A stretch of 64,000 nt of DNA from positions 1 to 64,000 of the forward strand of contig NZ_WRPM01000051.1 in the NCBI RefSeq assembly GCF_009758175.1, read 5' to 3'. Below the pieces are notes generated by a model. It saw only the letters and a list, made by a program, of their open reading frames with translations. It searched no databases and was not told the origin of the DNA. The translations under genes and the position numbers were made by a program. Numbering within the stretch: the stretch's first letter is position 1; each line of letters starts with the position of its first letter. The stretch is from Nesterenkonia alkaliphila. GTDB lineage: Bacteria > Actinomycetota > Actinomycetes > Actinomycetales > Micrococcaceae. Positions 1 through 64,000 of the stretch are shown piece after piece.

Positions 1-780
1 GCCGAGCAGCGCGCCGCCCGGTTCGCGGAGTTCGCGGAGCGATTCGACCGGCTCAGCACGCAGCACCGGCAGGAACGCGCCGAGGTCGAAGCCACCGCGC
101 AGGCGGCGACCCAGGCTGCTGAGCAGCTGCGCGAGAGCATCCACGGCCCGCTCCGAGCAGCGGCCTTGACGGACGCACAGGGAGTCCTGCGCCTGGCCGA
201 CGCGCAGGAGCGGGCCGGGCAGCGCGTGCGGGCAGCGGGGCTGTTCGCGCGGCGGAGCGCCCGGAAAGAGCACGCCACCGCACAGCACCAACTCACTGCC
301 GCCCGCGCCCACCTCACCCGCGAATGGGGAAACCCGAGCACGCTCTACACCGGGAACATCGCGCAGTGGGCAGACGCCGCAGCCGCCCGCCGCACGGACA
401 CCGATCCGCGCGTCGCCCAAGCTGACCAGAACGCGACCGCCGCACGTGAACGCCTCCCAGCCGTAGACGCCGAGCAGCGGCGGGCGAGACAGCGACTCGC
501 CGCGCTCGTCTACGGGGCCGAGCGCGTCCGAACTGACCCCGTGCGCGCTGAACTCAACATGCCCGCCCGTGACGCCGCCACCTGGACAGCGAAAGCGCGG
601 CGCGATGGCGCCGAGGCCGCGAAGCTCACCGCGATGACTCCCACGGAGGCCGGGCAGTACCTCGATACCCGCGCCGCCGCCGAGGCGGCGCGAGCGCAAC
701 GCGAGCGGCAGATGCGCGAGGCCGCGCGCACGCATGAGACCGCAGACCCGTACCGGCCAGGGCCAGGCCTCAGCCTGTAG
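1..780 (+). CDS. C-terminal part of a probable conjugative relaxase (partial)
   Basis: The reading frame is open from the first base, so the gene begins outside the window; about 259 residues are visible. The visible part is almost entirely Ala/Arg/Glu/Gln-rich helix with heptad-like stretches, as in the C-terminal tails of actinobacterial MobF/TraA relaxases carried by integrative elements. No catalytic motif lies in the visible part, so the family call rests on composition and context: a zeta toxin pair, an excisionase-like protein and an integrase follow, in the order usual for such elements. It could instead be another coiled-coil mobilization protein. It ends 57 bases before the stop codon of the convergent zeta toxin gene. 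Confidence 0.45.
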   Translation, partial: AEQRAARFAEFAERFDRLSTQHRQERAEVEATAQAATQAAEQLRESIHGPLRAAALTDAQGVLRLADAQERAGQRVRAAGLFARRSARKEHATAQHQLTAARAHLTREWGNPSTLYTGNIAQWADAAAARRTDTDPRVAQADQNATAARERLPAVDAEQRRARQRLAALVYGAERVRTDPVRAELNMPARDAATWTAKARRDGAEAAKLTAMTPTEAGQYLDTRAAAEAARAQRERQMREAARTHETADPYRPGPGLSL

Positions 781-836
781 GTCTGAGCGGCGAGACAGCA
801 GCATTTAGCACGTGGAACGATTCCGGGCGCGTTCCC

Positions 837-1871
837 TCATCTGCCGAGGCTCGGGCCGCGCCGATCGACGCCTTGACGCTCGCCCGTAGTCGGTTGTCCG
901 ACGTCGCGGGGTGGCCTGGGCGGGAACGTGCCGGAAGGGAGGCGATGTTCCAGATCGAGCTGGCGGCGCTGATGCTCGTGGAGCAGGAACTGCGGTGCCA
1001 TCGCGCGATCGGAGAGGATACGGAGCATCTGTGCCGCGTCGTCTTGCAGGCGAGCATATGTCGGGGCGGTATGCGTGCCGAGGTAGCCCGGCCTCTGTTT
1101 CGCTCGCGCGTAGACGGCTGAGTAGTCCTTCAACCACTGAGCGGCCAAGCCAGGTGACAGCGGCCGCTGCTGCTCGTGTCGGAGGGTGTGCGCTGCGACC
1201 GGCTCCCGTTCCCATTCCCCCGCGGCATCCCGGTGGTTGTCGAAAAGCGGGGCTTCGCGGGAGAACACCCGCACTCGCGCGATGTGCGGGAGCGCTTCGA
1301 GCGCCAAGAGCACCCCGGCCGACCCGGCGAGGGCGGTTTCGTGCGCTTCCGGCGGTGTCCACCGGCCGGGCTCGTTCGGGCCGTCGCCGAGGGATCGCAT
1401 CTCGACCGACAGCCGCGACACCGGAGCCGGGGTCGCGACGGCGACGACTTCGACCCGATATCCGGCCTTGGCGAACCGGGCCGCGGTGCCGGTGACCATG
1501 CCCGGGTCGCGGAAGGTGCCTTCCAACAGCACCGAGTAGCGATGCGAGAGTGCGTGATCCAGGGCGAGCTTCACGAGCCCGCCCGAGACGGGAGCGGTCG
1601 CCGCGGGCATCTCGAACGGGGCCCGGGTCGCGAGCCGCCGGAAGTCGGGGTGGTACTCGCGGAGGTCGTCTCCCGTGATCTCGACCAGATCGTCCGCGAC
1701 GTGCTCGGCGAGGATCGCGCGCTGGACGCGGGTCTTGCCCGCTGCGGGCTGCCCGCCCAGGAGCACGAGCACCGGCTGCTCCTGCGAGGCGTGACCTGCG
1801 AACAGGTCATCCCGGGCCTCCTCCTCGAAGACCCGGCGCAACCAGGCACTGCTGCCGACCGTTTCGGTCAT
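837..1871 (-). CDS. Zeta toxin family kinase
   Basis: Predicted 344-residue zeta-type toxin. Family members phosphorylate UDP-N-acetylglucosamine or related nucleotide sugars and block cell-wall synthesis when the antitoxin is lost. The sequence shows a P-loop GGQPAAGKT at residues 39-47, then ITGDDLREYHPDF and LLEGTFRDP, matching the conserved zeta core. The C-terminal ~100 residues are an Arg-rich extension. The start chosen is the ATG at 1871, which overlaps the stop of the upstream gene as ATGA and so shows translational coupling; a longer frame starting at 1907 would run into the antitoxin gene. It is the toxin half of an addiction module on the integrated element. Confidence in the family is high; the substrate is inferred. 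Confidence 0.85.
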   Translation of the reverse strand: MTETVGSSAWLRRVFEEEARDDLFAGHASQEQPVLVLLGGQPAAGKTRVQRAILAEHVADDLVEITGDDLREYHPDFRRLATRAPFEMPAATAPVSGGLVKLALDHALSHRYSVLLEGTFRDPGMVTGTAARFAKAGYRVEVVAVATPAPVSRLSVEMRSLGDGPNEPGRWTPPEAHETALAGSAGVLLALEALPHIARVRVFSREAPLFDNHRDAAGEWEREPVAAHTLRHEQQRPLSPGLAAQWLKDYSAVYARAKQRPGYLGTHTAPTYARLQDDAAQMLRILSDRAMAPQFLLHEHQRRQLDLEHRLPSGTFPPRPPRDVGQPTTGERQGVDRRGPSLGR

Positions 1872-2158
1872 GCAGTGGCGGGGAGGGCGAGGTTTTCGAG
1901 TCGCCACACCTCGTTCTGCGCGATGATCTCGGCCCGATCCTCCGGGTTCAGCACGCGCGCCTGCTGCTTCACGAGGCGACGCCTGGCAACCCAGTGGCCA
2001 CGATCTTCATCGTCCTTGGCGTTGCGGGCGAGGTTCAGTAGGCCTGCGGACAATACCGAGGCGTTGTGGCGGGCGATGTCGTAGAGCATGGCATCGGAGA
2101 TTCCCCTGTAGTCCGGCCGGGCCTGCGGGGCAGGGGCGGTCAGGATGGTCTGGCTCAT
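1868..2158 (-). CDS. Putative antitoxin of the zeta toxin
   Basis: A 96-residue charged, mainly helical protein whose stop codon overlaps the zeta toxin start as ATGA. Position, size and coupling are what is expected of an epsilon-type antitoxin, but I do not recognise the Streptococcus epsilon family in it. A central DIARHNASVLSAGLLNLARNA segment is followed by a basic helix rich in Arg and Lys. A plausible ribosome binding site (GGAGGAAC) precedes the ATG. The function is inferred from its partner. Confidence 0.65.
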   Translation of the reverse strand: MSQTILTAPAPQARPDYRGISDAMLYDIARHNASVLSAGLLNLARNAKDDEDRGHWVARRRLVKQQARVLNPEDRAEIIAQNEVWRLENLALPATA

Positions 2159-2252
2159 CGGCTGTTCCTCCGTTCCTGAACCCTCAGTCTACCGCCGCAG
2201 TCTGACCGTGCCCAGGGCGGTGCCGAATCGGCACACCCGCACCCGTGGCCGT

Positions 2253-2474
2253 TCAGGAATCGCGGCCAGGGGTGTCGTCGGCGAACAGGGCGAGGAACTT
2301 CTCGCGCGGGATCACGATGCGCCGCCCGAGTCTCACCGAGGGGATCGTGCCGTCGTTGATGCTCGTGGTGATCGTGCGCGGATCGACGCCGAGCGCTTCG
2401 GCGGCTTCCTTGCGGGTGATGACGAGACTGCGCCGCCCGCGCAGGTCTTCCATATCGAGAGTGCTCTGCCGCAT
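2253..2474 (-). CDS. Excisionase-like helix-turn-helix protein
   Basis: A 73-residue protein with the winged-helix layout of AlpA/Xis-type excisionases: ITRKEAAEALGVDPRTI forms the helix-turn-helix at residues 19-35, followed by the wing GTIPSVRLGRRIVIPREKF. Such proteins bend DNA near attachment sites and steer the integrase toward excision, or act as small repressors. The ATG at 2474 was chosen; a GTG two codons upstream is possible. It is divergent from the XRE regulator and integrase, leaving a ~100-base shared control region. The assignment as excisionase rather than repressor is context-based. Confidence 0.7.
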   Translation of the reverse strand: MRQSTLDMEDLRGRRSLVITRKEAAEALGVDPRTITTSINDGTIPSVRLGRRIVIPREKFLALFADDTPGRDS

Positions 2475-2571
2475 GATCACACCATCCGTTCCAGTCCGCG
2501 CGCGAGAAGGTGCCCACCAGACTAGATCCACGGGTCTTGCGCTGTCAAGTATCGCAGTGTACATTTCTTGC

Positions 2572-3225
2572 ATGGAAACAGAACGAGTGCGGGGCAACCC
2601 CGCAGGAATCACGAACACGCACGTCGCGAATAACATCCGCGCAGCCCGGCAGGCGATCGGGATGGACTTGCGCACGCTCTCCGACGGGATCGCCGCCACC
2701 GGGCGCAAGCTCTCCCCATCGGGCATCAGCAAACTGGAGGCCGGGGATCGCCGGGTAGACGTGGACGACCTCACCGTCATCGCGTACCTGCTGCGCACCA
2801 CCCCCGCCGCTCTCCTCACGCCCCCCGAGGGGCAGACGACGCTTACCGGGGTGCCCGACGAGTTCGAGCCGGAAGAGATCGACCGGTGGATGCGCGGAGA
2901 ACTCGTGCTCACCGACGAGGGCCTGTTCAACTACTGGCAGCAGGAATGGGTGATCTGCACCGACCGCATCCACCACCTCGAAACCACGCTCGCCGGTATG
3001 ACCGCACCCAGCCCGGACGATCCCGAGAAGACGCAGGCGCACCCCAAGACCATCGCCGCCTACCAGGAGCGGTTGGAGACGGCGAGAGCACGAGCACGGG
3101 TGATCCGGGAGCGGGGTGTGCAGCTCGACCCGGAGGGGCGCGTGTTCAACGCGGCCGACTACATCGACAATTATCCCCAGACTCACCAGCCCGGAAAGAC
3201 GACCGCGAGGAGCAGCTTGTCATGA
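2572..3225 (+). CDS. XRE family transcriptional regulator of the element
   Basis: A 217-residue protein. Residues ~15-80 form a lambda-repressor-like helix-turn-helix domain (NNIRAARQAIGMDLRTLSDG, then SPSGISKLEAGDRRVDVDDL). The rest is helical with no recognised domain. It probably controls integrase and transfer genes of the element. The ATG at 2572 is preceded by a short AT-richer stretch and no strong ribosome site. Its stop overlaps the integrase start as ATGA, so the regulator and integrase form one coupled unit. Confidence 0.8.
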   Translation: METERVRGNPAGITNTHVANNIRAARQAIGMDLRTLSDGIAATGRKLSPSGISKLEAGDRRVDVDDLTVIAYLLRTTPAALLTPPEGQTTLTGVPDEFEPEEIDRWMRGELVLTDEGLFNYWQQEWVICTDRIHHLETTLAGMTAPSPDDPEKTQAHPKTIAAYQERLETARARARVIRERGVQLDPEGRVFNAADYIDNYPQTHQPGKTTARSSLS

Positions 3226-4490
3226 CCCCGAAGAAGCCACCCGCGCCAGAGCAGAGCGACGGGGGTGAGAAGCAGCAGCGGCGTTCCCGCTCTCGGCAGC
3301 CCGGGTCGATCCAGGCCTACGACACCGACCGGGGCAAGCGGTGGCGGTTCCAGATCTACGTCCTGAAAGACCCCGAGTATCCCGAGATGGGATCGCGCCG
3401 TCTCACCCGTTCCGGGTTCACGAGCACCGACGAGGCCAACGACGCCTTGCAGGAGGCGTTGAAGCAGCGCAAGCAGAACGAGAAGTTCGGCAACAAGGTG
3501 CCCACCCTGGGCGCGTACGCGGATGAGTGGGGGGCGGGCTTGAAGCTCGCAGCGTCCACGATCAAGGGCTACAAGAAGATCATCCGCAACCACATCAAGC
3601 CCCAGCTCGGCACGATCCGGCTCGACAAACTCACCGCGACCAGGATCGCCCGCCACTATCGCGACCTCGAAAACCACGGCCGCAAAGACGAGTACGGCAA
3701 GGGCAAGCCCTTGTCGGCCAACAGTGTCCACAAGGTGCATGTCGTGCTCGGTGCGATCCTCGATGCCGCGATCGACGACGGACACCTGACGGTGAACCCG
3801 GCGAAGAAGAAGCGCACCGTCAAGGCCCCGACCACGAGCGAGGTACGGGCCCAGAAACCCGAGATCGTCACGTGGACAGCCGAGCAGTTGCAGACCTTCC
3901 TCACCTGGAACCGCGACGAGCGTGAAGACGAGCTGTTCCCGCTGTGGCGCCTCATCGCCTACACGGGGATGAGGCGCAGTGAAGCCCTCGCGCTGAAGTG
4001 GAGCGACCTCAACACCAAGACGATGCGGGTCAGCATCCGCCGCGCGGTCGATACCGACGACTGGACGAAGACCAAGCCCCCGAAGACCGGCAACGCCCGC
4101 GTGATCGACGTGGACGAAGACACTCTGAAAGTGCTCGCCTCCTACAAGGTCGCCCGCGCGGAACTCTCGTTCACGCTCGCCAAGGCCGACGCCTACATCT
4201 TCGGAGACGACGACGGGAAGCTGCGCTCACCCGACGCGATGACCAGCCGCTGGGATCGCCGCATGAACTGGCTCACCAAAAAGTACGACACCATGCACCG
4301 CGTCACGATCAAGGGCCTGCGCCACACCCACGCGACCCTGCTGCTGGAGATGGGCGTGCATCCCAAGGTCGTCCAGGAGCGCTTGGGGCACTCAACGATC
4401 ACGACGACGATGAACATCTACTCCCACGTCACCCCGACCATGCAGAGGTCGGCCGTAGACCGCTTCGCCGCCCATCTCGGACAGGCTTAG
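3222..4490 (+). CDS. Tyrosine site-specific integrase
   Basis: A 422-residue phage-type tyrosine recombinase that integrates and excises the element. An N-terminal AP2-like arm-binding region (residues ~30-85) is followed by a SAM-like core-binding domain (~95-200) and the catalytic domain. The catalytic residues are visible: Arg in TGMRRSEALAL (~251), GLRHTHATLL (~364), the LGHSTI histidine and the nucleophile Tyr in MNIYSHV (~400). It is coupled to the XRE gene by an ATGA overlap. The gene ends 79 bases before the 3' end of a tRNA-Leu, the classic position of an integrase next to its attachment site. Confidence 0.93.
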   Translation: MTPKKPPAPEQSDGGEKQQRRSRSRQPGSIQAYDTDRGKRWRFQIYVLKDPEYPEMGSRRLTRSGFTSTDEANDALQEALKQRKQNEKFGNKVPTLGAYADEWGAGLKLAASTIKGYKKIIRNHIKPQLGTIRLDKLTATRIARHYRDLENHGRKDEYGKGKPLSANSVHKVHVVLGAILDAAIDDGHLTVNPAKKKRTVKAPTTSEVRAQKPEIVTWTAEQLQTFLTWNRDEREDELFPLWRLIAYTGMRRSEALALKWSDLNTKTMRVSIRRAVDTDDWTKTKPPKTGNARVIDVDEDTLKVLASYKVARAELSFTLAKADAYIFGDDDGKLRSPDAMTSRWDRRMNWLTKKYDTMHRVTIKGLRHTHATLLLEMGVHPKVVQERLGHSTITTTMNIYSHVTPTMQRSAVDRFAAHLGQA

Positions 4491-4569
4491 CACTTTTTCT
4501 AGCACTTCCAACGAAAAAGGCCCCCGACCCGGAGTTTAAAACTCCTGATCAGAGACCATTTTCCATTCG
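4491..4569. other. Probable attachment-site region of the integrated element
   Basis: The 79 bases between the integrase stop and the tRNA-Leu 3' end are the expected location of one element/chromosome junction. They contain a 15-base palindrome GGAGTTTAAAACTCC at 4531-4545. The exact core cannot be set because the other end of the element lies left of the window; the core probably extends into the tRNA 3' half. Confidence 0.5.
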
Positions 4570-4653
<84 letters not shown>

Positions 4654-4841
4654 ATCGGCCCCCGTTATCCCGGCTTCCACCGGGTCCCTGAGGACCTGAT
4701 GCTGTTGAAAACAGCGAGAGCCATCCTAACCCGATAATCCCCTGGGGACCTAATCGCGGCGTTATCCGCAGGCTGGGGCGGGTGCTGCCAGGGCTTGAGG
4801 AGCAGCTAACGGAACACCAATGCACGATTAGACTTGGACGG

Positions 4842-7800
4842 ATGTCTGCCGCCACCCGCACCTCTGCCGTCTTCACCGCTGAGGACCTGAACTACCCGGA
4901 ACATCTGCCGGTCACCAGTGAGCGGGACACCATCCTTCAGGCGCTGCGTGAGCACCAGGTGATAGTGATCGCCGGAGAGACCGGCTCCGGCAAGACCACC
5001 CAGCTGCCCAAGATGCTGCTAGAGCTGGGACTGCATGAGCAGGGGCTGATCGGCCACACCCAGCCGCGCCGGCTGGCTGCCCGCACTGTGGCCGAACGGC
5101 TGGCCGAGGAGTTGGGCAGCCAGATCGGCAGCACCGTGGGCTACCAGGTCCGCTTCACCGCCGAGGTGGGCCAGGACACCTCCGTGAAGCTGATGACCGA
5201 CGGCATCCTGCTGGCCGAGATCCAGCGGGACCCCCAGCTGCGGAAGTACTCGGCGATCATCATCGACGAAGCCCATGAGCGCAGCCTGAACATCGATGTG
5301 ATCCTCGGCTACCTCAAGCGGATCCTCCCGCAACGTCCGGATCTGAAGGTGATCGTCACCTCCGCCACCATTGACCCGGAGCGGTTCAGCGAGCACTTTT
5401 CGGCAGCACCGATCATCGAGGTCTCCGGCAGGACCTACCCGGTGGAGATCCGCTACCGGCCGGTGGTGGACCTCGATGAAGCTGCTGAGGATGCCTCAGC
5501 CGCTGACCGGGATGAGGCAGATGCCATCAGTGAGGCCGTGGTGGAGCTCGCCGATGAACCGGACGGGGACATCCTGATCTTCTCCCCCGGGGAGCGGGAG
5601 ATCCGAGAGGCCGCTGAGGCCCTGAGTGAGACTGTTAGACATCACCGGAGGCTGCAGGGCTCTGAGATCCTGCCGCTGTTCGGCCGGCTCTCCCTACAGG
5701 AGCAGAAGCGAGTATTCACCCCGGGTGGGCGGCGTCGTATTGTGCTGGCCACCAACGTCGCTGAGACCTCCCTGACGGTGCCGGGCATCAAGTACGTGAT
5801 CGATACCGGCACCGCCCGGATCTCCCGGTACTCCACGCGCACTAAGGTCCAGCGCCTGCCCATCGAACCGATCAGCCAGGCCAGCGCCAACCAGCGGGCC
5901 GGGCGCTGCGGGCGCACCTCCGACGGCATCTGCATCCGGCTCTACTCTCAGGAGGATTTTGAGGCCCGGCCGGAGTTCACCGATCCGGAGATCCTGCGCA
6001 CCTCGCTGGCCTCAGTGCTGCTGCAGATGTCGGCCATGGGCATCACCCGCAGCCCGCAGGAGCTGCTGGAGTTCCCCTTCGTGCAGAAGCCGGAGGCCAA
6101 GGCGGTCAACGACGCCGTGCGCCTGCTCACCGAGCTCGGCGCCCTGGAGCCCTCCGGCCGGGTGACCGGCACCGGACGGCGGATCTCCCAGCTGCCGGTG
6201 GACCCTCGGCTGGCTCGGATGATGGTGGAGGCCTCCCGCCGGGACTGCCTCACCGAGGTCACCGTGCTGGTGGCCGGGCTGTCCATCCAGGACGTCCGCG
6301 AGCGCCCCACCGAGCAGCGCGATCAGGCCGATGCCCTGCATAAGCGGTTCGCAGATGAGAAATCCGACTTCTCCGCGCTGCTGAATCTGTGGCGATACAT
6401 CGGTGAGCAGCAGGCCGAGCTGTCCTCCAGCCAGTTCCGCAAGCTGTGCCGCCGCGAGCACCTGAACTGGCTGCGCATCCGCGAATGGCAGGACCTGGTC
6501 AACCAACTGGGCGAACTGGCCCAACAGGCCAAGCTCTCCCCCCGGCGCATCCGCGCCCGGGACACCGCCGAGCATGTGGCCAAGCATGATGAGATCCACA
6601 AGTCCCTGCTCGCCGGGCTGCTGAGCCATATCGGGCTCTACACTCCCCGGACCCGCGAGTACCAGGGTGCCCGCGGGGCGCGGTTCGCCATCTTCCCGGG
6701 ATCCGGACTGTTCAAGAAGAACCCTGAGATGGTGATGGCCGCCGAACTGGTGGAGACCTCCAGGCTCTGGGCCCGCACTGTGGCAGCCGTGGACCCTGCC
6801 TGGGCTGAAGAGATCGGCGGGCATCTGGTCAAACGCAGCCACTCCGACCCTGTCTGGTCCGCCAAGCGGGGTGCGGTGGTGGCCACCGAGCGGGTGACCC
6901 TCTTCGGGGTGCCGATCGTGGCCGACCGCAGCGTGCTCTACGGCAAACTGGACCCGGAGTTCGCCCGCGCCGAGTTCATCCGCCATGCCCTGATCGAAGG
7001 TGACTGGAACACCCGCCACCACTTCGACAAGCGCAACCGGGCCCGCTTCAAGGAGATCGCTGAACTCGAGGAGCGCACCCGGCGCAAGGACCTGCGTGCC
7101 GCTGACCACCACCTGATGCAGTTCTTCGCCGAGCGGCTGCCCGAGCACATCACCTCCCAGCGGGCCTTTGACGCCTGGTGGAAGAAGGCCCGGCACGAGA
7201 CCCCGGAGCTGCTGGACCTGCCGGAGGCCACACTGATGGCCCCCGAGGCCGAACAGGTGGACCTGGAGGCCTTCCCCGAGCACTTTGCCCACGACGGGCT
7301 GAGGCTGGAGCTCACCTACGCCTATGAGGCCGGGGTCACCGTCCGGGTGCCGGTGCTCTTCCTCAACCAGCTGCAGCCGCACCGCTTCGAGTGGTTCATC
7401 CCCGGCCGGCGCACTGAGATGATCACTGCGCTGATCCGCTCCATGCCCAAGCAGCTGCGCCGGAACTTTGTGCCCGCCCCGGATGTGGCGGCCCAGGCGC
7501 GGGAAGCCTTGGAGGCTGAGGACTCCGCCCACACCCCCTTCCGGCCCGCCCTGGCCAGCGTGCTGCGCAGGCTCAAGGGCGTGGTGGTGGACCCTGCGGA
7601 TCTGGACATGGACTCGCTGCCGGACCACCTGCGCTTCACCTTCGCTGTGGTCAGCGAGCGCGGCCGCGTGTTGGACTCCGGATTTGACCTGGAGGAGCTG
7701 CAGATCCGCTTCAGCGGGGAGAACCGCGAGGCCATCCAGCGCTCGGTGAGCGGCTCCGGCGGCTCCAGCGGGTCCAGCGGGTCCGGAGGGTCCAATGCTG

Positions 7801-8810
7801 CTCAACCCCGCACTCCTGGGGACCCCCGCCCATCGAGTGGTGAAAAGTCCCCGCCAAAGACCCCCTCTGAGCTCTCGATGGCGGGGGGATCTCACCACTC
7901 GAGTGCCGGGGTGGACACCTCAGCGCGAAACCAGACCAGCTGGAGCTTCGGGGATATCCCGCAGCAGGTCACCAGCCGGGCCGCCGGCCAGGAGATCACC
8001 GGCTACCCAGCGCTCACCCCGGATGAGGCCGGGGTGCGGCTGACCATCACCGGCTCCCCCGGTGAGCAGGCCCGCACCCACCGCCGCGGCGTCGTACTGC
8101 TGCTCAGGCATGTGCTGCCCAGCCCCCAGCGCTATGTGGTGGAGCACCTGAGCAACCGGGAACGGCTGGCCTTCGGGCAGTTCGCCCAGGATGCAGACAC
8201 CAGCACGGATGAGCTGGTGGCCGAGGCGACCACGGCGGTGCTGGACCACCTGGTGCCGGCGCAGCTGCCGTTCACCGCCGGGGAGTTCGAGCAGATCTCC
8301 CGGGCGGCTCGCGCTGAGCTGATCGAGACGGTGCTCAAACTCACCGATGTGCTGGCTCAGGCACTCACACTCAACACCCAGGTGCGCGCCCGGCTGGGCT
8401 CGGTGAAGTCCACGGCGCTGCGCCCGGCAGTCTCGGATATGCAGGCGCAGCTCGATCAGCTGGTCTACCCAGGCTTTGTGGCCGCCACCGGTTACGCCCA
8501 GGCCCAGCACCTGCCCCGGTATCTGAAGGCCATGCTGGTGCGCCTGGACCGGCTGGAGGCTGGTCAGGGCGTGGCCAAGGACACCACCGATATGCAGCAG
8601 GTCCAGGAACTCGAGGATGAGTACGACGCCGCCGTGGAGGCTGTTCCGCCCCAGCTTCCGGTGCCTGCCGACCTGGCTGCCGTGAAGTGGATGATCGAGG
8701 AGCTGCGGGTCAGTCTCTTTGCCCAACAGCTGGGCACGGTTCCTGTGGGCTCAGTCCAGACGGTCAGCGCCAAGCGCATCCGGCGGGCGATCAAGCAGGC
8801 CAGCGGATAG
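4842..8810 (+). CDS. hrpA: ATP-dependent RNA helicase HrpA
   Basis: A 1322-residue DEAH-box helicase, the usual HrpA length; family members act on RNA and rescue stalled or collided ribosomes. Motifs in order: Walker A GETGSGKTT (~45), DEAH (~141), SAT, NVAETSLT and QRAGRCGR, then the HA2/OB region and the long C-terminal DUF3418 domain (last ~550 residues). The ATG at 4842 lies 7 bases after a TAGACT -10 box, so the mRNA is probably leaderless; an upstream in-frame start at 4782 is less likely. Residues ~970-1030 are an abnormal Gly/Ser/Pro-rich insertion encoded by a large DNA palindrome. The gene stands alone beside the tRNA. Confidence 0.95.
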   Translation: MSAATRTSAVFTAEDLNYPEHLPVTSERDTILQALREHQVIVIAGETGSGKTTQLPKMLLELGLHEQGLIGHTQPRRLAARTVAERLAEELGSQIGSTVGYQVRFTAEVGQDTSVKLMTDGILLAEIQRDPQLRKYSAIIIDEAHERSLNIDVILGYLKRILPQRPDLKVIVTSATIDPERFSEHFSAAPIIEVSGRTYPVEIRYRPVVDLDEAAEDASAADRDEADAISEAVVELADEPDGDILIFSPGEREIREAAEALSETVRHHRRLQGSEILPLFGRLSLQEQKRVFTPGGRRRIVLATNVAETSLTVPGIKYVIDTGTARISRYSTRTKVQRLPIEPISQASANQRAGRCGRTSDGICIRLYSQEDFEARPEFTDPEILRTSLASVLLQMSAMGITRSPQELLEFPFVQKPEAKAVNDAVRLLTELGALEPSGRVTGTGRRISQLPVDPRLARMMVEASRRDCLTEVTVLVAGLSIQDVRERPTEQRDQADALHKRFADEKSDFSALLNLWRYIGEQQAELSSSQFRKLCRREHLNWLRIREWQDLVNQLGELAQQAKLSPRRIRARDTAEHVAKHDEIHKSLLAGLLSHIGLYTPRTREYQGARGARFAIFPGSGLFKKNPEMVMAAELVETSRLWARTVAAVDPAWAEEIGGHLVKRSHSDPVWSAKRGAVVATERVTLFGVPIVADRSVLYGKLDPEFARAEFIRHALIEGDWNTRHHFDKRNRARFKEIAELEERTRRKDLRAADHHLMQFFAERLPEHITSQRAFDAWWKKARHETPELLDLPEATLMAPEAEQVDLEAFPEHFAHDGLRLELTYAYEAGVTVRVPVLFLNQLQPHRFEWFIPGRRTEMITALIRSMPKQLRRNFVPAPDVAAQAREALEAEDSAHTPFRPALASVLRRLKGVVVDPADLDMDSLPDHLRFTFAVVSERGRVLDSGFDLEELQIRFSGENREAIQRSVSGSGGSSGSSGSGGSNAAQPRTPGDPRPSSGEKSPPKTPSELSMAGGSHHSSAGVDTSARNQTSWSFGDIPQQVTSRAAGQEITGYPALTPDEAGVRLTITGSPGEQARTHRRGVVLLLRHVLPSPQRYVVEHLSNRERLAFGQFAQDADTSTDELVAEATTAVLDHLVPAQLPFTAGEFEQISRAARAELIETVLKLTDVLAQALTLNTQVRARLGSVKSTALRPAVSDMQAQLDQLVYPGFVAATGYAQAQHLPRYLKAMLVRLDRLEAGQGVAKDTTDMQQVQELEDEYDAAVEAVPPQLPVPADLAAVKWMIEELRVSLFAQQLGTVPVGSVQTVSAKRIRRAIKQASG
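7821..7915. repeat. Large imperfect palindrome inside hrpA
   Basis: Arm 7833-7855 (TCGAGTGGTGAAAAG followed by TCCCCGCC) matches the reverse complement of 7880-7902 at 19 of 23 positions by eye; the first 11 bases match exactly. A second nested pairing joins CCCCGCCCATCGAG with CTCGATGGCGGGG. The palindrome is translated in frame as a Ser/Pro/Gly-rich linker, just after a run of GSGGSSGSSG-type codons. Confidence 0.8.
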
Positions 8811-8832
8811 GGCCGGTTGGTATCATTTTGGT

Positions 8833-9039
8833 ATGGCTATGACGCTGAGGCTCCCGGAGGACACAGACCGCAAGCTCGAAGAGCTGGCGGCGAGCCGGCA
8901 TGTCTCGAAGCAGTCGCTGATCATTCAGGCCACCGAGAAACTCCTGCAAGAGGATGAGAACAAGCGCAAAGTGGACCGCGCCGTCGACTACACCTTCGAG
9001 CGCTACGGCAAGGTCGTGGAGCGGCTGGCCGATGCCTGA
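8833..9039 (+). CDS. Ribbon-helix-helix (CopG-type) antitoxin
   Basis: A 68-residue antitoxin. The N-terminal strand MTLRLPEDTDRKLEELA and the helix SKQSLIIQATEKLL form a ribbon-helix-helix DNA-binding domain, and the acidic/basic C-terminus would wrap the toxin. The start is ATG 8833, 6 bases after a TATCAT -10 box, pointing to a leaderless mRNA. The start region carries a direct repeat TTGGTAT...TTGGTAT (8816-8835), a possible operator for autoregulation. The stop overlaps the next start (TGATG), so it is coupled to the Doc-type toxin. A CopG-type rather than Phd-type partner for Doc is noteworthy. Confidence 0.85.
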   Translation: MAMTLRLPEDTDRKLEELAASRHVSKQSLIIQATEKLLQEDENKRKVDRAVDYTFERYGKVVERLADA

Positions 9040-9410
9040 TGGAACGCATCGCGCTGGAGCAGGCTCTCGAGGTCATTGAACGGCTGGGCTTCTATGTACG
9101 TGACGAAGGACTCCTCGAGTCCGCTCTGGCCCGGCCCGTCACCGCTGTGTTCGGCAATCCAGCCTATCCGACGCTTCAGCCGGCGGCCGCAGCCCAGACG
9201 GAGTCGCTAGCCCGGAATCACTCCCTATTGGACGGCAATAAACGCAGCACATTCTTCCTGCTCAACGTGTTCCTCTCTCTGAACGACGCTCAGCTGGTAG
9301 CTGAGGATGATGCGGTATTCAACTACATCCTCGATGCAGCGCAGGGAAAGCTGAGTCTGGAGGAATCAGCCGAATTCATCCAGGCGAACGTTCGCCGCTG
9401 GCAGGACTAG
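9039..9410 (+). CDS. doc: Doc-type (Fic family) toxin
   Basis: A 123-residue death-on-curing toxin. Doc proteins phosphorylate elongation factor EF-Tu and stop translation. The active-site loop reads HSLLDGNKRSTFF at residues ~66-78, corresponding to HxFxDGNKR of Fic/Doc proteins with Leu replacing the usual Phe; His, Asp, Gly, Asn, Lys and Arg are kept, so it is probably active. The start overlaps the antitoxin stop. The pair is a chromosomal addiction module downstream of hrpA. Its origin is uncertain, as no mobile-element genes are next to it. Confidence 0.87.
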   Translation: MERIALEQALEVIERLGFYVRDEGLLESALARPVTAVFGNPAYPTLQPAAAAQTESLARNHSLLDGNKRSTFFLLNVFLSLNDAQLVAEDDAVFNYILDAAQGKLSLEESAEFIQANVRRWQD

Positions 9411-9454
9411 GGGCTCCTAGGGACTTCGGGCCTGTCCCGGCTCGCCGCCGTGGC

Positions 9455-9889
9455 TCAGCTGTCCTCGGCGGGGACGTGGTCCGCCTCGCCCATCAGGCGC
9501 AGGGCCACCCGGATCTTCTCGGCAGCCTCGTCCATCTTCTGCTGATCCGGATTATCCATGGCCTTGGCAAAGTCGAAGTCCTCCAAGGAGTTCGAGGGCC
9601 AGACGTGCAGATGCAGGTGCGGCACCTCGTAGCCGGCGATGGCCAGCCCGGCCCGTGCCGAGCCGAAGGCCTCCACCTGGGCCTGGCCGATCCGCTGGGC
9701 CACTGTGCTCAGATGCGCCACCAGCTCCGGTTCGGCATCGGTCCACATATCCACCTCAGCCCGGGGCACCACCAGAGTGTGCCCGTAGGCCAGCGGGGCG
9801 ATCGAAAGAAAGCCCACACAGACCTCGTCCTGCCACACGAACCGCCCGGGGAACTCCCCGCTGATCACCTTCGAGAAGACTGTAGCCAT
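9455..9889 (-). CDS. HIT family protein (histidine triad hydrolase)
   Basis: A 144-residue histidine-triad protein, likely a nucleotide phosphoramidase or adenosine-5'-monophosphoramidase of the cytoplasm. The triad is visible as HLHLHVWP near residue 97, preceded by the conserved GHTLVVPRAEVD. The ATG at 9889 follows a TACTCT -10 box by 6 bases, suggesting leaderless translation, so the longer frame starting at 9970 is rejected. It is divergent from zur with a 40-base gap. The substrate is not predictable. Confidence 0.9.
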   Translation of the reverse strand: MATVFSKVISGEFPGRFVWQDEVCVGFLSIAPLAYGHTLVVPRAEVDMWTDAEPELVAHLSTVAQRIGQAQVEAFGSARAGLAIAGYEVPHLHLHVWPSNSLEDFDFAKAMDNPDQQKMDEAAEKIRVALRLMGEADHVPAEDS

Positions 9890-9929
9890 AGCTCTAGAGT
9901 ACCCCCGCACTGCTAGTCTGGGGAGCACT

Positions 9930-10352
9930 ATGAACAGCACTGCCACTCCCCCGGTGAGGGGACGGTCCACCCGCCAGAAGCGCGCCGTCTGGGCTGCCCT
10001 GAGCGAGCTGGACGACTTCGTCTCCGCGCAGGACCTGCACCGGATCCTCAGCGATCGCGGCGAGAAGGTCTCGCTGGCGACGGTCTACCGGGTGCTGCAG
10101 GCCCACCAGGAGGAGGGCCTGCTCGATGTGCTGCGCCCCGATGACGGTGAGGCGATCTTCCGGCTCTGCGCGGCCCAGGAGCACCATCACCACCTGGTCT
10201 GCCGCAGCTGCGGGCTGGCCGTGGAGTTCGAGGCTCCGGATTTGGAGTCCTGGGCCGAGCGGATGGCCGCCGAGAACGGCTTCACCGATGTCCGGCACAC
10301 CCTGGAGATCTTCGGGCTGTGCAAGGTCTGCACCGCCCAGCAGAAGACATGA
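9930..10352 (+). CDS. zur: Fur family zinc uptake regulator
   Basis: A 140-residue Fur-family repressor. The N-terminal winged helix contains SAQDLHRILSDRGEKVSLATVYR, followed by the dimerization domain with the regulatory EHHHHLVCRSCG motif and a second CKVC pair that complete the structural zinc site. Zur represses zinc uptake genes when zinc is plentiful. Assignment as Zur instead of Fur rests on the nearby zinc-type ABC transporter genes (11101-13671). The stop overlaps the downstream hydrolase start as ATGA. Confidence 0.85.
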   Translation: MNSTATPPVRGRSTRQKRAVWAALSELDDFVSAQDLHRILSDRGEKVSLATVYRVLQAHQEEGLLDVLRPDDGEAIFRLCAAQEHHHHLVCRSCGLAVEFEAPDLESWAERMAAENGFTDVRHTLEIFGLCKVCTAQQKT

Positions 10353-11062
10353 GCCACAACCGCAGCACCGGAGTGCTGGTCCTGCACGGCTTCACCTCCA
10401 CCACGGCCTCCATGCAGCCGGTGGCTGAGGCGGCCGCCGCGGCCGGCTATGAGACCGAGCTGCCGCTGCTGCCCGGCCACGGCAGCCGCTGGGAGGATCT
10501 GGCCGAGACCCGGGCCGAGGCGATCCTCGAGGCCGTCTCCACCGCATACGACCGACTCTCCCAACGCTGCGGCACTATCGTGACCGTGGGCCTGTCCATG
10601 GGTGGTGCGCTGGCATTGTGGGCCGCAGCGGAGAAGAACGCGGCCGGCGTCGTCGTAATCAATCCTGGGCTGCGGCTGGCGGCCGGCACCGGGCTGCTGG
10701 CCCGGGGGCTGCACCGCTTCCGGCCCACGATCCCCGCCATTGCCGGTGAGATCGCCAAACCGGATGTCACCGAGGATGCCTATGAGGTGACCCCGGTGCG
10801 CGCCGTAGTCCAACTGGACCGGCTGTTCCGGCGAGCCCGGGCGGCACTGCCCCAGCTGAGCCAGCGGAACACCCCGGTGCTGCTGCTGCGCTCCCCCATT
10901 GACAAGGTGGTGGGCTCGGCCTCGGCCACCCTGCTCAAGCGCCGGGTGCCGCAGACCCGCGAGGTGATCCTGCGCCGCTCCCGGCACGTGGCCACCCTGG
11001 ATCATGACGCCGAGCTGGTCAACCGCCGTACAGTGGAGTTCATCGCCGCCTGCTCCCAGTAG
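10349..11062 (+). CDS. Alpha/beta hydrolase (carboxylesterase/lipase type)
   Basis: A 237-residue serine hydrolase resembling monoacylglycerol lipases and Est30-type carboxylesterases. The oxyanion motif LHGFTSTTASM lies near the N-terminus, the nucleophile elbow GLSMGG at ~85, a catalytic Asp in RSPIDKVVG and a His in SRHVATLD. There is no signal peptide, so it is cytoplasmic. It is translationally coupled to zur (ATGA) and convergent with znuB. A link to zinc biology is not evident; coupling alone suggests shared expression. Confidence 0.8.
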   Translation: MSHNRSTGVLVLHGFTSTTASMQPVAEAAAAAGYETELPLLPGHGSRWEDLAETRAEAILEAVSTAYDRLSQRCGTIVTVGLSMGGALALWAAAEKNAAGVVVINPGLRLAAGTGLLARGLHRFRPTIPAIAGEIAKPDVTEDAYEVTPVRAVVQLDRLFRRARAALPQLSQRNTPVLLLRSPIDKVVGSASATLLKRRVPQTREVILRRSRHVATLDHDAELVNRRTVEFIAACSQ

Positions 11063-11100
11063 TTGTTGGGAGCTCAGCAGGGGTAGCTGCAGCCGATGGC

Positions 11101-11967
11101 TCAGGCAGCCTGAACTGCCGTGCGGTGACGCGCCTTGCGCTGCCGCCAGCCGATCAGCAGGCACACCAGGTAGAAGAGGAAGCTGATAGTGGTGATGTAG
11201 GGGCTGATCGGCACGGTGCCCATGATCGCGATCATGATTCCGCCCACTGCGGAGATCACGGCGAAGGTGCAGGACAGCGCCACCACTGCCGCAGGGTGCC
11301 GGGCCACCTTCAGGGCCGCGGCCGAGGGCACCACCAGCAGGGCCAGCACCAGCAGGGCCCCGACCACCTGCACGCTCATCGCCACCGCCCCGCCCAGCAG
11401 CACCATGAACACGATGGTCAGCAGATTGGTGCTCACCCCCCGGGCAGCGGCCAGCTGAGGGTCCACTGAGGCGAACATCAGCGGGCGCCAGATCAGGATC
11501 AGCACCGCGGAGATGATCACCGCCCCGGTGACCAGGGTGCGGGTCTGGACGTCGTCGACCCCCACGATCTGACCGGTCAGCAGCCCGAACCGGTTGGCGC
11601 TGCGGCCCTGGTAGAGGTGCAGGAAGAGGATCCCCAGGCCCAGGCCGAAGGGCATCAGCACTGCGGTCACCCCTGAGGTGTCCTTGTCCTTCAGGGCCAG
11701 CACCCCGATGAGCAGGGCCGCGACCACTGCGCCCACTGCCGAGCCGAGCACCACATCCAGCCCGGCCAGCAGGAACAGGGCGGCCCCGGCAAAGCTGATC
11801 TCCGCGATGCCGTGGACCACCAGGCCGGAGCGGCGCAGCATGATGAAGATGCCGATGATCCCGCCCATCAGGCCCAGCACCGCCGCGGTGATCACCGAAT
11901 TGCGGACCAGCCAGAACAGGTCCCAGTAGTTCTCCGTGCTGAAGCTGGAGGTGATCTGCTCAATCAT
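11101..11967 (-). CDS. znuB: Zinc ABC transporter permease
   Basis: A 288-residue membrane protein of the ABC-3 family with about eight hydrophobic segments, ending in a basic tail. It forms the membrane channel for zinc together with the ATPase encoded just upstream. The start at 11967 overlaps the end of the ATPase gene by 8 bases. It is the last gene of the three-gene unit znuA-znuC-znuB read leftwards, and converges on the hydrolase gene. Metal choice is inferred from the adjacent zur. Confidence 0.87.
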   Translation of the reverse strand: MIEQITSSFSTENYWDLFWLVRNSVITAAVLGLMGGIIGIFIMLRRSGLVVHGIAEISFAGAALFLLAGLDVVLGSAVGAVVAALLIGVLALKDKDTSGVTAVLMPFGLGLGILFLHLYQGRSANRFGLLTGQIVGVDDVQTRTLVTGAVIISAVLILIWRPLMFASVDPQLAAARGVSTNLLTIVFMVLLGGAVAMSVQVVGALLVLALLVVPSAAALKVARHPAAVVALSCTFAVISAVGGIMIAIMGTVPISPYITTISFLFYLVCLLIGWRQRKARHRTAVQAA

Positions 11968-12745
11968 TGTGATGCTCCCCCTCCGAGTGTTCGCCCATGA
12001 CCACCAGGCGGCCCTTATGCTCGATGACCTCCACCGGGGACTGGTAGAGCTCGGAGAGCACCTCGGAGCGCATCACCTCATGCACCGGGCCGATCCGGTG
12101 GTCCCCCCGGGCGAAGTAGAGCACCCGGTCCACATGTTCGATCACCGGGTTGATCTCATGGGTCACGAACACCACCGCGGAGCCGCGCTCCACAGCCTGG
12201 GAGCGGATCAGTTCGGTGATGGCCCGCTGGTGGTGCAGGTCCAGGGAGTGCAGCGGCTCATCGCAGAGCAGCAGGGCGGGATTGCCGGCCAGGGCCTGGG
12301 CGGCCCGCAGCCGCTGCTGCTCACCGCCGGAGAGCAGCCCCACCGGGCGGTCGGCGTATCCCTGGGCGCCGACCAGATCCAGCAGCTCCTCAATGCGCAG
12401 CCTGGCTTTGCGGGAGGTCCAGGGGATGCCGTACCTATGCCCCTGAAGCCCCAGTCCCACCAGGTCACGGGCGCGCAGCGGGGTCTCTGCCTCCAGGTTG
12501 TAATGCTGCGGGATGTAGCCCACCTGGGAAGAACCGCGCCGCACCCGGGCGCCCAGCACCTCTGCTGAACCGGAGCTGAGCCGCTGCAGGCCCAGCAGCA
12601 CTTTCAGGAAGGTGGACTTCCCGGCGCCGTTGGGGCCCAGTACGGCCAGGAACTCCCCGGCCTGAAGGGCAAAGCTGACCTCCGACCAGAGGGTGCGCGC
12701 GCCGAAGCTGACCGCAGCCTGGTTCAGGCTCAGCGCCGCGGTCAC
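11960..12745 (-). CDS. znuC: Zinc ABC transporter ATP-binding protein
   Basis: A 261-residue ABC ATPase. Walker A GPNGAGKST lies at ~37, the Q-loop in YIPQHYN, the signature LSGGEQQRL, Walker B LLLCDEPLHSLD and the switch His in VFVTHEIN. It powers import through the ZnuB-type permease. Start 12745 overlaps the upstream binding-protein stop by four bases (ATGA type), and the end overlaps znuB, giving a tightly coupled operon. Confidence 0.88.
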   Translation of the reverse strand: MTAALSLNQAAVSFGARTLWSEVSFALQAGEFLAVLGPNGAGKSTFLKVLLGLQRLSSGSAEVLGARVRRGSSQVGYIPQHYNLEAETPLRARDLVGLGLQGHRYGIPWTSRKARLRIEELLDLVGAQGYADRPVGLLSGGEQQRLRAAQALAGNPALLLCDEPLHSLDLHHQRAITELIRSQAVERGSAVVFVTHEINPVIEHVDRVLYFARGDHRIGPVHEVMRSEVLSELYQSPVEVIEHKGRLVVMGEHSEGEHHND

Positions 12746-13671
12746 TCAATCTCCTGCAGGGCGCCCTCGATGATGTCGATATTAGCGGCCATCCACTCCA
12801 GATACCCCTCGGAGTCATCGGGCAGGGTCTCGGTGAACTCGACCACCACGGCCCCGGCATCGGCGGCGGCGTCGCGGATCCGGGCCGACTGCTGGGTCTC
12901 GGTCTGCGGGTTGTAGGAGAGCAGCTCGACCTCCGCGGCCAGATCCAGCGCGTCGGAGTAGAGCCGGGGCGAGACGTCCTCGCCGTGCTCCACCGCGTTG
13001 AGGAACTCCAGCGGGGTGGCATTGTCGAACCCGGCATCCTCCAGCAGGAACCCGCTGACCGCCTCGGTGGCGAAGTAGCTGTGGCCGGCCGCGTCCAGGG
13101 CGGCAGTGCGCTCGGCCAGGGCATCGATCTCAGCAGCCAGGGCTGCGGCGTTCTCCGTGTAGTACTCGGCGTTCTCCGGGGCGGCCTGACCCAGGTGCTC
13201 GGCGAAGTCCTGGACGAACTCACTCATCCGCTCCAGGTCGTACCAGACGTGCTCATTCTCCCAGGTTCCGTCAAAGTCATGGGAGTGCCAGTTCTCACCC
13301 TCGATGAGTTGGTAGACGTCCTGGTCCTTGTCCGCCGCCGAGGCCAGCAGGGTGATGAAAGAGTCGTAGCCGCCGCCGTTGGCGATGATGATATCGGCAT
13401 TCTCCACGGCCATCCGGTCCTGCGGGGTGGCTTCATAGGAGTGCGGGTCAACTGCGGTGGAGGCCACCAGCGGCTGGACCTCCACAGTGTCCCCGGCGAT
13501 GCCCTGCACCAGGTCGGTGTAGACATCGATGGAGGCCACCACGGTCAGCCCGGTATCGGCCAGCTCGGCGTCCTCCTGAGCCAGAGGTTCAGTGCCCTGC
13601 TCCGCATTGCCGCAGGAGGAGAGTACGACGACGCCCACGCAGGCAGCAGCTGCCAAAAACGATCTTTGCAT
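12742..13671 (-). CDS. znuA: Zinc ABC transporter substrate-binding lipoprotein
   Basis: A 309-residue cluster A-I solute-binding protein. The lipobox VVLSSC places the lipidated Cys near residue 20. The fold markers are TVVASIDVYTDLVQGIAGD and VDPHSYEATPQD, with metal-ligand His in PHSY. A His-containing loop (NWHSHDFDG...NEHVWYD) resembles the metal loop of ZnuA. The ATG at 13671 was chosen because the signal peptide follows directly. It is the first gene of the zinc operon; a possible Zur operator lies just upstream. Confidence 0.87.
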   Translation of the reverse strand: MQRSFLAAAACVGVVVLSSCGNAEQGTEPLAQEDAELADTGLTVVASIDVYTDLVQGIAGDTVEVQPLVASTAVDPHSYEATPQDRMAVENADIIIANGGGYDSFITLLASAADKDQDVYQLIEGENWHSHDFDGTWENEHVWYDLERMSEFVQDFAEHLGQAAPENAEYYTENAAALAAEIDALAERTAALDAAGHSYFATEAVSGFLLEDAGFDNATPLEFLNAVEHGEDVSPRLYSDALDLAAEVELLSYNPQTETQQSARIRDAAADAGAVVVEFTETLPDDSEGYLEWMAANIDIIEGALQEIE

Positions 13672-13690
13672 GCCGACTACAGTACCTTTG

Positions 13691-13707
13691 TTGCAAACTG
13701 TTCTCAA
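13691..13707. promoter_or_regulatory. Possible Zur operator of znuA
   Basis: TTGCAAACTGTTCTCAA is an imperfect palindrome (outer TTG/CAA and inner AAC/GTT pairing, 6 of 8 positions) placed 20-36 bases upstream of the znuA start, in a locally AT-rich stretch. It fits the location of a Zur site, but the match to known boxes is weak. Confidence 0.4.
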
Positions 13708-13759
13708 AATCAGTCTGCGTGGACATGATGCTGCCGGTCACGCGGCAGCCGGCCCCGGC

Positions 13760-15343
<1,584 letters not shown>

Positions 15344-15367
15344 TCACATGGAAGAGGCGTATCCACA

Positions 15368-18300
15368 GTGCCAGAGCTAACGTCCAGCCGTCTTGCGGAA
15401 GAATTTCCCGGAAATGAATGGCTGGTGGCGGATATATACGACAAGTATCGTCAGGATCCGGGGTCGGTGGACCGCAAATGGGCGGACATCTTCCGCCGCC
15501 TGGAATCCGAATCTTCCAACGGTGCTGCGGAGAAGGCTGAGCAGGCCGAGAAGAACGGATCAGACAACGACGCCGCGGCTAAGAGTGACAAGCCCGCTCC
15601 CCGGCAGAACGTAGACTCCACTCCCGCAGCGGACAATGAGACCCGCCCCAAGGATGAGACCACCCCCTCCACCGCCAAGCCGGCTGAGCCCAAGTCCTCC
15701 CAGAAGGCCAGCTCGGAGAAGCGGCAGGCGCCCAGCCAGCCGGCCACCCGTAAGGCTGACCCCACCCAGCCGATCCCCTCGGAGCCGGTCAAGGCCGCCG
15801 ATGGGGAGGAGCGTGAGGCCAAGGAGGACAAGCGCACTCCGCTGAAGGGCATCGCCAAGGCCATCGCCGCGAATATGGACGCCTCCCTGGAGGTCCCCAC
15901 CGCCACCACGGTGCGTGCGGTGCCGGCCAAGCTGCTCATTGACAACCGCACCGTGATCAACAACCACCTCAAGCGCACCCGCGGCGGCAAGGTCTCCTTC
16001 ACCCATCTGGTGGGCTACGCCATGATCAAGGCGCTGCGCGAGCACCCCTCGATGAACGTCACCTATGACGTGGTCGACGGTAAGCCCACTGCGATCCAGC
16101 CCGCCCATGTGAACTTCGGGCTGGCCATCGATATGCCGCGGCCGGACGGCACCCGGGCACTGATCGTGCCCAACATCAAGGGAGCCGAGGAGCTCAGCTT
16201 CACCGACTGGTGGGCTGCCTATGACGATCTGGTCAAACGGGCCCGGGACAATAAGCTCACCCCGGGCGACTACGCCGGGACCACGGTGAGCCTGACCAAC
16301 CCCGGCGGCATCGGAACGGTGCACTCAGTGCCCCGGCTCTCCAAGGGGCAGGCTGTCATCGTGGGCGTGGGCGCCCTGGACTACCCGGCCGAGTTCCAGG
16401 GAGCTTCTGAGAAGACCCTGAACAATCTGGCCGTCTCTAAGGTCATCACCCTGACCTCCACCTATGACCACCGGGTCATCCAGGGGGCCGGCTCCGGTGA
16501 GTTCTTGAAGACCATCCACGAGCTGCTGCTGGGCAAGGACGGCTTCTACGAGGAAATCTTCGAGGCGCTGCGGATCCCCTACCTGCCCATCCACTGGTCT
16601 GCTGATATCCAGGTGAACCCTGAGGAGCAGATCAACAAGGTGGCCCGCATCCAGCAGCTGATCCACGCCTACCGGGTGCGCGGACACCTGATGGCCAGTG
16701 TGGACCCGCTGGAGTACAAGATGCGCTCCCACCCGGACCTGGACATCGAGAACCACGGGCTGACCCTGTGGGACCTGGACCGGGAATGGCCCACCGGCGG
16801 CTTCGGCGGTAAGGAGATGCTGCCGCTGCGCTCCATCCTGGGCGTGCTGCGCGATACCTACTGCCGCAACACCGGCATCGAGTACATGCATCTGCAGTCC
16901 CCCGAGGAGCGGGAGTGGTTCCAGAACGAGATCGAGCACCCCTACTCCAAGCCCAGCCGGGATGAGCAGTTCCGGATCCTGGGCCGGCTGAACTCTGCGG
17001 AGGCCTTTGAGACCTTCCTGCAGACCAAGTTCGTAGGGCAGAAGCGGTTCTCGCTGGAGGGCGGCGAGTCGCTGATCCCGCTGCTGGACACCATTCTCTC
17101 CGGTGCCGCCGATGCCGGTCTGGACGAGGTGGCCATCGGCATGGCCCACCGCGGCCGGCTCAATGTGCTGACCAATATCGCCGGTAAGACCTACGCTCAG
17201 GTCTTCCGGGAGTTCGAGGGCCGCGACAAGGGAACCGGCTCCGGGGATGTGAAGTATCACCTGGGCACCCGGGGCCAGTTCACCTCGGACAAGGGCAACA
17301 CCACCAAGGTGTACCTGGCGGCCAACCCCTCCCACCTGGAGGCGGTCAACCCGGTCCTGGAGGGCGTGGTGCGCGCTATGCAGGACCGGCTGGACAAGGG
17401 CTCAGACAGCCTGGACAGCTTCTCGGTCATGCCGCTGCTCATCCACGGCGATGCCGCCTTCGCTGGTCAGGGAGTGGTGGCTGAGACCCTGAACATGTCT
17501 CAGCTGCGCGGCTACCGCACCGGCGGCACTGTGCATGTGGTGGTCAACAACCAGGTGGGCTTCACCACAGCGCCCAGTGCGGCCCGGTCCATGACCTACT
17601 GCACCGATATGGCCAAGGCCATCCAGGCCCCGGTCTTCCACGTCAACGCGGATGACCCCGAGTCCGTGGCCCGGGTGGGCCAGCTGGCCTTCCAGTACCG
17701 GCAGCGGTTCAACAAAGACGTGGTCATCGACCTGGTCTGCTACCGCCGCCGCGGCCACAACGAGGGCGATGACCCCTCGATGACCCAGCCGAAGATGTAC
17801 AACCTGGTGGAGGCCAAGCGCACCACCCGCCGGCTCTACACCGAAGCTCTGGTGGGACGCGGCGATATCACCCAGGAAGAGGCCGACCAGGCCCTGGCCG
17901 ACTACCGGCAGCGGCTGGAGCGGGTCTTCACCGAGACTCATGCGGCCCAGACCCAGCCGGTCTCCACTGTGGAGGCCGGCGGCGGGGCCACCAGCGAGGA
18001 TGTGGCTCCCACCGCCTCCCAGGAGGAGGATGAGACTCCCTCCCGCGCCCCTGACGACACCGCGATCAGCGAGGCCGATCTGGCGCATATCGGTGAGGTC
18101 CACACAAATATCCCGGAGGGCTTCACCCCGCACCCCAAGCTGAAGTCGCTGCTGGAGAAGCGGGCCAAGATGGCCCGCGAGGGCGGTATCGACTGGGGCT
18201 TCGCGGAGATTGCAGCCTTCGGTTCGCTGCTGATGGAAGGCACCCAGGTGCGGATGGCCGGGCAGGACTCCCGCCGCGGCACCTTTGTGCAGCGCCATGC

Positions 18301-19213
18301 GGTCTTCCACGACCGGGCCAACGGCGATGAGTGGTACCCGCTGAAGAACCTCACCGAGGGTCAGGGCCGGTTCTTCATCTACGATTCGCTGCTCTCCGAG
18401 TATGCAGCGCTGGGCTTCGAATACGGGTACTCCGTGGAGAACCCCAACTCACTGGTCCTCTGGGAGGCCCAGTTCGGCGACTTCGTCAACGGCGCGCAGA
18501 TCATCATCGATGAGTTCATCGCCACCGCAGAGCAGAAATGGGGCCAGCGCTCATCGCTGGTGATGCTGCTGCCCCACGGCTACGAGGGCCAGGGCCCCGA
18601 CCACTCCTCGGGACGCCCGGAACGGTTCCTGCAGCTGTGCGCGGAGGACAATATGACCGTGGTCATGCCCTCCAGCGGCGCCAATTACTTCCACCTGCTG
18701 CGCCGTCAGGCCGTAGCCCGGCCCCGCCGCCCGCTGATCGTGTTCAGCCCCAAGCAACTGCTGCGGCTCAAGGCTGCGGCCGACAGTGTGGAAGCCTTCA
18801 CCACCGGCACCTTCCAGGAGGTCATCCCGGACACCGAGGCCGATCCGGCCAAGGTCAAGCGGGTGCTGGTGGTCTCCGGTCGGCTGTACTACGACCTGGT
18901 GGCCACCCGGGCCAAGCAGAAGGACGAGACCACCGCCATCGTGCGCCTTGAGCAGCTCTACCCGATGCCGGTGGAGGCCCTGCAGGCTGAGCTGGACAAG
19001 TACAGCAACGCCGAGGAGTTCGTCTACACCCAGGACGAGCCGGAGAACCAGGGCCCCTGGCCGTTCTTCGGAATGAACTTCGCCCCGCAGCTGAAGCAGG
19101 ACATCTCCCTGGTGGCCCGTCCGGAATCGGCGGCCACCTCGGTGGGTCAGGCCAAGCGGCATGCCAAGGAACTGGAGACTCTGCTGGGCCAGGCCTTCCC
19201 CGGGCAGAGCTAG
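15368..19213 (+). CDS. kgd: Multifunctional 2-oxoglutarate decarboxylase/dehydrogenase E1-E2
   Basis: A 1281-residue Kgd/OdhA-type TCA-cycle enzyme. The N-terminus SSRLAEEFPGNEWLV is the family signature, followed by a ~130-residue Pro/Lys/Glu-rich linker. A succinyltransferase (E2) domain with TYDHRVIQGAGSGEF comes next (~365), then the thiamine-dependent E1 part with GMAHRGRLNVLT and HGDAAFAGQG...VNNQVGF. An acidic insert lies at ~860-900. It starts at GTG 15368 after GGAAGAGG. It converts 2-oxoglutarate to succinyl-CoA with the shared E3 (not in the window), or to succinic semialdehyde or adducts as described for mycobacteria. Confidence 0.95.
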   Translation: MPELTSSRLAEEFPGNEWLVADIYDKYRQDPGSVDRKWADIFRRLESESSNGAAEKAEQAEKNGSDNDAAAKSDKPAPRQNVDSTPAADNETRPKDETTPSTAKPAEPKSSQKASSEKRQAPSQPATRKADPTQPIPSEPVKAADGEEREAKEDKRTPLKGIAKAIAANMDASLEVPTATTVRAVPAKLLIDNRTVINNHLKRTRGGKVSFTHLVGYAMIKALREHPSMNVTYDVVDGKPTAIQPAHVNFGLAIDMPRPDGTRALIVPNIKGAEELSFTDWWAAYDDLVKRARDNKLTPGDYAGTTVSLTNPGGIGTVHSVPRLSKGQAVIVGVGALDYPAEFQGASEKTLNNLAVSKVITLTSTYDHRVIQGAGSGEFLKTIHELLLGKDGFYEEIFEALRIPYLPIHWSADIQVNPEEQINKVARIQQLIHAYRVRGHLMASVDPLEYKMRSHPDLDIENHGLTLWDLDREWPTGGFGGKEMLPLRSILGVLRDTYCRNTGIEYMHLQSPEEREWFQNEIEHPYSKPSRDEQFRILGRLNSAEAFETFLQTKFVGQKRFSLEGGESLIPLLDTILSGAADAGLDEVAIGMAHRGRLNVLTNIAGKTYAQVFREFEGRDKGTGSGDVKYHLGTRGQFTSDKGNTTKVYLAANPSHLEAVNPVLEGVVRAMQDRLDKGSDSLDSFSVMPLLIHGDAAFAGQGVVAETLNMSQLRGYRTGGTVHVVVNNQVGFTTAPSAARSMTYCTDMAKAIQAPVFHVNADDPESVARVGQLAFQYRQRFNKDVVIDLVCYRRRGHNEGDDPSMTQPKMYNLVEAKRTTRRLYTEALVGRGDITQEEADQALADYRQRLERVFTETHAAQTQPVSTVEAGGGATSEDVAPTASQEEDETPSRAPDDTAISEADLAHIGEVHTNIPEGFTPHPKLKSLLEKRAKMAREGGIDWGFAEIAAFGSLLMEGTQVRMAGQDSRRGTFVQRHAVFHDRANGDEWYPLKNLTEGQGRFFIYDSLLSEYAALGFEYGYSVENPNSLVLWEAQFGDFVNGAQIIIDEFIATAEQKWGQRSSLVMLLPHGYEGQGPDHSSGRPERFLQLCAEDNMTVVMPSSGANYFHLLRRQAVARPRRPLIVFSPKQLLRLKAAADSVEAFTTGTFQEVIPDTEADPAKVKRVLVVSGRLYYDLVATRAKQKDETTAIVRLEQLYPMPVEALQAELDKYSNAEEFVYTQDEPENQGPWPFFGMNFAPQLKQDISLVARPESAATSVGQAKRHAKELETLLGQAFPGQS

Positions 19214-19234
19214 TCCCGGGTAAGGTTCCTACGT

Positions 19235-19867
19235 ATGGATGAACTCGTGGAACCCCGCCGGATCCGGCTGGTGGCGGTGGGCGATGAGCTGCTCACCCCC
19301 ACCGGCGACCCCCGCGCACTGGGCTGGTTGGGCCGGGTGCTCTCCAAGACGCCCCTGCACGGTGTGCACCTGCAGCCTCATATCCTGGCCGTACCCGGTG
19401 AGGGCGTGGAGGCGCTGTCCAAGCGGTGGGAGGCCGAGGCTGCACCCCGCTTCGGACCGGTGGCCGGTGAGGATGCAGCCGAGCGGCACCTGCTGGTGGC
19501 CCTCAATGATGCCGACCTGCGGACGGCGTCCTCGGCTAGGGCCCGCCTGAACCTGGCCAATATCCTGGACCGGGCCTCCCAGCAGGGCATCCGCTGCTTT
19601 GTGGTGGGACCGGTGCCCGGGCTGGACGCTGAGCACAACCGGCGGGTCGCAGAGCTCAACCGTGCCTACCGGGATGTCGCCGAGCGCCGGGGCCATCCCT
19701 ATGTGGACGCCTTCACACCGCTGCTTGACCATGCCCAGTGGCGCGAGGATCTCACCGCCAATGCCGGGCATCCGGGCCAGGCCGCCTTCGGGCTGATCGC
19801 CTGGTTGGTGCTGCACCGCGGCTGGTTCGAATGGCTGGATATAACGGAAGGCCCCACCAGCACATAG
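19235..19867 (+). CDS. SGNH-fold (GDSL-like) protein with GDEL motif
   Basis: A 210-residue SGNH-hydrolase-like protein. Block I reads VAVGDELLTPTGDPRALGW, where Glu stands in place of the nucleophilic Ser of GDSL; the C-terminal block NAGHPGQAAFG retains the DxxH-type His without a clear Asp three residues before it. The enzyme may therefore be inactive or use another chemistry. No signal peptide is seen. It begins 21 bases after kgd, after a TAAGGT -10-like box by 8 bases, and ends within a terminator hairpin. Confidence 0.65.
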   Translation: MDELVEPRRIRLVAVGDELLTPTGDPRALGWLGRVLSKTPLHGVHLQPHILAVPGEGVEALSKRWEAEAAPRFGPVAGEDAAERHLLVALNDADLRTASSARARLNLANILDRASQQGIRCFVVGPVPGLDAEHNRRVAELNRAYRDVAERRGHPYVDAFTPLLDHAQWREDLTANAGHPGQAAFGLIAWLVLHRGWFEWLDITEGPTST

Positions 19868-19882
19868 CTGGCAGGGCCTTCC
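19846..19882. terminator. Bidirectional intrinsic terminator candidate
   Basis: GGAAGGCCC at 19846-19854 pairs perfectly with GGGCCTTCC at 19874-19882 across a 19-base loop. It overlaps the stop of the GDSL-like gene and lies between it and the convergent bL37 gene. The U-tract is short. Confidence 0.65.
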
Positions 19883-19936
19883 TATGGTCCTTGAGGTGCG
19901 GTCTCCGGCAGTGCGCTGCCGGGACCAGCACCGCGC

Positions 19937-20011
19937 TCAGGCGTTGGGCCGCTTGCCGTGATTGGCGCTGTTCTTGCGGCGTGCCTTGCGCTTACGTCCA
20001 CGCTTACCCAT
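19937..20011 (-). CDS. Ribosomal protein bL37 (24 residues)
   Basis: A very short gene encoding 24 residues, strongly basic, beginning MGKRGRKRKARRKN and ending NHGKRPNA. This is the actinobacterial 50S subunit protein bL37 first seen in mycobacterial ribosome structures. A ribosome site (AGGAAAGGAG) lies upstream of the ATG at 20011. It follows rsrA in the same direction by ~46 bases. It is easily missed by gene callers because of its size. Confidence 0.85.
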   Translation of the reverse strand: MGKRGRKRKARRKNSANHGKRPNA

Positions 20012-20057
20012 AGTGAACTCCTTTCCTAGGCAACCCGGACAGTCTACCGGAAGCCGA

Positions 20058-20333
20058 TCAGTGGCGGGCGCCGAGCTTGATCTGGCTGATCCGCTCGATG
20101 ATGGTGACCTTCAGCATCTCAGGTGCCTGCTCCGTGCAGGAGCGCTTCACCACGGAGCGGATCACGCACTCTAAGTCATAGTCGGAGGCGCATTCCGGGC
20201 AGTCGCTCAGATGCTGCTGCACCTCGCTGATGTCCTGGCGGGTCAGCGCACCGTCGAGGTACTCGTAGATCCTCTCCAGGCGCTCAGCAGCCTCAGCGGT
20301 GGTCTCACAGTCTTTGCAGTTCTCAGTCCCCAT
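20058..20333 (-). CDS. rsrA: Zinc-containing anti-sigma factor RsrA
   Basis: A 91-residue ZAS-family anti-sigma factor that holds SigR inactive until thiol oxidation releases zinc. The H-x3-C-x2-C motif is visible as HLSDCPEC at ~41-48, together with an N-terminal CKDC pair and a later Cys in DLECVIRS. It is co-transcribed with sigR, starting five bases after the sigR stop. The sigR-rsrA-bL37 order is typical of actinomycetes. Confidence 0.93.
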   Translation of the reverse strand: MGTENCKDCETTAEAAERLERIYEYLDGALTRQDISEVQQHLSDCPECASDYDLECVIRSVVKRSCTEQAPEMLKVTIIERISQIKLGARH

Positions 20334-20338
20334 AGCTC

Positions 20339-20971
20339 TCAGTTCGCCTCCCCGCGGTTGAAGCCGCGTTCCCGGGCGTAGTCAGCCAGCAGCCCGCGCA
20401 GCAGTTTGCGGCCCCTGTGCAGCCGGGACATCACAGTGCCGATCGGAATATTGAGGATCTCTGCGATCTCCTTATAGGCAAAGCCCTCCACGTCCGAGAA
20501 GTAGACCGCCAGGCGGAACCCCTCCGGGATCTGCTGCAGGGCTTCTTTGACATCGTTGTCCGGCAGGTGATCCAGCGCCTCAGCCTCAGCCGAGCGCAGG
20601 CCCGTGCTGGTGTGCTCGGCGGCCTGAGCCATCTGCCAGTCCTCCACCGTGTCGGTATTGGCCTGTTGGGGCTGCCGCTGCTTCTTCCGGTAGATATTGA
20701 TATAGGTGTTGGTCAGGATCCGGTACAGCCAGGCCTTCAGATTGGTGCCCGGCTTGTACTGGTGGAATGCCGAGTACGCCTTGGTGTAGGCCTCCTGGAC
20801 CAGGTCCTCGGCGTCCTGCGGGTTACGGGTCATCCGCATCGCCGCAGAATACAGCTGGTCCACATACTGCAGGGCGTCGCGTTCAAAGCGGATCCGCCGC
20901 GCCGCCTCAGTCTCCTGGGCAACGTCGGTCTCCTCGGACAGGGTGGAAGCAGATGCAGGGCGCTCACTCAT
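20339..20971 (-). CDS. sigR: Thiol-stress sigma factor SigR (SigH group)
   Basis: A 210-residue ECF sigma factor controlling the oxidative and thiol-stress regulon. Region 2 reads [29 protein letters not shown]-type sequence (Pribnow-binding), and region 4 contains [25 protein letters not shown]. The ATG at 20971 gives the standard length. An in-frame ATG at 21034 would add 21 residues; it lies directly after a SigR-type promoter and could give a longer SigR' form like that known in Streptomyces. It is followed by rsrA. Confidence 0.93.
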
Positions 20972-21043
20972 CACCCCTAAGTCTACGCCCACCCACACAG
21001 CAGTCTCGGGCCGGGTCAGAGTTGCCAAGGTCATGCCACATAG

Positions 21044-21069
21044 AACGACGCCGGCTGCTGAAGCATTCC
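21044..21069 (-). promoter_or_regulatory. SigR-dependent autoregulatory promoter
   Basis: On the minus strand GGAAT (21069-21065), an 18-base spacer and GTT (21046-21044) match exactly the published SigR/SigH consensus GGAAT-N18-GTT. It lies 73 bases upstream of the standard sigR start and 10 bases upstream of the alternative ATG 21034. Confidence 0.85.
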
Positions 21070-21148
21070 TGCCCGGTGGTCACACTTGATAGATTGGTAC
21101 CGGACAAGCGTTTTTCGCGCGGTTTTCCCGCCCCAAGGAGGAGTAAGC

Positions 21149-21790
21149 ATGACTCTGATCCGCAAAATTGCCCGACCGCTGCTGGGTGCCCATTTCATCT
21201 ACGGCGGCGTTGAGGCGCTGCGCAACCCTGATGAGACCGCCCAGGAGCTCTCCCCCGCGCTGGACGAGCTGGCCAGCCTGGTTCCGCAGGCTGAGCAGCT
21301 GGCCGCCAAGCCCAAGCTGACCGCTCAGGTGCTGGGCGGGGTGCAGGTTGCTGCCGGTGCTGCTCTGGCCATCGGTAAGTTCCCGCGGCTGGCCGCCTTC
21401 ACCCTGGCCGGGGTGCACAAGCTGAACTCCTACGCCGAATTCCGGGCGGCACCGCTGGAGAACCCCGGCGATGAGATCGCGCAGCGGAAGACTCTGCTGA
21501 AGAATGTCTCCATTCTCGGCGGTCTCGGACTGGCCATTGTGGATCTGGCCGGCAAGCCTTCGCTGAGCTGGCGGGCCGAGCATCTCTCCAAGCAGGCCAA
21601 GAAGAAGAGCACCCGGTTCGGTGAGAAGACCGCCAAATGGGCTGAGGATCTCGGCGATGACGCCACCAAGACGCTGAAAGCCTGGGAGAAAGACGCCAAG
21701 AAGAACTTCCAGAAGGCTGAGAAGCAGGCCAAGAAGGCTGTCCGGGCTGCCGCTGCCGAGGGGCAGAAGGCCAAGGGTAAAGTCTCCTGA
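21149..21790 (+). CDS. DoxX family membrane protein
   Basis: A 213-residue protein. The N-terminal two thirds match the DoxX family: RPLLGAHFIYGGVEALRNP, then hydrophobic segments LTAQVLGGVQVAAGAALAIG and ILGGLGLAIVDLAG. The C-terminal ~75 residues are a Lys/Ala-rich amphipathic tail. The ATG follows AAGGAGGAG. It is divergent from sigR; DoxX proteins belong to thiol-stress regulons in several actinomycetes, so SigR control is plausible but no GGAAT-N18-GTT is seen on this strand. Its molecular function is unknown. Confidence 0.8.
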   Translation: MTLIRKIARPLLGAHFIYGGVEALRNPDETAQELSPALDELASLVPQAEQLAAKPKLTAQVLGGVQVAAGAALAIGKFPRLAAFTLAGVHKLNSYAEFRAAPLENPGDEIAQRKTLLKNVSILGGLGLAIVDLAGKPSLSWRAEHLSKQAKKKSTRFGEKTAKWAEDLGDDATKTLKAWEKDAKKNFQKAEKQAKKAVRAAAAEGQKAKGKVS

Positions 21791-21807
21791 CTGTTCAGGC
21801 TTCTGCA

Positions 21808-23145
21808 GTGACCCCGGGGCCGTGGAATGCTCCACACCCGGGGTCAGCTGTGCGCGGGGAGGTCCGGGTTCCGGCGTCGAAGTCGCTGACCAACCGGTAT
21901 CTGCTGCTGGCTGCCCTGGCCGCCGGCCCCTGCGTGGTGATCAACCCCTTGGAGTCCCGTGACAGCCGGCTGATGCTCACCGCCCTGAAGGCCCTGGGCG
22001 CCCACGTGGAGCATATCCCCGACTGGCAGGACACGGCCGAGTCGGCGGTGCGCATCACCCCGATCCCGTTCTCCGGTCCTGGGGCCGGAACCGAGCCGGT
22101 GAGCATCGACTGTGGTCTGGCCGGGACAGTGATGCGTTTCCTGCCCGCGGTGGCCGCCCTGACCGGCCGGCAGGTGCACTTCGACGGGGATCCCGAGGCG
22201 CGGGTGAGGCCCATGGGCGCGGTGCTGGAGGGCCTGCGAGCGCTGGGCACCCATATCGACGACGCCGCCACACCGGGTTTTCTGCCCTTCACCGTGCACG
22301 CCCCTGCCGGGCTGACCGGATCAGAGGTCACCATCGACGCCTCAGCCTCCAGCCAGTTCGTCTCCGGGCTGCTTCTGGCGGCCCCGCGCTTTCCGCAGGG
22401 GCTGCGGCTGGAGCACTCAGGCACCCAGGTCCCCTCTCTAGAGCATGTGGAGATGACGGTGAAGGTGCTCAGGGAACTGGGCCTGGCCGTGGATTCCCCC
22501 GAGCCGTATACCTGGCAGGTGCAGCCCGGCCCGATCCCGCCGTTCACGGTGCGGGTGGAGCCTGACCTGTCCAATGCCGGGCCTTTTCTCTGCGCAGCCG
22601 CGGTGACCGCCGGTGAGGTGAGCATGCCCGGTTGGCCTCTGGACTCCACCCAGATCGGCCGGCGCTGGGCTGACCGGTCCGGAGGGGGCCTGCTGGCCGA
22701 TTTCGGCTGTCAGGTGGAGCTGGTGCCCACCAGCGCGAGCACCGGCAGGCTCACGGTGCGCGGCCCGGATCAGTTGGTATCCCCCGGTGTGGTGGACGGC
22801 ACTGCGGAGCTGACGCCTACAGTTGCCGCATTGGCGGCCCTGTGTGCCGAAGAGACCAAGTTCACCTCGGTGGGGCATCTGCGGGGCCATGAGACTGATC
22901 GGATCGCTGCCCTAGTGACGGAGATCCGCCGGCTGGGCGGTCTGGCGGAGGAGACTGAGGACGGGTTCCGGGTGCTCTCCCCGGTCACCTCCGGGGGTCA
23001 GGTGCACAGCTACGCCGATCACCGCATGGCTACCTTCGGGGCAGTGCTGGGCCTGGCGGTCCCTGCGGTGACCGTGCAGGACATCAGCTGCACTGCCAAG
23101 ACCATGCCGGACTTCCCCGCCCGGTGGCTGGAGCTGGTCTCGTGA
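21808..23145 (+). CDS. aroA: 3-phosphoshikimate 1-carboxyvinyltransferase (EPSP synthase)
   Basis: A 445-residue enzyme of the shikimate pathway that joins phosphoenolpyruvate to shikimate-3-phosphate. Markers are PASKSLTNRYLLLAALA at the N-terminus, LAGTVMRFLPAVAAL in the phosphoenolpyruvate site, and SYADHRMATFGAVLGL near the C-terminus. It starts at GTG 21808, 17 bases after the DoxX gene. aroA-rsgA-hisN beside sigR-rsrA is a conserved actinobacterial arrangement. Confidence 0.95.
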   Translation: MTPGPWNAPHPGSAVRGEVRVPASKSLTNRYLLLAALAAGPCVVINPLESRDSRLMLTALKALGAHVEHIPDWQDTAESAVRITPIPFSGPGAGTEPVSIDCGLAGTVMRFLPAVAALTGRQVHFDGDPEARVRPMGAVLEGLRALGTHIDDAATPGFLPFTVHAPAGLTGSEVTIDASASSQFVSGLLLAAPRFPQGLRLEHSGTQVPSLEHVEMTVKVLRELGLAVDSPEPYTWQVQPGPIPPFTVRVEPDLSNAGPFLCAAAVTAGEVSMPGWPLDSTQIGRRWADRSGGGLLADFGCQVELVPTSASTGRLTVRGPDQLVSPGVVDGTAELTPTVAALAALCAEETKFTSVGHLRGHETDRIAALVTEIRRLGGLAEETEDGFRVLSPVTSGGQVHSYADHRMATFGAVLGLAVPAVTVQDISCTAKTMPDFPARWLELVS

Positions 23146-23185
23146 TTAGGCCCAGGCGCAGCGTGCCGCCGGTTGCAGGCGAATC

Positions 23186-24523
23186 ATGGCCAGCGGGGTG
23201 GATATGAGCCCCGCCGGCGGAACCAACTGGCGGGACTGGGACGAATCCCGGGTGCGGGTGCGGGCCAATAAGAAGGGCTCCCGGCCGCGCACCAAGGAGA
23301 CCCCTGACTACTCCGATGCGCAGCTGGCCCGCGTGGTCCAGGTGGACCGTGGCCGCTACACCTGCGCCCTATTGCAGCCGGTGAGGCACGAACAGCGCGA
23401 GGTCCCGGCTTTAGGCGCGAAGGCAGGTGCCGCCGCAGCCGGCCGAGAGGCGGCGGGACAGGAACCGCGACCTGCGGGTCCCGTGCAAACGCCTGAGCGT
23501 TTGTGCGGGCCAGGTCGTGGCGTGCCCGCCGCCGGGACAGTCGCTGCGATGCGCGCCAAGGCACTGCGGCGCACCCCGGTGGTGCCGGGTGATCTGGTGC
23601 GGCTGGTCGGCGACACCTCCGGGGCGGAGGGTTCCCTGGCCCGGCTGGTGCAGGTCGAGGAGCGCCGGACCCTGCTGCGGCGTTCCGCCGATGACAGTGA
23701 TGAGGCCGAGCGGGTGGTGGTGGCCAATGCCGACCAGCTGCTGATCGTGGTGGCAGCGGCCAATCCCGAACCGCGCACCGGGTTCATCGACCGCGCTCTG
23801 GTGGCCGCCTATGAGGCCGGAATCGACCCGATTCTGCTGATCACCAAAGCTGATCTGGCCGATTCACCGCAGGATCCGGCAGGGCTGGTCTCCCACTACA
23901 GCGAGCTGGAGCTGACCACCGTCATCTCCGGGCGTGAGGAGCAGGATCGTCTCGCCGCGGCTGCTGTGGCCCAGTTGCGCGAGCTGCTGGCCGGTAAGGT
24001 CACCGCGCTCATCGGGCATTCCGGAGTCGGGAAGTCCACTATGGTCAATGCGCTCACCGGTGCTGACCGGGCTACCGGCGGGGTCAATGCGGTCACGGGC
24101 CGGGGCCGGCACACTTCCTCCTCAGCAGTCGCCCTGCAGTTGGAACCTGCCCCGGAGCTGTCCGGCGAGCTGCCCCCTGAGCAGGCCTCCCCGTCTGCAG
24201 CCGGCCCAGAGCCCACCGGGTCCTCTCCGGCTGCGGGATGGGTGATTGACACCCCTGGGGTGCGCAGCTTCGGGCTGGCCCATGTCAGCCCGGACGATGT
24301 GCTGGCCGCCTTCGAAGACCTGGTGCAAGGCTCAGTGGACTGCGAGCCCGGCTGCGCACACGAATCTCCCGCCGGCGGCTGCGCCCTGGACGCCTATGTG
24401 GCGGCCGGCCATGCCGGAAGCCACGGGCCGGCGCGGCTGGCCAGCCTGCGGAATCTCTTGGCATCCCTGGCGGGCAGCCAGGACGACGGGCCCCAGAAGC
24501 ACCTCGGCTCCGTGACTGCGTAG
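23186..24523 (+). CDS. rsgA: Ribosome small subunit-dependent GTPase RsgA with repeat insertion
   Basis: A 445-residue circularly permuted GTPase that assists 30S maturation. The order is OB fold, G4 TKAD, P-loop GHSGVGKS, G3 DTPG, then the zinc knuckle CEPGCAH...C. The usual family length is 330-380 residues; residues ~64-119 are an Arg/Pro/Ala-rich insertion within the OB fold, between DRGRYTCALL and AMRAKALRRTPVVPGD. Its second half is encoded by a dispersed 79-base palindromic element. Another in-frame Pro/Glu/Ser insertion sits before DTPG. ATG 23204 is an alternative start. Confidence 0.92.
   Translation: MASGVDMSPAGGTNWRDWDESRVRVRANKKGSRPRTKETPDYSDAQLARVVQVDRGRYTCALLQPVRHEQREVPALGAKAGAAAAGREAAGQEPRPAGPVQTPERLCGPGRGVPAAGTVAAMRAKALRRTPVVPGDLVRLVGDTSGAEGSLARLVQVEERRTLLRRSADDSDEAERVVVANADQLLIVVAAANPEPRTGFIDRALVAAYEAGIDPILLITKADLADSPQDPAGLVSHYSELELTTVISGREEQDRLAAAAVAQLRELLAGKVTALIGHSGVGKSTMVNALTGADRATGGVNAVTGRGRHTSSSAVALQLEPAPELSGELPPEQASPSAAGPEPTGSSPAAGWVIDTPGVRSFGLAHVSPDDVLAAFEDLVQGSVDCEPGCAHESPAGGCALDAYVAAGHAGSHGPARLASLRNLLASLAGSQDDGPQKHLGSVTA
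23461..23539 (+). repeat. Dispersed palindromic element, copy A (inside rsgA)
   Basis: A 79-base segment, 71 of 79 positions identical (by eye) to 36246-36324. Its centre is a hairpin CAAACGC-CTGA-GCGTTTG; the flanks GGTCCCGTG/GCGGGCC and CGCGACCT/AGGTCGTGGCG extend the pairing. It is translated in frame within rsgA. Confidence 0.9.
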
Positions 24524-24628
24524 TCTGTGCAGCATCTCAGCGGTCTCCGGCGTCAAAGTACTGCACAGATCGCGCATTCAGCGGTGTGGTGGGCGCGGCA
24601 GCACCAGCCGTGGCAGTAGGTTGAGATC

Positions 24629-25453
24629 ATGAGCCTTGCTTCCAGCCCGTACACCGAGGATCTGCGCCTGGCGCATATGATCGCTGACTCGGTTGATGCC
24701 CAGACCATGGCCCACTTCACCCGCATGGACTTCGAGGTGGAGACCAAGCCGGACCTGACCCCGGTGACTGTGGCCGACCGCCAGGCCGAGGAGCTGATCC
24801 GCTCACAGCTGTCCCGGGCCCGCGGCCGCGATGCGGTCTACGGCGAGGAATTCGGCGAGTCCGGCTCCGGTCCGCGCCGGTGGATCATCGACCCCATCGA
24901 CGGCACCAAGAACTTCATCCGCGGTGTGCCGGTCTGGGCTACTCTGATCGCCCTGGTCGACCACGGCGAACCAGTGGTGGGACTGGTCTCGGCACCCGCG
25001 TTGGGCCGGCGCTGGTGGGCCGCTAAGGACGGTGGGGCCTATACCGGCAAGTCGCTCTCGGCGGCCAAGCAGCTCAGCGTCTCCAAGGTCTCCCGGCTGG
25101 AGGACGCCTACTTCTCCTACTCCTCGCTCTACGGCTGGGAGGAGATCGGCCGCAGCGCACAGTTCGTGCAGTTCACCGAGACTGTCTGGCGCACCCGGGC
25201 CTTCGGAGATTTCTGGTCCTACTGCCTGGTCGCCGAAGGAACAGTGGATGTCGCCGCCGAGCCGGCGCTGAACCTGCACGATATGGCGGCCCTGGTGCCG
25301 ATCGTCACTGAGGCAGGAGGCCAGTTCACCTCTCTGGACAACGATCCCGGCTGTACCGGCAGCAACGGCCTGGCCACCAACGGCCTGCTGCACCACGCGG
25401 CGCTGAAGGCTCTGGCACCCCACCTGGACGCGCCCACTCTCGACTTCGGCTGA
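24629..25453 (+). CDS. hisN: Histidinol-phosphatase, inositol monophosphatase family
   Basis: A 274-residue metal-dependent phosphatase. Motifs are YGEEFGE, the catalytic WIIDPIDGTKNFIRG and a C-terminal GD/AAEPALNLHDMAALVPIV block. In actinobacteria this type (HisN) removes phosphate from histidinol phosphate in histidine synthesis, completing the his genes at 51832-55004. The ATG at 24629 lies 6 bases after TAGGTT, so a leaderless mRNA is likely. Confidence 0.88.
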   Translation: MSLASSPYTEDLRLAHMIADSVDAQTMAHFTRMDFEVETKPDLTPVTVADRQAEELIRSQLSRARGRDAVYGEEFGESGSGPRRWIIDPIDGTKNFIRGVPVWATLIALVDHGEPVVGLVSAPALGRRWWAAKDGGAYTGKSLSAAKQLSVSKVSRLEDAYFSYSSLYGWEEIGRSAQFVQFTETVWRTRAFGDFWSYCLVAEGTVDVAAEPALNLHDMAALVPIVTEAGGQFTSLDNDPGCTGSNGLATNGLLHHAALKALAPHLDAPTLDFG

Positions 25454-25473
25454 GCGCCCGCCCTCCCGCCGGC

Positions 25474-25516
25474 TGGACATTTAGGTGCACCTAAATCTAC
25501 AGTCTAGGCATGCCTA
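25474..25516 (+). promoter_or_regulatory. mntA promoter with MntR-type palindromic operators
   Basis: ATTTAGGTGCACCTAAAT (25479-25496) is a perfect 18-base palindrome of the DtxR/MntR type. It fills the spacer between -35 TGGACA (25474-25479) and -10 TACAGT (25498-25503). A second palindrome TAGGCATGCCTA (25505-25516) covers the start codon. Repressor binding would block the promoter. Confidence 0.85.
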
Positions 25517-26442
25517 AGAAACTCCTGGCAGCAATGGCGCTGTCCCTACTGGTGATCACCAGCTGCGCAGAGAGCCCAGAAGAAGAAGAAGAGGACGACG
25601 CCGCCGGCGGCACTCCCCTGGTGGTCACCACGTTCTCCGTTCTGGCAGACATCACTGAGCAGATCGGCGGAGAGCTCATCGAGGTCCGTTCCATCACCCC
25701 CGCCGGGGCCGAGGTGCACGAATACGACCCCACCCCCTCGGATGTGCAGGCTGCTGCCGATGCCGACCTGATCATCGAGAACGGAATCGGCCTCGAGGAG
25801 TGGTTCGAGCAGTTCACCGCCCACTCCGAGGCCCCCACGGTCACCGCCTCCGAGGGCATTGCCACTCGACCCATTACCAGGCTGCCCGGCCACCCGGACG
25901 ATCCCGGTGAAGGCGCAGAGCTGCCCACCGACCCCCACGGCTGGATCTCCCCTGCTCAGTCGGTGATCTATGTGGACAATATTGAGGCTGCCCTGACCGA
26001 GCTTTCCCCTGCGGACGCTGAGTACTTTGCCGAGAACGCTGACCGCTACCGCGAGCAGCTGCACGGCATTCTGGAGGATGCTCAGCAGCGCGCCGCTGAG
26101 CTGGATGATCCGGTGCTGGTCAGCTGCGAGGGCGCCTTCGGCTACCTGGCTGATGAGCTGGGCCTGATCGAGCACTATCTCTGGCCGCTCAACGCCGAGA
26201 ACGAGGGCACCCCGCAGCAGGTGGAGGCCCAGATCCGGTTCGTCCAGGAGCATGGGGTGGAGGCCATCTTCTGCGAGTCCACGGTCAATGACTCCGCCCA
26301 GGTGCAGGTTGCAGAGACCACCGGCGCCGAACTGGCCGGCCCGCTCTACGTGGATTCCCTGACTGAGGCTGATGGGCCCGCCCCGAGCCATCTCGAGCTG
26401 CTCGAGCACACCATCTCCACCATACTGAGTGCCCATGAGTAA
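25510..26442 (+). CDS. mntA: Manganese-type ABC transporter substrate-binding lipoprotein
   Basis: A 310-residue cluster A-I binding protein. The signal peptide ends with lipobox VITSC (Cys19), followed by an acidic stretch EEEEEDD. The fold markers are LVVTTFSVLADITEQIGG and VHEYDPTPSD with its ligand His, then DPHGWISP and CEGAFGYLADELGL. Metal is inferred from the DtxR-family operator and the downstream DtxR-family regulator. The ATG lies 6 bases after the -10 box, so the mRNA is leaderless. It overlaps the ATPase gene by eight bases. Confidence 0.85.
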   Translation: MPKKLLAAMALSLLVITSCAESPEEEEEDDAAGGTPLVVTTFSVLADITEQIGGELIEVRSITPAGAEVHEYDPTPSDVQAAADADLIIENGIGLEEWFEQFTAHSEAPTVTASEGIATRPITRLPGHPDDPGEGAELPTDPHGWISPAQSVIYVDNIEAALTELSPADAEYFAENADRYREQLHGILEDAQQRAAELDDPVLVSCEGAFGYLADELGLIEHYLWPLNAENEGTPQQVEAQIRFVQEHGVEAIFCESTVNDSAQVQVAETTGAELAGPLYVDSLTEADGPAPSHLELLEHTISTILSAHE

Positions 26443-27181
26443 TCCCGCTCCAGTGATGAAGGATGCCCCCGTCGTCGTCGACTCCCTGACCGCCGGGTAC
26501 CCGGGTGTGACTGCCCTGGAGGAGGTCAGCCTGAGGCTGCAGTCCGGCCGGATCACGGCCCTGCTGGGCGCCAACGGTTCGGGCAAGTCCACGCTGTTCT
26601 CGGCGCTGCTGGGCCTGGTTCCGGATTTGCGCGGCACCGTGCGGATCTTCGGACGGGACTCCGCCCAGGCGCGGCGCCGGAACCTGGTCTCCTATGTGCC
26701 TCAGCACGAGCAGGTGGACCCCACCTTCCCGATCACTGTGGAGCAGGTGGTGATGATGGGCCGGTACCCGCATATGGGGTTCCTGCGGGTGGCCCGCAGC
26801 CAGGACCGCGCAGCAGTGGAGAAGGCACTGGCGCAGACCCAGCTGAGTGCCTACCGTCGGCGAAGCGTCGGTGAGCTCTCAGGGGGGCAGCGCAAGCGGG
26901 CCTTCGTGGCCCGGGCGCTGGCCCAGGGTGCGCCGCTGATGCTGTTGGACGAACCCTTCGCCGGAGTGGACCGCGGCTCCGAGGCGCTGATCATCGAGGT
27001 GCTGCACGCCCTGCGTGAGGCCGGCACCACGGTGCTGATCTCCACCCATCACCTGGAAGGGGTGCACCAGCTGGCAGATCAGGTCGTGCTGCTTCACCGC
27101 CGCGTGCTGGCCGCCGGACCCCCGGATGAGGTGCTCACAGATGAGCAGCTGGCCCGGGCCTTCGGGGAGGCGCTGCGTTGA
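26435..27181 (+). CDS. mntB: Manganese-type ABC transporter ATP-binding protein
   Basis: A 248-residue ABC ATPase with Walker A GANGSGKST, Q-loop YVPQHEQVD, signature ELSGGQRKR, Walker B LMLLDEPFAGVD and the His switch in STHHLEG. The YVPQ...VEQVVMMGRYPHMGF stretch is typical of Mn/Zn importers. Start ATG 26435 overlaps mntA; the stop overlaps the permease start (TTGA). Second gene of mntABC-mntR. Confidence 0.87.
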   Translation: MSNPAPVMKDAPVVVDSLTAGYPGVTALEEVSLRLQSGRITALLGANGSGKSTLFSALLGLVPDLRGTVRIFGRDSAQARRRNLVSYVPQHEQVDPTFPITVEQVVMMGRYPHMGFLRVARSQDRAAVEKALAQTQLSAYRRRSVGELSGGQRKRAFVARALAQGAPLMLLDEPFAGVDRGSEALIIEVLHALREAGTTVLISTHHLEGVHQLADQVVLLHRRVLAAGPPDEVLTDEQLARAFGEALR

Positions 27182-28095
27182 ACAACACCGTAATGAGCAC
27201 CGCAGACCTGATGTCCACCGGAATGATCGATCTGCTGCTGACCCCGCTGCAGTACCCGTTCATGCAGAACGCGCTGGCCGTGGCAGTGATCTCCGCCGCC
27301 GTCTGTGGGATGCTCTCGGCCTGGCTGGTGCTGATGGGCTGGTCGCTGATGGGTGAGGCGGTGGCGCATTCGATCCTGCCCGGAGTGGTGCTGGCCTTCA
27401 TCCTCGGCATCCCGCTCGGGGTAGGAGCCTTTGTGTTCGGCCTCGCTGCGGTGGCGCTGATCGGGGCACTGGGCCAGACCACCCGCCTGAAGCGGGACAC
27501 CACCATCGGCGTGGTGTTCACCTCGCTGTTCGCCCTGGGCCTGGTGCTGATGTCCACGGTGACCACCCAGACCCACCTGCAGCACATCCTGTTCGGCAAT
27601 GTGCTGGGCACCTCCCGGGCTGATCTCTACCAGGTGGCGGCCCTGGCCGCGGTGACCGCCGCAGTGCTGCTGGTCAAGCGCCGCGACTTCACCCTGGTCG
27701 CCTTCGACCGGATCTACGCCCGGGCCATCGGACTGCCGGTCGGGGTGCTGACCGGGGTGCTGCTGGTGCTGCTGGCCCTGACCACGGTCACCGCACTGCA
27801 GACCCTGGGAGTGATCCTGGTCGTGGCAGTGCTGGTGATCCCAGGGGCCACTGCGTTCCTGCTGGTGCGCAGCTTCGGAGCCATGCTGGCGGTCTCCTCC
27901 GCGGTGGGGGCAGTCTCAGCGGTGGCCGGGGTCTACGCCAGCTACTGGTGGGACCTCTCCACCGGCGGCTCGATCGTGCTGGCCGCCTCCGCCCAGTTCA
28001 TCCTGGCCTATCTCCTCTCCCCCAAGCGTGGGCTGCTCAGCCAACTGTGGAGAAGGATTCGGCCACGTCCTCGCAGCTCCGGTATTCACACCTGA
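27178..28095 (+). CDS. mntC: Manganese-type ABC transporter permease
   Basis: A 305-residue ABC-3 family permease with eight or nine hydrophobic segments. MGWSLMGEAVAHSILPGVVLAF is the conserved cytoplasmic coupling region of metal permeases. The TTG at 27178 overlaps the ATPase stop; ATG 27193 is an alternative start. The basic C-terminus LWRRIRPRPRSS is cytoplasmic. It forms the channel for MntA-delivered metal. Confidence 0.87.
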   Translation: MNNTVMSTADLMSTGMIDLLLTPLQYPFMQNALAVAVISAAVCGMLSAWLVLMGWSLMGEAVAHSILPGVVLAFILGIPLGVGAFVFGLAAVALIGALGQTTRLKRDTTIGVVFTSLFALGLVLMSTVTTQTHLQHILFGNVLGTSRADLYQVAALAAVTAAVLLVKRRDFTLVAFDRIYARAIGLPVGVLTGVLLVLLALTTVTALQTLGVILVVAVLVIPGATAFLLVRSFGAMLAVSSAVGAVSAVAGVYASYWWDLSTGGSIVLAASAQFILAYLLSPKRGLLSQLWRRIRPRPRSSGIHT

Positions 28096-28112
28096 AGCGC
28101 CCTCAGTAGAAT
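28085..28112 (+). promoter_or_regulatory. Promoter of mntR
   Basis: -35 TTCACA (28085-28090), a 16-base spacer and -10 TAGAAT (28107-28112) lie 7 bases before the mntR ATG. It overlaps the mntC end, so mntR can be transcribed separately as a leaderless mRNA. Confidence 0.6.
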
Positions 28113-28119
28113 CAGCACT

Positions 28120-28830
28120 ATGCCGCGCACATCAGACCAGGGCCGTTCCACTATCGGGTCAGCCGCGGGTGCCACCACCAGTGTGGAGGACTACGCCAAG
28201 ACCATCTACGGCCTGGCCGAATGGGAGGGTGCGGCTGTGACCGCCAGCGCGCTGGCCAAGGCGCTGGGGGTCTCCAACCCCTCGGTGACCCTGATGATCC
28301 GCAAGATGGCGGAGCAGGGCCTGGTGGAGCATAAGCCCTATGCGCCGATCCGGCTCAGCGAGCAGGGCCGTCGGCTGGCGCTGGCCATGGTGCGCCGGCA
28401 CCGGCTGATCGAGACCTGGCTGGTCCGTGAGCTGGGCTATGCCTGGGATGAGGTGCATGAAGAGGCCGAACGGCTCGAGCATGCGGTCTCTGAGACCTTC
28501 ATCCAGCGGTTGGACGCCAAGCTGGGGTATCCCGAGACTGATCCGCACGGGGACCCCATCCCCTCCGGTGACCTGAGTCTGAGCTACCCGGAGACCGTGC
28601 TGCTGTGCCGGGCGCCGGAAAAGACTGAGGTCCGGGTGGAGCAGGTGGACGACGCCGTCCCGGCAGCTTTACAGACCATGGCCCAGGAACAGCTGCCCAT
28701 AGGACTGGAGGCCAGAGTGCTCACCAGCAACAAAGGTGATGTGGTGATCTCCCCCGGCACAGGGCGGGGATCGGTCTCACTGCCGCATGAAGTGACCCAT
28801 GCTGTGCGCGTCAGCGTCTCGGCAGCCTGA
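28120..28830 (+). CDS. mntR: DtxR/MntR family metal-dependent repressor
   Basis: A 236-residue regulator. An N-terminal winged helix (DYAKTIYGLAEWE, then VTASALAKALGVSNPSVTLMIRKMAEQGLV) is followed by the metal-binding and dimerization domain (RRHRLIETWLVRELGYAWDEVHEEAERLEHAVS, described in parts: RRHRLIETWLV and HEEAERLEH) with DPHGDPIP. A C-terminal SH3-like/FeoA-type domain completes it. It is the obvious ligand of the palindromes at mntA. It lies 24 bases after mntC, with its own -10 box. Confidence 0.88.
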   Translation: MPRTSDQGRSTIGSAAGATTSVEDYAKTIYGLAEWEGAAVTASALAKALGVSNPSVTLMIRKMAEQGLVEHKPYAPIRLSEQGRRLALAMVRRHRLIETWLVRELGYAWDEVHEEAERLEHAVSETFIQRLDAKLGYPETDPHGDPIPSGDLSLSYPETVLLCRAPEKTEVRVEQVDDAVPAALQTMAQEQLPIGLEARVLTSNKGDVVISPGTGRGSVSLPHEVTHAVRVSVSAA

Positions 28831-28851
28831 TCCGGCCTTATCCTGTTTGCT

Positions 28852-29370
28852 GTGCCCACTACCGAAGAGAATGCTGCTGCGCGCCCCCGGGCCGGTTCAG
28901 ACCTCTCACTGCCGGCTCTCGTGTTCTGGGTGGCTGTGGCAGGGGCCTGCGGGGCAGTGCTGCGCCTGCTGCTGGTTGAACTCTCGGACGAACAGTACAT
29001 GCGCTTCCCCTGGGCGACCCTGATGATCAACCTGGCGGGTTCCGGGGCGCTGGGCACGCTGGTGGGACTGGCCCATGCCTGGCGGCGACTGCCGCAGTGG
29101 GCGCTGCCGGTGCTGGGCACCGGGTTCCTGGGTTCGTTCACCACGTTCTCTGCGGTGATTCTGGCCGGGGCTGCGGCCCAGCAGCGGGACCTATTCGCTC
29201 AGGTGGCCTCCAGTCTGGTGGTTCCGCCAGAGATGTGGGAGGTCGGGGCCTATTTGGTGATCTCGATGCTGTTCTGCACTGCAGCCTCTGCGGCGGGACT
29301 TACGCTGGGCCGGGCCGTGTTCGGCTGCACGGGCATGGACTGTGCACACGCGGGAGGTGGGCCCCGGTGA
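28852..29370 (+). CDS. crcB: Fluoride channel subunit CrcB/FluC 1
   Basis: A 172-residue small membrane protein with four hydrophobic segments. GACGAVLRLLLVE, MINLAGSGALGTLVG and GFLGSFTTFSA are the FluC signatures (pore Asn and Phe-box). Two-gene FluC systems make a heterodimeric fluoride exporter. It starts at GTG 28852, 7 bases after TATCCT, so probably leaderless. The C-terminus has a Cys-containing tail, CTGMDCAHAGG. It overlaps the next gene as GTGA. Confidence 0.87.
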   Translation: MPTTEENAAARPRAGSDLSLPALVFWVAVAGACGAVLRLLLVELSDEQYMRFPWATLMINLAGSGALGTLVGLAHAWRRLPQWALPVLGTGFLGSFTTFSAVILAGAAAQQRDLFAQVASSLVVPPEMWEVGAYLVISMLFCTAASAAGLTLGRAVFGCTGMDCAHAGGGPR

Positions 29371-29762
29371 GCGTGGAGCTGAGCTTCGGCGTCATTGCCG
29401 CCGCGGCATTGGGCGGAGCCGCAGGCGCTGCGGCCCGGTTCCTTCTGGACCGGTATTTGCGGGTTGGGGTCCTGATCGCCAACACCGTGGGCTGCCTTTT
29501 GATGGGCGCCCTGATCGGGGCTGCAGCGGTCTCCGCCGGTGCTGCTGCAGGGGGCGAGCTCTGGGCGCCGTGGACGGTAGGGCTGCTGGCGTTTGGCTTC
29601 ATCGGGGCGCTGAGCACCTTTGCCACTGTCTCGCTGTGGGCCGCGCAGCTGTGGGTGGCCGGTTCCCACTGGAAGGCCATGGGGCTCTGGGCCCTGCACT
29701 CCGGCTGCGGGATCGCTGCGGCCGCGGCAGGCCTGGCCCTGGGCTGGCATCTGGCCAGCTGA
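29367..29762 (+). CDS. crcB: Fluoride channel subunit CrcB/FluC 2
   Basis: A 131-residue FluC paralogue with four membrane segments: GGAAGAAARFLLDRYL, ANTVGCLLMGALIG and FGFIGALSTFATVSLWA carry the conserved Arg, Asn and Phe/Ser-Thr-Phe motifs. Start GTG 29367 overlaps the crcB1 stop, so the two subunits are made together. It exports fluoride across the cytoplasmic membrane. No fluoride riboswitch is seen upstream of the pair. Confidence 0.87.
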   Translation: MSVELSFGVIAAAALGGAAGAAARFLLDRYLRVGVLIANTVGCLLMGALIGAAAVSAGAAAGGELWAPWTVGLLAFGFIGALSTFATVSLWAAQLWVAGSHWKAMGLWALHSGCGIAAAAAGLALGWHLAS

Positions 29763-29816
29763 CCCGCTCCACCAAAAATGCAACAACGCCTGGGAGCAGG
29801 GCCCCTTGGGGAACAT

Positions 29817-29845
29817 TTGCGGCCCTGTCCCTGTTGGGATAGACT
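29817..29845 (+). promoter_or_regulatory. ssrA promoter
   Basis: -35 TTGCGG (29817-29822), a 17-base spacer and -10 TAGACT (29840-29845). Transcription would begin ~35 bases before the mature tmRNA 5' end, leaving a leader for RNase P removal. Confidence 0.7.
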
Positions 29846-29888
29846 GATACATCCGCGTCAAGCGGGAACGAGTTTGATAACTCCATAC

Positions 29889-30263
29889 GGGGACGATCGG
29901 TTTCGACGATCTGAGGTGATCGTGGGGAAGCGTGTCGTGGACGCCAAGTGACCACGTTAATACCCCTTGAGCAACCCAATAAGTGCCGAATCTAAGCGCA
30001 CTGACTTCGCCCTCGCTGCCTGAAATACAGCGACCGCGAGTCTGTCAGCCTGAGTTTGCTATCGACTCAGTGCCTGGCATCAGCTAGATAGCCACTGGAG
30101 AGCCCTTCTTGCCGCAGGAAGGTCTCTCGACAATTAATGCGGCTGGGTCCGTCAGGTGCTTGTCCGTGAGACACCTGGGACCGAGCAATACTGTTAGCGG
30201 ACTACACACGTAGAAGTCCAGGTGAATCCAGATCGGACGCGGGTTCAATTCCCGCCGTCTCCA
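29889..30263 (+). ncRNA. ssrA: Transfer-messenger RNA (tmRNA)
   Basis: A 375-base tmRNA for rescue of stalled ribosomes with SmpB (35572-36087). The 5' end GGGGACGATCGGTTTCGAC and 3' end GGGTTCAATTCCCGCCGTCTCCA form the tRNA-like domain; GGGGAC pairs with GTCTCC. CCA is not encoded. The tag frame runs from GCC 29985 to TGA 30021-30023 and encodes AESKRTDFALAA, ending in the ALAA degron recognised by ClpXP-type proteases. Confidence 0.95.
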
Positions 30264-30268
30264 CGAAC

Positions 30269-30303
30269 AGCCCGACCATGCACCTCGCCCGGTCGGGCTT
30301 TTT
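30269..30303 (+). terminator. Intrinsic terminator of ssrA
   Basis: AGCCCGACC (30269-30277) pairs with GGTCGGGCT (30291-30299) and is followed by a run of T to 30303. A clear Rho-independent terminator. Confidence 0.9.
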
Positions 30304-30367
30304 CGTGCCCAGCTCCTATGAAGGATCAGGGCGCCGGGTGAGGACCGACCATGGTCGCATCGAACTG

Positions 30368-30396
30368 TAGACATGCCTAGACAAAAGGCCTACTCT
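30368..30396 (+). promoter_or_regulatory. Promoter of the Phd/PIN toxin-antitoxin pair
   Basis: -35 TAGACA (30368-30373), 17-base spacer, -10 TACTCT (30391-30396), then 6 bases to the antitoxin ATG: a strong match with a leaderless start. Confidence 0.75.
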
Positions 30397-30402
30397 TGAG
30401 CC

Positions 30403-30654
30403 ATGAAGACGATCTCTGTAGGCGACCTGCGTCAGAACCCGACTCGCATGCTCGACGATGTCGAGTCCGGGGAGGTTTATACGCTTACCAGACACAATCG
30501 TGAGGTTGCTCGAATCGTCCCAGCAGAGTCCTCGGCTCGTGTGATCCCGCCGAAACGGACTGGACGACCAGCTGTCAGCTCTCTGCCGCGGACCCGACTG
30601 CCGAAAGGGATGACCATGGAGGGCCTCCTGGACGAGCTGAAGGGCGAGTGGTGA
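30403..30654 (+). CDS. Phd/YefM family antitoxin
   Basis: An 83-residue antitoxin. MKTISVGDLRQNPTRMLDDVESGEVYTLTRHNREVARIVP, seen in parts as SVGDLRQNPTRML and YTLTRHNREVARIVP, is the Phd/YefM DNA-binding fold. The C-terminus (GMTMEGLLDELKGEW) is the toxin-binding tail. The transcript is leaderless from the promoter at 30368. The stop overlaps the toxin start as GTGA. It neutralises the PIN toxin and represses the promoter. Confidence 0.88.
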   Translation: MKTISVGDLRQNPTRMLDDVESGEVYTLTRHNREVARIVPAESSARVIPPKRTGRPAVSSLPRTRLPKGMTMEGLLDELKGEW

Positions 30655-31067
30655 CGTCGTATTACTTGGACACCTCGGTTGCTCTACGCATCCTCTTAGG
30701 GGAGTCACCTGTGGCCGCTCGCTGGTTCGAACACGCAGTGGAGTCACCCGCAGATGCCGTGATCTCTTCTCGAGTGCTACGCACGGAGATGACCCGCGCC
30801 CTGCGTCGGGTGCGACAGCCGATTGATATGCGATCCGAGATCCTCGATTTCATCGGGCTGGTGCCCCTGGACCACGGCATACTTCAGGAGGCCGAGGCGA
30901 TCGTCCCACACATCATGACTTTGGATGCTATCCATCTTGCCTCAGCTCTTCACAGCGGCGTCGAGGAGCTCGTCATCGCCACGCATGACAAGAATATGAC
31001 GTCTGTGGCAAAGGAACTCGGCTTCGACACCCACGACCCCGTCGCTGACGATCCTGAGCAGAGATAG
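30651..31067 (+). CDS. vapC: PIN-domain ribonuclease toxin (VapC type)
   Basis: A 138-residue PIN toxin. Acidic active-site residues are visible: Asp in YYLDTSVALRILL, Glu in LRTEMTRALRR, Asp in LDAIHLASAL and Asp in IATHDKNM. VapC toxins cut tRNA or rRNA. It starts at GTG 30651, overlapping the antitoxin. The GC content here is lower than in the flanking backbone, in keeping with a gene brought in downstream of ssrA. Confidence 0.9.
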   Translation: MTSYYLDTSVALRILLGESPVAARWFEHAVESPADAVISSRVLRTEMTRALRRVRQPIDMRSEILDFIGLVPLDHGILQEAEAIVPHIMTLDAIHLASALHSGVEELVIATHDKNMTSVAKELGFDTHDPVADDPEQR

Positions 31068-31119
31068 TTTCACGACACGTGGACGCAGGCATGTTCGCGG
31101 TGCGGGTTAGGGTCAAGCC

Positions 31120-31272
31120 ATGGAGCTCGAGCAGATCGAATCGATGCGAAGCCGCAATGCCTCCTGGAGGTTGCTGCGCGCCTCCAACGCGCCGCTAGTG
31201 CTGTCTTTCCTGGGGCGCTTCTTCATCGAGGAGAACAACGGAGCGACGTCGGCAGGAGCCTTGGCGGAGGCG
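31120..31272 (+). pseudogene. Truncated jetA (Wadjet defence, DUF3375) N-terminus
   Basis: About 51 codons. SRNASWRLLRASNAPLVLSF followed by LGRFFIEENNGATSAGALAEA matches the N-terminus of DUF3375/JetA, the kleisin-like subunit of the Wadjet anti-plasmid system. The match stops abruptly at 31272. The frame then runs on antisense to another gene fragment until 31515. A TAGGGT -10 box 6 bases before the ATG survives. jetB, jetC and jetD are absent, so the system is dead here. Confidence 0.72.
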
Positions 31273-31596
31273 CACCGCGAAGGAGGCACCGCGCTGATCG
31301 CCCGGAGCCCAGGGGTCCAGCAGCTCGGGAGCACCATCAGCCAGGTCTACATAGGAAACTGTGTCGGATTGCCAGTTGATCCATTCGCCCTCGGTGTTTT
31401 GTTCGGTGGAGATCTCCAGGGCGAACTCGCCAGAGGTGAAATTGGCGCCGACGGACTCGTTGTCGGTCCAGTTGGCGAAGGCGAAGACACCAGCGATGCC
31501 AAGCACGCCGGCTGAGCCTGCGATCACCGCGGCCTTACGGCCCTTCTTCGAGCTAGTCTCAGCCCCGCTTTCGGGGGTTTTAGTAACTTCGGTCAT
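31273..31596 (-). pseudogene. Truncated SipW-type (TasA-like) secreted protein gene
   Basis: The first ~108 residues of a protein with a SipW-cognate signal peptide: a Lys-rich start, AAVIAGSAGVLGIAGVFAFA, then NWTDNESVGANFTSGEFALE, as in TasA/camelysin-like fibre or surface proteins. The conserved DPWAPGDQRGASFAVRL follows, then the sequence passes into antisense of the jetA remnant at ~31273 and is lost. A ribosome site GAGGAGAAG precedes the ATG. The break shows deletion or rearrangement. Confidence 0.65.
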
Positions 31597-31635
31597 GAAT
31601 GCTTCTCCTCGTGAACGTGGGTTGCTGTTAGGAGC

Positions 31636-31764
31636 TCAGACGGAGGTCACCCCGTGCCTCGGGGAGTTGCCAGCTGTCAGGTCAGCAGGGGTGAACCCGA
31701 AGCTGACGCTATAGCCGGCCTCGTGGCCTTCAACCGGAAAGCGCAGAATATAGGTGGCCACCAC
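31636..31764 (-). pseudogene. Possible C-terminal fragment of a second surface protein gene
   Basis: Upstream of the SipW-type gene in the same direction, an open stretch from an in-frame stop reads VVATYILRFPVEGHEAGYSV followed by SFGFTPADLTAGNS and a stop. Its beta-rich character resembles the end of a TasA-like protein, suggesting a broken tandem paralogue. The evidence is compositional only. Confidence 0.3.
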
Positions 31765-32183
31765 CTACGTAATTGCGTAGTTGGGTGAAGAACACCCATA
31801 TGACCCCGGACACTGGAGCACCAGATCGCTGCGCACAGGGAATATGCCTGCGTTCTTTGCGGAAAACGGACAGCAGCCAAGCTGCGTTGGGTTGAGTGTT
31901 TTCCACGCTCCCCGCTGCCACGATCCTGTAGTTCGATAGGCAGTGGTCGGGATACTGGCTGGCCACCCCGGTCAATACCCCTAATGCGCACAGGGGTGGT
32001 CTGGATCAGAGGCAGCACGTGTGGTTCCCTTCCCCCGCACTGGCACTAGTCTGGTCCACGGCCCCGTCACAGACCCCGTTCACTGTGACGGGGCCATCGC
32101 CTCCCGGCCAGGCACTGTAGGCGGCGGGGTGTTACCTGACCCCGATTCATCACTGGACGCACCAGCCCCAAGGCCCCGACTCG
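31765..32183. other. Non-coding, decayed stretch
   Basis: About 420 bases with no credible gene: frames here are short, lack starts with ribosome sites and show no familiar motif. Base composition is more even than in the backbone. It separates the SipW-type remnant from the leucine-rich-repeat remnant and probably derives from the same degraded island. A hairpin CCCCGTCACAG...CTGTGACGGGG (32063-32095) could act as a terminator. Confidence 0.5.
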
Positions 32184-32441
32184 GTGACCAGCATCGGGGA
32201 TGGGGCCTTCTTCCACAACTTCCTGAACACCGTCACCATTGGAAACTCGGTGACCAGCATCGGGAACATGGCCTTCTGGGCCAATCGACTGTCCAGCGTT
32301 ACTATCCCTGACTCGGTGACCAGCATCGGGATTGCTGCTTTCAGGGAGAACCAGCTGACCAGTGTCAGAATCCCCGACTCAGTGATCAGCCTCGCCACCC
32401 GGGCCTTCTTAGACAATCCTCTGCTCACGGCCTCGGTTCAC
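32178..32441 (+). repeat. 66-base tandem leucine-rich-repeat units
   Basis: Four 22-codon units begin at 32178, 32244, 32310 and 32376, each with a version of ACTCGGTGACCAGCATCGGG; the last unit is more diverged. Confidence 0.85.
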
Positions 32442-32750
32442 GTGGATACGGTGCTGGGCGAGGACGTGTTCCCCCCTGGCACTGAAATTGAGTACCGCGG
32501 CGGGGATCCGGACAGGGCCATGTTGAGGCGCGCGCCTGATGAGGAGGCAGCTGCGGCTCCCACCGAAGAAGCTGCAGCTGAAGACGAGCCTGCTGTTGAT
32601 GAGGAAGAGCCGCCCGGTGAGGAAGAGCCGTCCGTTGAGGATGAACCTGAGGAATCCGGGGAGACTCAGTCAGGCGAACCTGAGCCGGAGTCTGCGGATG
32701 AAGAAGGCACCGCACCGGGTGATGAGGAAGGGTTTGAGACTGAGTACTGA
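32184..32750 (+). CDS. BspA-type leucine-rich-repeat protein, probably 5'-truncated
   Basis: Residues 1-80 are four LRR_5 repeats of the form DSVTSIGxxAFxxNxLxxVTI, as in BspA/treponemal LRR surface proteins. After them come EYRGGDPDRAMLRR and a ~75-residue Glu/Pro/Ala-rich acidic tail. There is no signal peptide: the frame opens only ~25 codons before the first repeat after a TAG, and no ribosome site is visible, so the 5' part is probably missing. No LPxTG anchor is present. Likely a remnant of a cell-surface protein. Confidence 0.55.
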   Translation: MTSIGDGAFFHNFLNTVTIGNSVTSIGNMAFWANRLSSVTIPDSVTSIGIAAFRENQLTSVRIPDSVISLATRAFLDNPLLTASVHVDTVLGEDVFPPGTEIEYRGGDPDRAMLRRAPDEEAAAAPTEEAAAEDEPAVDEEEPPGEEEPSVEDEPEESGETQSGEPEPESADEEGTAPGDEEGFETEY

Positions 32751-32853
32751 CCGAGGTGCCCACTTTGCGAAAAGCAGCTTTAGAAGTCGAGCCGGCTGGG
32801 CAGAGGTCTGATTCCCGCTAGACGCGGAGGCCGCCGCGCGGTGGAATAGGGGT

Positions 32854-33354
32854 ATGCACACCACCGTGACCACACCGGACGGGCCCTTCACCATCATTGG
32901 CGATGCCCATCACGTGCTCGCCTCCGGCTGGACTGAGGATGAGGCTTCCCTGCGTGGCCTCATCCACCCCCAGCTGCGCGCCCAAGCAGAGAAAGAAGAC
33001 TACGACGACGCCCTGCTGACCCGGGCAGCCCAGGCAGTCCATGCCTATTACTCAGGTGATACGGCTTCCATAGCGGAGGTGCCTGTACGGCAGCGCTCCG
33101 GGCCATACCGTGAACGCGCCTGGGAAGTGCTGCGCCAGGTGCAACCAGGGGCCCCGGTGACCTATGCCGAGTACGCCCAGCGTACGGGGAGCCCCGGGGC
33201 GGTCCGGGCGGCAGCCGGGGCCTGTGCTCAGAATGCCGCAGCGCTGTTTGTGCCCTGCCACCGGGTGATCCGCACCGACGGCACCCTGGGTGGTTTCCGC
33301 TACGGGTTAGGGATCAAGGCGAGCCTGCTGGAGCGGGAGGCACCGACCGGCTGA
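32854..33354 (+). CDS. ogt: Methylated-DNA-[protein]-cysteine S-methyltransferase
   Basis: A 166-residue DNA repair protein that transfers the methyl group from O6-methylguanine to its own Cys. The active site is LFVPCHRVIRTDGTLGGFRYG at ~140 (PCHRV with acceptor Cys), preceded by the Arg-finger region PVTYAEYAQRTGSPGAVRAAA. It neighbours and converges on the Ada/AlkA-type glycosylase gene, forming a small alkylation-repair cluster. Confidence 0.92.
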   Translation: MHTTVTTPDGPFTIIGDAHHVLASGWTEDEASLRGLIHPQLRAQAEKEDYDDALLTRAAQAVHAYYSGDTASIAEVPVRQRSGPYRERAWEVLRQVQPGAPVTYAEYAQRTGSPGAVRAAAGACAQNAAALFVPCHRVIRTDGTLGGFRYGLGIKASLLEREAPTG

Positions 33355-33376
33355 GCACACGTCACTGCAGCCGCCC

Positions 33377-34918
33377 TCATTGGGCGGCAGCCCGCCATAG
33401 GTGCATCGCGGCATAGGAGCGCCAGGGTGCCCACTGCTGCGCCAGCTGTTCCAGCCGGCGGTGGGCGGCAGCCACTGGCAGTCCAGTGCTGATCAGACCG
33501 AGTTTCCGGGCACCTGCGACCAGGGCGACGTCGCCGGTCATCCAGTCATCGGGATGCCCCAGCACGCGCAGCGCCAAATATGCTGCAGTCCACTTCCCGA
33601 TCCCGGGCAGGGCGAGCAGCTCAGCTCGCAGCTGATCGGGATGAACCCCGGCGTGCAGACTCAGCGCACCCTCAGCCATCGCCCCGGCAGCAGCACGGAC
33701 CGCGCGGATCTGGCGCCTGGCCAGTCGCAGCGGCCGTTCCGGGTCCAGATCCCCGGCCTCGGGCGGCTCCGGGACTGAAGCCAGGATCTGCTCAGGTGTG
33801 GGAAAGAGCATATCCAGCCCTTCGAAGCCGGACTCGGCCCGCAGTCCAATCTGCTGCACCATCCGGCTGAGCTGGGTGCGTGCCGCCTTGACTGAGATCT
33901 GCTGACCGACCACCGCGCGGACCACGTACTCCTGGGGCTCAGCGGTGCCCACTAAGCGCATCCCGGGCACCTCGCGGACCAGTGGGCCGAGCACAGGGTC
34001 CCTGCCCAGGGCCGCATCCACGGCGGCCGGGTCTGAATCCAGGTCAAACATCCTGCGCACCCGGGCCAGCAGCAGGCCGGTATCGGCCAGGGAGGCCATC
34101 TCGCCCCGCATCGACAACTCCCATTCCCGCTCGCCCCGCAGTGCGATGACCTCGACGGCCCCGGGGCCGTGCGGCAGCCGCAGCGTCCGGGCATACCTGA
34201 GCCGGTCTGCTCCGAGCTGCGCAGCCTCCACCCCGGGCAGTGCACGCTCGGCCAGGAACCCGAAGACCCCGGGGGCGTCATAGGGCTGCCGCACCGGTAG
34301 CATCAGACTCAGCCGAAGCCGGCTGCCTTCCCCGGCTTCCGCGCTGGATCTCTGGGCACCCCGCCTGATCTCTGTCGGGGTGGAAGCGTAGATCTCCCGG
34401 ATGGTCTCGTTGAACTGGCGCACTGAGCCGAACCCGGCAGAGAACGCCACATCGGCAAGGCTCAGATCTGTGCTGACCAGCAGGTTGCGGGCCATCTGCG
34501 CCCGGTGCGCCCTTGCCAGAGCCAGCGGACCTGCCCCAAGTTCCGCGAGCAGGGTGCGGTGGATATGCCGGCTGGTGTACCCCAGTCTGCGGCTCAGCTC
34601 CTCCACCGTGCCCTGGTTGAGGGCCCCCTCCCGGATCAACCGCATGGCCCGGCCTGCCAAGTCCTGCCGGAGGTCCCATTCCGGGCTTCCTGGTGATGCT
34701 TCCGGAAGACACCGCTTGCAGGCCCGGTACCCGGCCTCATGGGCCGCAGCTGAGGTAGTGAAGAACTTTACGTTGGCCGGTTTCGGCGTGACGGCCGGGC
34801 AAGAAGGCCTGCAATAGATGCCGGTCGAGGAGACCGCGGTGACGAACTGCCCATCAAAGCGCCTATCCCGGGAGGCCACGGCCCGGTACCGCTGCGCAAA
34901 TGTCTCCTCACCACTCAT
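33377..34918 (-). CDS. alkA: Ada-AlkA fusion: DNA-3-methyladenine glycosylase II with Ada sensor
   Basis: A 513-residue fusion protein. The N-terminal Ada zinc domain shows YCRPSCPA and CKRCLPE (four Cys, phosphotriester methyl acceptor). An AraC-type helix-turn-helix follows (LSRRLGYTSRHIHRTLLAELG, then LADVAFSAGFGSVRQFN). The C-terminal half is an AlkA glycosylase with helix-hairpin-helix LLALPGIGKWTAAYLALRVL and the catalytic Asp in WMTGDVAL. It both senses and repairs alkylation, and probably regulates its own gene and ogt. Start at ATG 34918; an ATG three codons upstream is possible. Confidence 0.92.
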   Translation of the reverse strand: MSGEETFAQRYRAVASRDRRFDGQFVTAVSSTGIYCRPSCPAVTPKPANVKFFTTSAAAHEAGYRACKRCLPEASPGSPEWDLRQDLAGRAMRLIREGALNQGTVEELSRRLGYTSRHIHRTLLAELGAGPLALARAHRAQMARNLLVSTDLSLADVAFSAGFGSVRQFNETIREIYASTPTEIRRGAQRSSAEAGEGSRLRLSLMLPVRQPYDAPGVFGFLAERALPGVEAAQLGADRLRYARTLRLPHGPGAVEVIALRGEREWELSMRGEMASLADTGLLLARVRRMFDLDSDPAAVDAALGRDPVLGPLVREVPGMRLVGTAEPQEYVVRAVVGQQISVKAARTQLSRMVQQIGLRAESGFEGLDMLFPTPEQILASVPEPPEAGDLDPERPLRLARRQIRAVRAAAGAMAEGALSLHAGVHPDQLRAELLALPGIGKWTAAYLALRVLGHPDDWMTGDVALVAGARKLGLISTGLPVAAAHRRLEQLAQQWAPWRSYAAMHLWRAAAQ

Positions 34919-35148
34919 AGGGACCATTCCATCTGGCTCATGCCTCGCGTGTCTAGCGGGAATCGGACTCTGAGACTACGGCGGAAACTCCCAAGGTTTG
35001 TGCAGGTTCTAGTGGGCTGACCTGGAGTTTCGGCTGTTTAGAGTGTCACCACCAGACGCATAGACCGAAGGCATCGTTACAGGGCATCTGCCAGAGAGTC
35101 TGTGCCGACCAAGGATCAGCGTCTACCGAGAAGATGAGGTGAACCGAT

Positions 35149-35523
35149 ATGACCACCCAGCCGAATGAGAATCCCGAGCCGGCACCGCGGGAGACCCCGC
35201 AGGAGGCGGCACAGGCCGGTCCCAGCGAGGACCGCTACGGCCGCAATGAGACAGCAAGGAACCCGAACCTGGATCCGGACCCGGAGCAGACCCGGGACCC
35301 GGATCTGAGTTCTGACCCGGCACAGAACCCCGGTAAGCGAAGTGCCGCAGACTTGGAGCCGGGCCAGACCCCGCCGGAGTCCAACTCTGCCACCGCTACT
35401 CCCCCGGCGCCGGCGCCCTCAAGCCCGCCCAACGGCAAACTGATTCTGGGTATCGTCGGCGCAGTGATTGCCCTGCTGGTGATCCTGGTGTTCGTAGGCT
35501 ATATCGCCGGCCTGCTCGGCTGA
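35149..35523 (+). CDS. Small tail-anchored protein with disordered N-terminus
   Basis: A 124-residue protein of unknown function. Residues 1-95 are Pro/Glu/Asp/Asn-rich and disordered, with DPDPEQTRDPDLSSDP-like charged repeats. Residues ~97-122 are one hydrophobic helix (GKLILGIVGAVIALLVILVF...), ending six residues before the C-terminus, so the protein is anchored by its tail with the bulk in the cytoplasm. GATGAGGTG precedes the ATG. It is convergent with smpB. Confidence 0.75.
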   Translation: MTTQPNENPEPAPRETPQEAAQAGPSEDRYGRNETARNPNLDPDPEQTRDPDLSSDPAQNPGKRSAADLEPGQTPPESNSATATPPAPAPSSPPNGKLILGIVGAVIALLVILVFVGYIAGLLG

Positions 35524-35571
35524 GGCGCCTCGGTTGGGGAATCGACGCGAGTCCAAGGAGGCCCTGTCTCC

Positions 35572-36087
35572 TCAGGACACGCCGAGATTGCGCTGCCGCA
35601 TAGCGCGCTGAGCCTCCCGGGCATCCTGCTTCTCCCGCAGCGTGTGCCGTTTGTCGTACTCCCGCTTACCGGTGGCGATGCCGATCTCCACCTTGGCCCG
35701 GCCGTCTTTGAAGTACAGCCGCAGCGGCACGATGGTCTTGCCCGGATCCTCCACCTGGCGGGAGATCTTGATCAGCTCCTTGCCGTGCAGCAGCAGCTTG
35801 CGCTTACGCCGGGTGGCGTGATTGGTCCAGGTGCCGTTGAGGTACTCCGGGATGTGCACCTGCTCCAGCCAGAGCTCACCACGATTGTCGAAGGCAGCGA
35901 AGCCGTCCACCAGCGAGGCCTGGCCCTCACGCAGTGACTTCACCTCGGTGCCGGTGAGCACCAGTCCCGCCTCGTAGGTGTCAGAGATGGTGTAGTCATG
36001 CCGGGCACGGCGGTTCAGCGCGACCACATGGTTCCTGGGATCGCGTTCGCCCTTGCTCTTCTTCACCGAAGAACTGTTCTTGCCCAT
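35572..36087 (-). CDS. smpB: SsrA-binding protein SmpB
   Basis: A 171-residue tmRNA partner that brings tmRNA to stalled ribosomes. Conserved blocks are [37 protein letters not shown], the [15 protein letters not shown] helix and the C-terminal basic tail [14 protein letters not shown]. The ATG at 36087 follows GGAGG by 9 bases. It lies downstream of ftsX, separated by a 240-base spacer full of palindromes. The tmRNA gene is 5.5 kb away. Confidence 0.95.
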
Positions 36088-36158
36088 CTGCACTCACCTC
36101 CTCGCTGACTGCCAGAGCGCAACAGCCCACTATACCGCTACAGTCAACTGGGTTGTGA

Positions 36159-36228
36159 GCATCGCAAAGCGATGCGTATGAGGAGCGAAGCGACGACTTC
36201 AGGTCTTGAAGCTCGGCGTGAGCCGAGC
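36159..36228. repeat. Pair of perfect hairpins in the ftsX-smpB spacer
   Basis: GCATCGC-AAA-GCGATGC (36159-36175) and GCTCGGC-GTGA-GCCGAGC (36211-36228), both with perfect 7-bp stems, lie beside repeat copy B. They may form one composite element with it, or serve as processing or terminator structures. Confidence 0.75.
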
Positions 36229-36245
36229 GAGAGGCGAGCGGGGCG

Positions 36246-36324
36246 GGAACCGCGACCTCTGGGTCCCGTGCAAACGTCGCAGCGTTTGCGCGGGCCAGGT
36301 CGTGGCGGACCCGCCGCCGGGACA
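36246..36324 (+). repeat. Dispersed palindromic element, copy B
   Basis: Seventy-nine bases, 71 identical to copy A. The centre CAAACG-TCGCAG-CGTTTG preserves the stem although the loop differs from copy A. Outer arms GGCGGGAACCGCGACCT and AGGTCGTGGCGGACCCGCC pair imperfectly. It ends three bases before the ftsX stop codon (minus strand). Confidence 0.9.
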
Positions 36325-36327
36325 AAC

Positions 36328-37245
36328 TCAGACGCGCAGATACTTGCGCACGGTCAGCCAGGAGGAGAGCCCGGCCAGCAGCACGGCAACCAGCACCAGG
36401 GCCGGCATCACGATCCAGGAGTCAGCCGCGGAGATGAACACGATGCCGGTGACCTGCTGGGCCAGCCACTGTCCCATCAGGAACTCCGCCACCACCCAGG
36501 TGGCGGCACAGGCCAGCAGCGACCCCAGCAGAGCAGCGATGATGCCCTCAAAGATGAACGGGGTGCGGATCATCGACTTCGAAGCCCCCACCATCCGCAT
36601 GATGGAGGTCTCCCGGCGCCTGCTGAAGGCGGAGAGCCGGATAGTGGTGGAGACCAGCAGCACGGTACACAGGATCATCACCGCTGCGATGATCAGCGCC
36701 ACCACGGTCAGCCCGTTGAGGATGCTGAAGACCTGATCCAGCACCTCTTGCTGGTCGGCCACGTTCTCCACCCCGGCCACCCCGGCAAAGAGCTCGTTGA
36801 CCAACAGGAAGTCCTGAGGGTCGCTCAGCAGCAGGCGGAAGGACTCCGGCATATCCTCGGCAGTGACATTCTCGGCACGTATGCTGCCCTCCCGGCTGGC
36901 CTGGAAGTTCTCCAAGGCCTCCTCCTGGGACTCGTACCGGAAGGAGTCCACGTACTGGCTGGCCGCCCCAGTGGTCAGCATCTCCTCGATGCTATTGCGC
37001 TGAGCGTCAGTGACTGCACCGGTGGGGCAGGCGGCCTCCGCTGAGTTCTCGGTGCACAGGAACACCGAGATCTCCAGGCGGTCGTAGAAGTCTTCGGTCA
37101 TCTGGTTGACCTGCAGCTGCATCAGAGCGGCAGTGCCCACAAAGCTCAGCGAGATGAAGGTCACCAGTACCACCGAGGCCACCATGGCCACGTTCTTGCG
37201 CAGCGAGCTGAGCGTCTCGCCCAGCTGGTACATCAGTTGGCTCAT
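36328..37245 (-). CDS. ftsX: Cell division protein FtsX
   Basis: A 305-residue permease-like protein with one N-terminal and three C-terminal membrane helices and a large extracellular loop (residues ~45-165) containing two Cys (FLCTENSAEAACPTG). With FtsE it activates peptidoglycan hydrolases at the septum. Actinobacterial FtsX shows the same RETSIMRMVGASKSMIRTPF loop for contact with FtsE. The start overlaps the ftsE stop as ATGA. Confidence 0.93.
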   Translation of the reverse strand: MSQLMYQLGETLSSLRKNVAMVASVVLVTFISLSFVGTAALMQLQVNQMTEDFYDRLEISVFLCTENSAEAACPTGAVTDAQRNSIEEMLTTGAASQYVDSFRYESQEEALENFQASREGSIRAENVTAEDMPESFRLLLSDPQDFLLVNELFAGVAGVENVADQQEVLDQVFSILNGLTVVALIIAAVMILCTVLLVSTTIRLSAFSRRRETSIMRMVGASKSMIRTPFIFEGIIAALLGSLLACAATWVVAEFLMGQWLAQQVTGIVFISAADSWIVMPALVLVAVLLAGLSSWLTVRKYLRV

Positions 37246-38270
37246 CGCAGCTCCCCCTGCTCGTCGAAGTCGGGGAGGTCGCTGGGTTTGATATCAGTCC
37301 GTGGTGCGTCAGGCTCCGCATCAGCATCATCCTCAGGGAAGCTGACCTGGTACTCACGACGCCGCAGCACAGACGTGCCCGCTTCCGCTTCCCGCTCTGC
37401 CGGCTCACGGGCAGGAGCCTGCTGTGGGCTCTCAGCTGAGGGGGCGTCGTCGTGCCCTGCGGGGTGCTGACCGCCGTCAGTCCCGGTGACCGGAACAGCT
37501 TCGGTGAGCAGCGGCATGGGATCGGAGGCGCGCAGCCCGGTCTTCTCCTGCTCAGCGGCTAACAGCTCCCAGGCCTGGGAGCCTTCGGGCGGATCGTAGG
37601 AGCCTGCCGCCTCGTCACGCACCAGCCGTCCGCGGTGCAGCTGAACCACCCGGCGGCCCATGGCATCGACGATCGCCCGGTCGTGGGTGGCCATCACCAC
37701 GGTGGTCCCTGAGGCGTTGATCCAGCGCAGGATCTTCATGACCTCCTCGGAGGCGGCAGGATCCAGGTTTCCGGTGGGCTCATCGGCCAATACGATCGCC
37801 GGTTTGTTCACGATGGCCCGGGCGATGGCGGCCCGCTGCTGCTGGCCGCCGGATATCTCGTGCGGATAGCGGCGAGCCAGATGATCCAGGGCTACCCGTT
37901 CCAGGGTCTTCATCACCTGTTTCTTGATGGCTGAGCGGGGAGCGCCGATGACTCGCATGGCGAAGGCCACGTTCTCATAGACGGTCTTATCCGGCAGCAG
38001 GCGGAAGTCCTGAAAGACCATGCCGATGGACCGCCGGTAGTGCGGGACCCGGCGTTCCACCATGAGCACTAGGTTCTGCCCGGCCACGGTGACTTTGCCG
38101 CGCTGGGGCAGGCCCTCACGCAGGATCATCCGCAGCAGGGTGGACTTTCCGGAGCCGGAGGCCCCGATGAGGAACACGAAGTCCCCGCGGTTGAACTCCA
38201 CGGAGATGTCCTCCAGTGCCGGTTTGGCCGAGGAGCGGTACTTCCGGGTGACGTTCTCGAAGCGGATCAT
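37242..38270 (-). CDS. ftsE: Cell division ATP-binding protein FtsE with long C-terminal tail
   Basis: A 342-residue ABC ATPase. Walker A GASGSGKST, Q-loop MVFQDFRLLPDKTVYENVAF, signature ISGGQQQR and Walker B IVLADEPTGNLD all lie in the first 225 residues, the usual length of FtsE. About 115 additional residues follow, rich in Pro, Glu, Asp and Ala, probably disordered. Such a tail might bind cytoplasmic division partners. It lies 45 bases after prfB. Confidence 0.93.
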   Translation of the reverse strand: MIRFENVTRKYRSSAKPALEDISVEFNRGDFVFLIGASGSGKSTLLRMILREGLPQRGKVTVAGQNLVLMVERRVPHYRRSIGMVFQDFRLLPDKTVYENVAFAMRVIGAPRSAIKKQVMKTLERVALDHLARRYPHEISGGQQQRAAIARAIVNKPAIVLADEPTGNLDPAASEEVMKILRWINASGTTVVMATHDRAIVDAMGRRVVQLHRGRLVRDEAAGSYDPPEGSQAWELLAAEQEKTGLRASDPMPLLTEAVPVTGTDGGQHPAGHDDAPSAESPQQAPAREPAEREAEAGTSVLRRREYQVSFPEDDADAEPDAPRTDIKPSDLPDFDEQGELR

Positions 38271-38314
38271 AGGGGGAAGGAATCCTCTGCGGAGCGGGTC
38301 AGTCTCGGGCCGGC

Positions 38315-39424
38315 TCAGTCATCGCTGCCCTGGGCGCGCCAGCGGATGCCGGCCTCGATGAAGCCGTCCAGATCCCCGTCCAGCACCTTATCGGCATTGC
38401 CGACCTCATAGCCGGTGCGCAGGTCCTTGACCATCTGGTAGGGGTGCAGCACATAGGAGCGGATCTGATCGCCCCAGCTGGCTTTGATGTCTCCGGCCAG
38501 CTCCTTCTTCTCAGCAGCCTCCTGCTCCTTCTTCAGCAGCAGCAGCCGGGCCTCCAGCACGCGCATGGCCGCAGCCCGGTTCTGGATCTGGGACTTCTCA
38601 TTCTGCATCGAGACCACGATGCCGGTGGGCTCGTGGGTGATGCGCACTGCGGAGTCGGTGGTGTTCACGCTCTGCCCGCCGGGTCCGGAGGAGCGGAAGA
38701 CATCGATCTTCAGATCGTTCTCGTCGATCTCGATGGAGTCGGTGCCCTCCAGCAGCGGGATGACCTCCACTGCGGCGAAGCCGGTCTGGCGCCTGCCCTG
38801 GTTGTCGAAGGGGGAGATCCGCACCAGCCGGTGGGTGCCGGCCTCCACACTGAGCGTGCCGAAGGCGTAAGGGGCGTTGACCTCGAAGGTGGCGGATTTG
38901 ATCCCGGCCTCCTCCGCGTAGGAGGTGTCCAGGACCTTGACGTCCCATTCGCGCACACCCGCCCACCGGGTGTACATCCGCAGCAGCATCTCGGCGAAGT
39001 CGGCGGCATCCACTCCCCCGGCTCCGGAGCGGATGGTGACCACGGCGTCGTGCTCGTCATACTCCCCGGACATCAGGGTCACGATCTCCAGGGACTCCAG
39101 TGCCTTGCGGATGCTGGCGAGTTCGTTGGCGGTCTCGGTGAGCACCGCCTCGTCGCTCTCCTCGGCGGCCATCTCGGCCATCACCTCGGCGTCGTCGATG
39201 CGCTGGGCCAGGGACTGGACGCGCTTGAGCTGAGCCTGCTTATGGCTCAGCTGGGAGTTCACCCGCTGGGCGTTCTCCTGATCGTCCCAGAGATTGGGGT
39301 CGGCGGCCTGCTGCTCGAGATCGCTGACCTCAGCGGCCAGGGCCTCAACGTCGAGGACATCGGTGATGCGCCGGAGGGTATCGCGCACTTCGGCGACCTC
39401 GGCGGGAAAGTCTGTTTCTGCCAT
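38315..39424 (-). CDS. prfB: Peptide chain release factor 2
   Basis: A 369-residue class I release factor reading UGA and UAA. The stop-codon recognition tripeptide is seen in [15 protein letters not shown] (SPF), and the catalytic GGQ in [16 protein letters not shown] near residue 248. The frame is continuous: the programmed +1 frameshift found in many bacterial prfB genes is absent, as in most actinobacteria. The prfB-ftsE-ftsX-smpB order is conserved in the phylum. Confidence 0.95.
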
Positions 39425-39488
39425 AACGTATCTACAGTACCGGTACTGCAGCACCGAACCGGTCAGGCCGTGCCCAGTACCGGGCTGA

Positions 39489-39962
39489 TCAGCGGTTGAC
39501 GGAGATCCGGGCGTGGGACTCCGCCGTGACCTCGACGGTGGCCGGCAGCACCCAGCGCAGCACTGGCAGCTCGGCATCAGCGCGCAGCTCCACAGTGATG
39601 GTCTCCCCTGCCGGGGAGATGCTCGCCCCGGTGACCTCGAGCCCAGGGTGCCGGTGATGGGCCTCTGCCTCGGTGAGGTAGGCCTGAGCCGCGGCAATGA
39701 TCTGCTGCTCGGTCAGCTGCGCAGCCCCGGGAGCGGGCTGGGCTGCGAGCGCGGCGGCGGAGGCTGCGGCATCGGCCTCGGAGAGCAGCTGGCGGGATTC
39801 TACGTTGACCACGCTGGCGCCGATGATCACTGCTGCCAGCATCAGCACAATGCTCACCATCCCTAGGATGAGCACGGTGGTCTGCCCGGACTCCTGGGCC
39901 AGCTCACGGTGGAGGCGGCAGCGCAGGTCCCCGCTGGTGATTCTCCGCTCCCAAATGCCCAT
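39489..39962 (-). CDS. TadG-like pilus assembly protein
   Basis: A 157-residue single-pass protein. After a short cytoplasmic basic N-terminus, [29 protein letters not shown] is the hydrophobic helix typical of TadE/TadG minor pseudopilins; the rest is extracytoplasmic. It is the last gene of the Tad operon, starting one base before the preceding stop. It likely primes or anchors the Flp-type pilus. Confidence 0.7.
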
Positions 39963-40394
39963 TCATTCCCCCTGGAGAGCAGAGGACGACGCCGTGACCG
40001 TTACCAGGGAGTGCTCCCACCCGCCGAACTCGGGCACCAGCGGCAGCGGAACCCGGATCTGCACCTGGTAGCGGACCACATCTCCGGTGCTGTGGCAGTC
40101 GGTGGTGCAGCTGCGAGTGATCTGGGCCTGTGCGGGATCGATGCTGTAGTCGCTCAGGGTGGTGTCCACTGCGTGCCGGCTGTAGTCGGCGGCCTGCTGG
40201 GGAGCAGCCTCTGAGGCGACGTAGATCCTGGCGGCCTGGTCGGCAGCGCCCTGAGCGGCATAGAGGGCTGCCTGGATCTGGGCCACCGCCAGCAGGAACC
40301 ACACCGAGGGGATGAGCAGCAGCACCGCCAGGCCCAGGAACTCGATGATCGCCGAGCCTTCCTCGTTCCGCGTTCCGCTCTCAGCCGTACTCAT
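39963..40394 (-). CDS. TadE-like minor pilin 2
   Basis: A 143-residue protein with a short N-terminus NEEGSAIIEFLGLAVLLLIP, the TadE helix with the conserved Glu at the expected +5-like position, followed by a periplasmic-side domain with a Cys pair (SCTTDC) that may form a disulfide. The start ATG 40394 lies within the end of the preceding TadE gene, so translation is coupled. Confidence 0.75.
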   Translation of the reverse strand: MSTAESGTRNEEGSAIIEFLGLAVLLLIPSVWFLLAVAQIQAALYAAQGAADQAARIYVASEAAPQQAADYSRHAVDTTLSDYSIDPAQAQITRSCTTDCHSTGDVVRYQVQIRVPLPLVPEFGGWEHSLVTVTASSSALQGE

Positions 40395-40773
40395 GGGCGG
40401 TGCCGGTGACTTCCAGTTCGCTGACCCCGGGGCCCACCACCAACACGGGCACCTGGGCGCGCACAGTGATGCGCAGGGTGCGGCCCTCGGGGACTTCCAG
40501 GTATTCATAGGTGATGTCCTGCGCGTAGCGGGAGGCGATGGAGCTGCTGATCAGCGCCTGCGTGCGGGCCGCCCCGTCCTCACCGGTGCGGTCATTGAGG
40601 GCGCCGAAGCGCGCCCCGGTGGAGGCGGCGTCGATGAGGGTATTGCGGATGTGGATCATGCCGGCAAACTGGATGACCGCTAGGAACAGCAGCACCAGGA
40701 GGGCTGCCACCATGGTGAACTCCGCAGTTGCTGCACCACGCTCGGCCTGGGCTGCCTGGCGGAGACGGTTCAT
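40381..40773 (-). CDS. tadE: TadE-like minor pilin 1
   Basis: A 130-residue protein beginning MNRLRQAAQAERGAATAEFT, a classic TadE prepilin-like motif (GAATAEF) before the helix MVAALLVLLFLAVIQFAGMI. These minor pilins are thought to be cleaved by a prepilin peptidase at G/A and to aid Flp pilus assembly. ATG 40773 overlaps the stop of the preceding small gene. Confidence 0.85.
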   Translation of the reverse strand: MNRLRQAAQAERGAATAEFTMVAALLVLLFLAVIQFAGMIHIRNTLIDAASTGARFGALNDRTGEDGAARTQALISSSIASRYAQDITYEYLEVPEGRTLRITVRAQVPVLVVGPGVSELEVTGTAHEYG

Positions 40774-40958
40774 TCCTGGGTGACCCGGCCGATGGCCTGG
40801 TTGAACAGATCTTGGAAAGCGCCCTGAGCCAGCACGAGCAGCCCGGCCACTAGTATTGCGCTCATCAACGTGATCATCACCCAACCAGGCACATCTGCTC
40901 GTTCTTCCTGGTGCAGATCTCTGAACAGGGTGCTCAGCGTTGACATGAGGTGTGACAT
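40770..40958 (-). CDS. Flp-like small pilin candidate
   Basis: A 62-residue protein. A ~25-residue polar N-terminus ends in EERADVPGWVMITLMSAILV, then a single hydrophobic helix and a short tail. Position (between tadC and tadE) and size suggest the major Flp-type pilin, although the usual G-x-T-A-x-E-Y is altered to ADVPGWVM. An ATG at 40958 was chosen rather than 40994, which would overlap the tadC stop without a ribosome site. Confidence 0.65.
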   Translation of the reverse strand: MSHLMSTLSTLFRDLHQEERADVPGWVMITLMSAILVAGLLVLAQGAFQDLFNQAIGRVTQE

Positions 40959-40990
40959 AGCATTCTCCGTTTCGTGAGGTGGCAGGGACG

Positions 40991-41929
40991 TCATAGGCCG
41001 ATCTGCAGCAGCGCCAGTCCCGGGAACGCCGCAAAGACGATGGTGAGTGGCAGGATCCCGAAGACCACCGGAGCGAGCATGCCGACCTCCTTGCGACCGG
41101 CGGCCTCCATCAGTTCCCGCTTGGTCAGTTCGCGGGCATCAGCAGCCTGAGCGCGCATCACCTCCGCCAGTGGGGTGCCGCGCTCCACCGCCACCATCAC
41201 CCCGTCGAAGAACCTGCTCACCGCAGGAGCTTCGATCTCGGTGCTGAGTTGGCGCAGCGCACTGCTGAAGGGCACCCCTGCTTGAGTGCGGCGGGTGAGC
41301 TCAGTCAGCTCACCGGCCAGCTCTCCCCGGCAGCTGCGGGCGATCCGCTGAAAGGCACCCGGGGCGGTCTCTCCGGCGCTGACCGCTAATGCGAGCAGCT
41401 CAGCGATGGTGGGGAACTCTGCAAGCATCCGGGTACGGCGGCGATTGATGCGAGAAGTGAGTCTGACATCGCAGGTGGCAGCCCCCAACACTGTTGCACC
41501 GGCGGTGATCAGGACAGCTGCCGGCAGGCTGAACCGCCCAGCGGCAGCTGCACCGATGCTCAGCAGCACCCCTGCGGCCGCCCCTGCACTGGCCCAGCTG
41601 AGCTGCTGCAGGCGGTACTCACCAGGTGTGGTGCTTACACCGGCCTGGCGCAGCCGTTTGACCAGGGTCTCCGTGCTGGGGGCCAGTCCCCAGCTGCTGA
41701 GTCGTTCTGCTGCGGCCTGAAGCCCAGGGGTAAAGATGCGGGCGGCAACTGCCAGCGAGCCTGTGGCCCGTGCCGGCGCCGCAGCCTCCGGCGCAGCTGA
41801 GCGCACATAGGGCGCCACCCGCTCGGCGAGCTGCGGGCGGTTCATCACCGGCAGCCCGGCCACCAGCAGCAGCAATCCTGCAGCGCCGACCAGTCCGGCT
41901 ACGGCTGCCCAGAGGTGGATGCTGGTCAT
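40991..41929 (-). CDS. tadC: Tad pilus inner-membrane platform protein TadC
   Basis: A 312-residue GspF-type membrane protein with the T2SSF domain (ELLALAVSAGETAPGAFQRIA, described by LLALAVSAGETAPG and LRQLSTEIEAPAV) and hydrophobic segments at both ends. TadC and TadB form the platform under the pilus. The start overlaps tadB by four bases. The ATG at 41929 is preferred over upstream frames that lie inside tadB. Confidence 0.85.
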   Translation of the reverse strand: MTSIHLWAAVAGLVGAAGLLLLVAGLPVMNRPQLAERVAPYVRSAAPEAAAPARATGSLAVAARIFTPGLQAAAERLSSWGLAPSTETLVKRLRQAGVSTTPGEYRLQQLSWASAGAAAGVLLSIGAAAAGRFSLPAAVLITAGATVLGAATCDVRLTSRINRRRTRMLAEFPTIAELLALAVSAGETAPGAFQRIARSCRGELAGELTELTRRTQAGVPFSSALRQLSTEIEAPAVSRFFDGVMVAVERGTPLAEVMRAQAADARELTKRELMEAAGRKEVGMLAPVVFGILPLTIVFAAFPGLALLQIGL

Positions 41930-42801
41930 GCCAGAACACGCTCCTCGGCGGGCAGTGACCCGATGCGCAGCATCAGGTGGTAGCTCAGTGCCGAGACGCC
42001 CAACCCGGCAACCAGCAACAGGGTGCCGGTTCCGCTGCGGTAGGCCACAGCCGCCTCCGGCTGAGTGGAGAGCAGCAGCACCACTGCCCACGGGGCTGCC
42101 ACGGCGAGTTTTGCCCCGGTCACTGTCCACGACTGTCTGGCTTCCAGCTCACCGCGGGTGCGGCTGGCTTCACGAAGCACCTCAGCCAGCGTGTCGAGCA
42201 GGCGGCCCAGCTGGGTGCCGCCGAGCTCGCGGGTCATTCGCAGGGCCAGCACAATGCGGTCGCCGACCGGATCCGCCAACCGGAGCTTGAGGCGCTCCAG
42301 AGCGCTGTCCATGGGGACCCCCGCCCGCCAGTCACTGCCGAACTCTGCGAAAGGTTCGCGCAGCGCAGCGGGTCCGGAATGCCCCAGTTCGATGAGCCCT
42401 TCGGGCAGGGACAGCCCTGAGCGCACTGCAGAGCGGAGATGGTCGATCACATCCGGCCAGACCTCGCCCAGCTGTTTGCGGCGCCGGCGCAGCTGCCAGC
42501 GCAGCATGGCCCAGGGCAAGGCGGCTGCGAACAGAGCGAAACATGCGGCCACCGGCAGCGCCGTGGTGATGGTGAAGACCGCCACGAAGGTTGCCGCTGC
42601 GCATCCGGCGCTGCTGAGCAGAATCGCGGAGACCGGAACCCGGTGGTGCCCGGCTTCGTCGAGGAGCCTGCGCACCCGGGATGTCCGGGGCGTCGTCGTT
42701 GTCTTCGGCGGTGCGGGGGTGCAGGAGGCAAGGACCAGCAGCAGTCCGATGCCCAGGCCCAGTCCAAGCAGGGCAGCCTCTGCGGTGTGCGCTCCGGTCA
42801 C
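41926..42801 (-). CDS. tadB: Tad pilus inner-membrane platform protein TadB
   Basis: A 291-residue GspF-type protein. Two N-terminal hydrophobic segments precede the T2SSF domain (VIDHLRSAVRSGLSLPEGLI, RMTRELGGTQLGRLLDTLAE), followed by two further helices. It starts at GTG 42801, overlapping the tadA stop as GTGA. Together with TadC and TadA it drives pilus subunit export. Confidence 0.85.
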   Translation of the reverse strand: MTGAHTAEAALLGLGLGIGLLLVLASCTPAPPKTTTTPRTSRVRRLLDEAGHHRVPVSAILLSSAGCAAATFVAVFTITTALPVAACFALFAAALPWAMLRWQLRRRRKQLGEVWPDVIDHLRSAVRSGLSLPEGLIELGHSGPAALREPFAEFGSDWRAGVPMDSALERLKLRLADPVGDRIVLALRMTRELGGTQLGRLLDTLAEVLREASRTRGELEARQSWTVTGAKLAVAAPWAVVLLLSTQPEAAVAYRSGTGTLLLVAGLGVSALSYHLMLRIGSLPAEERVLA

Positions 42802-44009
42802 TGCAGCGCCCCTTGGAGTTGGCTCTGGCTGAGCTTGGGGTGTTCGAAGACCGCATCCTCACGGCGGTTCAGGCTCTGGCCGTCGTGAGTGAACAGGGAT
42901 GTGGTCTCGATGGTGCCGGATTCGACCCTGCTGCCGATGCCGAGGATCTCCGAGACATGGCGGGCGCCGGAGGGAGTGCGCACGCAGTGCACCACTAAGT
43001 CGATGCAGGCGGCCACGGTGGGCACGATGAACTGGCTGGTGATGTTCTCCGCGCTGAGCAGGGGCAGGGTGCAGATCTTGGTCAGCGCGTCCTGGGCAGA
43101 GTTGGCATGGATAGTGCACAGCCCAGGCATACCGCTGTTGAGTGCGATGAGCATGTCCAGGCTCTCGGCCTCGCGGACCTCACCGACAATCAGCCGGTCT
43201 GGGCGCATTCGCAGCGCCTCTTTGACCAGCCTGCGCAGCGGGATCTCGCCATGACCCTCGAGGTTGGCCTGGCGGCACTGGAGGCTGGCCACATCGCGCA
43301 GCGGCACGTCCAGTTCGAAGATCTCCTCGACGGTGACCACTCGCTCCCGCGGCCCGATGGCTGAGGTCAGCGCATTGAGCAGTGTGGTCTTACCGGCCCC
43401 GGTGGCCCCGCTGACCAGCACGTTGAGCCCATTGGCCACCGCAGTGGCCAGGAACTGTGCTGCCTCCTGGGTCAGCGAGCCGCGGCGGACCAGATCCTCC
43501 AGCGAGTGCGCTCGGGTGATGAACTTACGGATGTTCACCGCCCAGTGCCGGCGGGTGATGTCCGGGATGACCACATGCAGCCTGGAGCCGTCCGGCAGGG
43601 CGGCGTCCACAAAGGGCGAGCTGAGGTCTAGGCGCCTACCGCTGGATTTCAGCATGCGTTCCACCAGGTCTTTGACCCGGTTCTCGGTCAGGGTCACGGA
43701 GGTCAGCTCAGCCCGGCCGGAGCGGGCCTGGAAGACCTGGTCGGGACGGTTCCACCAGATCTCCTCGACCTGCGGGTCATCCAGCAGCGGCTGGAGTTCG
43801 CCGAACCCGGCCAACGAGTGGAAGATCCGGGTGGCCGCGGCCGTCGGTTCGCCCAGCACCGGCAGGGCAGAGATCATAGAGCGTTTGTCATACTCCGCTA
43901 CGGCGGCGTCCACCAAGCCCTTGACGCTGCTGGGGTCTGCTGAGGGATCGATGCCGCGCACACGGATGGTTTCGCGGACCTCATCCTCAACAATGCCCAC
44001 AGCATCCAC
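42798..44009 (-). CDS. tadA: Tad pilus/secretion ATPase TadA (CpaF)
   Basis: A 403-residue hexameric secretion ATPase. An N-terminal domain (to ~110) is followed by Walker A GATGAGKTTLLNAL, Asp box TVEEIFELDVP, Walker B RMRPDRLIVGEVREAES and the His box TIHANSAQDAL. It is the first gene of a compact operon tadA-tadB-tadC-flp-tadE-tadE-tadG, all overlapping. The CpaE/TadZ-type localisation ATPase, usual upstream of tadA in actinobacteria, is not in the window. Confidence 0.93.
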   Translation of the reverse strand: MDAVGIVEDEVRETIRVRGIDPSADPSSVKGLVDAAVAEYDKRSMISALPVLGEPTAAATRIFHSLAGFGELQPLLDDPQVEEIWWNRPDQVFQARSGRAELTSVTLTENRVKDLVERMLKSSGRRLDLSSPFVDAALPDGSRLHVVIPDITRRHWAVNIRKFITRAHSLEDLVRRGSLTQEAAQFLATAVANGLNVLVSGATGAGKTTLLNALTSAIGPRERVVTVEEIFELDVPLRDVASLQCRQANLEGHGEIPLRRLVKEALRMRPDRLIVGEVREAESLDMLIALNSGMPGLCTIHANSAQDALTKICTLPLLSAENITSQFIVPTVAACIDLVVHCVRTPSGARHVSEILGIGSRVESGTIETTSLFTHDGQSLNRREDAVFEHPKLSQSQLQGALQ

Positions 44010-44144
44010 GACTCGCGCCTTCCCAGGAGTCTGCTCGTACTTCCAACGGTGAAACAGCCCTTGAACCTGTTTGTGATGTGGACCACTTTAGCGTCGGTCC
44101 GGGACTGCGTGAAGCCCCGTCGGAGGATCTGTGGAAACGACGAG

Positions 44145-44153
44145 TTATCCACA
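44145..44153 (+). promoter_or_regulatory. Consensus DnaA box
   Basis: TTATCCACA lies in the 237-base spacer between divergent tadA and the FtsK/EssC-like gene. A weaker CTGTGGAAA is found 15 bases upstream on the other strand. Possible binding site for DnaA as a regulator or titration site. Confidence 0.6.
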
Positions 44154-44246
44154 GACTGCATCAAACCCAATTAAACATCCCCTCTGGCGTATTAGGTTAG
44201 TTAAGTGTAACGAACCATGGCTTAATAAGGGCAGAGGTGATGTGCT

Positions 44247-47200
44247 GTGACGTTTGCGGTGACGGTGGTCCACGCCCCCGGGGCGGTACCAGCAGGCCGA
44301 TGGGAACAGCTGCGCAGCCAGGCCCCAGGGGCCTATGACCATGAGCTGCGACTGCAGGTGGACCACAGCCCCGCCTCGCTGTCCGGCCCCGCTCTGCAGG
44401 AGGCACTGCACAGGTTCCTGGGCACCAGATCGGTCCAGCTGAGCACCGCCGGGCTGCCGCTTCGCCACCTGGAACCCGGCTCCGCACTGATGCACCCGGA
44501 GATGGTGGTGCTGGCCGCTCCCCCTGGGCACCAACTGCACCCGGTTCGCCCCGGACAGCTGAGCCTCTGCGTGGATACTGGTCCGGATGCCGGCCGGCTG
44601 ATCCCGCTGCACCGGGGCCAACACAGCATCGGGCGCAGCAGCTCCGAGCTGCAGATCGCCGACCCGGCAGTCTCCCGCAAAGCTGCCGTTCTGGAGGTCG
44701 GGGCACGCCAGATCCGCCTCCACCCCCACACCGGGGGAGCCCCTACACCCCTGACGGTGGACTCCGGCATCACCCTGGGCGGTACCGGACTCAGACTGTG
44801 CCTGGAACCCCCGCAACCAGCACCTGATCCCAGCTGGCCACCTGCTGCCCAACCAGTCGGAGAGAAAGCCCCCGAGGGCAAACACAGCATGATGCTAGCC
44901 TTCGCCCTGGTCCCGCTGCTGGCCGGAATCGTGCTGGTCCTGGTGACCGGAATGTGGATGTTCCTGATGTTCAGCGGGGCCAGCGCCCTGATCGCGGCCG
45001 CCGTCTTCACTCACGGCCAACGCAGGCGGCGGAAATTCCGGCGGGCGATGCGCCGGGCGGCCGCAGCCTGGGCTGAGCGCGCCAGCACTGCCCTGTGCAC
45101 CCCGGGCGAGCTCATCCGGCGGCTTCGCAGCCCTCAGGGCCTCCCGGTCCACGCCGGCGGCACCGCCGATTCGGGCCCCGCGGTGCGGATCGGCACCGGC
45201 AGGGTGCCTGCCGAGCTGGACTTGGGTGCCAGCGCTGAGACGGCCACACAATACGACGACGACGCCGAGGTGCTCAGCACTGCTGGCATCACACTGGCAC
45301 CGGGTGAGCAGACCCGAATCCGGGGTCCGCTGCGGGAAGCTCAGCGGCTGCTCCGCTGGGTGCTGGTGCAGCTGGTGCTGAATCCGAGACAGCCGCGAGT
45401 AGTGGTGCTGGGCGGGCGCAGCATCACGGAACTGCGCGATTTTCCGCACCTGAGCCAGGTGCATCCGCATGACCCATCGCCGCTGCCGCCGGCTGATTCT
45501 GACCACCCCCTCCCCGGAGTGTTGATCTGCACCGAAGCAGCACAGAGCCGCCTGGTCCAGCAGGCGCTCAGTGCCGGTTGGCATCTCCTGGCTCCCGCGG
45601 CAGAAGCCAGCCAGGCCCCGGGGTGGACCGTCGATCTTCCAGCCGGCACAGTGTTGCGGCACACCGGAACAGCAGGCCCGCAGACCACGGTCCGGCAGCT
45701 GCGGTTCGACGGACTCTCCGCGGAGACTCTGGCCGAGCACCTGCGGCTCAGCCTGCCTCATGCCGCAGCCTCGAGCACTGCGGGGCGGGTCCCCGAACAG
45801 TGCAGCTATCCGCTGCCGGAGCGTCTGTTCAGCGGCACTGCCGCGGAACATCTGAATGCTGTGCTCGGCCAATCGGCCCAGGGGCAGCAGACCCTGGACC
45901 TGGTGGGCGAGGGCCCGCACCTGCTCATCGCCGGGACCACCGGGTCAGGCAAGTCCGAACTGCTGAAGACACTGCTGGTCTCCCTGTGCGCCACCTACGG
46001 TCCCTCTGAACTGGGCCTGGTGCTCATCGACTTCAAAGGCGGCGCGGCATTCCACCAGCTCAACACCCTGGAACACACCCTGGGTGTGGTCACCGATCTG
46101 TCCCAGGCTGCTGCAGAACGCACCCTGGAGGGAATCCGCAGCGAACTGATCCGCCGTGAGCGCCTGTTCCTTGAGGCTGGGGCGGGGGACTACACGGAGT
46201 ATCGGAGGATGCAGCCGAAGCAGCCGCTGGCCCGCATCCTGGTGGTTATTGATGAGTTCCGTATCTTCTCCCATGAGCTGCCGGACCAGCTCGATGAGCT
46301 GATGCGCCTGGCCACCCTGGGACGGTCCTTGGGCCTGCACCTGGTGCTGTCCACCCAGCGGCCGCAGGGAGTGGTCACAGCTGACATCCGGGCCAATATT
46401 GGGGCGAGCATCTGTCTTCGGGTGCGCAGTGAGGAAGAGTCTCACGATGTGATCGGCGGCCCTGAGGCAGCGGGCATCCCGCGCGAGCTTCCCGGGCGAG
46501 CACTGCTGCGCCGTCCCGGAGAGCCTTCGGTGCTCTTCCAGACTGCCCAGCTCACCGGCAGCTCCCGGCTGCAGCTGTACCCGGAGGCCCATCCTGCTCC
46601 GGCGCCGGCAGGCAGCCAGTTCCGCACCGTGGTAGAGGCTCTGCAGCAGGCCTGCACCGCTGCCGGACAGCGCCGCAGCCACACCCCGCTGCTGCCCGGT
46701 CTCCCGGAGACGCTGTCCTGCACTGACCGGCTGGAGCACCCCGGCACCGCCTCAACGGTGCTGCTGGGTCGGCTCGATGACCCCACCGGCCAGTGTCAGG
46801 AGGACCTGATCCTGGATCTGCTCCGGCCCCGTTCACTGGCCCTGCTGGGCGAATCCGGCTCAGGTGCCGCCAGCGCGGTCAGTGCCGCTGCCGCCCAGGC
46901 CCTGGGAGCCGCGCCTGAGACCGATGTCTATCTGCTGGACGGGGACCGCTCCCTGGTCCGGTTCGCCGGGCACCCCCGGGTGGGGGCCTGGCTCACTGAT
47001 GAGCATGTGCCGGAGGTCGAGCATCTGCTGTCCGCTCTGCACGAGGAGATGCTGGCCCGCCGGATGCGTAACGGCGAGCGCCGGCCAGTGCTGTTGGCCG
47101 TGACCGGCTACGCCCAGTGGCATGCGGCTGGGCAGCATGGCTCCCAGCTGTTGGAGCATCTGCTGGGCACCCTGGCTGCCGAGGGTCCGCAGGCTGGGAT

Positions 47201-48050
47201 CAGCGTACTCATCGCCGGGGGCCGGGAGTTGGCGATGGGCAGATTAGCAGCACGAATCCCCGCCCGGGTGTACCTGCCCCTGGGCACCTCGGAGGAGGTC
47301 CGGTATCTCTGGCCCACTCTGCGCAGCACCGATCCGCTGCCCGGCCGAGGTGTGCTGACCGACCCGAAGACACCCCCGCCGGGCCTGGTGGTACAGCTGG
47401 TCACTGAGCATCCCACAGCTGCACCCTCCCCTGGGAATGCTGACACCGCTGAGCCTCCCCGCATCCGGGTCCGCCCGCTGCCCGAGCGGCTGGCCGTCGC
47501 TGAACTGCCACCCCAGCAACCCGCTGCAGAGGCCCAAAACCCCGCCCCCGTGGTGGGTGTCCACCAGTTCAGCTGGAGCCCCGCGGCCCTCCCGCTCGGC
47601 CCGGTCAACCTGATCCTGGGCGGCCGCGGCACCGGGAAGTCCAGCTGCCTAGAGCTGCTGGCCCAACAGGTTCCCGGCGCATATGTGCTCACCCCCGGCG
47701 GGCCGGCCCCACAGACCAGACCTGAGGTGCTGCTGGTAGACGATGCCGCCCGCTGCCCGGCCCAGCAGCACGGTCTTATCCAGCAGGCAGTCACCGCTGG
47801 GGTGCCGGTGGTGGCTACAGGGGCGGCGTCCTCCTCGGTATTCTCCCAGCTGCCCTGGGCCCACCCGGCCCGCAGCGAGGGCTCCAATGTGCTGCTCTCC
47901 CCCACCTCCCGCAGCCAGGGCGAGGCATTCGCCACCCTCGTCCCGGTGCTGCCGCGCCCCATCCCGGGGCGGGCGGTGCATCTGCGCCCCGAGGGCACCA
48001 CGCTGGTTCAGTGGGCACTCGCCGAGCAGTCACCGCGGGTATCCGTCTGA
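44247..48050 (+). CDS. FHA-FtsK/SpoIIIE ATPase, EssC-like (orphan type VII-like secretion motor)
   Basis: A 1267-residue membrane ATPase. Residues ~108-190 form an FHA domain (HSIGRSSSELQIAD, AVSRKAAVL); ~215-255 are two membrane helices, then a basic linker. Three ATPase modules follow: D1 with intact Walker A GTTGSGKSE at ~563 and Walker B ILVVIDEF; D2 with a degenerate loop GESGSGAAS at ~868; D3 with GGRGTGKSS at ~1125. This is the architecture of EssC of Firmicute type VII systems rather than mycobacterial EccC. No WXG100 or Ecc/Ess partner genes are nearby. It starts at GTG 44247 after AGAGGTGAT. Confidence 0.85.
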   Translation: MTFAVTVVHAPGAVPAGRWEQLRSQAPGAYDHELRLQVDHSPASLSGPALQEALHRFLGTRSVQLSTAGLPLRHLEPGSALMHPEMVVLAAPPGHQLHPVRPGQLSLCVDTGPDAGRLIPLHRGQHSIGRSSSELQIADPAVSRKAAVLEVGARQIRLHPHTGGAPTPLTVDSGITLGGTGLRLCLEPPQPAPDPSWPPAAQPVGEKAPEGKHSMMLAFALVPLLAGIVLVLVTGMWMFLMFSGASALIAAAVFTHGQRRRRKFRRAMRRAAAAWAERASTALCTPGELIRRLRSPQGLPVHAGGTADSGPAVRIGTGRVPAELDLGASAETATQYDDDAEVLSTAGITLAPGEQTRIRGPLREAQRLLRWVLVQLVLNPRQPRVVVLGGRSITELRDFPHLSQVHPHDPSPLPPADSDHPLPGVLICTEAAQSRLVQQALSAGWHLLAPAAEASQAPGWTVDLPAGTVLRHTGTAGPQTTVRQLRFDGLSAETLAEHLRLSLPHAAASSTAGRVPEQCSYPLPERLFSGTAAEHLNAVLGQSAQGQQTLDLVGEGPHLLIAGTTGSGKSELLKTLLVSLCATYGPSELGLVLIDFKGGAAFHQLNTLEHTLGVVTDLSQAAAERTLEGIRSELIRRERLFLEAGAGDYTEYRRMQPKQPLARILVVIDEFRIFSHELPDQLDELMRLATLGRSLGLHLVLSTQRPQGVVTADIRANIGASICLRVRSEEESHDVIGGPEAAGIPRELPGRALLRRPGEPSVLFQTAQLTGSSRLQLYPEAHPAPAPAGSQFRTVVEALQQACTAAGQRRSHTPLLPGLPETLSCTDRLEHPGTASTVLLGRLDDPTGQCQEDLILDLLRPRSLALLGESGSGAASAVSAAAAQALGAAPETDVYLLDGDRSLVRFAGHPRVGAWLTDEHVPEVEHLLSALHEEMLARRMRNGERRPVLLAVTGYAQWHAAGQHGSQLLEHLLGTLAAEGPQAGISVLIAGGRELAMGRLAARIPARVYLPLGTSEEVRYLWPTLRSTDPLPGRGVLTDPKTPPPGLVVQLVTEHPTAAPSPGNADTAEPPRIRVRPLPERLAVAELPPQQPAAEAQNPAPVVGVHQFSWSPAALPLGPVNLILGGRGTGKSSCLELLAQQVPGAYVLTPGGPAPQTRPEVLLVDDAARCPAQQHGLIQQAVTAGVPVVATGAASSSVFSQLPWAHPARSEGSNVLLSPTSRSQGEAFATLVPVLPRPIPGRAVHLRPEGTTLVQWALAEQSPRVSV

Positions 48051-48138
48051 ACAGGAAGGCTGATGAGAGTTTCCTCATTACAGCTTGCGTCAAGCAAACT
48101 TGGTGGAGATGCTGAGCCTCTGGGCATGGAATGGCCCT

Positions 48139-48795
48139 ATGAGCACCGAGCACATTATTCAGAGCACCCGTTCACCGCTGCACCGTTCAGCCTTCGGCAT
48201 CCTCTCTGTCACCGCCGCTGCCGCCATGACGCTGGCCGCCTGCGCCCCCGATGACGAGATGCCCGAGGACGGCGAGGACGTCACCCCTGGGCAGAATGAG
48301 GACTCCCCCGAGCCCGAGTTCGAGCCCACTGAGGAGGAGACCGAGGAAGCCACCGACGACGCCGGCACCGGGGATGACACCGATACTCCCGAGGCCGGAG
48401 GGGACCACCCGGTCTACCAGGCCATTGAGGCCGCGCTGGCCGAGTACCCTGACGGAGTCATCACCGAGTTCGAGGACAACACCGACGAGGACGGCTATGT
48501 AGAGGTCTTCGTCTATGACGGCTCCACCGAATGGGAGCTGGAGGTGGACTCCGAGACCTTCGAGATCATCGACACTGAGGATGACGGCATCGACGCCGAC
48601 GACGAGGAGAACGCCCAGGCGGTGCAGATCGACATCGCCGAAGCCCTGCAGACCGCTGAATCAGAGTCCGGCGGCGAGCCCAAGGACGGCGAGCTGGACA
48701 CCGAGGACGGCACCGTGGTCTGGGAGTTCGAGATGACCAACGATGCGGAGGTCTACGTGGACGTCACTACCGGTGAGGTCGTCAGGACCAGCTAG
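48139..48795 (+). CDS. PepSY-domain lipoprotein
   Basis: A 218-residue lipoprotein. The signal peptide ends MTLAAC, giving a lipidated Cys near 31-32. A ~60-residue acidic linker (Glu/Asp/Pro-rich) leads to two PepSY-like repeats: YQAIEAALAEYPDGVITEFE...VEVFVYDG and AVQIDIAEALQTAESE...WEFEM...VDVTTGEV. PepSY proteins often bind or inhibit proteases or sense cell-surface state. It lies 88 bases after the EssC-like gene in the same direction. The start ATG 48139 was chosen so that the signal peptide follows. Confidence 0.82.
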   Translation: MSTEHIIQSTRSPLHRSAFGILSVTAAAAMTLAACAPDDEMPEDGEDVTPGQNEDSPEPEFEPTEEETEEATDDAGTGDDTDTPEAGGDHPVYQAIEAALAEYPDGVITEFEDNTDEDGYVEVFVYDGSTEWELEVDSETFEIIDTEDDGIDADDEENAQAVQIDIAEALQTAESESGGEPKDGELDTEDGTVVWEFEMTNDAEVYVDVTTGEVVRTS

Positions 48796-49126
48796 TCACA
48801 GCCAAACTCTGATCCCGCAGTACTTTACGCTAGGTGCAGAGCAGCCGGACACAAACATGGGTAGATGCCTCGGTACCGAAGTCGGACGCGGAGAATGTAG
48901 GGCCGGTCGGGTAGTCGACACCGTTGAGAACATTCTATTGGCCTGTTCCCGAAGGCACCCCGGCGGGCCAGTGGCGGTCTACCTCGCTCAAGTCGACTCT
49001 AGCTCGCCGGCACAGATTCGTCGCAATAGGTTAGCGACCAACGCTACCTTGACGGTGGAGACTCTGGCTGGGTTCCTGAAACAAATTGCATCACTCACCT
49101 CGGAGGGGCCTGACATACTGAACCCT
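48796..49126. other. Gap before mrr, lower GC
   Basis: A 331-base stretch without a convincing gene. The mrr frame is open upstream through most of it (reading ...AVYLAQVDSSSPAQIRRNRL...), which faintly recalls the N-terminus of a phage-type integrase, but there is no ribosome site or start. Base composition falls to that of mrr, suggesting it arrived with it. Confidence 0.4.
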
Positions 49127-50041
49127 ATGAGTGAGAAGACATCCCTCGTCCCCATCTGGCCAGAGTTCGTCGTGCCCACTCTCAAGATCCTCTCGGATGG
49201 ACAAAAACACCAGCGGAGAGAGATTTTCGACTCCGTTGCCACCCTCACGCAGCTCAGCGACCAAGCCCGTGCTGAAACACTCAAATCAGGCGGTACTCGC
49301 TATGAGCAGCGCCTAGGGTGGGTGCTCAGCCACCTGGGTAAGGCCGGTTGGATTGACCGGCCCGATCGCGGTTACTACCTAATCACCGACGCCGGCCGGA
49401 AAGCTCTCCTCGATTACCCTGGGGGCTTCGACTACACGCTAGCGAGAGAGGTATTCGCCCCCTTCTGGCCCGAACGGTCGAAAGCGCCGACCTCGGGTCC
49501 GATCCCTGAAGCGAACGACGAGATCTCCGACCCCATAGAGGTGATCGAAGACGCGGTGGGAAGGATCGAGATCAGCGTAGGGGAAGATCTCCTGACACGG
49601 CTCCGAGACAGTCACCCGGACTTCTTTGAGCAGGCTGTCGTCGACCTGCTACTCAAAATGGGCTACGGAGGAGCTGCCCAGCGTGGTCGTCGCATCGGCG
49701 GGAGTAACGACGAGGGCATTGACGGGCTCATAGACCAAGACGCACTCGGTCTCGACCAGGTATACATCCAGGCCAAACGCTACAAGGAAGGCAATAACGT
49801 AGGGCGCGAGTCGATCCAGGCGTTCGTCGGCGCCCTACATGGCTTCGGCGCATCCCGAGGGGTTTTCCTCACAACAAGCGCCTTTACCTCTGGGGCAATC
49901 GACTATGCCCTGAAAGTACCGTCACGCATCATCCTCATCAACGGCGCGAGACTCGTCGAGCTCATGATTGCCTACCGAGTCGGAGTACAGGAAAAGCAGA
50001 GGTTCAGCGCCGTTGAGGTGGATGCGGACTATTTCGCCTGA
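49127..50041 (+). CDS. mrr: Mrr-type restriction endonuclease
   Basis: A 304-residue enzyme, presumably a type IV restriction nuclease cutting modified DNA. An N-terminal winged-helix Mrr_N domain (VPTLKILSDGQKHQRREIFD; YEQRLGWVLSHLGKAGWIDR) is followed by the PD-(D/E)xK catalytic domain: DFFEQAVVDLLLKMGYGG, DEGIDGLIDQD and the QAKRY motif. The ATG at 49127 starts the Mrr_N match. Codon use and lower GC differ from neighbours, a sign of horizontal acquisition. No methylase is adjacent, as expected for type IV enzymes. Confidence 0.92.
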   Translation: MSEKTSLVPIWPEFVVPTLKILSDGQKHQRREIFDSVATLTQLSDQARAETLKSGGTRYEQRLGWVLSHLGKAGWIDRPDRGYYLITDAGRKALLDYPGGFDYTLAREVFAPFWPERSKAPTSGPIPEANDEISDPIEVIEDAVGRIEISVGEDLLTRLRDSHPDFFEQAVVDLLLKMGYGGAAQRGRRIGGSNDEGIDGLIDQDALGLDQVYIQAKRYKEGNNVGRESIQAFVGALHGFGASRGVFLTTSAFTSGAIDYALKVPSRIILINGARLVELMIAYRVGVQEKQRFSAVEVDADYFA

Positions 50042-50431
50042 CCTGAACACATAAGTCTGTTAAGTCTGTTTGCATGGACCTGGGGTCGGAAGAGTCAGGG
50101 AAGCAGCTTCAACTGAGAGACGGCTGAGGCACTCGAGTCCTCATACTGACGGTAGCGTGACGGTTCCCACACTCCCGCAGGGCTGCGGCCACCCACTTGA
50201 ATTGCTTGGATGTCGCCGCCCTGTACTTGAGCTCGGAGCTGGATTCGGGGACGCTCAGCGAGTAAGCACCTTCAGCAAATACGGAACACGTGATTTAGCG
50301 ATTGCTACGAGCGTCCATTGTCTTCTGAGACTTGATCCAACTGGAGCGTAGTGATTGGGACGCAACCCTGAGGCGTGAATCTCGTGACCAATCTAGTCAT
50401 CACGGCTCTTGAACCTGCGTACTATATGGGG
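50042..50431. other. Gene-free stretch after mrr
   Basis: About 390 bases with no supported gene. It begins with a tandem AAGTCTGTT AAGTCTGTT (50051-50068), has relatively low GC and ends in the marR promoter. The one longer frame inside (50070-50351) has no family likeness or ribosome site and is probably spurious. It is likely the right boundary of the mrr insertion. Confidence 0.5.
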
Positions 50432-50920
50432 ATGACCCCAGCAGAACCCTCCATCCGGAAACGCGATCTGACCGGATTCTCCCCCAAGGCCCGTGCCTGG
50501 CGTGCCTTCTTCGAGACCTCCGCGCTGATCAGCGACCGGATGGAGAAGCGCCTGCACGCGGTCACCGGCCTGAAGCTGGCCGAGTACAACCTGCTGCTGC
50601 TGCTGGCAGAGGCCCCGGACCACCAGCTGCGGATGGGCGAACTGGCCGACCGGATGGTCTTCTCCCCCTCACGGCTGTCCTATCAGGCGAAGTCCCTGGC
50701 CAAACGCGGACTGATCGAACGGTGCATCGATGAGAACGATAAGCGCGGGATGACAGCCCAGCTGACTGAGGAGGGCCGCAGGGTCTTCGCCGCCGCCTCC
50801 GCCGTGCACGCCCAGCACATCAAGCAGCTCTTCCACCCTGCCTTGGACGATGCTCAGGCCGAACAGCTGCAGGGGATCTGTGAGCAGATCCACCAGACGG
50901 TGGAGCAGGCCGAGGACTGA
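50432..50920 (+). CDS. MarR family transcriptional regulator
   Basis: A 162-residue winged-helix regulator. SDRMEKRLHAVTGLKLAEYN, MGELADRMVFSPSRLSYQAK and the wing LIERCIDENDKRGMTAQLTEEGRR are standard MarR blocks. The start ATG 50432 lies 6 bases after TACTAT, so the mRNA is probably leaderless; ATG 50426 is part of that spacer. Ligand and targets are unknown and no effector gene is adjacent. Confidence 0.88.
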   Translation: MTPAEPSIRKRDLTGFSPKARAWRAFFETSALISDRMEKRLHAVTGLKLAEYNLLLLLAEAPDHQLRMGELADRMVFSPSRLSYQAKSLAKRGLIERCIDENDKRGMTAQLTEEGRRVFAAASAVHAQHIKQLFHPALDDAQAEQLQGICEQIHQTVEQAED

Positions 50921-50926
50921 ACCCGG

Positions 50927-51835
50927 CTAGCCAGGCTTCACCAGGCGGATTTGGACCGAGTCGGCACGCTCGCGCAGCAGGCTGATCTCCGCCATGGCCG
51001 CCTGCACTGCGGCCAGCGCCAGCCGAGCGCCCACTTCATCGGTCCCAGGCTCCAGGAGCACCCCGATGCTCAGCTCCGGGCCGGTCCCGCCGCCAAGCAC
51101 CCGGTCACCGTCACGGGTCTCGGTCATAATGCCCGCCCCCGGGCTCAGCTGCAGTCCGGCCACCCCGGGGCAGCTCTGGGGGATCTCCGCCAGAGCTCCT
51201 GCCAGCTCCTGATCCTGATAGCTGGGAATCCAGCTGGCGCCTTGGGCCAGAGCCTCCACCGCCGGGCGGCGGATGACAAAGGTGAACTCTGCACCCGGGT
51301 CCAGCACCACCAGCTCAGCACCCTCGGCCAGGGCTGCCAGCATCACGCGTTCGGATTCAGCGGCCACCGGGCGGGCCTCAGGGTGCCAGTCAGTAAGTGC
51401 CTGCACCGAGGTGAACACCGGCATTGCGGTCCTGCCCTCTGAAGCGGTCAGGGTGACCAGGGAGATGGCGGCCTCCTTATCGCCGTGCTCGGCATCGCCC
51501 TCCCCGGTAGCGATGACTGGGGCGAAGAGCCGTTGGCCGGCCAGGGCATTGACGAACCCGGCCTCATCGGTGTCCCCGGTGAGCAGGCGGCGTCGTACTC
51601 TGCCGATCTGTTCGGTGACCAGGCCGTTGTCACCGTCAAAGCTGTGCAGCGGGTTGCCGTCTCCGGAGAGGTCACGCCCGGCCCAGCTGATCCCGGCCGA
51701 ATCGGCCGGCGAGCCGTCGGCGGCCCGGTTCTGCCTGGCCAGCAGATTGGCGATATGAGCCGGCAGTTCGGCGCGGATCCCGCCGGCGGGCACATCCCTA
51801 CCGGCCGTCACGGCTGAACTCGGCACATCGCTCAT
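50927..51835 (-). CDS. SseB family protein
   Basis: A 302-residue SseB-domain protein. [17 protein letters not shown] and [20 protein letters not shown], then [27 protein letters not shown] are the SseB signature; the C-terminal third is a second alpha/beta unit. Its role is unclear; SseB is sited next to the priA/hisA gene in many actinobacteria. Start overlaps the priA stop (ATGA-like, 51832-51835). Confidence 0.8.
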
Positions 51836-52593
51836 GCGGACTGGGCAGCTACTTCCAGTGCCTCGGGGAGGGTGAACTTGCCGGCGTAGAGTGCCTTACC
51901 CATGATGGCGCCCTCCACCCCGGAGCTGACCATCGCTGCCAGAGCGGCGATATCGTCCACGCTGGAGATGCCGCCGGAGGCCACCACCGGCTTATTGGTG
52001 CGGGCGGCCACATCGGCCAGCAGCTGCGTATTGGGACCGCGCAGGGTGCCGTCCTTGGTGACATCGGTGACCACATAGCGCGGGCAGCCGGCATCCTCCA
52101 GCCGGGCCAGCACCTCCCAGAGATTGCCGCCCTCCTTGGTCCAGCCGCGAGCGGCGAGGGTCTCCCCGCGCACATCCAGGCCCACCGCAATGGCGTCCCC
52201 GTGGCGCGCGATGGCCCGGGCGGTCCACTCGGGATCTTCCAGGGCGGCAGTGCCGAGGTTCACCCGGGTGGCGCCCATCTCCAGGGCGCGGTCCAGGGAT
52301 TCATCATCGCGGATGCCCCCGGAGAGTTCGATCTTGATATCGATCTGCTCGACCACCTTCTGCAGGATCTCGCGGTTGTGGCCGCGGCCGAAGGCGGCGT
52401 CGAGATCCACCAGGTGGATCCATTCAGCTCCTTGGTCCTGCCAGGTCTGGGCTGCCTCCAGGGGGTCGCCGTAGCCGGTCTCGGAGCCGGCCTCGCCCTG
52501 GACCAGGCGGACCGCCTGGCCGTCTGCCACATCCACAGCGGGCAGCAGCTCCAAGGCTTTGGTGGCGCCGGCGGGCGCAGAGTTCTCAGTCAT
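51832..52593 (-). CDS. priA: Bifunctional HisA/TrpF isomerase PriA
   Basis: A 253-residue TIM barrel. [20 protein letters not shown] at the N-terminus, [24 protein letters not shown] and [11 protein letters not shown] near the phosphate site are typical of PriA, which in actinobacteria isomerises both ProFAR (histidine) and PRA (tryptophan). ATG 52593 was chosen; the longer frame to 52728 runs into hisH. Part of the his cluster hisC-hisB-hisH-priA. Confidence 0.93.
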
Positions 52594-52612
52594 AATCGTG
52601 CCTCCAGGTGGG

Positions 52613-53254
52613 TCAGAGTGAGGTGATCCAGTTGCGCAGCAGCTGCGTGCCGGCCTCTCCGGATTTCTCCGGATGGAATTGCGTGGCGGCCAGCGGCCCG
52701 TTCTCCACTGCAGCGATGAAGTCGGCACCGTGGTGGGACCAGGTGACCTTGGGCGGGTTCATACTCCCGATGCTCTGGTCGAAGTCCCAGGACTGCACCG
52801 CATAGGAGTGCACAAAGTAGAAGCGCTGATCCTCGATGCCTTCGAACAGGGTGCTGCCCTCAGGGGCCCGCACCGTGTTCCATCCCATATGGGGGACGAC
52901 GACGTCACTGGGCAGGGCAGTGACCTCACCGGGCCACTCCCCCATCCCCTCGGCGGCGATACCGTGCTCCACGCCGCGTTCGAAGAGGATCTGATGACCC
53001 ACGCAGATTCCGAGCACCGGGCGGGCTCCGGCGATCCGCCGGCCGATCCAGCGCGGTGCGTCGATGGCTTTCAGGGCGTCCATCACCGCGGCGAAGGCTC
53101 CCACTCCCGGGACCACCAGGCCATCGGCGTTCAGAAGTGTCTCCGGGTCCTGGGTGAGCTCCACCTGGGCCCCGGCACGGTCCAGGGCACGTACTGCGGA
53201 GTGCACATTGCCGGACCCGTAGTCCAGCACGGCAACGCTGGGCCTGCGGCTCAC
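52613..53254 (-). CDS. hisH: Imidazole glycerol phosphate synthase glutaminase subunit
   Basis: A 213-residue class I glutamine amidotransferase that supplies ammonia to HisF. The nucleophile Cys is in [14 protein letters not shown], and the His-Glu pair in [13 protein letters not shown]. It starts at GTG 53254, overlapping the hisB stop. hisF is not in the window. Confidence 0.94.
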
Positions 53255-53883
53255 AGTGCCCCCTTGGTGGAGGGGATCTCATCAGTGCGCGGATCGGACT
53301 CCACGGCAGCGCGCAGGGCACGGGCGAAGGCTTTGAACTGGGCCTCCACAATGTGGTGGGGGTCCCGGCCGGAGAGCACCCGCATATGCAGGCAGATCCC
53401 GGAGTGATACGTGATGGCCTCGAACACATGCCGCGTCATGGACCCGGTGAAGTGCCCGCCGATCAGGTGGTACTGCTGGCCCTCAGGCTCACCGGTGTGC
53501 ACCAGATAGGGGCGCCCGGAAACATCTACCGTGGCCTCGGCCAGCGCCTCATCCAGCGGCACTGAGGCGTGCCCGAACCGCCGGATGCCGCGCTTATCGC
53601 CCAGGGCGGTGCGCAGCACCTCGCCGATGACAATGGCGGTGTCCTCCACAGTGTGGTGGACATCGATGTGGGTATCTCCCTGGGCCTCCACCGTCAGGTC
53701 GATCAGTGAGTGCTTGGCCAGAGCAGTGAGCATATGGTCGTAGAAGGGCACAGTGGTGGAGATCTGTGAGGATCCAGTGCCGTCAAGGTCCATCCGCACA
53801 TGCACCCGGGATTCGCTGGTGCTGCGCTGCATCTGCGCAGCCCGGGATGGGCTGCCGCGGCCGGTGATGAGTTCTGCTGCCAT
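53251..53883 (-). CDS. hisB: Imidazoleglycerol-phosphate dehydratase
   Basis: A 210-residue Mn-dependent dehydratase of histidine synthesis. The metal motifs are [25 protein letters not shown] and the C-terminal [17 protein letters not shown]. It is monofunctional (no phosphatase domain), in keeping with a separate hisN at 24629. The ATG at 53883 was chosen. Confidence 0.95.
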
Positions 53884-53894
53884 AGGGGGCAATC

Positions 53895-55004
53895 CTATCG
53901 GTTCAGGTAGTTCCGCAGAGAGTTGAGGAAATCGGTGGTCTCCGCCTCGGTGCCGGCGGTGACCCGCAGGTGGCCTTCGATTCCGACATCACGGATCAGA
54001 ATGCCGTCATCGAGTAGGTGCTGCCAGGCCTGGTGGGCGTCCTCGAGCCCGCCGAAGAAGACGAAGTTGGCATCTGAGGGATAGGGGGTCAGGCCCATCT
54101 GCGGCAGCTCGTTGAGGATGCGGTCGCGCTGACCTTTGATCCTTTCCACATTGGCCATCAGATGCTCGGCGTGGTCCAGGGCCGCGCAAGCCGCTGCCTG
54201 CGTGACCGCTGAGAGGTGGTAGGGCAGGCGGACCAGGCGCAGCGCATCGGTGACCTCAGGGGCTGCTGCCAGGTAGCCAAGGCGTCCGCCGGCCAGGGCG
54301 AAGGCCTTGGACATGGTCCTGGTGACGATGAGCCTGGGGCGCCCCTCAAGCATGGTCAGCGCTGAGGGTGTGCCCGGTTGGCGGAACTCTCCATAGGCCT
54401 CATCGACGATCACCATGGTCTCTGATTCCTGCGCGGCCTGGTAGGCGGCCTCCACCACCTCGAGGCTCAAGGCGGTACCGGTGGGGTTGTTCGGTGAGCA
54501 GAGGATCACCACATGGGGCCGGTGCTGCCGGATCTGAGCCGCCACATCCTGCGGGGTCTGGCTGAAGCCGGGTCCGCGGGTGCCGGCGATATAGCTGCTG
54601 TATACGCCTCTGGCGTAGAGCGGATACATCGAATAGGTGGGCGGGAAGGACATCACGGAGCGCCCTGGCCCGGCGAAGGCCTGCAGGATATGCTGCATGA
54701 CTTCATTGGAGCCGTTTCCTGCCCAGATCTGCTCAGCAATCAATGCAGCGCCGGACTCTACGCTGAGGTACTCCGCGAGCTTAGTGCGCAGCACGGTGAA
54801 CTCGCGATCCGGGTAACGGTTGAGGGTCTCAGCGGCGGCGCGGACCTCTTTGGCGATGGCATCCACCACATCGGCCGGCACCGGGTAGGTGGTCTCGTTG
54901 ACGTTTAGCATTGCCGGCACATTCAGCTGGGGTGCACCGTAGGGCTGCTGCCCCTTCAGCTCCGGGCGCAGTGGAAGGCGATCAAGTGGCGTTTGAGTCA
55001 CCAC
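53895..55004 (-). CDS. hisC: Histidinol-phosphate aminotransferase
   Basis: A 369-residue class II PLP aminotransferase. NENTYP-like [38 protein letters not shown] and the Lys in [15 protein letters not shown] mark the fold. It starts at GTG 55004 or 55001. First gene of hisC-hisB-hisH-priA, close to the LysM gene. Confidence 0.95.
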
Positions 55005-55049
55005 ACCATCTTAGAGGGCCTACTGCGTGCCCGCCCGGGCCCAGCACGC

Positions 55050-55442
55050 TCAGTCCACAGGGATATGGAGCACCTGGCCGGGCTGCAGCTGCGCGGAGTC
55101 CAGCCCGTTGAGCTCAGCGATCTGGGTGATCAGCTGCTGCACCTCAGTGTCGGAGTCAGCCGCGGAGGCGATCGACCACAGGGTCTCCCCCTCGGCCACG
55201 GTGATCTGCTCAGCCTGGACCCCGTGGTCTGCGGCAGTGGTGGCCTGGGCCTGGTTGAGCAGGGAGCCTGCGGAGAACAGGAGCGCAGCCAGCAGCCCGG
55301 CAGCCAGCAGCAGGGCCGGCAGTCCCAGGAGAAGCAGTCTGCCCCGGCGGGTCAGCTGCACTGCAGCCGCGGGCGCTGAGCTGGGCGCCGAGACAACGGC
55401 CTGAGTATCGATGCTTGTTTCGATTGCGGCGGTGGCAGTCAT
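55050..55442 (-). CDS. LysM cell-division suppressor candidate (YneA/ChiZ-like)
   Basis: A 130-residue protein with a cytoplasmic N-terminus, one membrane helix (LLLLGLPALLLAAGLLAALL) and a C-terminal LysM domain (ITVAEGETLWSIASAADSD ... LNGLDSAQLQPGQVLHIPVD). Its place divergent from lexA with a LexA box between is that of mycobacterial ChiZ and Bacillus YneA, SOS-induced division inhibitors. The ATG 55442 follows GGAGGA. Confidence 0.85.
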   Translation of the reverse strand: MTATAAIETSIDTQAVVSAPSSAPAAAVQLTRRGRLLLLGLPALLLAAGLLAALLFSAGSLLNQAQATTAADHGVQAEQITVAEGETLWSIASAADSDTEVQQLITQIAELNGLDSAQLQPGQVLHIPVD

Positions 55443-55461
55443 GGGGAAGTTCCTCCTGAAA

Positions 55462-55477
55462 TCGAACGTGTATTCCA
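55462..55477. promoter_or_regulatory. LexA (SOS) box upstream of the LysM gene
   Basis: TCGAACGTGTATTCCA fits TCGAAC-N4-GTTCGA with a complete left half and a weaker right half (ATTCCA). It lies 20 bases upstream of the LysM start. Confidence 0.65.
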
Positions 55478-55526
55478 TGTATAGCACATTGTTTCGAACC
55501 TGGTCTACGACACTCGCGTATTTCTA

Positions 55527-55542
55527 TGGAACCCTTGTTCGG
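55527..55542. promoter_or_regulatory. LexA (SOS) box upstream of lexA
   Basis: TGGAACCCTTGTTCGG contains GAAC-N4-GTTC, the core of the actinobacterial LexA box, 123 bases before lexA. Confidence 0.75.
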
Positions 55543-55664
55543 TTTCGAGTACCATGAGTAACGAGTTCGAAAGCGGCACCGACGGTCAATACCTGCACCG
55601 GCGACGTCGCTGACCATCCCATCAGGAGGGTCGGAGATGCTCCCGATCCGGCAAGGAGAGAACC

Positions 55665-56399
55665 ATGGTTGGCTACACCGGCCCCACCCGGGCCCAGCGC
55701 CGCGCGCTGACCCCCCGCCAGCGGCGGATCGTCGAGACGATCCAAGAGTCCCTGGCGGAACGGAAGTATCCGCCATCCATGCGCGAGATCGGCGATGCCG
55801 TGGGACTGAAGTCGCTCTCCTCGGTCACCCATCAGCTCTCCCGCCTGCAGGAGCGCGGTTATATCCGCAGGGACCCGGGCAAGCCCCGGGCCATGGAGGT
55901 CATCCGTGATCCCGACGGCAACCTTCTAGTGCCCGAAGAGGCTGAGCTGGCCGAAGAGTCCACCGAGAGTGAGATGGACTCCACTGTGGTGAGCCTGGCC
56001 AGCTACCGCGCAGAGGCCGACTCCCGGACCGCCGATGTCCCGGTGGTGGGGCGGATTGCTGCCGGCGGACCCATCCTGGCGGAGCAGCATGTGGAGGATG
56101 TGATGCCGCTGCCGCGTCAGCTGACCGGCGAGGGCGAGCTGTTCATGCTGCAGGTCCGCGGCGACTCCATGATCGATGCCGGGATCTTTGAGGGCGACTG
56201 GGTGGTGGTTCGCCGTCAGCTGGATGCCGATAATGGCGATATCGTGGCAGCACTCTTGGAGGATGAGGCCACAGTGAAGGTGCTCAAACGCCGGGACGGG
56301 CACCAGTGGCTGCTGCCGCAGAACTCTCAGTATGAGCCCATCCTCGGCGACCACGCCACCATCATGGGCAAGGTCGTCACCGTTCTGCGCAGCCTCTAG
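55665..56399 (+). CDS. lexA: SOS repressor LexA
   Basis: A 244-residue self-cleaving repressor. The N-terminal winged helix ([40 protein letters not shown]) is followed by the cleavage site in VGRIAAGGP (Ala133-Gly134), the catalytic Ser168 in RGDSMIDAG and Lys205 in ATVKVLKR. RecA filaments trigger cleavage and SOS induction. AAGGAGAG precedes the ATG. Confidence 0.96.
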
Positions 56400-56414
56400 A
56401 CGCTCCAGCTCTAG

Positions 56415-56456
56415 GCGGTTGTGCGGGCCAAGTCGTCGCGCGCCCGCCGCGGGGGC
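56415..56456 (+). repeat. Dispersed palindromic element, half copy C
   Basis: Forty-two bases matching the right half of copy A at 36 positions (TTGTGCGGGCCAAGTCGTC core). It fills the gap between lexA and the convergent dinG-type gene and ends exactly at that gene's stop codon. Confidence 0.75.
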
Positions 56457-58481
56457 TTAACGGAGGCGGGCGAGGGCCTGCCTGACGAACTCACCGTCAG
56501 TGGTGGGCCACAGGTCCGGCATCGACTTGCGCAGGAAGCCGCCGTAGCGGGCATGGGCGAGCCTGGAATCCAGGATGGCCAATACCCCTCGGTCCTGAGT
56601 GCTTCGGATCAGCCGCCCGGCGCCCTGGCTCAGCCTCACCGCTGCATGGGTGGCCGCCACCTGCATGAACCCGTTGCCACCCGCTCTGGCGATCTCCTGG
56701 CTGCGCGCGTTGTTCAGCGGATCATCAGGGCGAGGGAAAGGAATCCTGTCGATGGCCACCATCCGGCAGGAACGCCCCGGGACATCCACGCCCTGCCAGA
56801 GGCTCATTGTGCCGAACAGGCAGGTGGCCTCATCCTCTGAGAACTCCCGCACCAGTGCGGACATGGTGGAATCCCCCTGGCAGAGAATCGGCACCTCCAG
56901 CCGTTCGCGCAGGGCCTCGGCTGCCTCCTCGGCGGCCCGGCGGGAGGAGAACAGCCCCAGGGTCGCCCCGCCGCAGGCCTCGATCAGCCCCGCCAGCTCC
57001 TGGTGCTGGGCCTCCTTGGTCTTCAGCGAGGGGGCCGGAAGGTGACTCGCCACATAGAGAATGCCCTGGCTGCGGTAGTTGAACGGAGTGCCCACATCGA
57101 GGGCGTCATAGGCTGGAGCTCCCTCGCCCAACAGGCCCAAGGACCCGGCCACAGGGTCAAAGCTGTCCCCGATGGTCAGGGTCGCCGAGGTGAGCACCAC
57201 GGTGCGGCTGCCGAAGAGCCCCTCCCGCAGCCGGCCCGCCACCGTAGTCGGTGCTACATAGAGCATCGGCGGTTCACTGAGATCAGCCTGCTGATACCCC
57301 TTACCGGGCACGAAGCTGCCCGGTCTGTCCACCCAGACCACATCCGGGGTCTCGGGGCTGCCCAGGATCCGCTCGGCGGCGTCGTAGACCGCCTGGAGAC
57401 GGGCCCGTGCCGTGGTCCGGCCAGCTTCGGCATCGGACTGGTCTTTGTTCTTATTCGGCTCCGAGTCTGCAAGCAGGGTCTTGGCCGCATTGCGCACCGA
57501 CTCCACCGCGTTGACCTGCTGCGGGTTCAGGCCACGCTCCAGCAGCCCGTCCGCCACTGAGCTGAAGGCAGCCTCCAGTGCCTTGGCGGCATTCTGCAGT
57601 CCTTCAACCTCCAGGGCGGTGTACTTGCGCATGGAGCTGGCCGCTGCCTGGATCATCTGTGCTGAGAGCTGGGCGGTAACCGCTGAGGTGACCCGCTCAG
57701 CCAGCTCATGGGCCTCATCGATGATCACCGCATCATGTTCCGGGAGCACCTCCAGCCCTTCGAAGGCATCGATGGCCAGCATCGCATGGTTGGTGACCAC
57801 CAGATCCGCCTCCTTGGCGTCCTGGCGGGCCAGTTCGGAGAAGCATTCCTCGAACATGGAGCACTTCCGCCCCAAGCAGTCCACGGCGTTGACCGAGACC
57901 TGCCGCCAGGCCCGGTCGGTGACCCCGGAGGGCAGATCGTCCCGGTCCCCGGTGTCCGTCTCCTCCGCCCAGTCTCGCAGCATGGCCACTTCCTTGCCCA
58001 GTTTGGATGTGGGCTCATAGGTGGTCACGCCCCCAGTGGGCTCCACCGCCGCGGCAAAGAGCGCCTCCTGGTCATGATCGTCCTCAGGGAACCCGCCCGC
58101 CAGCTTCTGCTTGCACAGGTAGTTGGAGCGGCCCTTGACCAGAGCGACCTTGGCCTTGCGCGGCAGCTGATGCTCGATGCTGCTCAGCAGCCGGGGCAGA
58201 TCTCTGCCCATGATCTGGGCCTGCAGCGCCAAGGTGGCTGTGGAGACCAGCACCGGCTTTCCGGTGGTGACAGCATGGTGGACGGCGGGAACCAGGTAGG
58301 CAAGAGATTTACCGGTGCCGGTACCGGCCTGGACCAGCAGGTGCTTGCCGGTGCTCAGCGCATCGCCGACACGCCGCGCCATCTGCTCCTGACCAGGGCG
58401 GCGGGCTCCGCCGAAGGAGTCCACCGCCGTGTCGAGAAGTCGTTCGGCAAGCTTCCCGGCAGAGGCAGCAGTCTCACTCAT
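56457..58481 (-). CDS. dinG: DinG/Rad3-type ATP-dependent DNA helicase
   Basis: A 674-residue superfamily 2 helicase with iron-sulfur cluster. Walker A QAGTGTGKSLAYL (~53), four Cys of the cluster region (NYLCKQK; DCLGRKCSMFEEC), DEAH box VIIDEAHELAE and the C-terminal motif QGAGRLIRSTQDRGV. It unwinds D-loops and R-loops during DNA repair. Convergent with lexA; no SOS box is evident at its start. ATG 58481 was chosen over 58490. Confidence 0.92.
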   Translation of the reverse strand: MSETAASAGKLAERLLDTAVDSFGGARRPGQEQMARRVGDALSTGKHLLVQAGTGTGKSLAYLVPAVHHAVTTGKPVLVSTATLALQAQIMGRDLPRLLSSIEHQLPRKAKVALVKGRSNYLCKQKLAGGFPEDDHDQEALFAAAVEPTGGVTTYEPTSKLGKEVAMLRDWAEETDTGDRDDLPSGVTDRAWRQVSVNAVDCLGRKCSMFEECFSELARQDAKEADLVVTNHAMLAIDAFEGLEVLPEHDAVIIDEAHELAERVTSAVTAQLSAQMIQAAASSMRKYTALEVEGLQNAAKALEAAFSSVADGLLERGLNPQQVNAVESVRNAAKTLLADSEPNKNKDQSDAEAGRTTARARLQAVYDAAERILGSPETPDVVWVDRPGSFVPGKGYQQADLSEPPMLYVAPTTVAGRLREGLFGSRTVVLTSATLTIGDSFDPVAGSLGLLGEGAPAYDALDVGTPFNYRSQGILYVASHLPAPSLKTKEAQHQELAGLIEACGGATLGLFSSRRAAEEAAEALRERLEVPILCQGDSTMSALVREFSEDEATCLFGTMSLWQGVDVPGRSCRMVAIDRIPFPRPDDPLNNARSQEIARAGGNGFMQVAATHAAVRLSQGAGRLIRSTQDRGVLAILDSRLAHARYGGFLRKSMPDLWPTTDGEFVRQALARLR

Positions 58482-58503
58482 CCGCCTCATTCTACGGGGC
58501 AGG

Positions 58504-60081
58504 TCAGACCTGGTAGCGCTCCAACTCGGGGGCCAGGGCAGGGCGAACCTTCACGCTGAGCCGGGTGCCGGCCTCCTGATACTCAGTGCTGAGGATCTCG
58601 GCATCCTCAGCGTGCAGGCGGGAGACGATCTCACCGTGCTCATAGGGGATCAGCAGCTCCAGCTCCACACTGGGCCGCGGGATGGAGGCGCTGATGAGCT
58701 CTTTGAGCTCTTCGATGCCCTCCCCGGTGTGGGCCGAGACCACCGCGGTATGCGGCTCGCGGCGCCGGATGCGTTCGATGACATGCTCGGAGGCGGCATC
58801 GGCCTTGTTCAGCACGACGATCTCATCGACCTGATGGGCGTCCACCTCGGCCAGCACTGTCCGCACCGCGGCAATCTGACCCTCCGGCTCCGGATGCGAT
58901 GCATCCACCACATGCAGGATCAGGTCGGCATCTGCCACCTCCTCCAGGGTGGAGCGGAAGGCCTCCACCAACTGGGTGGGCAGCTGGCGCACAAAGCCCA
59001 CCGTGTCCGAGAGCGTGTAGCCGATCCCGTCGGGGGTGACCGCCTTGCGGGTGGTGGGGTCCAATGTGGCGAACAGGGCGTTCTCCACCAGAACCCCGGC
59101 GTCGGTGAGCCGGTTGAGCAGGCTGGATTTGCCGGCGTTGGTATAGCCGGCGATCGCAACCGAGGGCACCGCATTGCGCTTGCGGTTGGCCCGCTTGGCC
59201 TCCCGGGCCGGTTTCATCCCGGCGATCTCCCGGCGCAGCTTGGCCATCCGCTGGTTGATCCGGCGGCGGTCCAGCTCGATCTTGGTCTCACCCGGTCCGC
59301 GGGAGCCCATCCCGGCACCGGCGCCGCCCACCTGACCGCCGGCCTGCCGGGACATCGACTCGCCCCAGCCGCGCAGTCTCGGCAGCAGGTATTCCAGCTG
59401 GGCAAGCTCCACCTGGGCCTTGCCTTCTCGGGACTTGGCGTGCTGGGCGAAGATGTCCAGGATCAGACCGGTGCGGTCGATCACCTTGACCTTGACGATG
59501 TCCTCCAGCCCGCGGCGCTGGGAGGGCGCTAACTCGGAGTCCACCACCACGGTGTCAGCGCCCAGTTCAGCAACTGCCTCCTTGATCTCTACCGCCTTGC
59601 CGGAGCCGAAGAAGGTGCCCGGATCCGGGGTGGCGCGCCGCTGCAGGAAACCGTCGAGCACAGTGGAGCCGGCAGTTTCGGCCAGGGCAGCCAACTCACG
59701 CAGGGAGTATTCGGCCTCCGCTGCCGAGCCACCGCTCCAGAGCCCGGCCAGCACCACGCGCTCCAGGCGCAGCTGCCGGTATTCGACCTCGGTGACGTCC
59801 TCGAGCTCAGTGGAGAGGCCTTCTACCCGGCGCAGGCTGCGGCGCTCAAAGAGGTCGTACTGCTCGCCGTCATACTCGGTGTGCTCGGCCGACTCGGCCA
59901 GCTCACGGGCCCGGTCGCTGAGGATCCGGCGGCGCTGGGCCTCCTCCTCAGTGGCGAACTCCGGATCAGGCACAATCTCAGTGGCGCTGGTCTCTGGGGC
60001 CTTCTCGCCGGCAGCGAGAATGCGGGCGATGGTCTCATCGATGGTGGATGAGGCTTCTGGGGTGTTTTTCTGTTCAGTCAT
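58504..60081 (-). CDS. hflX: Ribosome-associated GTPase HflX
   Basis: A 525-residue GTPase that splits stalled or hibernating ribosomes. An ND1 N-terminal domain (~90-210) and a helical linker (GQVGGAGAGMGSRGPGETKIELDRR, seen as GSRGPGETKIELD) precede the G domain: P-loop GYTNAGKSSLL, DTVGFVRQLP, NKAD. The ~90-residue N-terminal extension is acidic and longer than in E. coli. It has its own start 22 bases beyond dinG's start side. Confidence 0.93.
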   Translation of the reverse strand: MTEQKNTPEASSTIDETIARILAAGEKAPETSATEIVPDPEFATEEEAQRRRILSDRARELAESAEHTEYDGEQYDLFERRSLRRVEGLSTELEDVTEVEYRQLRLERVVLAGLWSGGSAAEAEYSLRELAALAETAGSTVLDGFLQRRATPDPGTFFGSGKAVEIKEAVAELGADTVVVDSELAPSQRRGLEDIVKVKVIDRTGLILDIFAQHAKSREGKAQVELAQLEYLLPRLRGWGESMSRQAGGQVGGAGAGMGSRGPGETKIELDRRRINQRMAKLRREIAGMKPAREAKRANRKRNAVPSVAIAGYTNAGKSSLLNRLTDAGVLVENALFATLDPTTRKAVTPDGIGYTLSDTVGFVRQLPTQLVEAFRSTLEEVADADLILHVVDASHPEPEGQIAAVRTVLAEVDAHQVDEIVVLNKADAASEHVIERIRRREPHTAVVSAHTGEGIEELKELISASIPRPSVELELLIPYEHGEIVSRLHAEDAEILSTEYQEAGTRLSVKVRPALAPELERYQV

Positions 60082-60296
60082 GAATTCCTTGCCCGCGGTG
60101 AGCAGGTGAGAGGGGCGGCGTCGTCGGCCTGGGGTTCACCTAAGGGTGCGGGACTTGTGTTGGGGTAAAGGATTCGGGCAGGCTCAACCGGCACTGTCTC
60201 CACAGCGGCCGGGAGCTGGTCTGTACGCTTCAGGCCGCGTGACGGGGCCGTGCGTACTGCAATGGGCGAATCCACATGGGTACTAGTCTAACAAGG

Positions 60297-60920
60297 GTGA
60301 ACAGTTCGCACTATTTCAGCGCGCCGGAGGGGCCGTTCTCACGGCGCCGGATCAATGTGGAGCTCGCCAGCCGGCAGGTGGAGGTCAGCACGTCCGCGGG
60401 GATCTTCTCCCCCGAAGCGGTGGACAAAGGCACCCAGGTGCTGCTGCGTGAGGTCCCCGCACCGGCGGCCTCCGGACAGCTGCTGGACATCGGCTGTGGG
60501 TGGGGGCCGCTGGCCCTGACCATGGCGATGCTCTCCCCAGATGCCACAGTGTGGGCAGTGGACATCAACGAGCGGGCGCGCGTCTTGTGCGCGGAGAACG
60601 CTGCCGCCCTGGGGCTGGAGAATGTGCGGGTCTGCGCTCCGGAGGAGGTCCCCGCCGGGCAGCGGTTCGCCACCATCTGGTCCAATCCGCCGATCCGGAT
60701 CGGCAAACCGGCCCTGCATGAGCTGCTGGAACTGTGGCTGCCGCGGCTGGACGAGGGCGGTGAGGCGTGGTTGGTGGTGCAGAAGAATCTGGGTGCGGAT
60801 TCGCTGCTGACGTGGATGACCTCGATGCTGGCAGTGGTCGGTGAGGATTTTTCTGCCGAGCGCACCGCCAGTTCCAAGGGGTTCCGGATTCTGCGGGTGG
60901 CGCGCGGGCGGATCGGATGA
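60297..60920 (+). CDS. Class I SAM-dependent methyltransferase (RsmC-like)
   Basis: A 207-residue methyltransferase. VNSSHYFSAPEGPFSRRRIN leads to the SAM motif LLDIGCGWGPLALTMAML, acidic AVDINERA and the catalytic SNPPIRIGKPALHELLEL (NPP[FIY]), so it is an N-methyltransferase of guanine in rRNA or a related RNA. The GTG start lies 7 bases after TAGTCT; an ATG at 60276 is possible. Divergent from hflX across 215 bases with no other feature seen; overlaps the ligase gene (TGATG-like). Confidence 0.85.
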   Translation: MNSSHYFSAPEGPFSRRRINVELASRQVEVSTSAGIFSPEAVDKGTQVLLREVPAPAASGQLLDIGCGWGPLALTMAMLSPDATVWAVDINERARVLCAENAAALGLENVRVCAPEEVPAGQRFATIWSNPPIRIGKPALHELLELWLPRLDEGGEAWLVVQKNLGADSLLTWMTSMLAVVGEDFSAERTASSKGFRILRVARGRIG

Positions 60921-62632
60921 CGCTGTTCGGTCCGGTGAACCAGCCCGGTCGGGTGGACCAGCACGACGCCGCCCCGCTGGCGGCACTGCCCACAGACCAG
61001 TTGGAAGAGCAGGTGGTCTTCGGCGAGTGGCGGGCCCTGCGCGGGGTCTCCGCCAGGTCATTGGAGCGGACCCGGGCGCTGATGCAGGCCCTGGAGTATG
61101 ACCCAGAAACCGCTGCGCACCGAACCATCGGAGTGGTCGGCTCCAAGGGCAAGGGCACCGCCAGCGCCTACGCCTCCGCCGCCTTAGCGGGGTTGGGCCA
61201 CCGGGTGGGCACAGTGATGAGCCCCGGGGTGCTCTCTAATGCGGACCGGATACGGATCAACGGTGTGGTGCTCCCGGAGCAGGAACGGCGCCGCCTTCTG
61301 TTGAGGATTGCCCAGGCTCAGGCACAGCTGCCGCCGGCCACAGCTGAGAGCGGCTATCTGGCTCCCACAGGAGTGTTCCTGCTGATGGGGTTTCTGGCTG
61401 CGGCGCAGCAGGACTGTGAGGTGCTGGTGGCTGAGGCGGGGATCGGCGGGGCCTCGGACGATCTGAGCCACTGGCCATTGGATGCGGTGGTGGTGACCAG
61501 TATCTTCGCCGAGCATCTGGACCTGTTGGGCCCCACTGTGGCAGATGTGGCCCGGGATAAGTCCGAGGTGATCACCGGGAGCACGCAGCTGGTGGTCAGT
61601 TGCCCGCAGTCTGCTGAGGTGGCGGAGATCCTGGCCCAGCGCTGCGCCGAGACCGGTGCGCAGCTGGTTGGGGCGGAGGACGACGCCGCGGGACTGGTTG
61701 CCCATCTGCCGGCGGGGTTCCAGCGGGCTAACGCGGCGGCCGGTGTTGCCGCAGGGGTTGCTGTGGCGGACGGTTTAGTGGCGGACGGTTCAGTGACGGG
61801 CGGTTCAAGGAATATGCGCAGTTCCGCACGACACGCCGGCCCTAAACCCGTTTCATCGTCACCTACTGCCCATTTTCTGCCCGCCGAGCACCCGTTATGC
61901 GCCATATGTGACGACACCGACCCCGCGGGAACGAATCGTCGTACGCTGATGCCCACTCTGGCGGAAGTGGTGCGCTCGGTGCGGTACCCGGGGCGGCTCT
62001 CGGTCCATGCGGTGCCCGGTGGCGGCGTCGTGCCCGAAGGCGGGGCTGCCGATGGGGCGGTGATACCCCGTGGCGAGGTGGCCGGCGGTGTGATGCCCGG
62101 TGGCGGCGTCGTGCTTGGAGGTAAGACCCCCGGCGGGGCGGTGCCCGGTGTGCGGTGCGTGGTGGACTCAGCTGTCTCCGGTGCGGGGCTGCGGGCGGCC
62201 TTGGAGTTCGCCTCGCAGGTGATGCCTCAGGAAGCCCGGAACCCCAGCGCGGGCGCAGGGGAAGCTGACACCGAGGCGGCGGAGCTCCGGCAGGTGCTGG
62301 TCTGCCTGCCCCCCGGCAAGGATCTGGCCGGGTTCATCGCGGAGCTGCAGCCCTTTCCGGGGCGCAAGGTGTTTGTGGAGCTGCCGGGAGCCTATACCGG
62401 CACTCCGGAGCGCTCCGAGTGGCCCCAGGCTCCGGGATGGGACTGGCTGCGACTGGATGATCTGGGCACCGCCGGGGTGCATGAGGCAGCGGGTTCGCCC
62501 CAGCTGTTGGAGCAGCTGCAGCAGGGGGACTCGCTGGCAGTGGGCACCGTGCTGTTCAGTTCCCTGGTGCTGCGCACCCTGGGCGCCGAGGCCGAGCGGC
62601 TGTTTGATCCGCCGGCCTGGTCTCCGGGCTGA
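60917..62632 (+). CDS. FolC-like Mur-ligase family protein with insertions
   Basis: A 571-residue protein related to dihydrofolate/folylpolyglutamate synthase. The P-loop VVGSKGKGTASAYASAAL, then GTVMSPGVLSNADRIRING and AEAGIGGASDDLSHW follow FolC, but the usual TNGKGS is SKGKGT. The usual length is ~430-470; extra sequence lies at residues ~293-340 (odd base composition) and ~360-415 (Gly/Val-rich, tandem DNA repeats). It may bind another amino acid or cofactor. It overlaps the methyltransferase stop. Confidence 0.65.
   Translation: MTLFGPVNQPGRVDQHDAAPLAALPTDQLEEQVVFGEWRALRGVSARSLERTRALMQALEYDPETAAHRTIGVVGSKGKGTASAYASAALAGLGHRVGTVMSPGVLSNADRIRINGVVLPEQERRRLLLRIAQAQAQLPPATAESGYLAPTGVFLLMGFLAAAQQDCEVLVAEAGIGGASDDLSHWPLDAVVVTSIFAEHLDLLGPTVADVARDKSEVITGSTQLVVSCPQSAEVAEILAQRCAETGAQLVGAEDDAAGLVAHLPAGFQRANAAAGVAAGVAVADGLVADGSVTGGSRNMRSSARHAGPKPVSSSPTAHFLPAEHPLCAICDDTDPAGTNRRTLMPTLAEVVRSVRYPGRLSVHAVPGGGVVPEGGAADGAVIPRGEVAGGVMPGGGVVLGGKTPGGAVPGVRCVVDSAVSGAGLRAALEFASQVMPQEARNPSAGAGEADTEAAELRQVLVCLPPGKDLAGFIAELQPFPGRKVFVELPGAYTGTPERSEWPQAPGWDWLRLDDLGTAGVHEAAGSPQLLEQLQQGDSLAVGTVLFSSLVLRTLGAEAERLFDPPAWSPG
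62013..62113 (+). repeat. 81-base direct repeat in the folC-like gene
   Basis: TGCCCGGTGGCGGCGTCGTG at 62013-62032 recurs at 62094-62113; the segment between is partly degenerate GG-rich sequence. It encodes a Gly/Val/Pro-rich low-complexity loop. Confidence 0.8.
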
Positions 62633-62692
62633 AACGGGTTTAGCCTCCGGGGGCTCGTCTCCCGGACTAGTCTCCAGGGTTAGTCACCGGGA

Positions 62693-63346
62693 TTAGTCAC
62701 CGGGGCGCAGCTGCACCACTTCGAGAGGCTCTGTCATGGTGTCGAGCTGCTCATGGTCCAGCTGAACGGTCAGCGGCAGCTCCTGTGCCTCCTCGGGCAG
62801 CTCGAGCACATGGGTGGTGGCGGCCATATCTGCTGTGCATGGGGTGTCTTCATAGGGGAAATCCAGGGTGACGCGCAGCTCCGCGGGGCCCTGGTGCTCA
62901 AGACCGGTGACCCGGGAGGGGCAGCTGGAGCTCCCCCAAGTGGTCAGATGCAGATGGCCGTCCTGGCTCAGGGCCGCTATCGGCTGATCAGGCAGCTCCT
63001 CCAGAATGGGCTCCTGCGGCTGGGCGGGCTCCAGAGTTGCAGCGTCCTCGATGAGATGGCTCTCCGGATCGAACTCAAAGTCCCCACCGGGCAGTTCCGC
63101 CGGCTCTGCGGCGAGATCTGGATCAAGCTGGTCCGCCTCGCTGGAGCTCAGCGGCTCGGGATGAGGGTTGGCCGGCTCAAGGTCCTCGAGCTGGGGGAAT
63201 GCGCCTTCCGGGGCGCCGGCGTACTGCTCCAGTGCTATGCCGAGCCGGTCATCCGCCGTGGGGGGCTCCTCAGTGGGCTCCGGGCTGCTGCCGCAGGAGA
63301 CGAGCAGGGCAGCCGTTGCCGGGGCGGTGAAGAAGGCGCGATTCAT
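62693..63346 (-). CDS. Lipoprotein of unknown function
   Basis: A 217-residue secreted lipoprotein. The signal peptide ends AALLVSC (Cys18). A Pro/Glu-rich linker (to ~120) precedes a small domain containing two Cys (SSSCPSRVTG; DTPCTADMAA) that could form a disulfide, and ending in a beta-rich LPLTVQLDHEQ segment. No family recognised. It lies between the ligase and dapF; downstream is a short direct repeat (TTAGTCACCGGG twice, 62674-62703). Confidence 0.7.
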   Translation of the reverse strand: MNRAFFTAPATAALLVSCGSSPEPTEEPPTADDRLGIALEQYAGAPEGAFPQLEDLEPANPHPEPLSSSEADQLDPDLAAEPAELPGGDFEFDPESHLIEDAATLEPAQPQEPILEELPDQPIAALSQDGHLHLTTWGSSSCPSRVTGLEHQGPAELRVTLDFPYEDTPCTADMAATTHVLELPEEAQELPLTVQLDHEQLDTMTEPLEVVQLRPGD

Positions 63347-63353
63347 GCGATTA

Positions 63354-64000
63354 CTATGCCGTGAGCTCTCCGGAGTAGACGAGTACGGCCGGACCGGCCA
63401 GAGTCACGTCCTCGGCGCCGTCGGAGCGGGAGGCAAAGGTGACTGTGACCTCTCCACCGGGGACTGCGACCTGCCAGGTGTTCACGGCATCCGCGCCGAC
63501 CCAGACCCGCACTGCCGCTGCTGCGGCACAGGTACCGGTGCCGCAGGAGAGGGTCTCGCCCACACCGCGTTCGTGCACCCGCATCTGGATACGGCCGACG
63601 CCGCCTTCCACCAGTGGGTCTGCCGGGACCACGAACTCCACATTGGTCCCCTGCGGCGGAACCGGCTCAACGGTGGGGGCGGCGTGCAGGTCCAGCTGCT
63701 GCAGGGTCTGCGCATCGGGCAGGGCCACCACAGTGTGCGGGTTGCCCATTGAGATGCTCAGCGCCGGCCGGGGGTCGGTGAGTCCCCGTGCCTGGACCAG
63801 GGAGTCGGAGGCTGATTCTGAGGCCATCTGCGGGTCGATGAAGGACCAGATGCCCATCCCGACCGCATAGCCTTCCGGGACCCGCTGTACGGTGCGCAGT
63901 CCGGCCCTGGTCAGTACGGGCAGGGAATCGCCCTCGGTGAGCTCCGCTAGCCGCTCGGCCACCAGGAAATGCGCGAAGGCCCGCACGCCGTTGCCGCACA
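63354..64000 (-). CDS. dapF: Diaminopimelate epimerase (3' part)
   Basis: The 5' end lies beyond the window. About 214 C-terminal residues are visible, starting CGNGVRAFAHFLV, where the Cys is the first of the two catalytic cysteines, at the very edge. The second is in GETLSCGTGTCAAAAA. The fold has paired halves with SMGNPHTVVAL and ERGVGE. It makes meso-diaminopimelate for peptidoglycan and lysine. dapF-hflX-lexA neighbourhood is typical of actinobacteria. Confidence 0.95.
   Translation of the reverse strand, partial: CGNGVRAFAHFLVAERLAELTEGDSLPVLTRAGLRTVQRVPEGYAVGMGIWSFIDPQMASESASDSLVQARGLTDPRPALSISMGNPHTVVALPDAQTLQQLDLHAAPTVEPVPPQGTNVEFVVPADPLVEGGVGRIQMRVHERGVGETLSCGTGTCAAAAAVRVWVGADAVNTWQVAVPGGEVTVTFASRSDGAEDVTLAGPAVLVYSGELTA

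Follow-up and report, generated by a model that had tools for sequence, protein, structure and literature searches.

The window, that is, the whole stretch of 64,000 nucleotides of Nesterenkonia alkaliphila DNA which was analysed (contig NZ_WRPM01000051.1, positions 1 to 64,000), carries at 23186-24523 on the forward strand an open frame of 445 amino acids encoding RsgA, the ribosome small-subunit biogenesis GTPase, with an insertion. The GTPase domain was recognised in a profile search (Pfam PF03193, E 6e-40) and the protein matches TIGR00157 above its cut-off. RsgA matches were found in 37 of 38 genomes, including the N. alkaliphila genome itself (G000; 3.32 Mb, 103 contigs), and the best-matching loci among the named genomes are those of Nesterenkonia, N. 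ebinurensis first. One record with an Arthrobacter-like RsgA (L194) is titled Sporosarcina beigongshangi, for which mislabelling or contamination is possible.

In the N. alkaliphila protein, 45 extra residues, predicted from the open frame, separate REV (residues 71-73) from VAAMRAK. These residues (74-118, PALGAKAG...VPAAGT) correspond to a composite palindromic element of 135 bp at 23405-23539, forward strand, delimited by the alignment with 22 same-genus RsgA sequences and by matches elsewhere in the genome. The frame of the conserved flanks is unbroken; the flanks are 80-81% identical to those of the relative G023 and are in one frame. The loop from VDRGRY to MRA measures 63 residues versus 11 to 28 in the 22 same-genus relatives. 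The insertion is missing in all 22 orthologues that were read and is present, among these, in the N. alkaliphila genome alone; the 23rd same-genus genome (G016) has stops in its RsgA match and stands outside the loop count. In the 80 RsgA loci kept, which overlap in species with the 22 orthologues, the loop has 13 to 17 residues in 78 cases; a single locus has 27, and that of Candidatus Nesterenkonia stercoripullorum (L132, 1001-2209) about 50. This last loop was considered as a second insertion at the same site and rejected, as blastn gave no match between it and the element portion of the copies retrieved. Given the short loop of the relatives, the segment is also ruled out as a general feature of RsgA orthologues. 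No convincing target-site duplication was seen: at this site, the sole empty site resolved to the base, the element has just the trinucleotide GTC on both sides, and this could be due to chance.

Since the loop varies from 11 to 28 residues in the relatives and an unrelated one of about 50 residues is found in one species, this position in the N-terminal OB domain looks like a tolerant place for insertion, and in view of this tolerance RsgA with a flexible insert of 45 residues should stay functional. An AlphaFold model built with 22 sequences gave pLDDT values of 29-36 for the blocks of the insert (mean of the model 56.3); since most of the N-terminal domain is of low confidence too, the model is compatible with a flexible insert and is no proof of it.

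The element is composed of two units, both on the forward strand. The left unit (A half; 23409-23457) starts with CTTTAGG, contains a short hairpin and is matched by the covariance model R2 with E 5.2e-8, this copy being among the 13 sequences used to build R2. Inside the A unit lies an inner long hairpin of about 60-62 bp, the B unit (23461-23522), defined by the hairpin model and by comparison of short and long forms of the element. Its apical stem-loop (23486-23503), evident in the fold and containing covarying pairs, is formed by CAAACGC (23486-23492), the loop CTGA and GCGTTTG (23497-23503). The hairpin models R1 and R3 match in full at 23449-23538 (E 1.0e-15 and 3.2e-19), the copy being among the building sequences of both. 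The predicted RNA fold of 23405-23545 has an energy of -88.4 kcal/mol (z -4.37), and none of 200 shuffled sequences was equally stable. A scan of the window with Rfam at gathering threshold returned solely tmRNA and a tRNA, by which a known Rfam RNA is ruled out as the identity of the element.

A second composite copy, non-coding, is found on the forward strand at 36198-36324 between smpB (35572-36093, reverse strand) and ftsX (36328-37245, reverse strand), two genes named by eye, with coordinates from the codon-usage finder. The right end (GGGAC) of this copy and the stop codon of ftsX are 4 nt apart. Positions 23437-23539 of rsgA align with it at 88% identity (E 5.5e-30 in the search of the whole genome), and all 24 consensus pairs are formed in both copies. 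The word GACG is present just left of the copy (36192-36195), and a further left-hand repeat, of the type GAGGAGCGAAGCGACGACTT, precedes several copies, including this one (36150-36197) and those of loci L002, L004, L018 and L030. A partial third copy, consisting of the right arm, is located at 56415-56454, forward strand, between two convergent genes (L015; E 2.2e-7).

When aligned, the copies form a mosaic of units. The A unit begins with CTTYAGG, carries the short hairpin and ends in GGGAC, with a length of 64-71 bp in six short copies; the rsgA and ftsX copies have the B unit, the short ones lack it, and a B-like unit without the A half is found in an ABC-transporter ATPase of N. alkaliphila and in PurD of the relative G002. 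Over its full length the unit starts with CTTTAGG... and finishes with ...GGGAC, which by eye are not inverse copies of each other; the B unit in itself is one hairpin. The initial annotation had described correctly the stem, the 90% identity of 23461-23539 to 36246-36324 (71 of 79 bases) and the non-coding nature of the latter copy, which lies directly behind the ftsX stop. It had also rightly placed the element within the rsgA frame; its estimate of about 56 added residues has to be lowered to 45, and the inserted unit extends beyond its 79-base segment, since the stretch on the left (about 23409-23457) is a repeat too.

The rsgA segment yielded 24 matches in the N. alkaliphila genome at E <= 1e-3, itself counted, the best others having E values of 2.7e-33 and 5.5e-30, and the 36.2-kb copy as query yielded 23, again counting itself. 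As even the closest of the other copies show 12-17% difference to that of rsgA, no recent burst of copying is apparent from the sequences. Three covariance models were used, R1 built from 13 copies, R2 on the A half and R3 from 38 matches; with 114-150 candidates scored per genome, all copy numbers derived from them are lower bounds. In N. alkaliphila R1 detected at least 17 hairpins at E < 1e-6, including rsgA, and R3 at least 26 at E <= 1e-3, a few of which overlap or sit on opposite strands of one palindrome. R2 matches numbered at least 48 in N. alkaliphila, at least 40 in G014, 23 in G001, 16 in G013 and 13 in G023, with smaller counts of at least 5 in G004, 3 in G007 and 1 in G010. Among the candidates scored, 16 of the 24 genus genomes had no R2 match and 14 of 24 no R3 match; R1 and R3 had no match among those scored in 14 genomes of other families, in which R2 gave a single weak one (E 0.0026). 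Compared with the models, an exact pattern search found less, with 21 matches distributed over 6 of 38 genomes. Tandem arrays are found in relatives. Those of the A unit are located at G014:C4:226254-226444 (spacing about 72 bp) and G023:C24:25101-25282 (about 69 bp), and an array of long hairpins at G002:C1:1710587-1710888 (L101, L115, L118, L120; 58-bp spacing, five exact pattern matches) lies directly behind a gene resembling that of the uridylate kinase PyrH (named by eye), the CCCTGAGG of its hairpin containing the stop codon. In G008 a single hairpin is present at a similar gene end (L104).

The hairpin is kept across the repeat family. In an alignment of 37 distinct rows, which was fitted to the model and so leans the counts towards the structure, and in which one row is an opposite-strand match and three are units from a single tandem array, the structure of 24 pairs is formed in 94.7% of cells, and 13 of the pairs, for a total of 107 cells, are changed on both sides; none of 500 shuffles scored as high by any of five measures, and control structures slid along the alignment were paired in just 35-54% of cells. 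RNAalifold on the first 13 copies reported compensatory changes in 10 of the 24 pairs. Covarying arms would be expected if a mobilising machinery recognises the hairpin or if the hairpin acts in mRNA.

For the placement relative to genes, these were called with a codon-usage finder trained on the window, so that cases at N-termini hinge on the choice of the start codon. Of at least 150 R2 matches in all, the count covers 127, which belong to six genomes (46/48 in N. alkaliphila, 20/23 in G001, 34/40 in G014, 13/13 in G023, 10/16 in G013 and 4/5 in G004); the matches of G007, G010 and G026 are outside it. A-half matches were non-coding in 111 cases and within predicted genes in 16, the latter being 12 of 46 in N. 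alkaliphila and 4 of 81 in the five other genomes; for three of the 12 (L043, L213, L216) the assignment hinges on the choice of start codon. In 84 of the 111 non-coding copies the next feature on the right is the stop of an antisense gene; measured from where the left half ends, it is 17-31 nt away in 49 and 75-95 nt away in 11, these last including tandem units and a few whose end misses the stop. On the left the next feature is a sense stop in 50 of 111 copies (within 15 nt in 6, at 16-40 nt in 9). Taken together, 60 of the 111 non-coding copies lie in one orientation and at defined distances from a stop codon. Two forms can be distinguished by the distance from left-half end to stop, about 24 nt versus 75-90 nt, the second represented by six long copies of N. 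alkaliphila. An antisense stop is present within 120 nt in 71 copies, and the last GRRAC-like word lies exactly 4 nt from it in 38 of these, some of which are counted twice, as tandem units upstream of one stop were counted separately, here as in the count of the 111; in nine of the remaining copies GGGA or GGAA runs straight into the complement of the stop.

For the ftsX-smpB site 12 syntenic stretches were fetched; ftsX was not found in two of them (G001, G014), and in all ten relatives in which it was found the spacer is short and free of the repeat. The end of the N. alkaliphila FtsX protein is native-like (VRKYLRV). On account of this native-like end and of the repeat-free spacers of the relatives, the element entered directly behind the pre-existing ftsX stop.

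RsgA is not the only protein with such an insertion. In a Sir2-type deacetylase the element is found in the same loop (QNVDGLH...VELHG) in N. alkaliphila (L042, R2 E 3.1e-5) and in G023 (L224, R2 E 9.7e-9), and an alignment of orthologues showed it to be missing in 22 of 22 other members of the genus; the Sir2 of G016 has a longer loop, in a genome without matches to R1, R2 or R3. The same site being occupied in two species suggests that a decorated gene may persist, or be hit again, after separation of the species. The ABC-transporter ATPase of N. alkaliphila carries an insert of 20 alignment columns containing MARTDPYGSARVPDV, missing in all 14 same-genus relatives aligned, one of which (L327) has a different short insert nearby. 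An insert of 20 columns, AARTDADASARGPDVGGPES, is present in PurD of G002 and missing in 17 of 17 readable same-genus genomes, N. alkaliphila counted (G016 is unreadable at the site). Among solved structures, 11 PurD chains all match in two stretches, the best of which ends at residue 226-238; for the ABC ATPase the two alignments shown do not reach the insert. Comparison with orthologues confirms predicted in-frame insertions in RsgA, Sir2 and the ABC ATPase of N. alkaliphila, in Sir2 of G023 and in PurD of G002. As a separate observation, PurD and PurC form one continuous frame in G002 (L112); in the loci compared (L112, L355-L361) one match spans both in G003, G013, G001, G008, G006 and G009, and the two are separate in N. 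alkaliphila and others.

Further candidate copies within genes concern the tails of LeuC (L018), TruA (L211), an alpha/beta hydrolase (L203) and a PatB-like lyase (L209), a DUF3375 protein (L011), a TIM-barrel protein (L013), a protein of 714 amino acids (L220) and a TatB-like tail (L088), named by eye without a Pfam match. In relatives, candidates are the tail of TrpE (L268) and a MurT-like ligase (L276) in G014, and a protein similar to haloalkane dehalogenase (L108) in G002. The N-terminal candidates L043, L093, L106, L213 and L216 hinge on the start codon chosen. The frames of LeuC (L018:44-1543), the alpha/beta hydrolase (L203:109-1143) and TruA (L211:1502-2428) end inside the element, which seems to supply their C-terminal residues and stop codon (e.g. 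...LHA*).

The initial annotation had also taken the hairpin of rsgA to be selected. This is borne out by covariation for the family and gains no support from the rsgA copy alone, because the rsgA insertion was found in one genome. Had all RsgA orthologues carried the segment and no other copies existed, the idea of an inserted repeat would have failed; the opposite was found, with the segment missing in 22 of 22 orthologues and dozens of copies elsewhere. The covariance-model search which it had proposed showed many copies in N. alkaliphila, fewer in some Nesterenkonia and almost none in the 14 genomes of other families. Its suggestion of an actinomycete analogue of the Rickettsia palindromic elements is supported, other in-frame copies having been verified against orthologues; self-spreading and domestication, which it also raised, would be possibilities beyond this support.

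On this evidence we consider it highly probable that 23405-23539 belongs to a family of palindromic repeats, dispersed, lineage-specific within Nesterenkonia and most probably non-autonomous. A different account would have the repeats act in RNA, as terminators or as hairpins for ribosome termination or mRNA stability, under selection at the 3' ends of genes, with the rsgA copy being an accident, e.g. of gene conversion or recombination. The stability of the hairpins and the set distances from stop codons in one orientation agree with such a role; the lack of matches, among the candidates scored, in 14 (R3) and 16 (R2) of 24 genus genomes does not, nor does the ftsX-smpB site empty in ten relatives. 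Copies at unrelated places are moreover similar in sequence, beyond shape alone, and some are inside frames, a terminator having no reason to be inside PurD or the ABC ATPase. We therefore regard this account as unlikely.

Less probable still is a canonical REP/BIME, a palindrome tagged with GTAG or CGTC and moved by a RAYT (Y1 tyrosine transposase). The Nesterenkonia repeat is palindromic, dispersed, mostly extragenic, near 3' ends and sometimes in genes, with stop codons at the ends of the element, all of which is reported for REPs in the account of PMC3733652. Yet GTAG, CTAC, CGTC and GACG are all missing from the rsgA element, and with respect to control stretches the four words are not enriched within the 127 left halves and not markedly more frequent where the copies begin on the left; of 125 such ends, GACG was found in 10 (58 of 738 in the control) and GTAG in 5 (24 of 738). 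The units measure 60-135 bp, as against the 20-40 bp given for REPs. The Y1 transposase domain (Y1_Tnp, PF01797) had no match in N. alkaliphila or in any relative with matches to the repeat models; it was found in 2 of 38 genomes (G006 and G037), neither with an R1, R2 or R3 match, and in 5 of 14 control genomes. Based on the tag words and on the lack of PF01797 in the N. alkaliphila genome, a RAYT-type REP was set aside. A hypervariable, GC-rich, low-complexity loop of RsgA with chance likeness elsewhere would fit the variable length of the loop in relatives and the unrelated one of about 50 residues, and is virtually excluded by the E values of 2.7e-33 and 5.5e-30 in the genome, the two-part architecture common to the copies and covariation beyond that of shuffles.

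For the mobile repeat family, movement can be envisaged as follows. A trans-acting enzyme would recognise the folded hairpin, as single-stranded DNA or RNA, and copy the element to new sites. The usual landing beside a stop codon would do little harm and be nearly neutral, so that copies could accumulate; the rare insertions within genes would survive only with a length divisible by three, a frame free of stops and a tolerant loop or tail as the site. A B-like unit would in this way add 20 residues, as in PurD and the ABC ATPase, and the composite 45, as in rsgA. More tentatively, and with somewhat less than even confidence, we propose that this is an undescribed and still moving actinobacterial palindromic element made of two nestable hairpin units (A of about 64-71 bp, B of about 60 bp or 20 codons), mobilised by an enzyme targeting stop codons, and that it may be a frame-neutral, recurrent source of peptide segments in housekeeping enzymes (RsgA, Sir2, PurD, the ABC ATPase, the tails of LeuC, TruA and others).

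The closest known system in behaviour is that of the Rickettsia palindromic elements, described in PMC10969869 as being of about 150 bp and forming ten families; in R. conorii nearly half of them are in-frame parts of unrelated genes. Common traits are the palindromic structure, the dispersal in the genome and the in-frame insertions in several unrelated genes, missing from orthologues. The likeness is an analogy of behaviour across different phyla, and the Nesterenkonia repeat differs in having only 16 of 127 examined left-half copies in predicted genes, over half of its non-coding copies at defined distances from a stop codon, and a combination of two units. Intragenic REPs of several bacteria are also comparable: as described in PMC3733652, dimers or groups encode 20-30 residues and larger clusters 43-82, termini can supply the stop codon and the palindromes lie near gene 3' ends. 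The main text of that paper makes no mention of actino-, Mycobact-, Streptomyces, Arthrobacter, Micrococc- or Corynebact-. The Nesterenkonia palindromes share with these REPs the position near gene 3' ends, the termini with stop codons and the presence of some copies in genes; they differ from the GTAG- and CGTC-tagged REPs in having no enriched tags, longer units and no Y1 transposase found in the genome.

MIRUs are not known to be palindromic. According to the account in PMC12548453, MIRUs are actinobacterial, apparently mobile short repeats located exactly at gene boundaries; their insertion takes place at start codons, and an internal ORF is coupled at a spacing of -4 nt. The Nesterenkonia repeat is likewise an actinobacterial repeat at gene boundaries, but it is a hairpin beside stop codons in over half of its non-coding copies and is found inside genes as well. 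MITEs such as ERIC, YPAL and NEMIS are, in the descriptions of PMC10969869 and PMC3733652, small, non-coding and hairpin-folding, and when located within genes they can form in-frame fusions with ORFs. With these it shares the small size, the folding into a hairpin and the lack of own coding capacity; by eye, no terminal inverted repeats were seen over the whole unit, and no target-site duplication was established. A search of the open-licence literature, judged by titles and beginnings of abstracts, found no earlier description of palindromes in frame within genes, either for Nesterenkonia or for Actinobacteria, which does not prove their absence. In-gene palindromes are already known elsewhere, as described in PMC3733652, and the Nesterenkonia repeat is a variant of that kind.

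Palindromes which code for protein segments were recognised first in Rickettsia and later as REPs in genes of some other bacteria, and here there is a clear case in an actinomycete genus. As species with and without each insertion are available, it can be tested whether the added segment is a tolerated passenger or changes the function of the enzyme. The Nesterenkonia case also allows for the study of the movement of an element without a known transposase.
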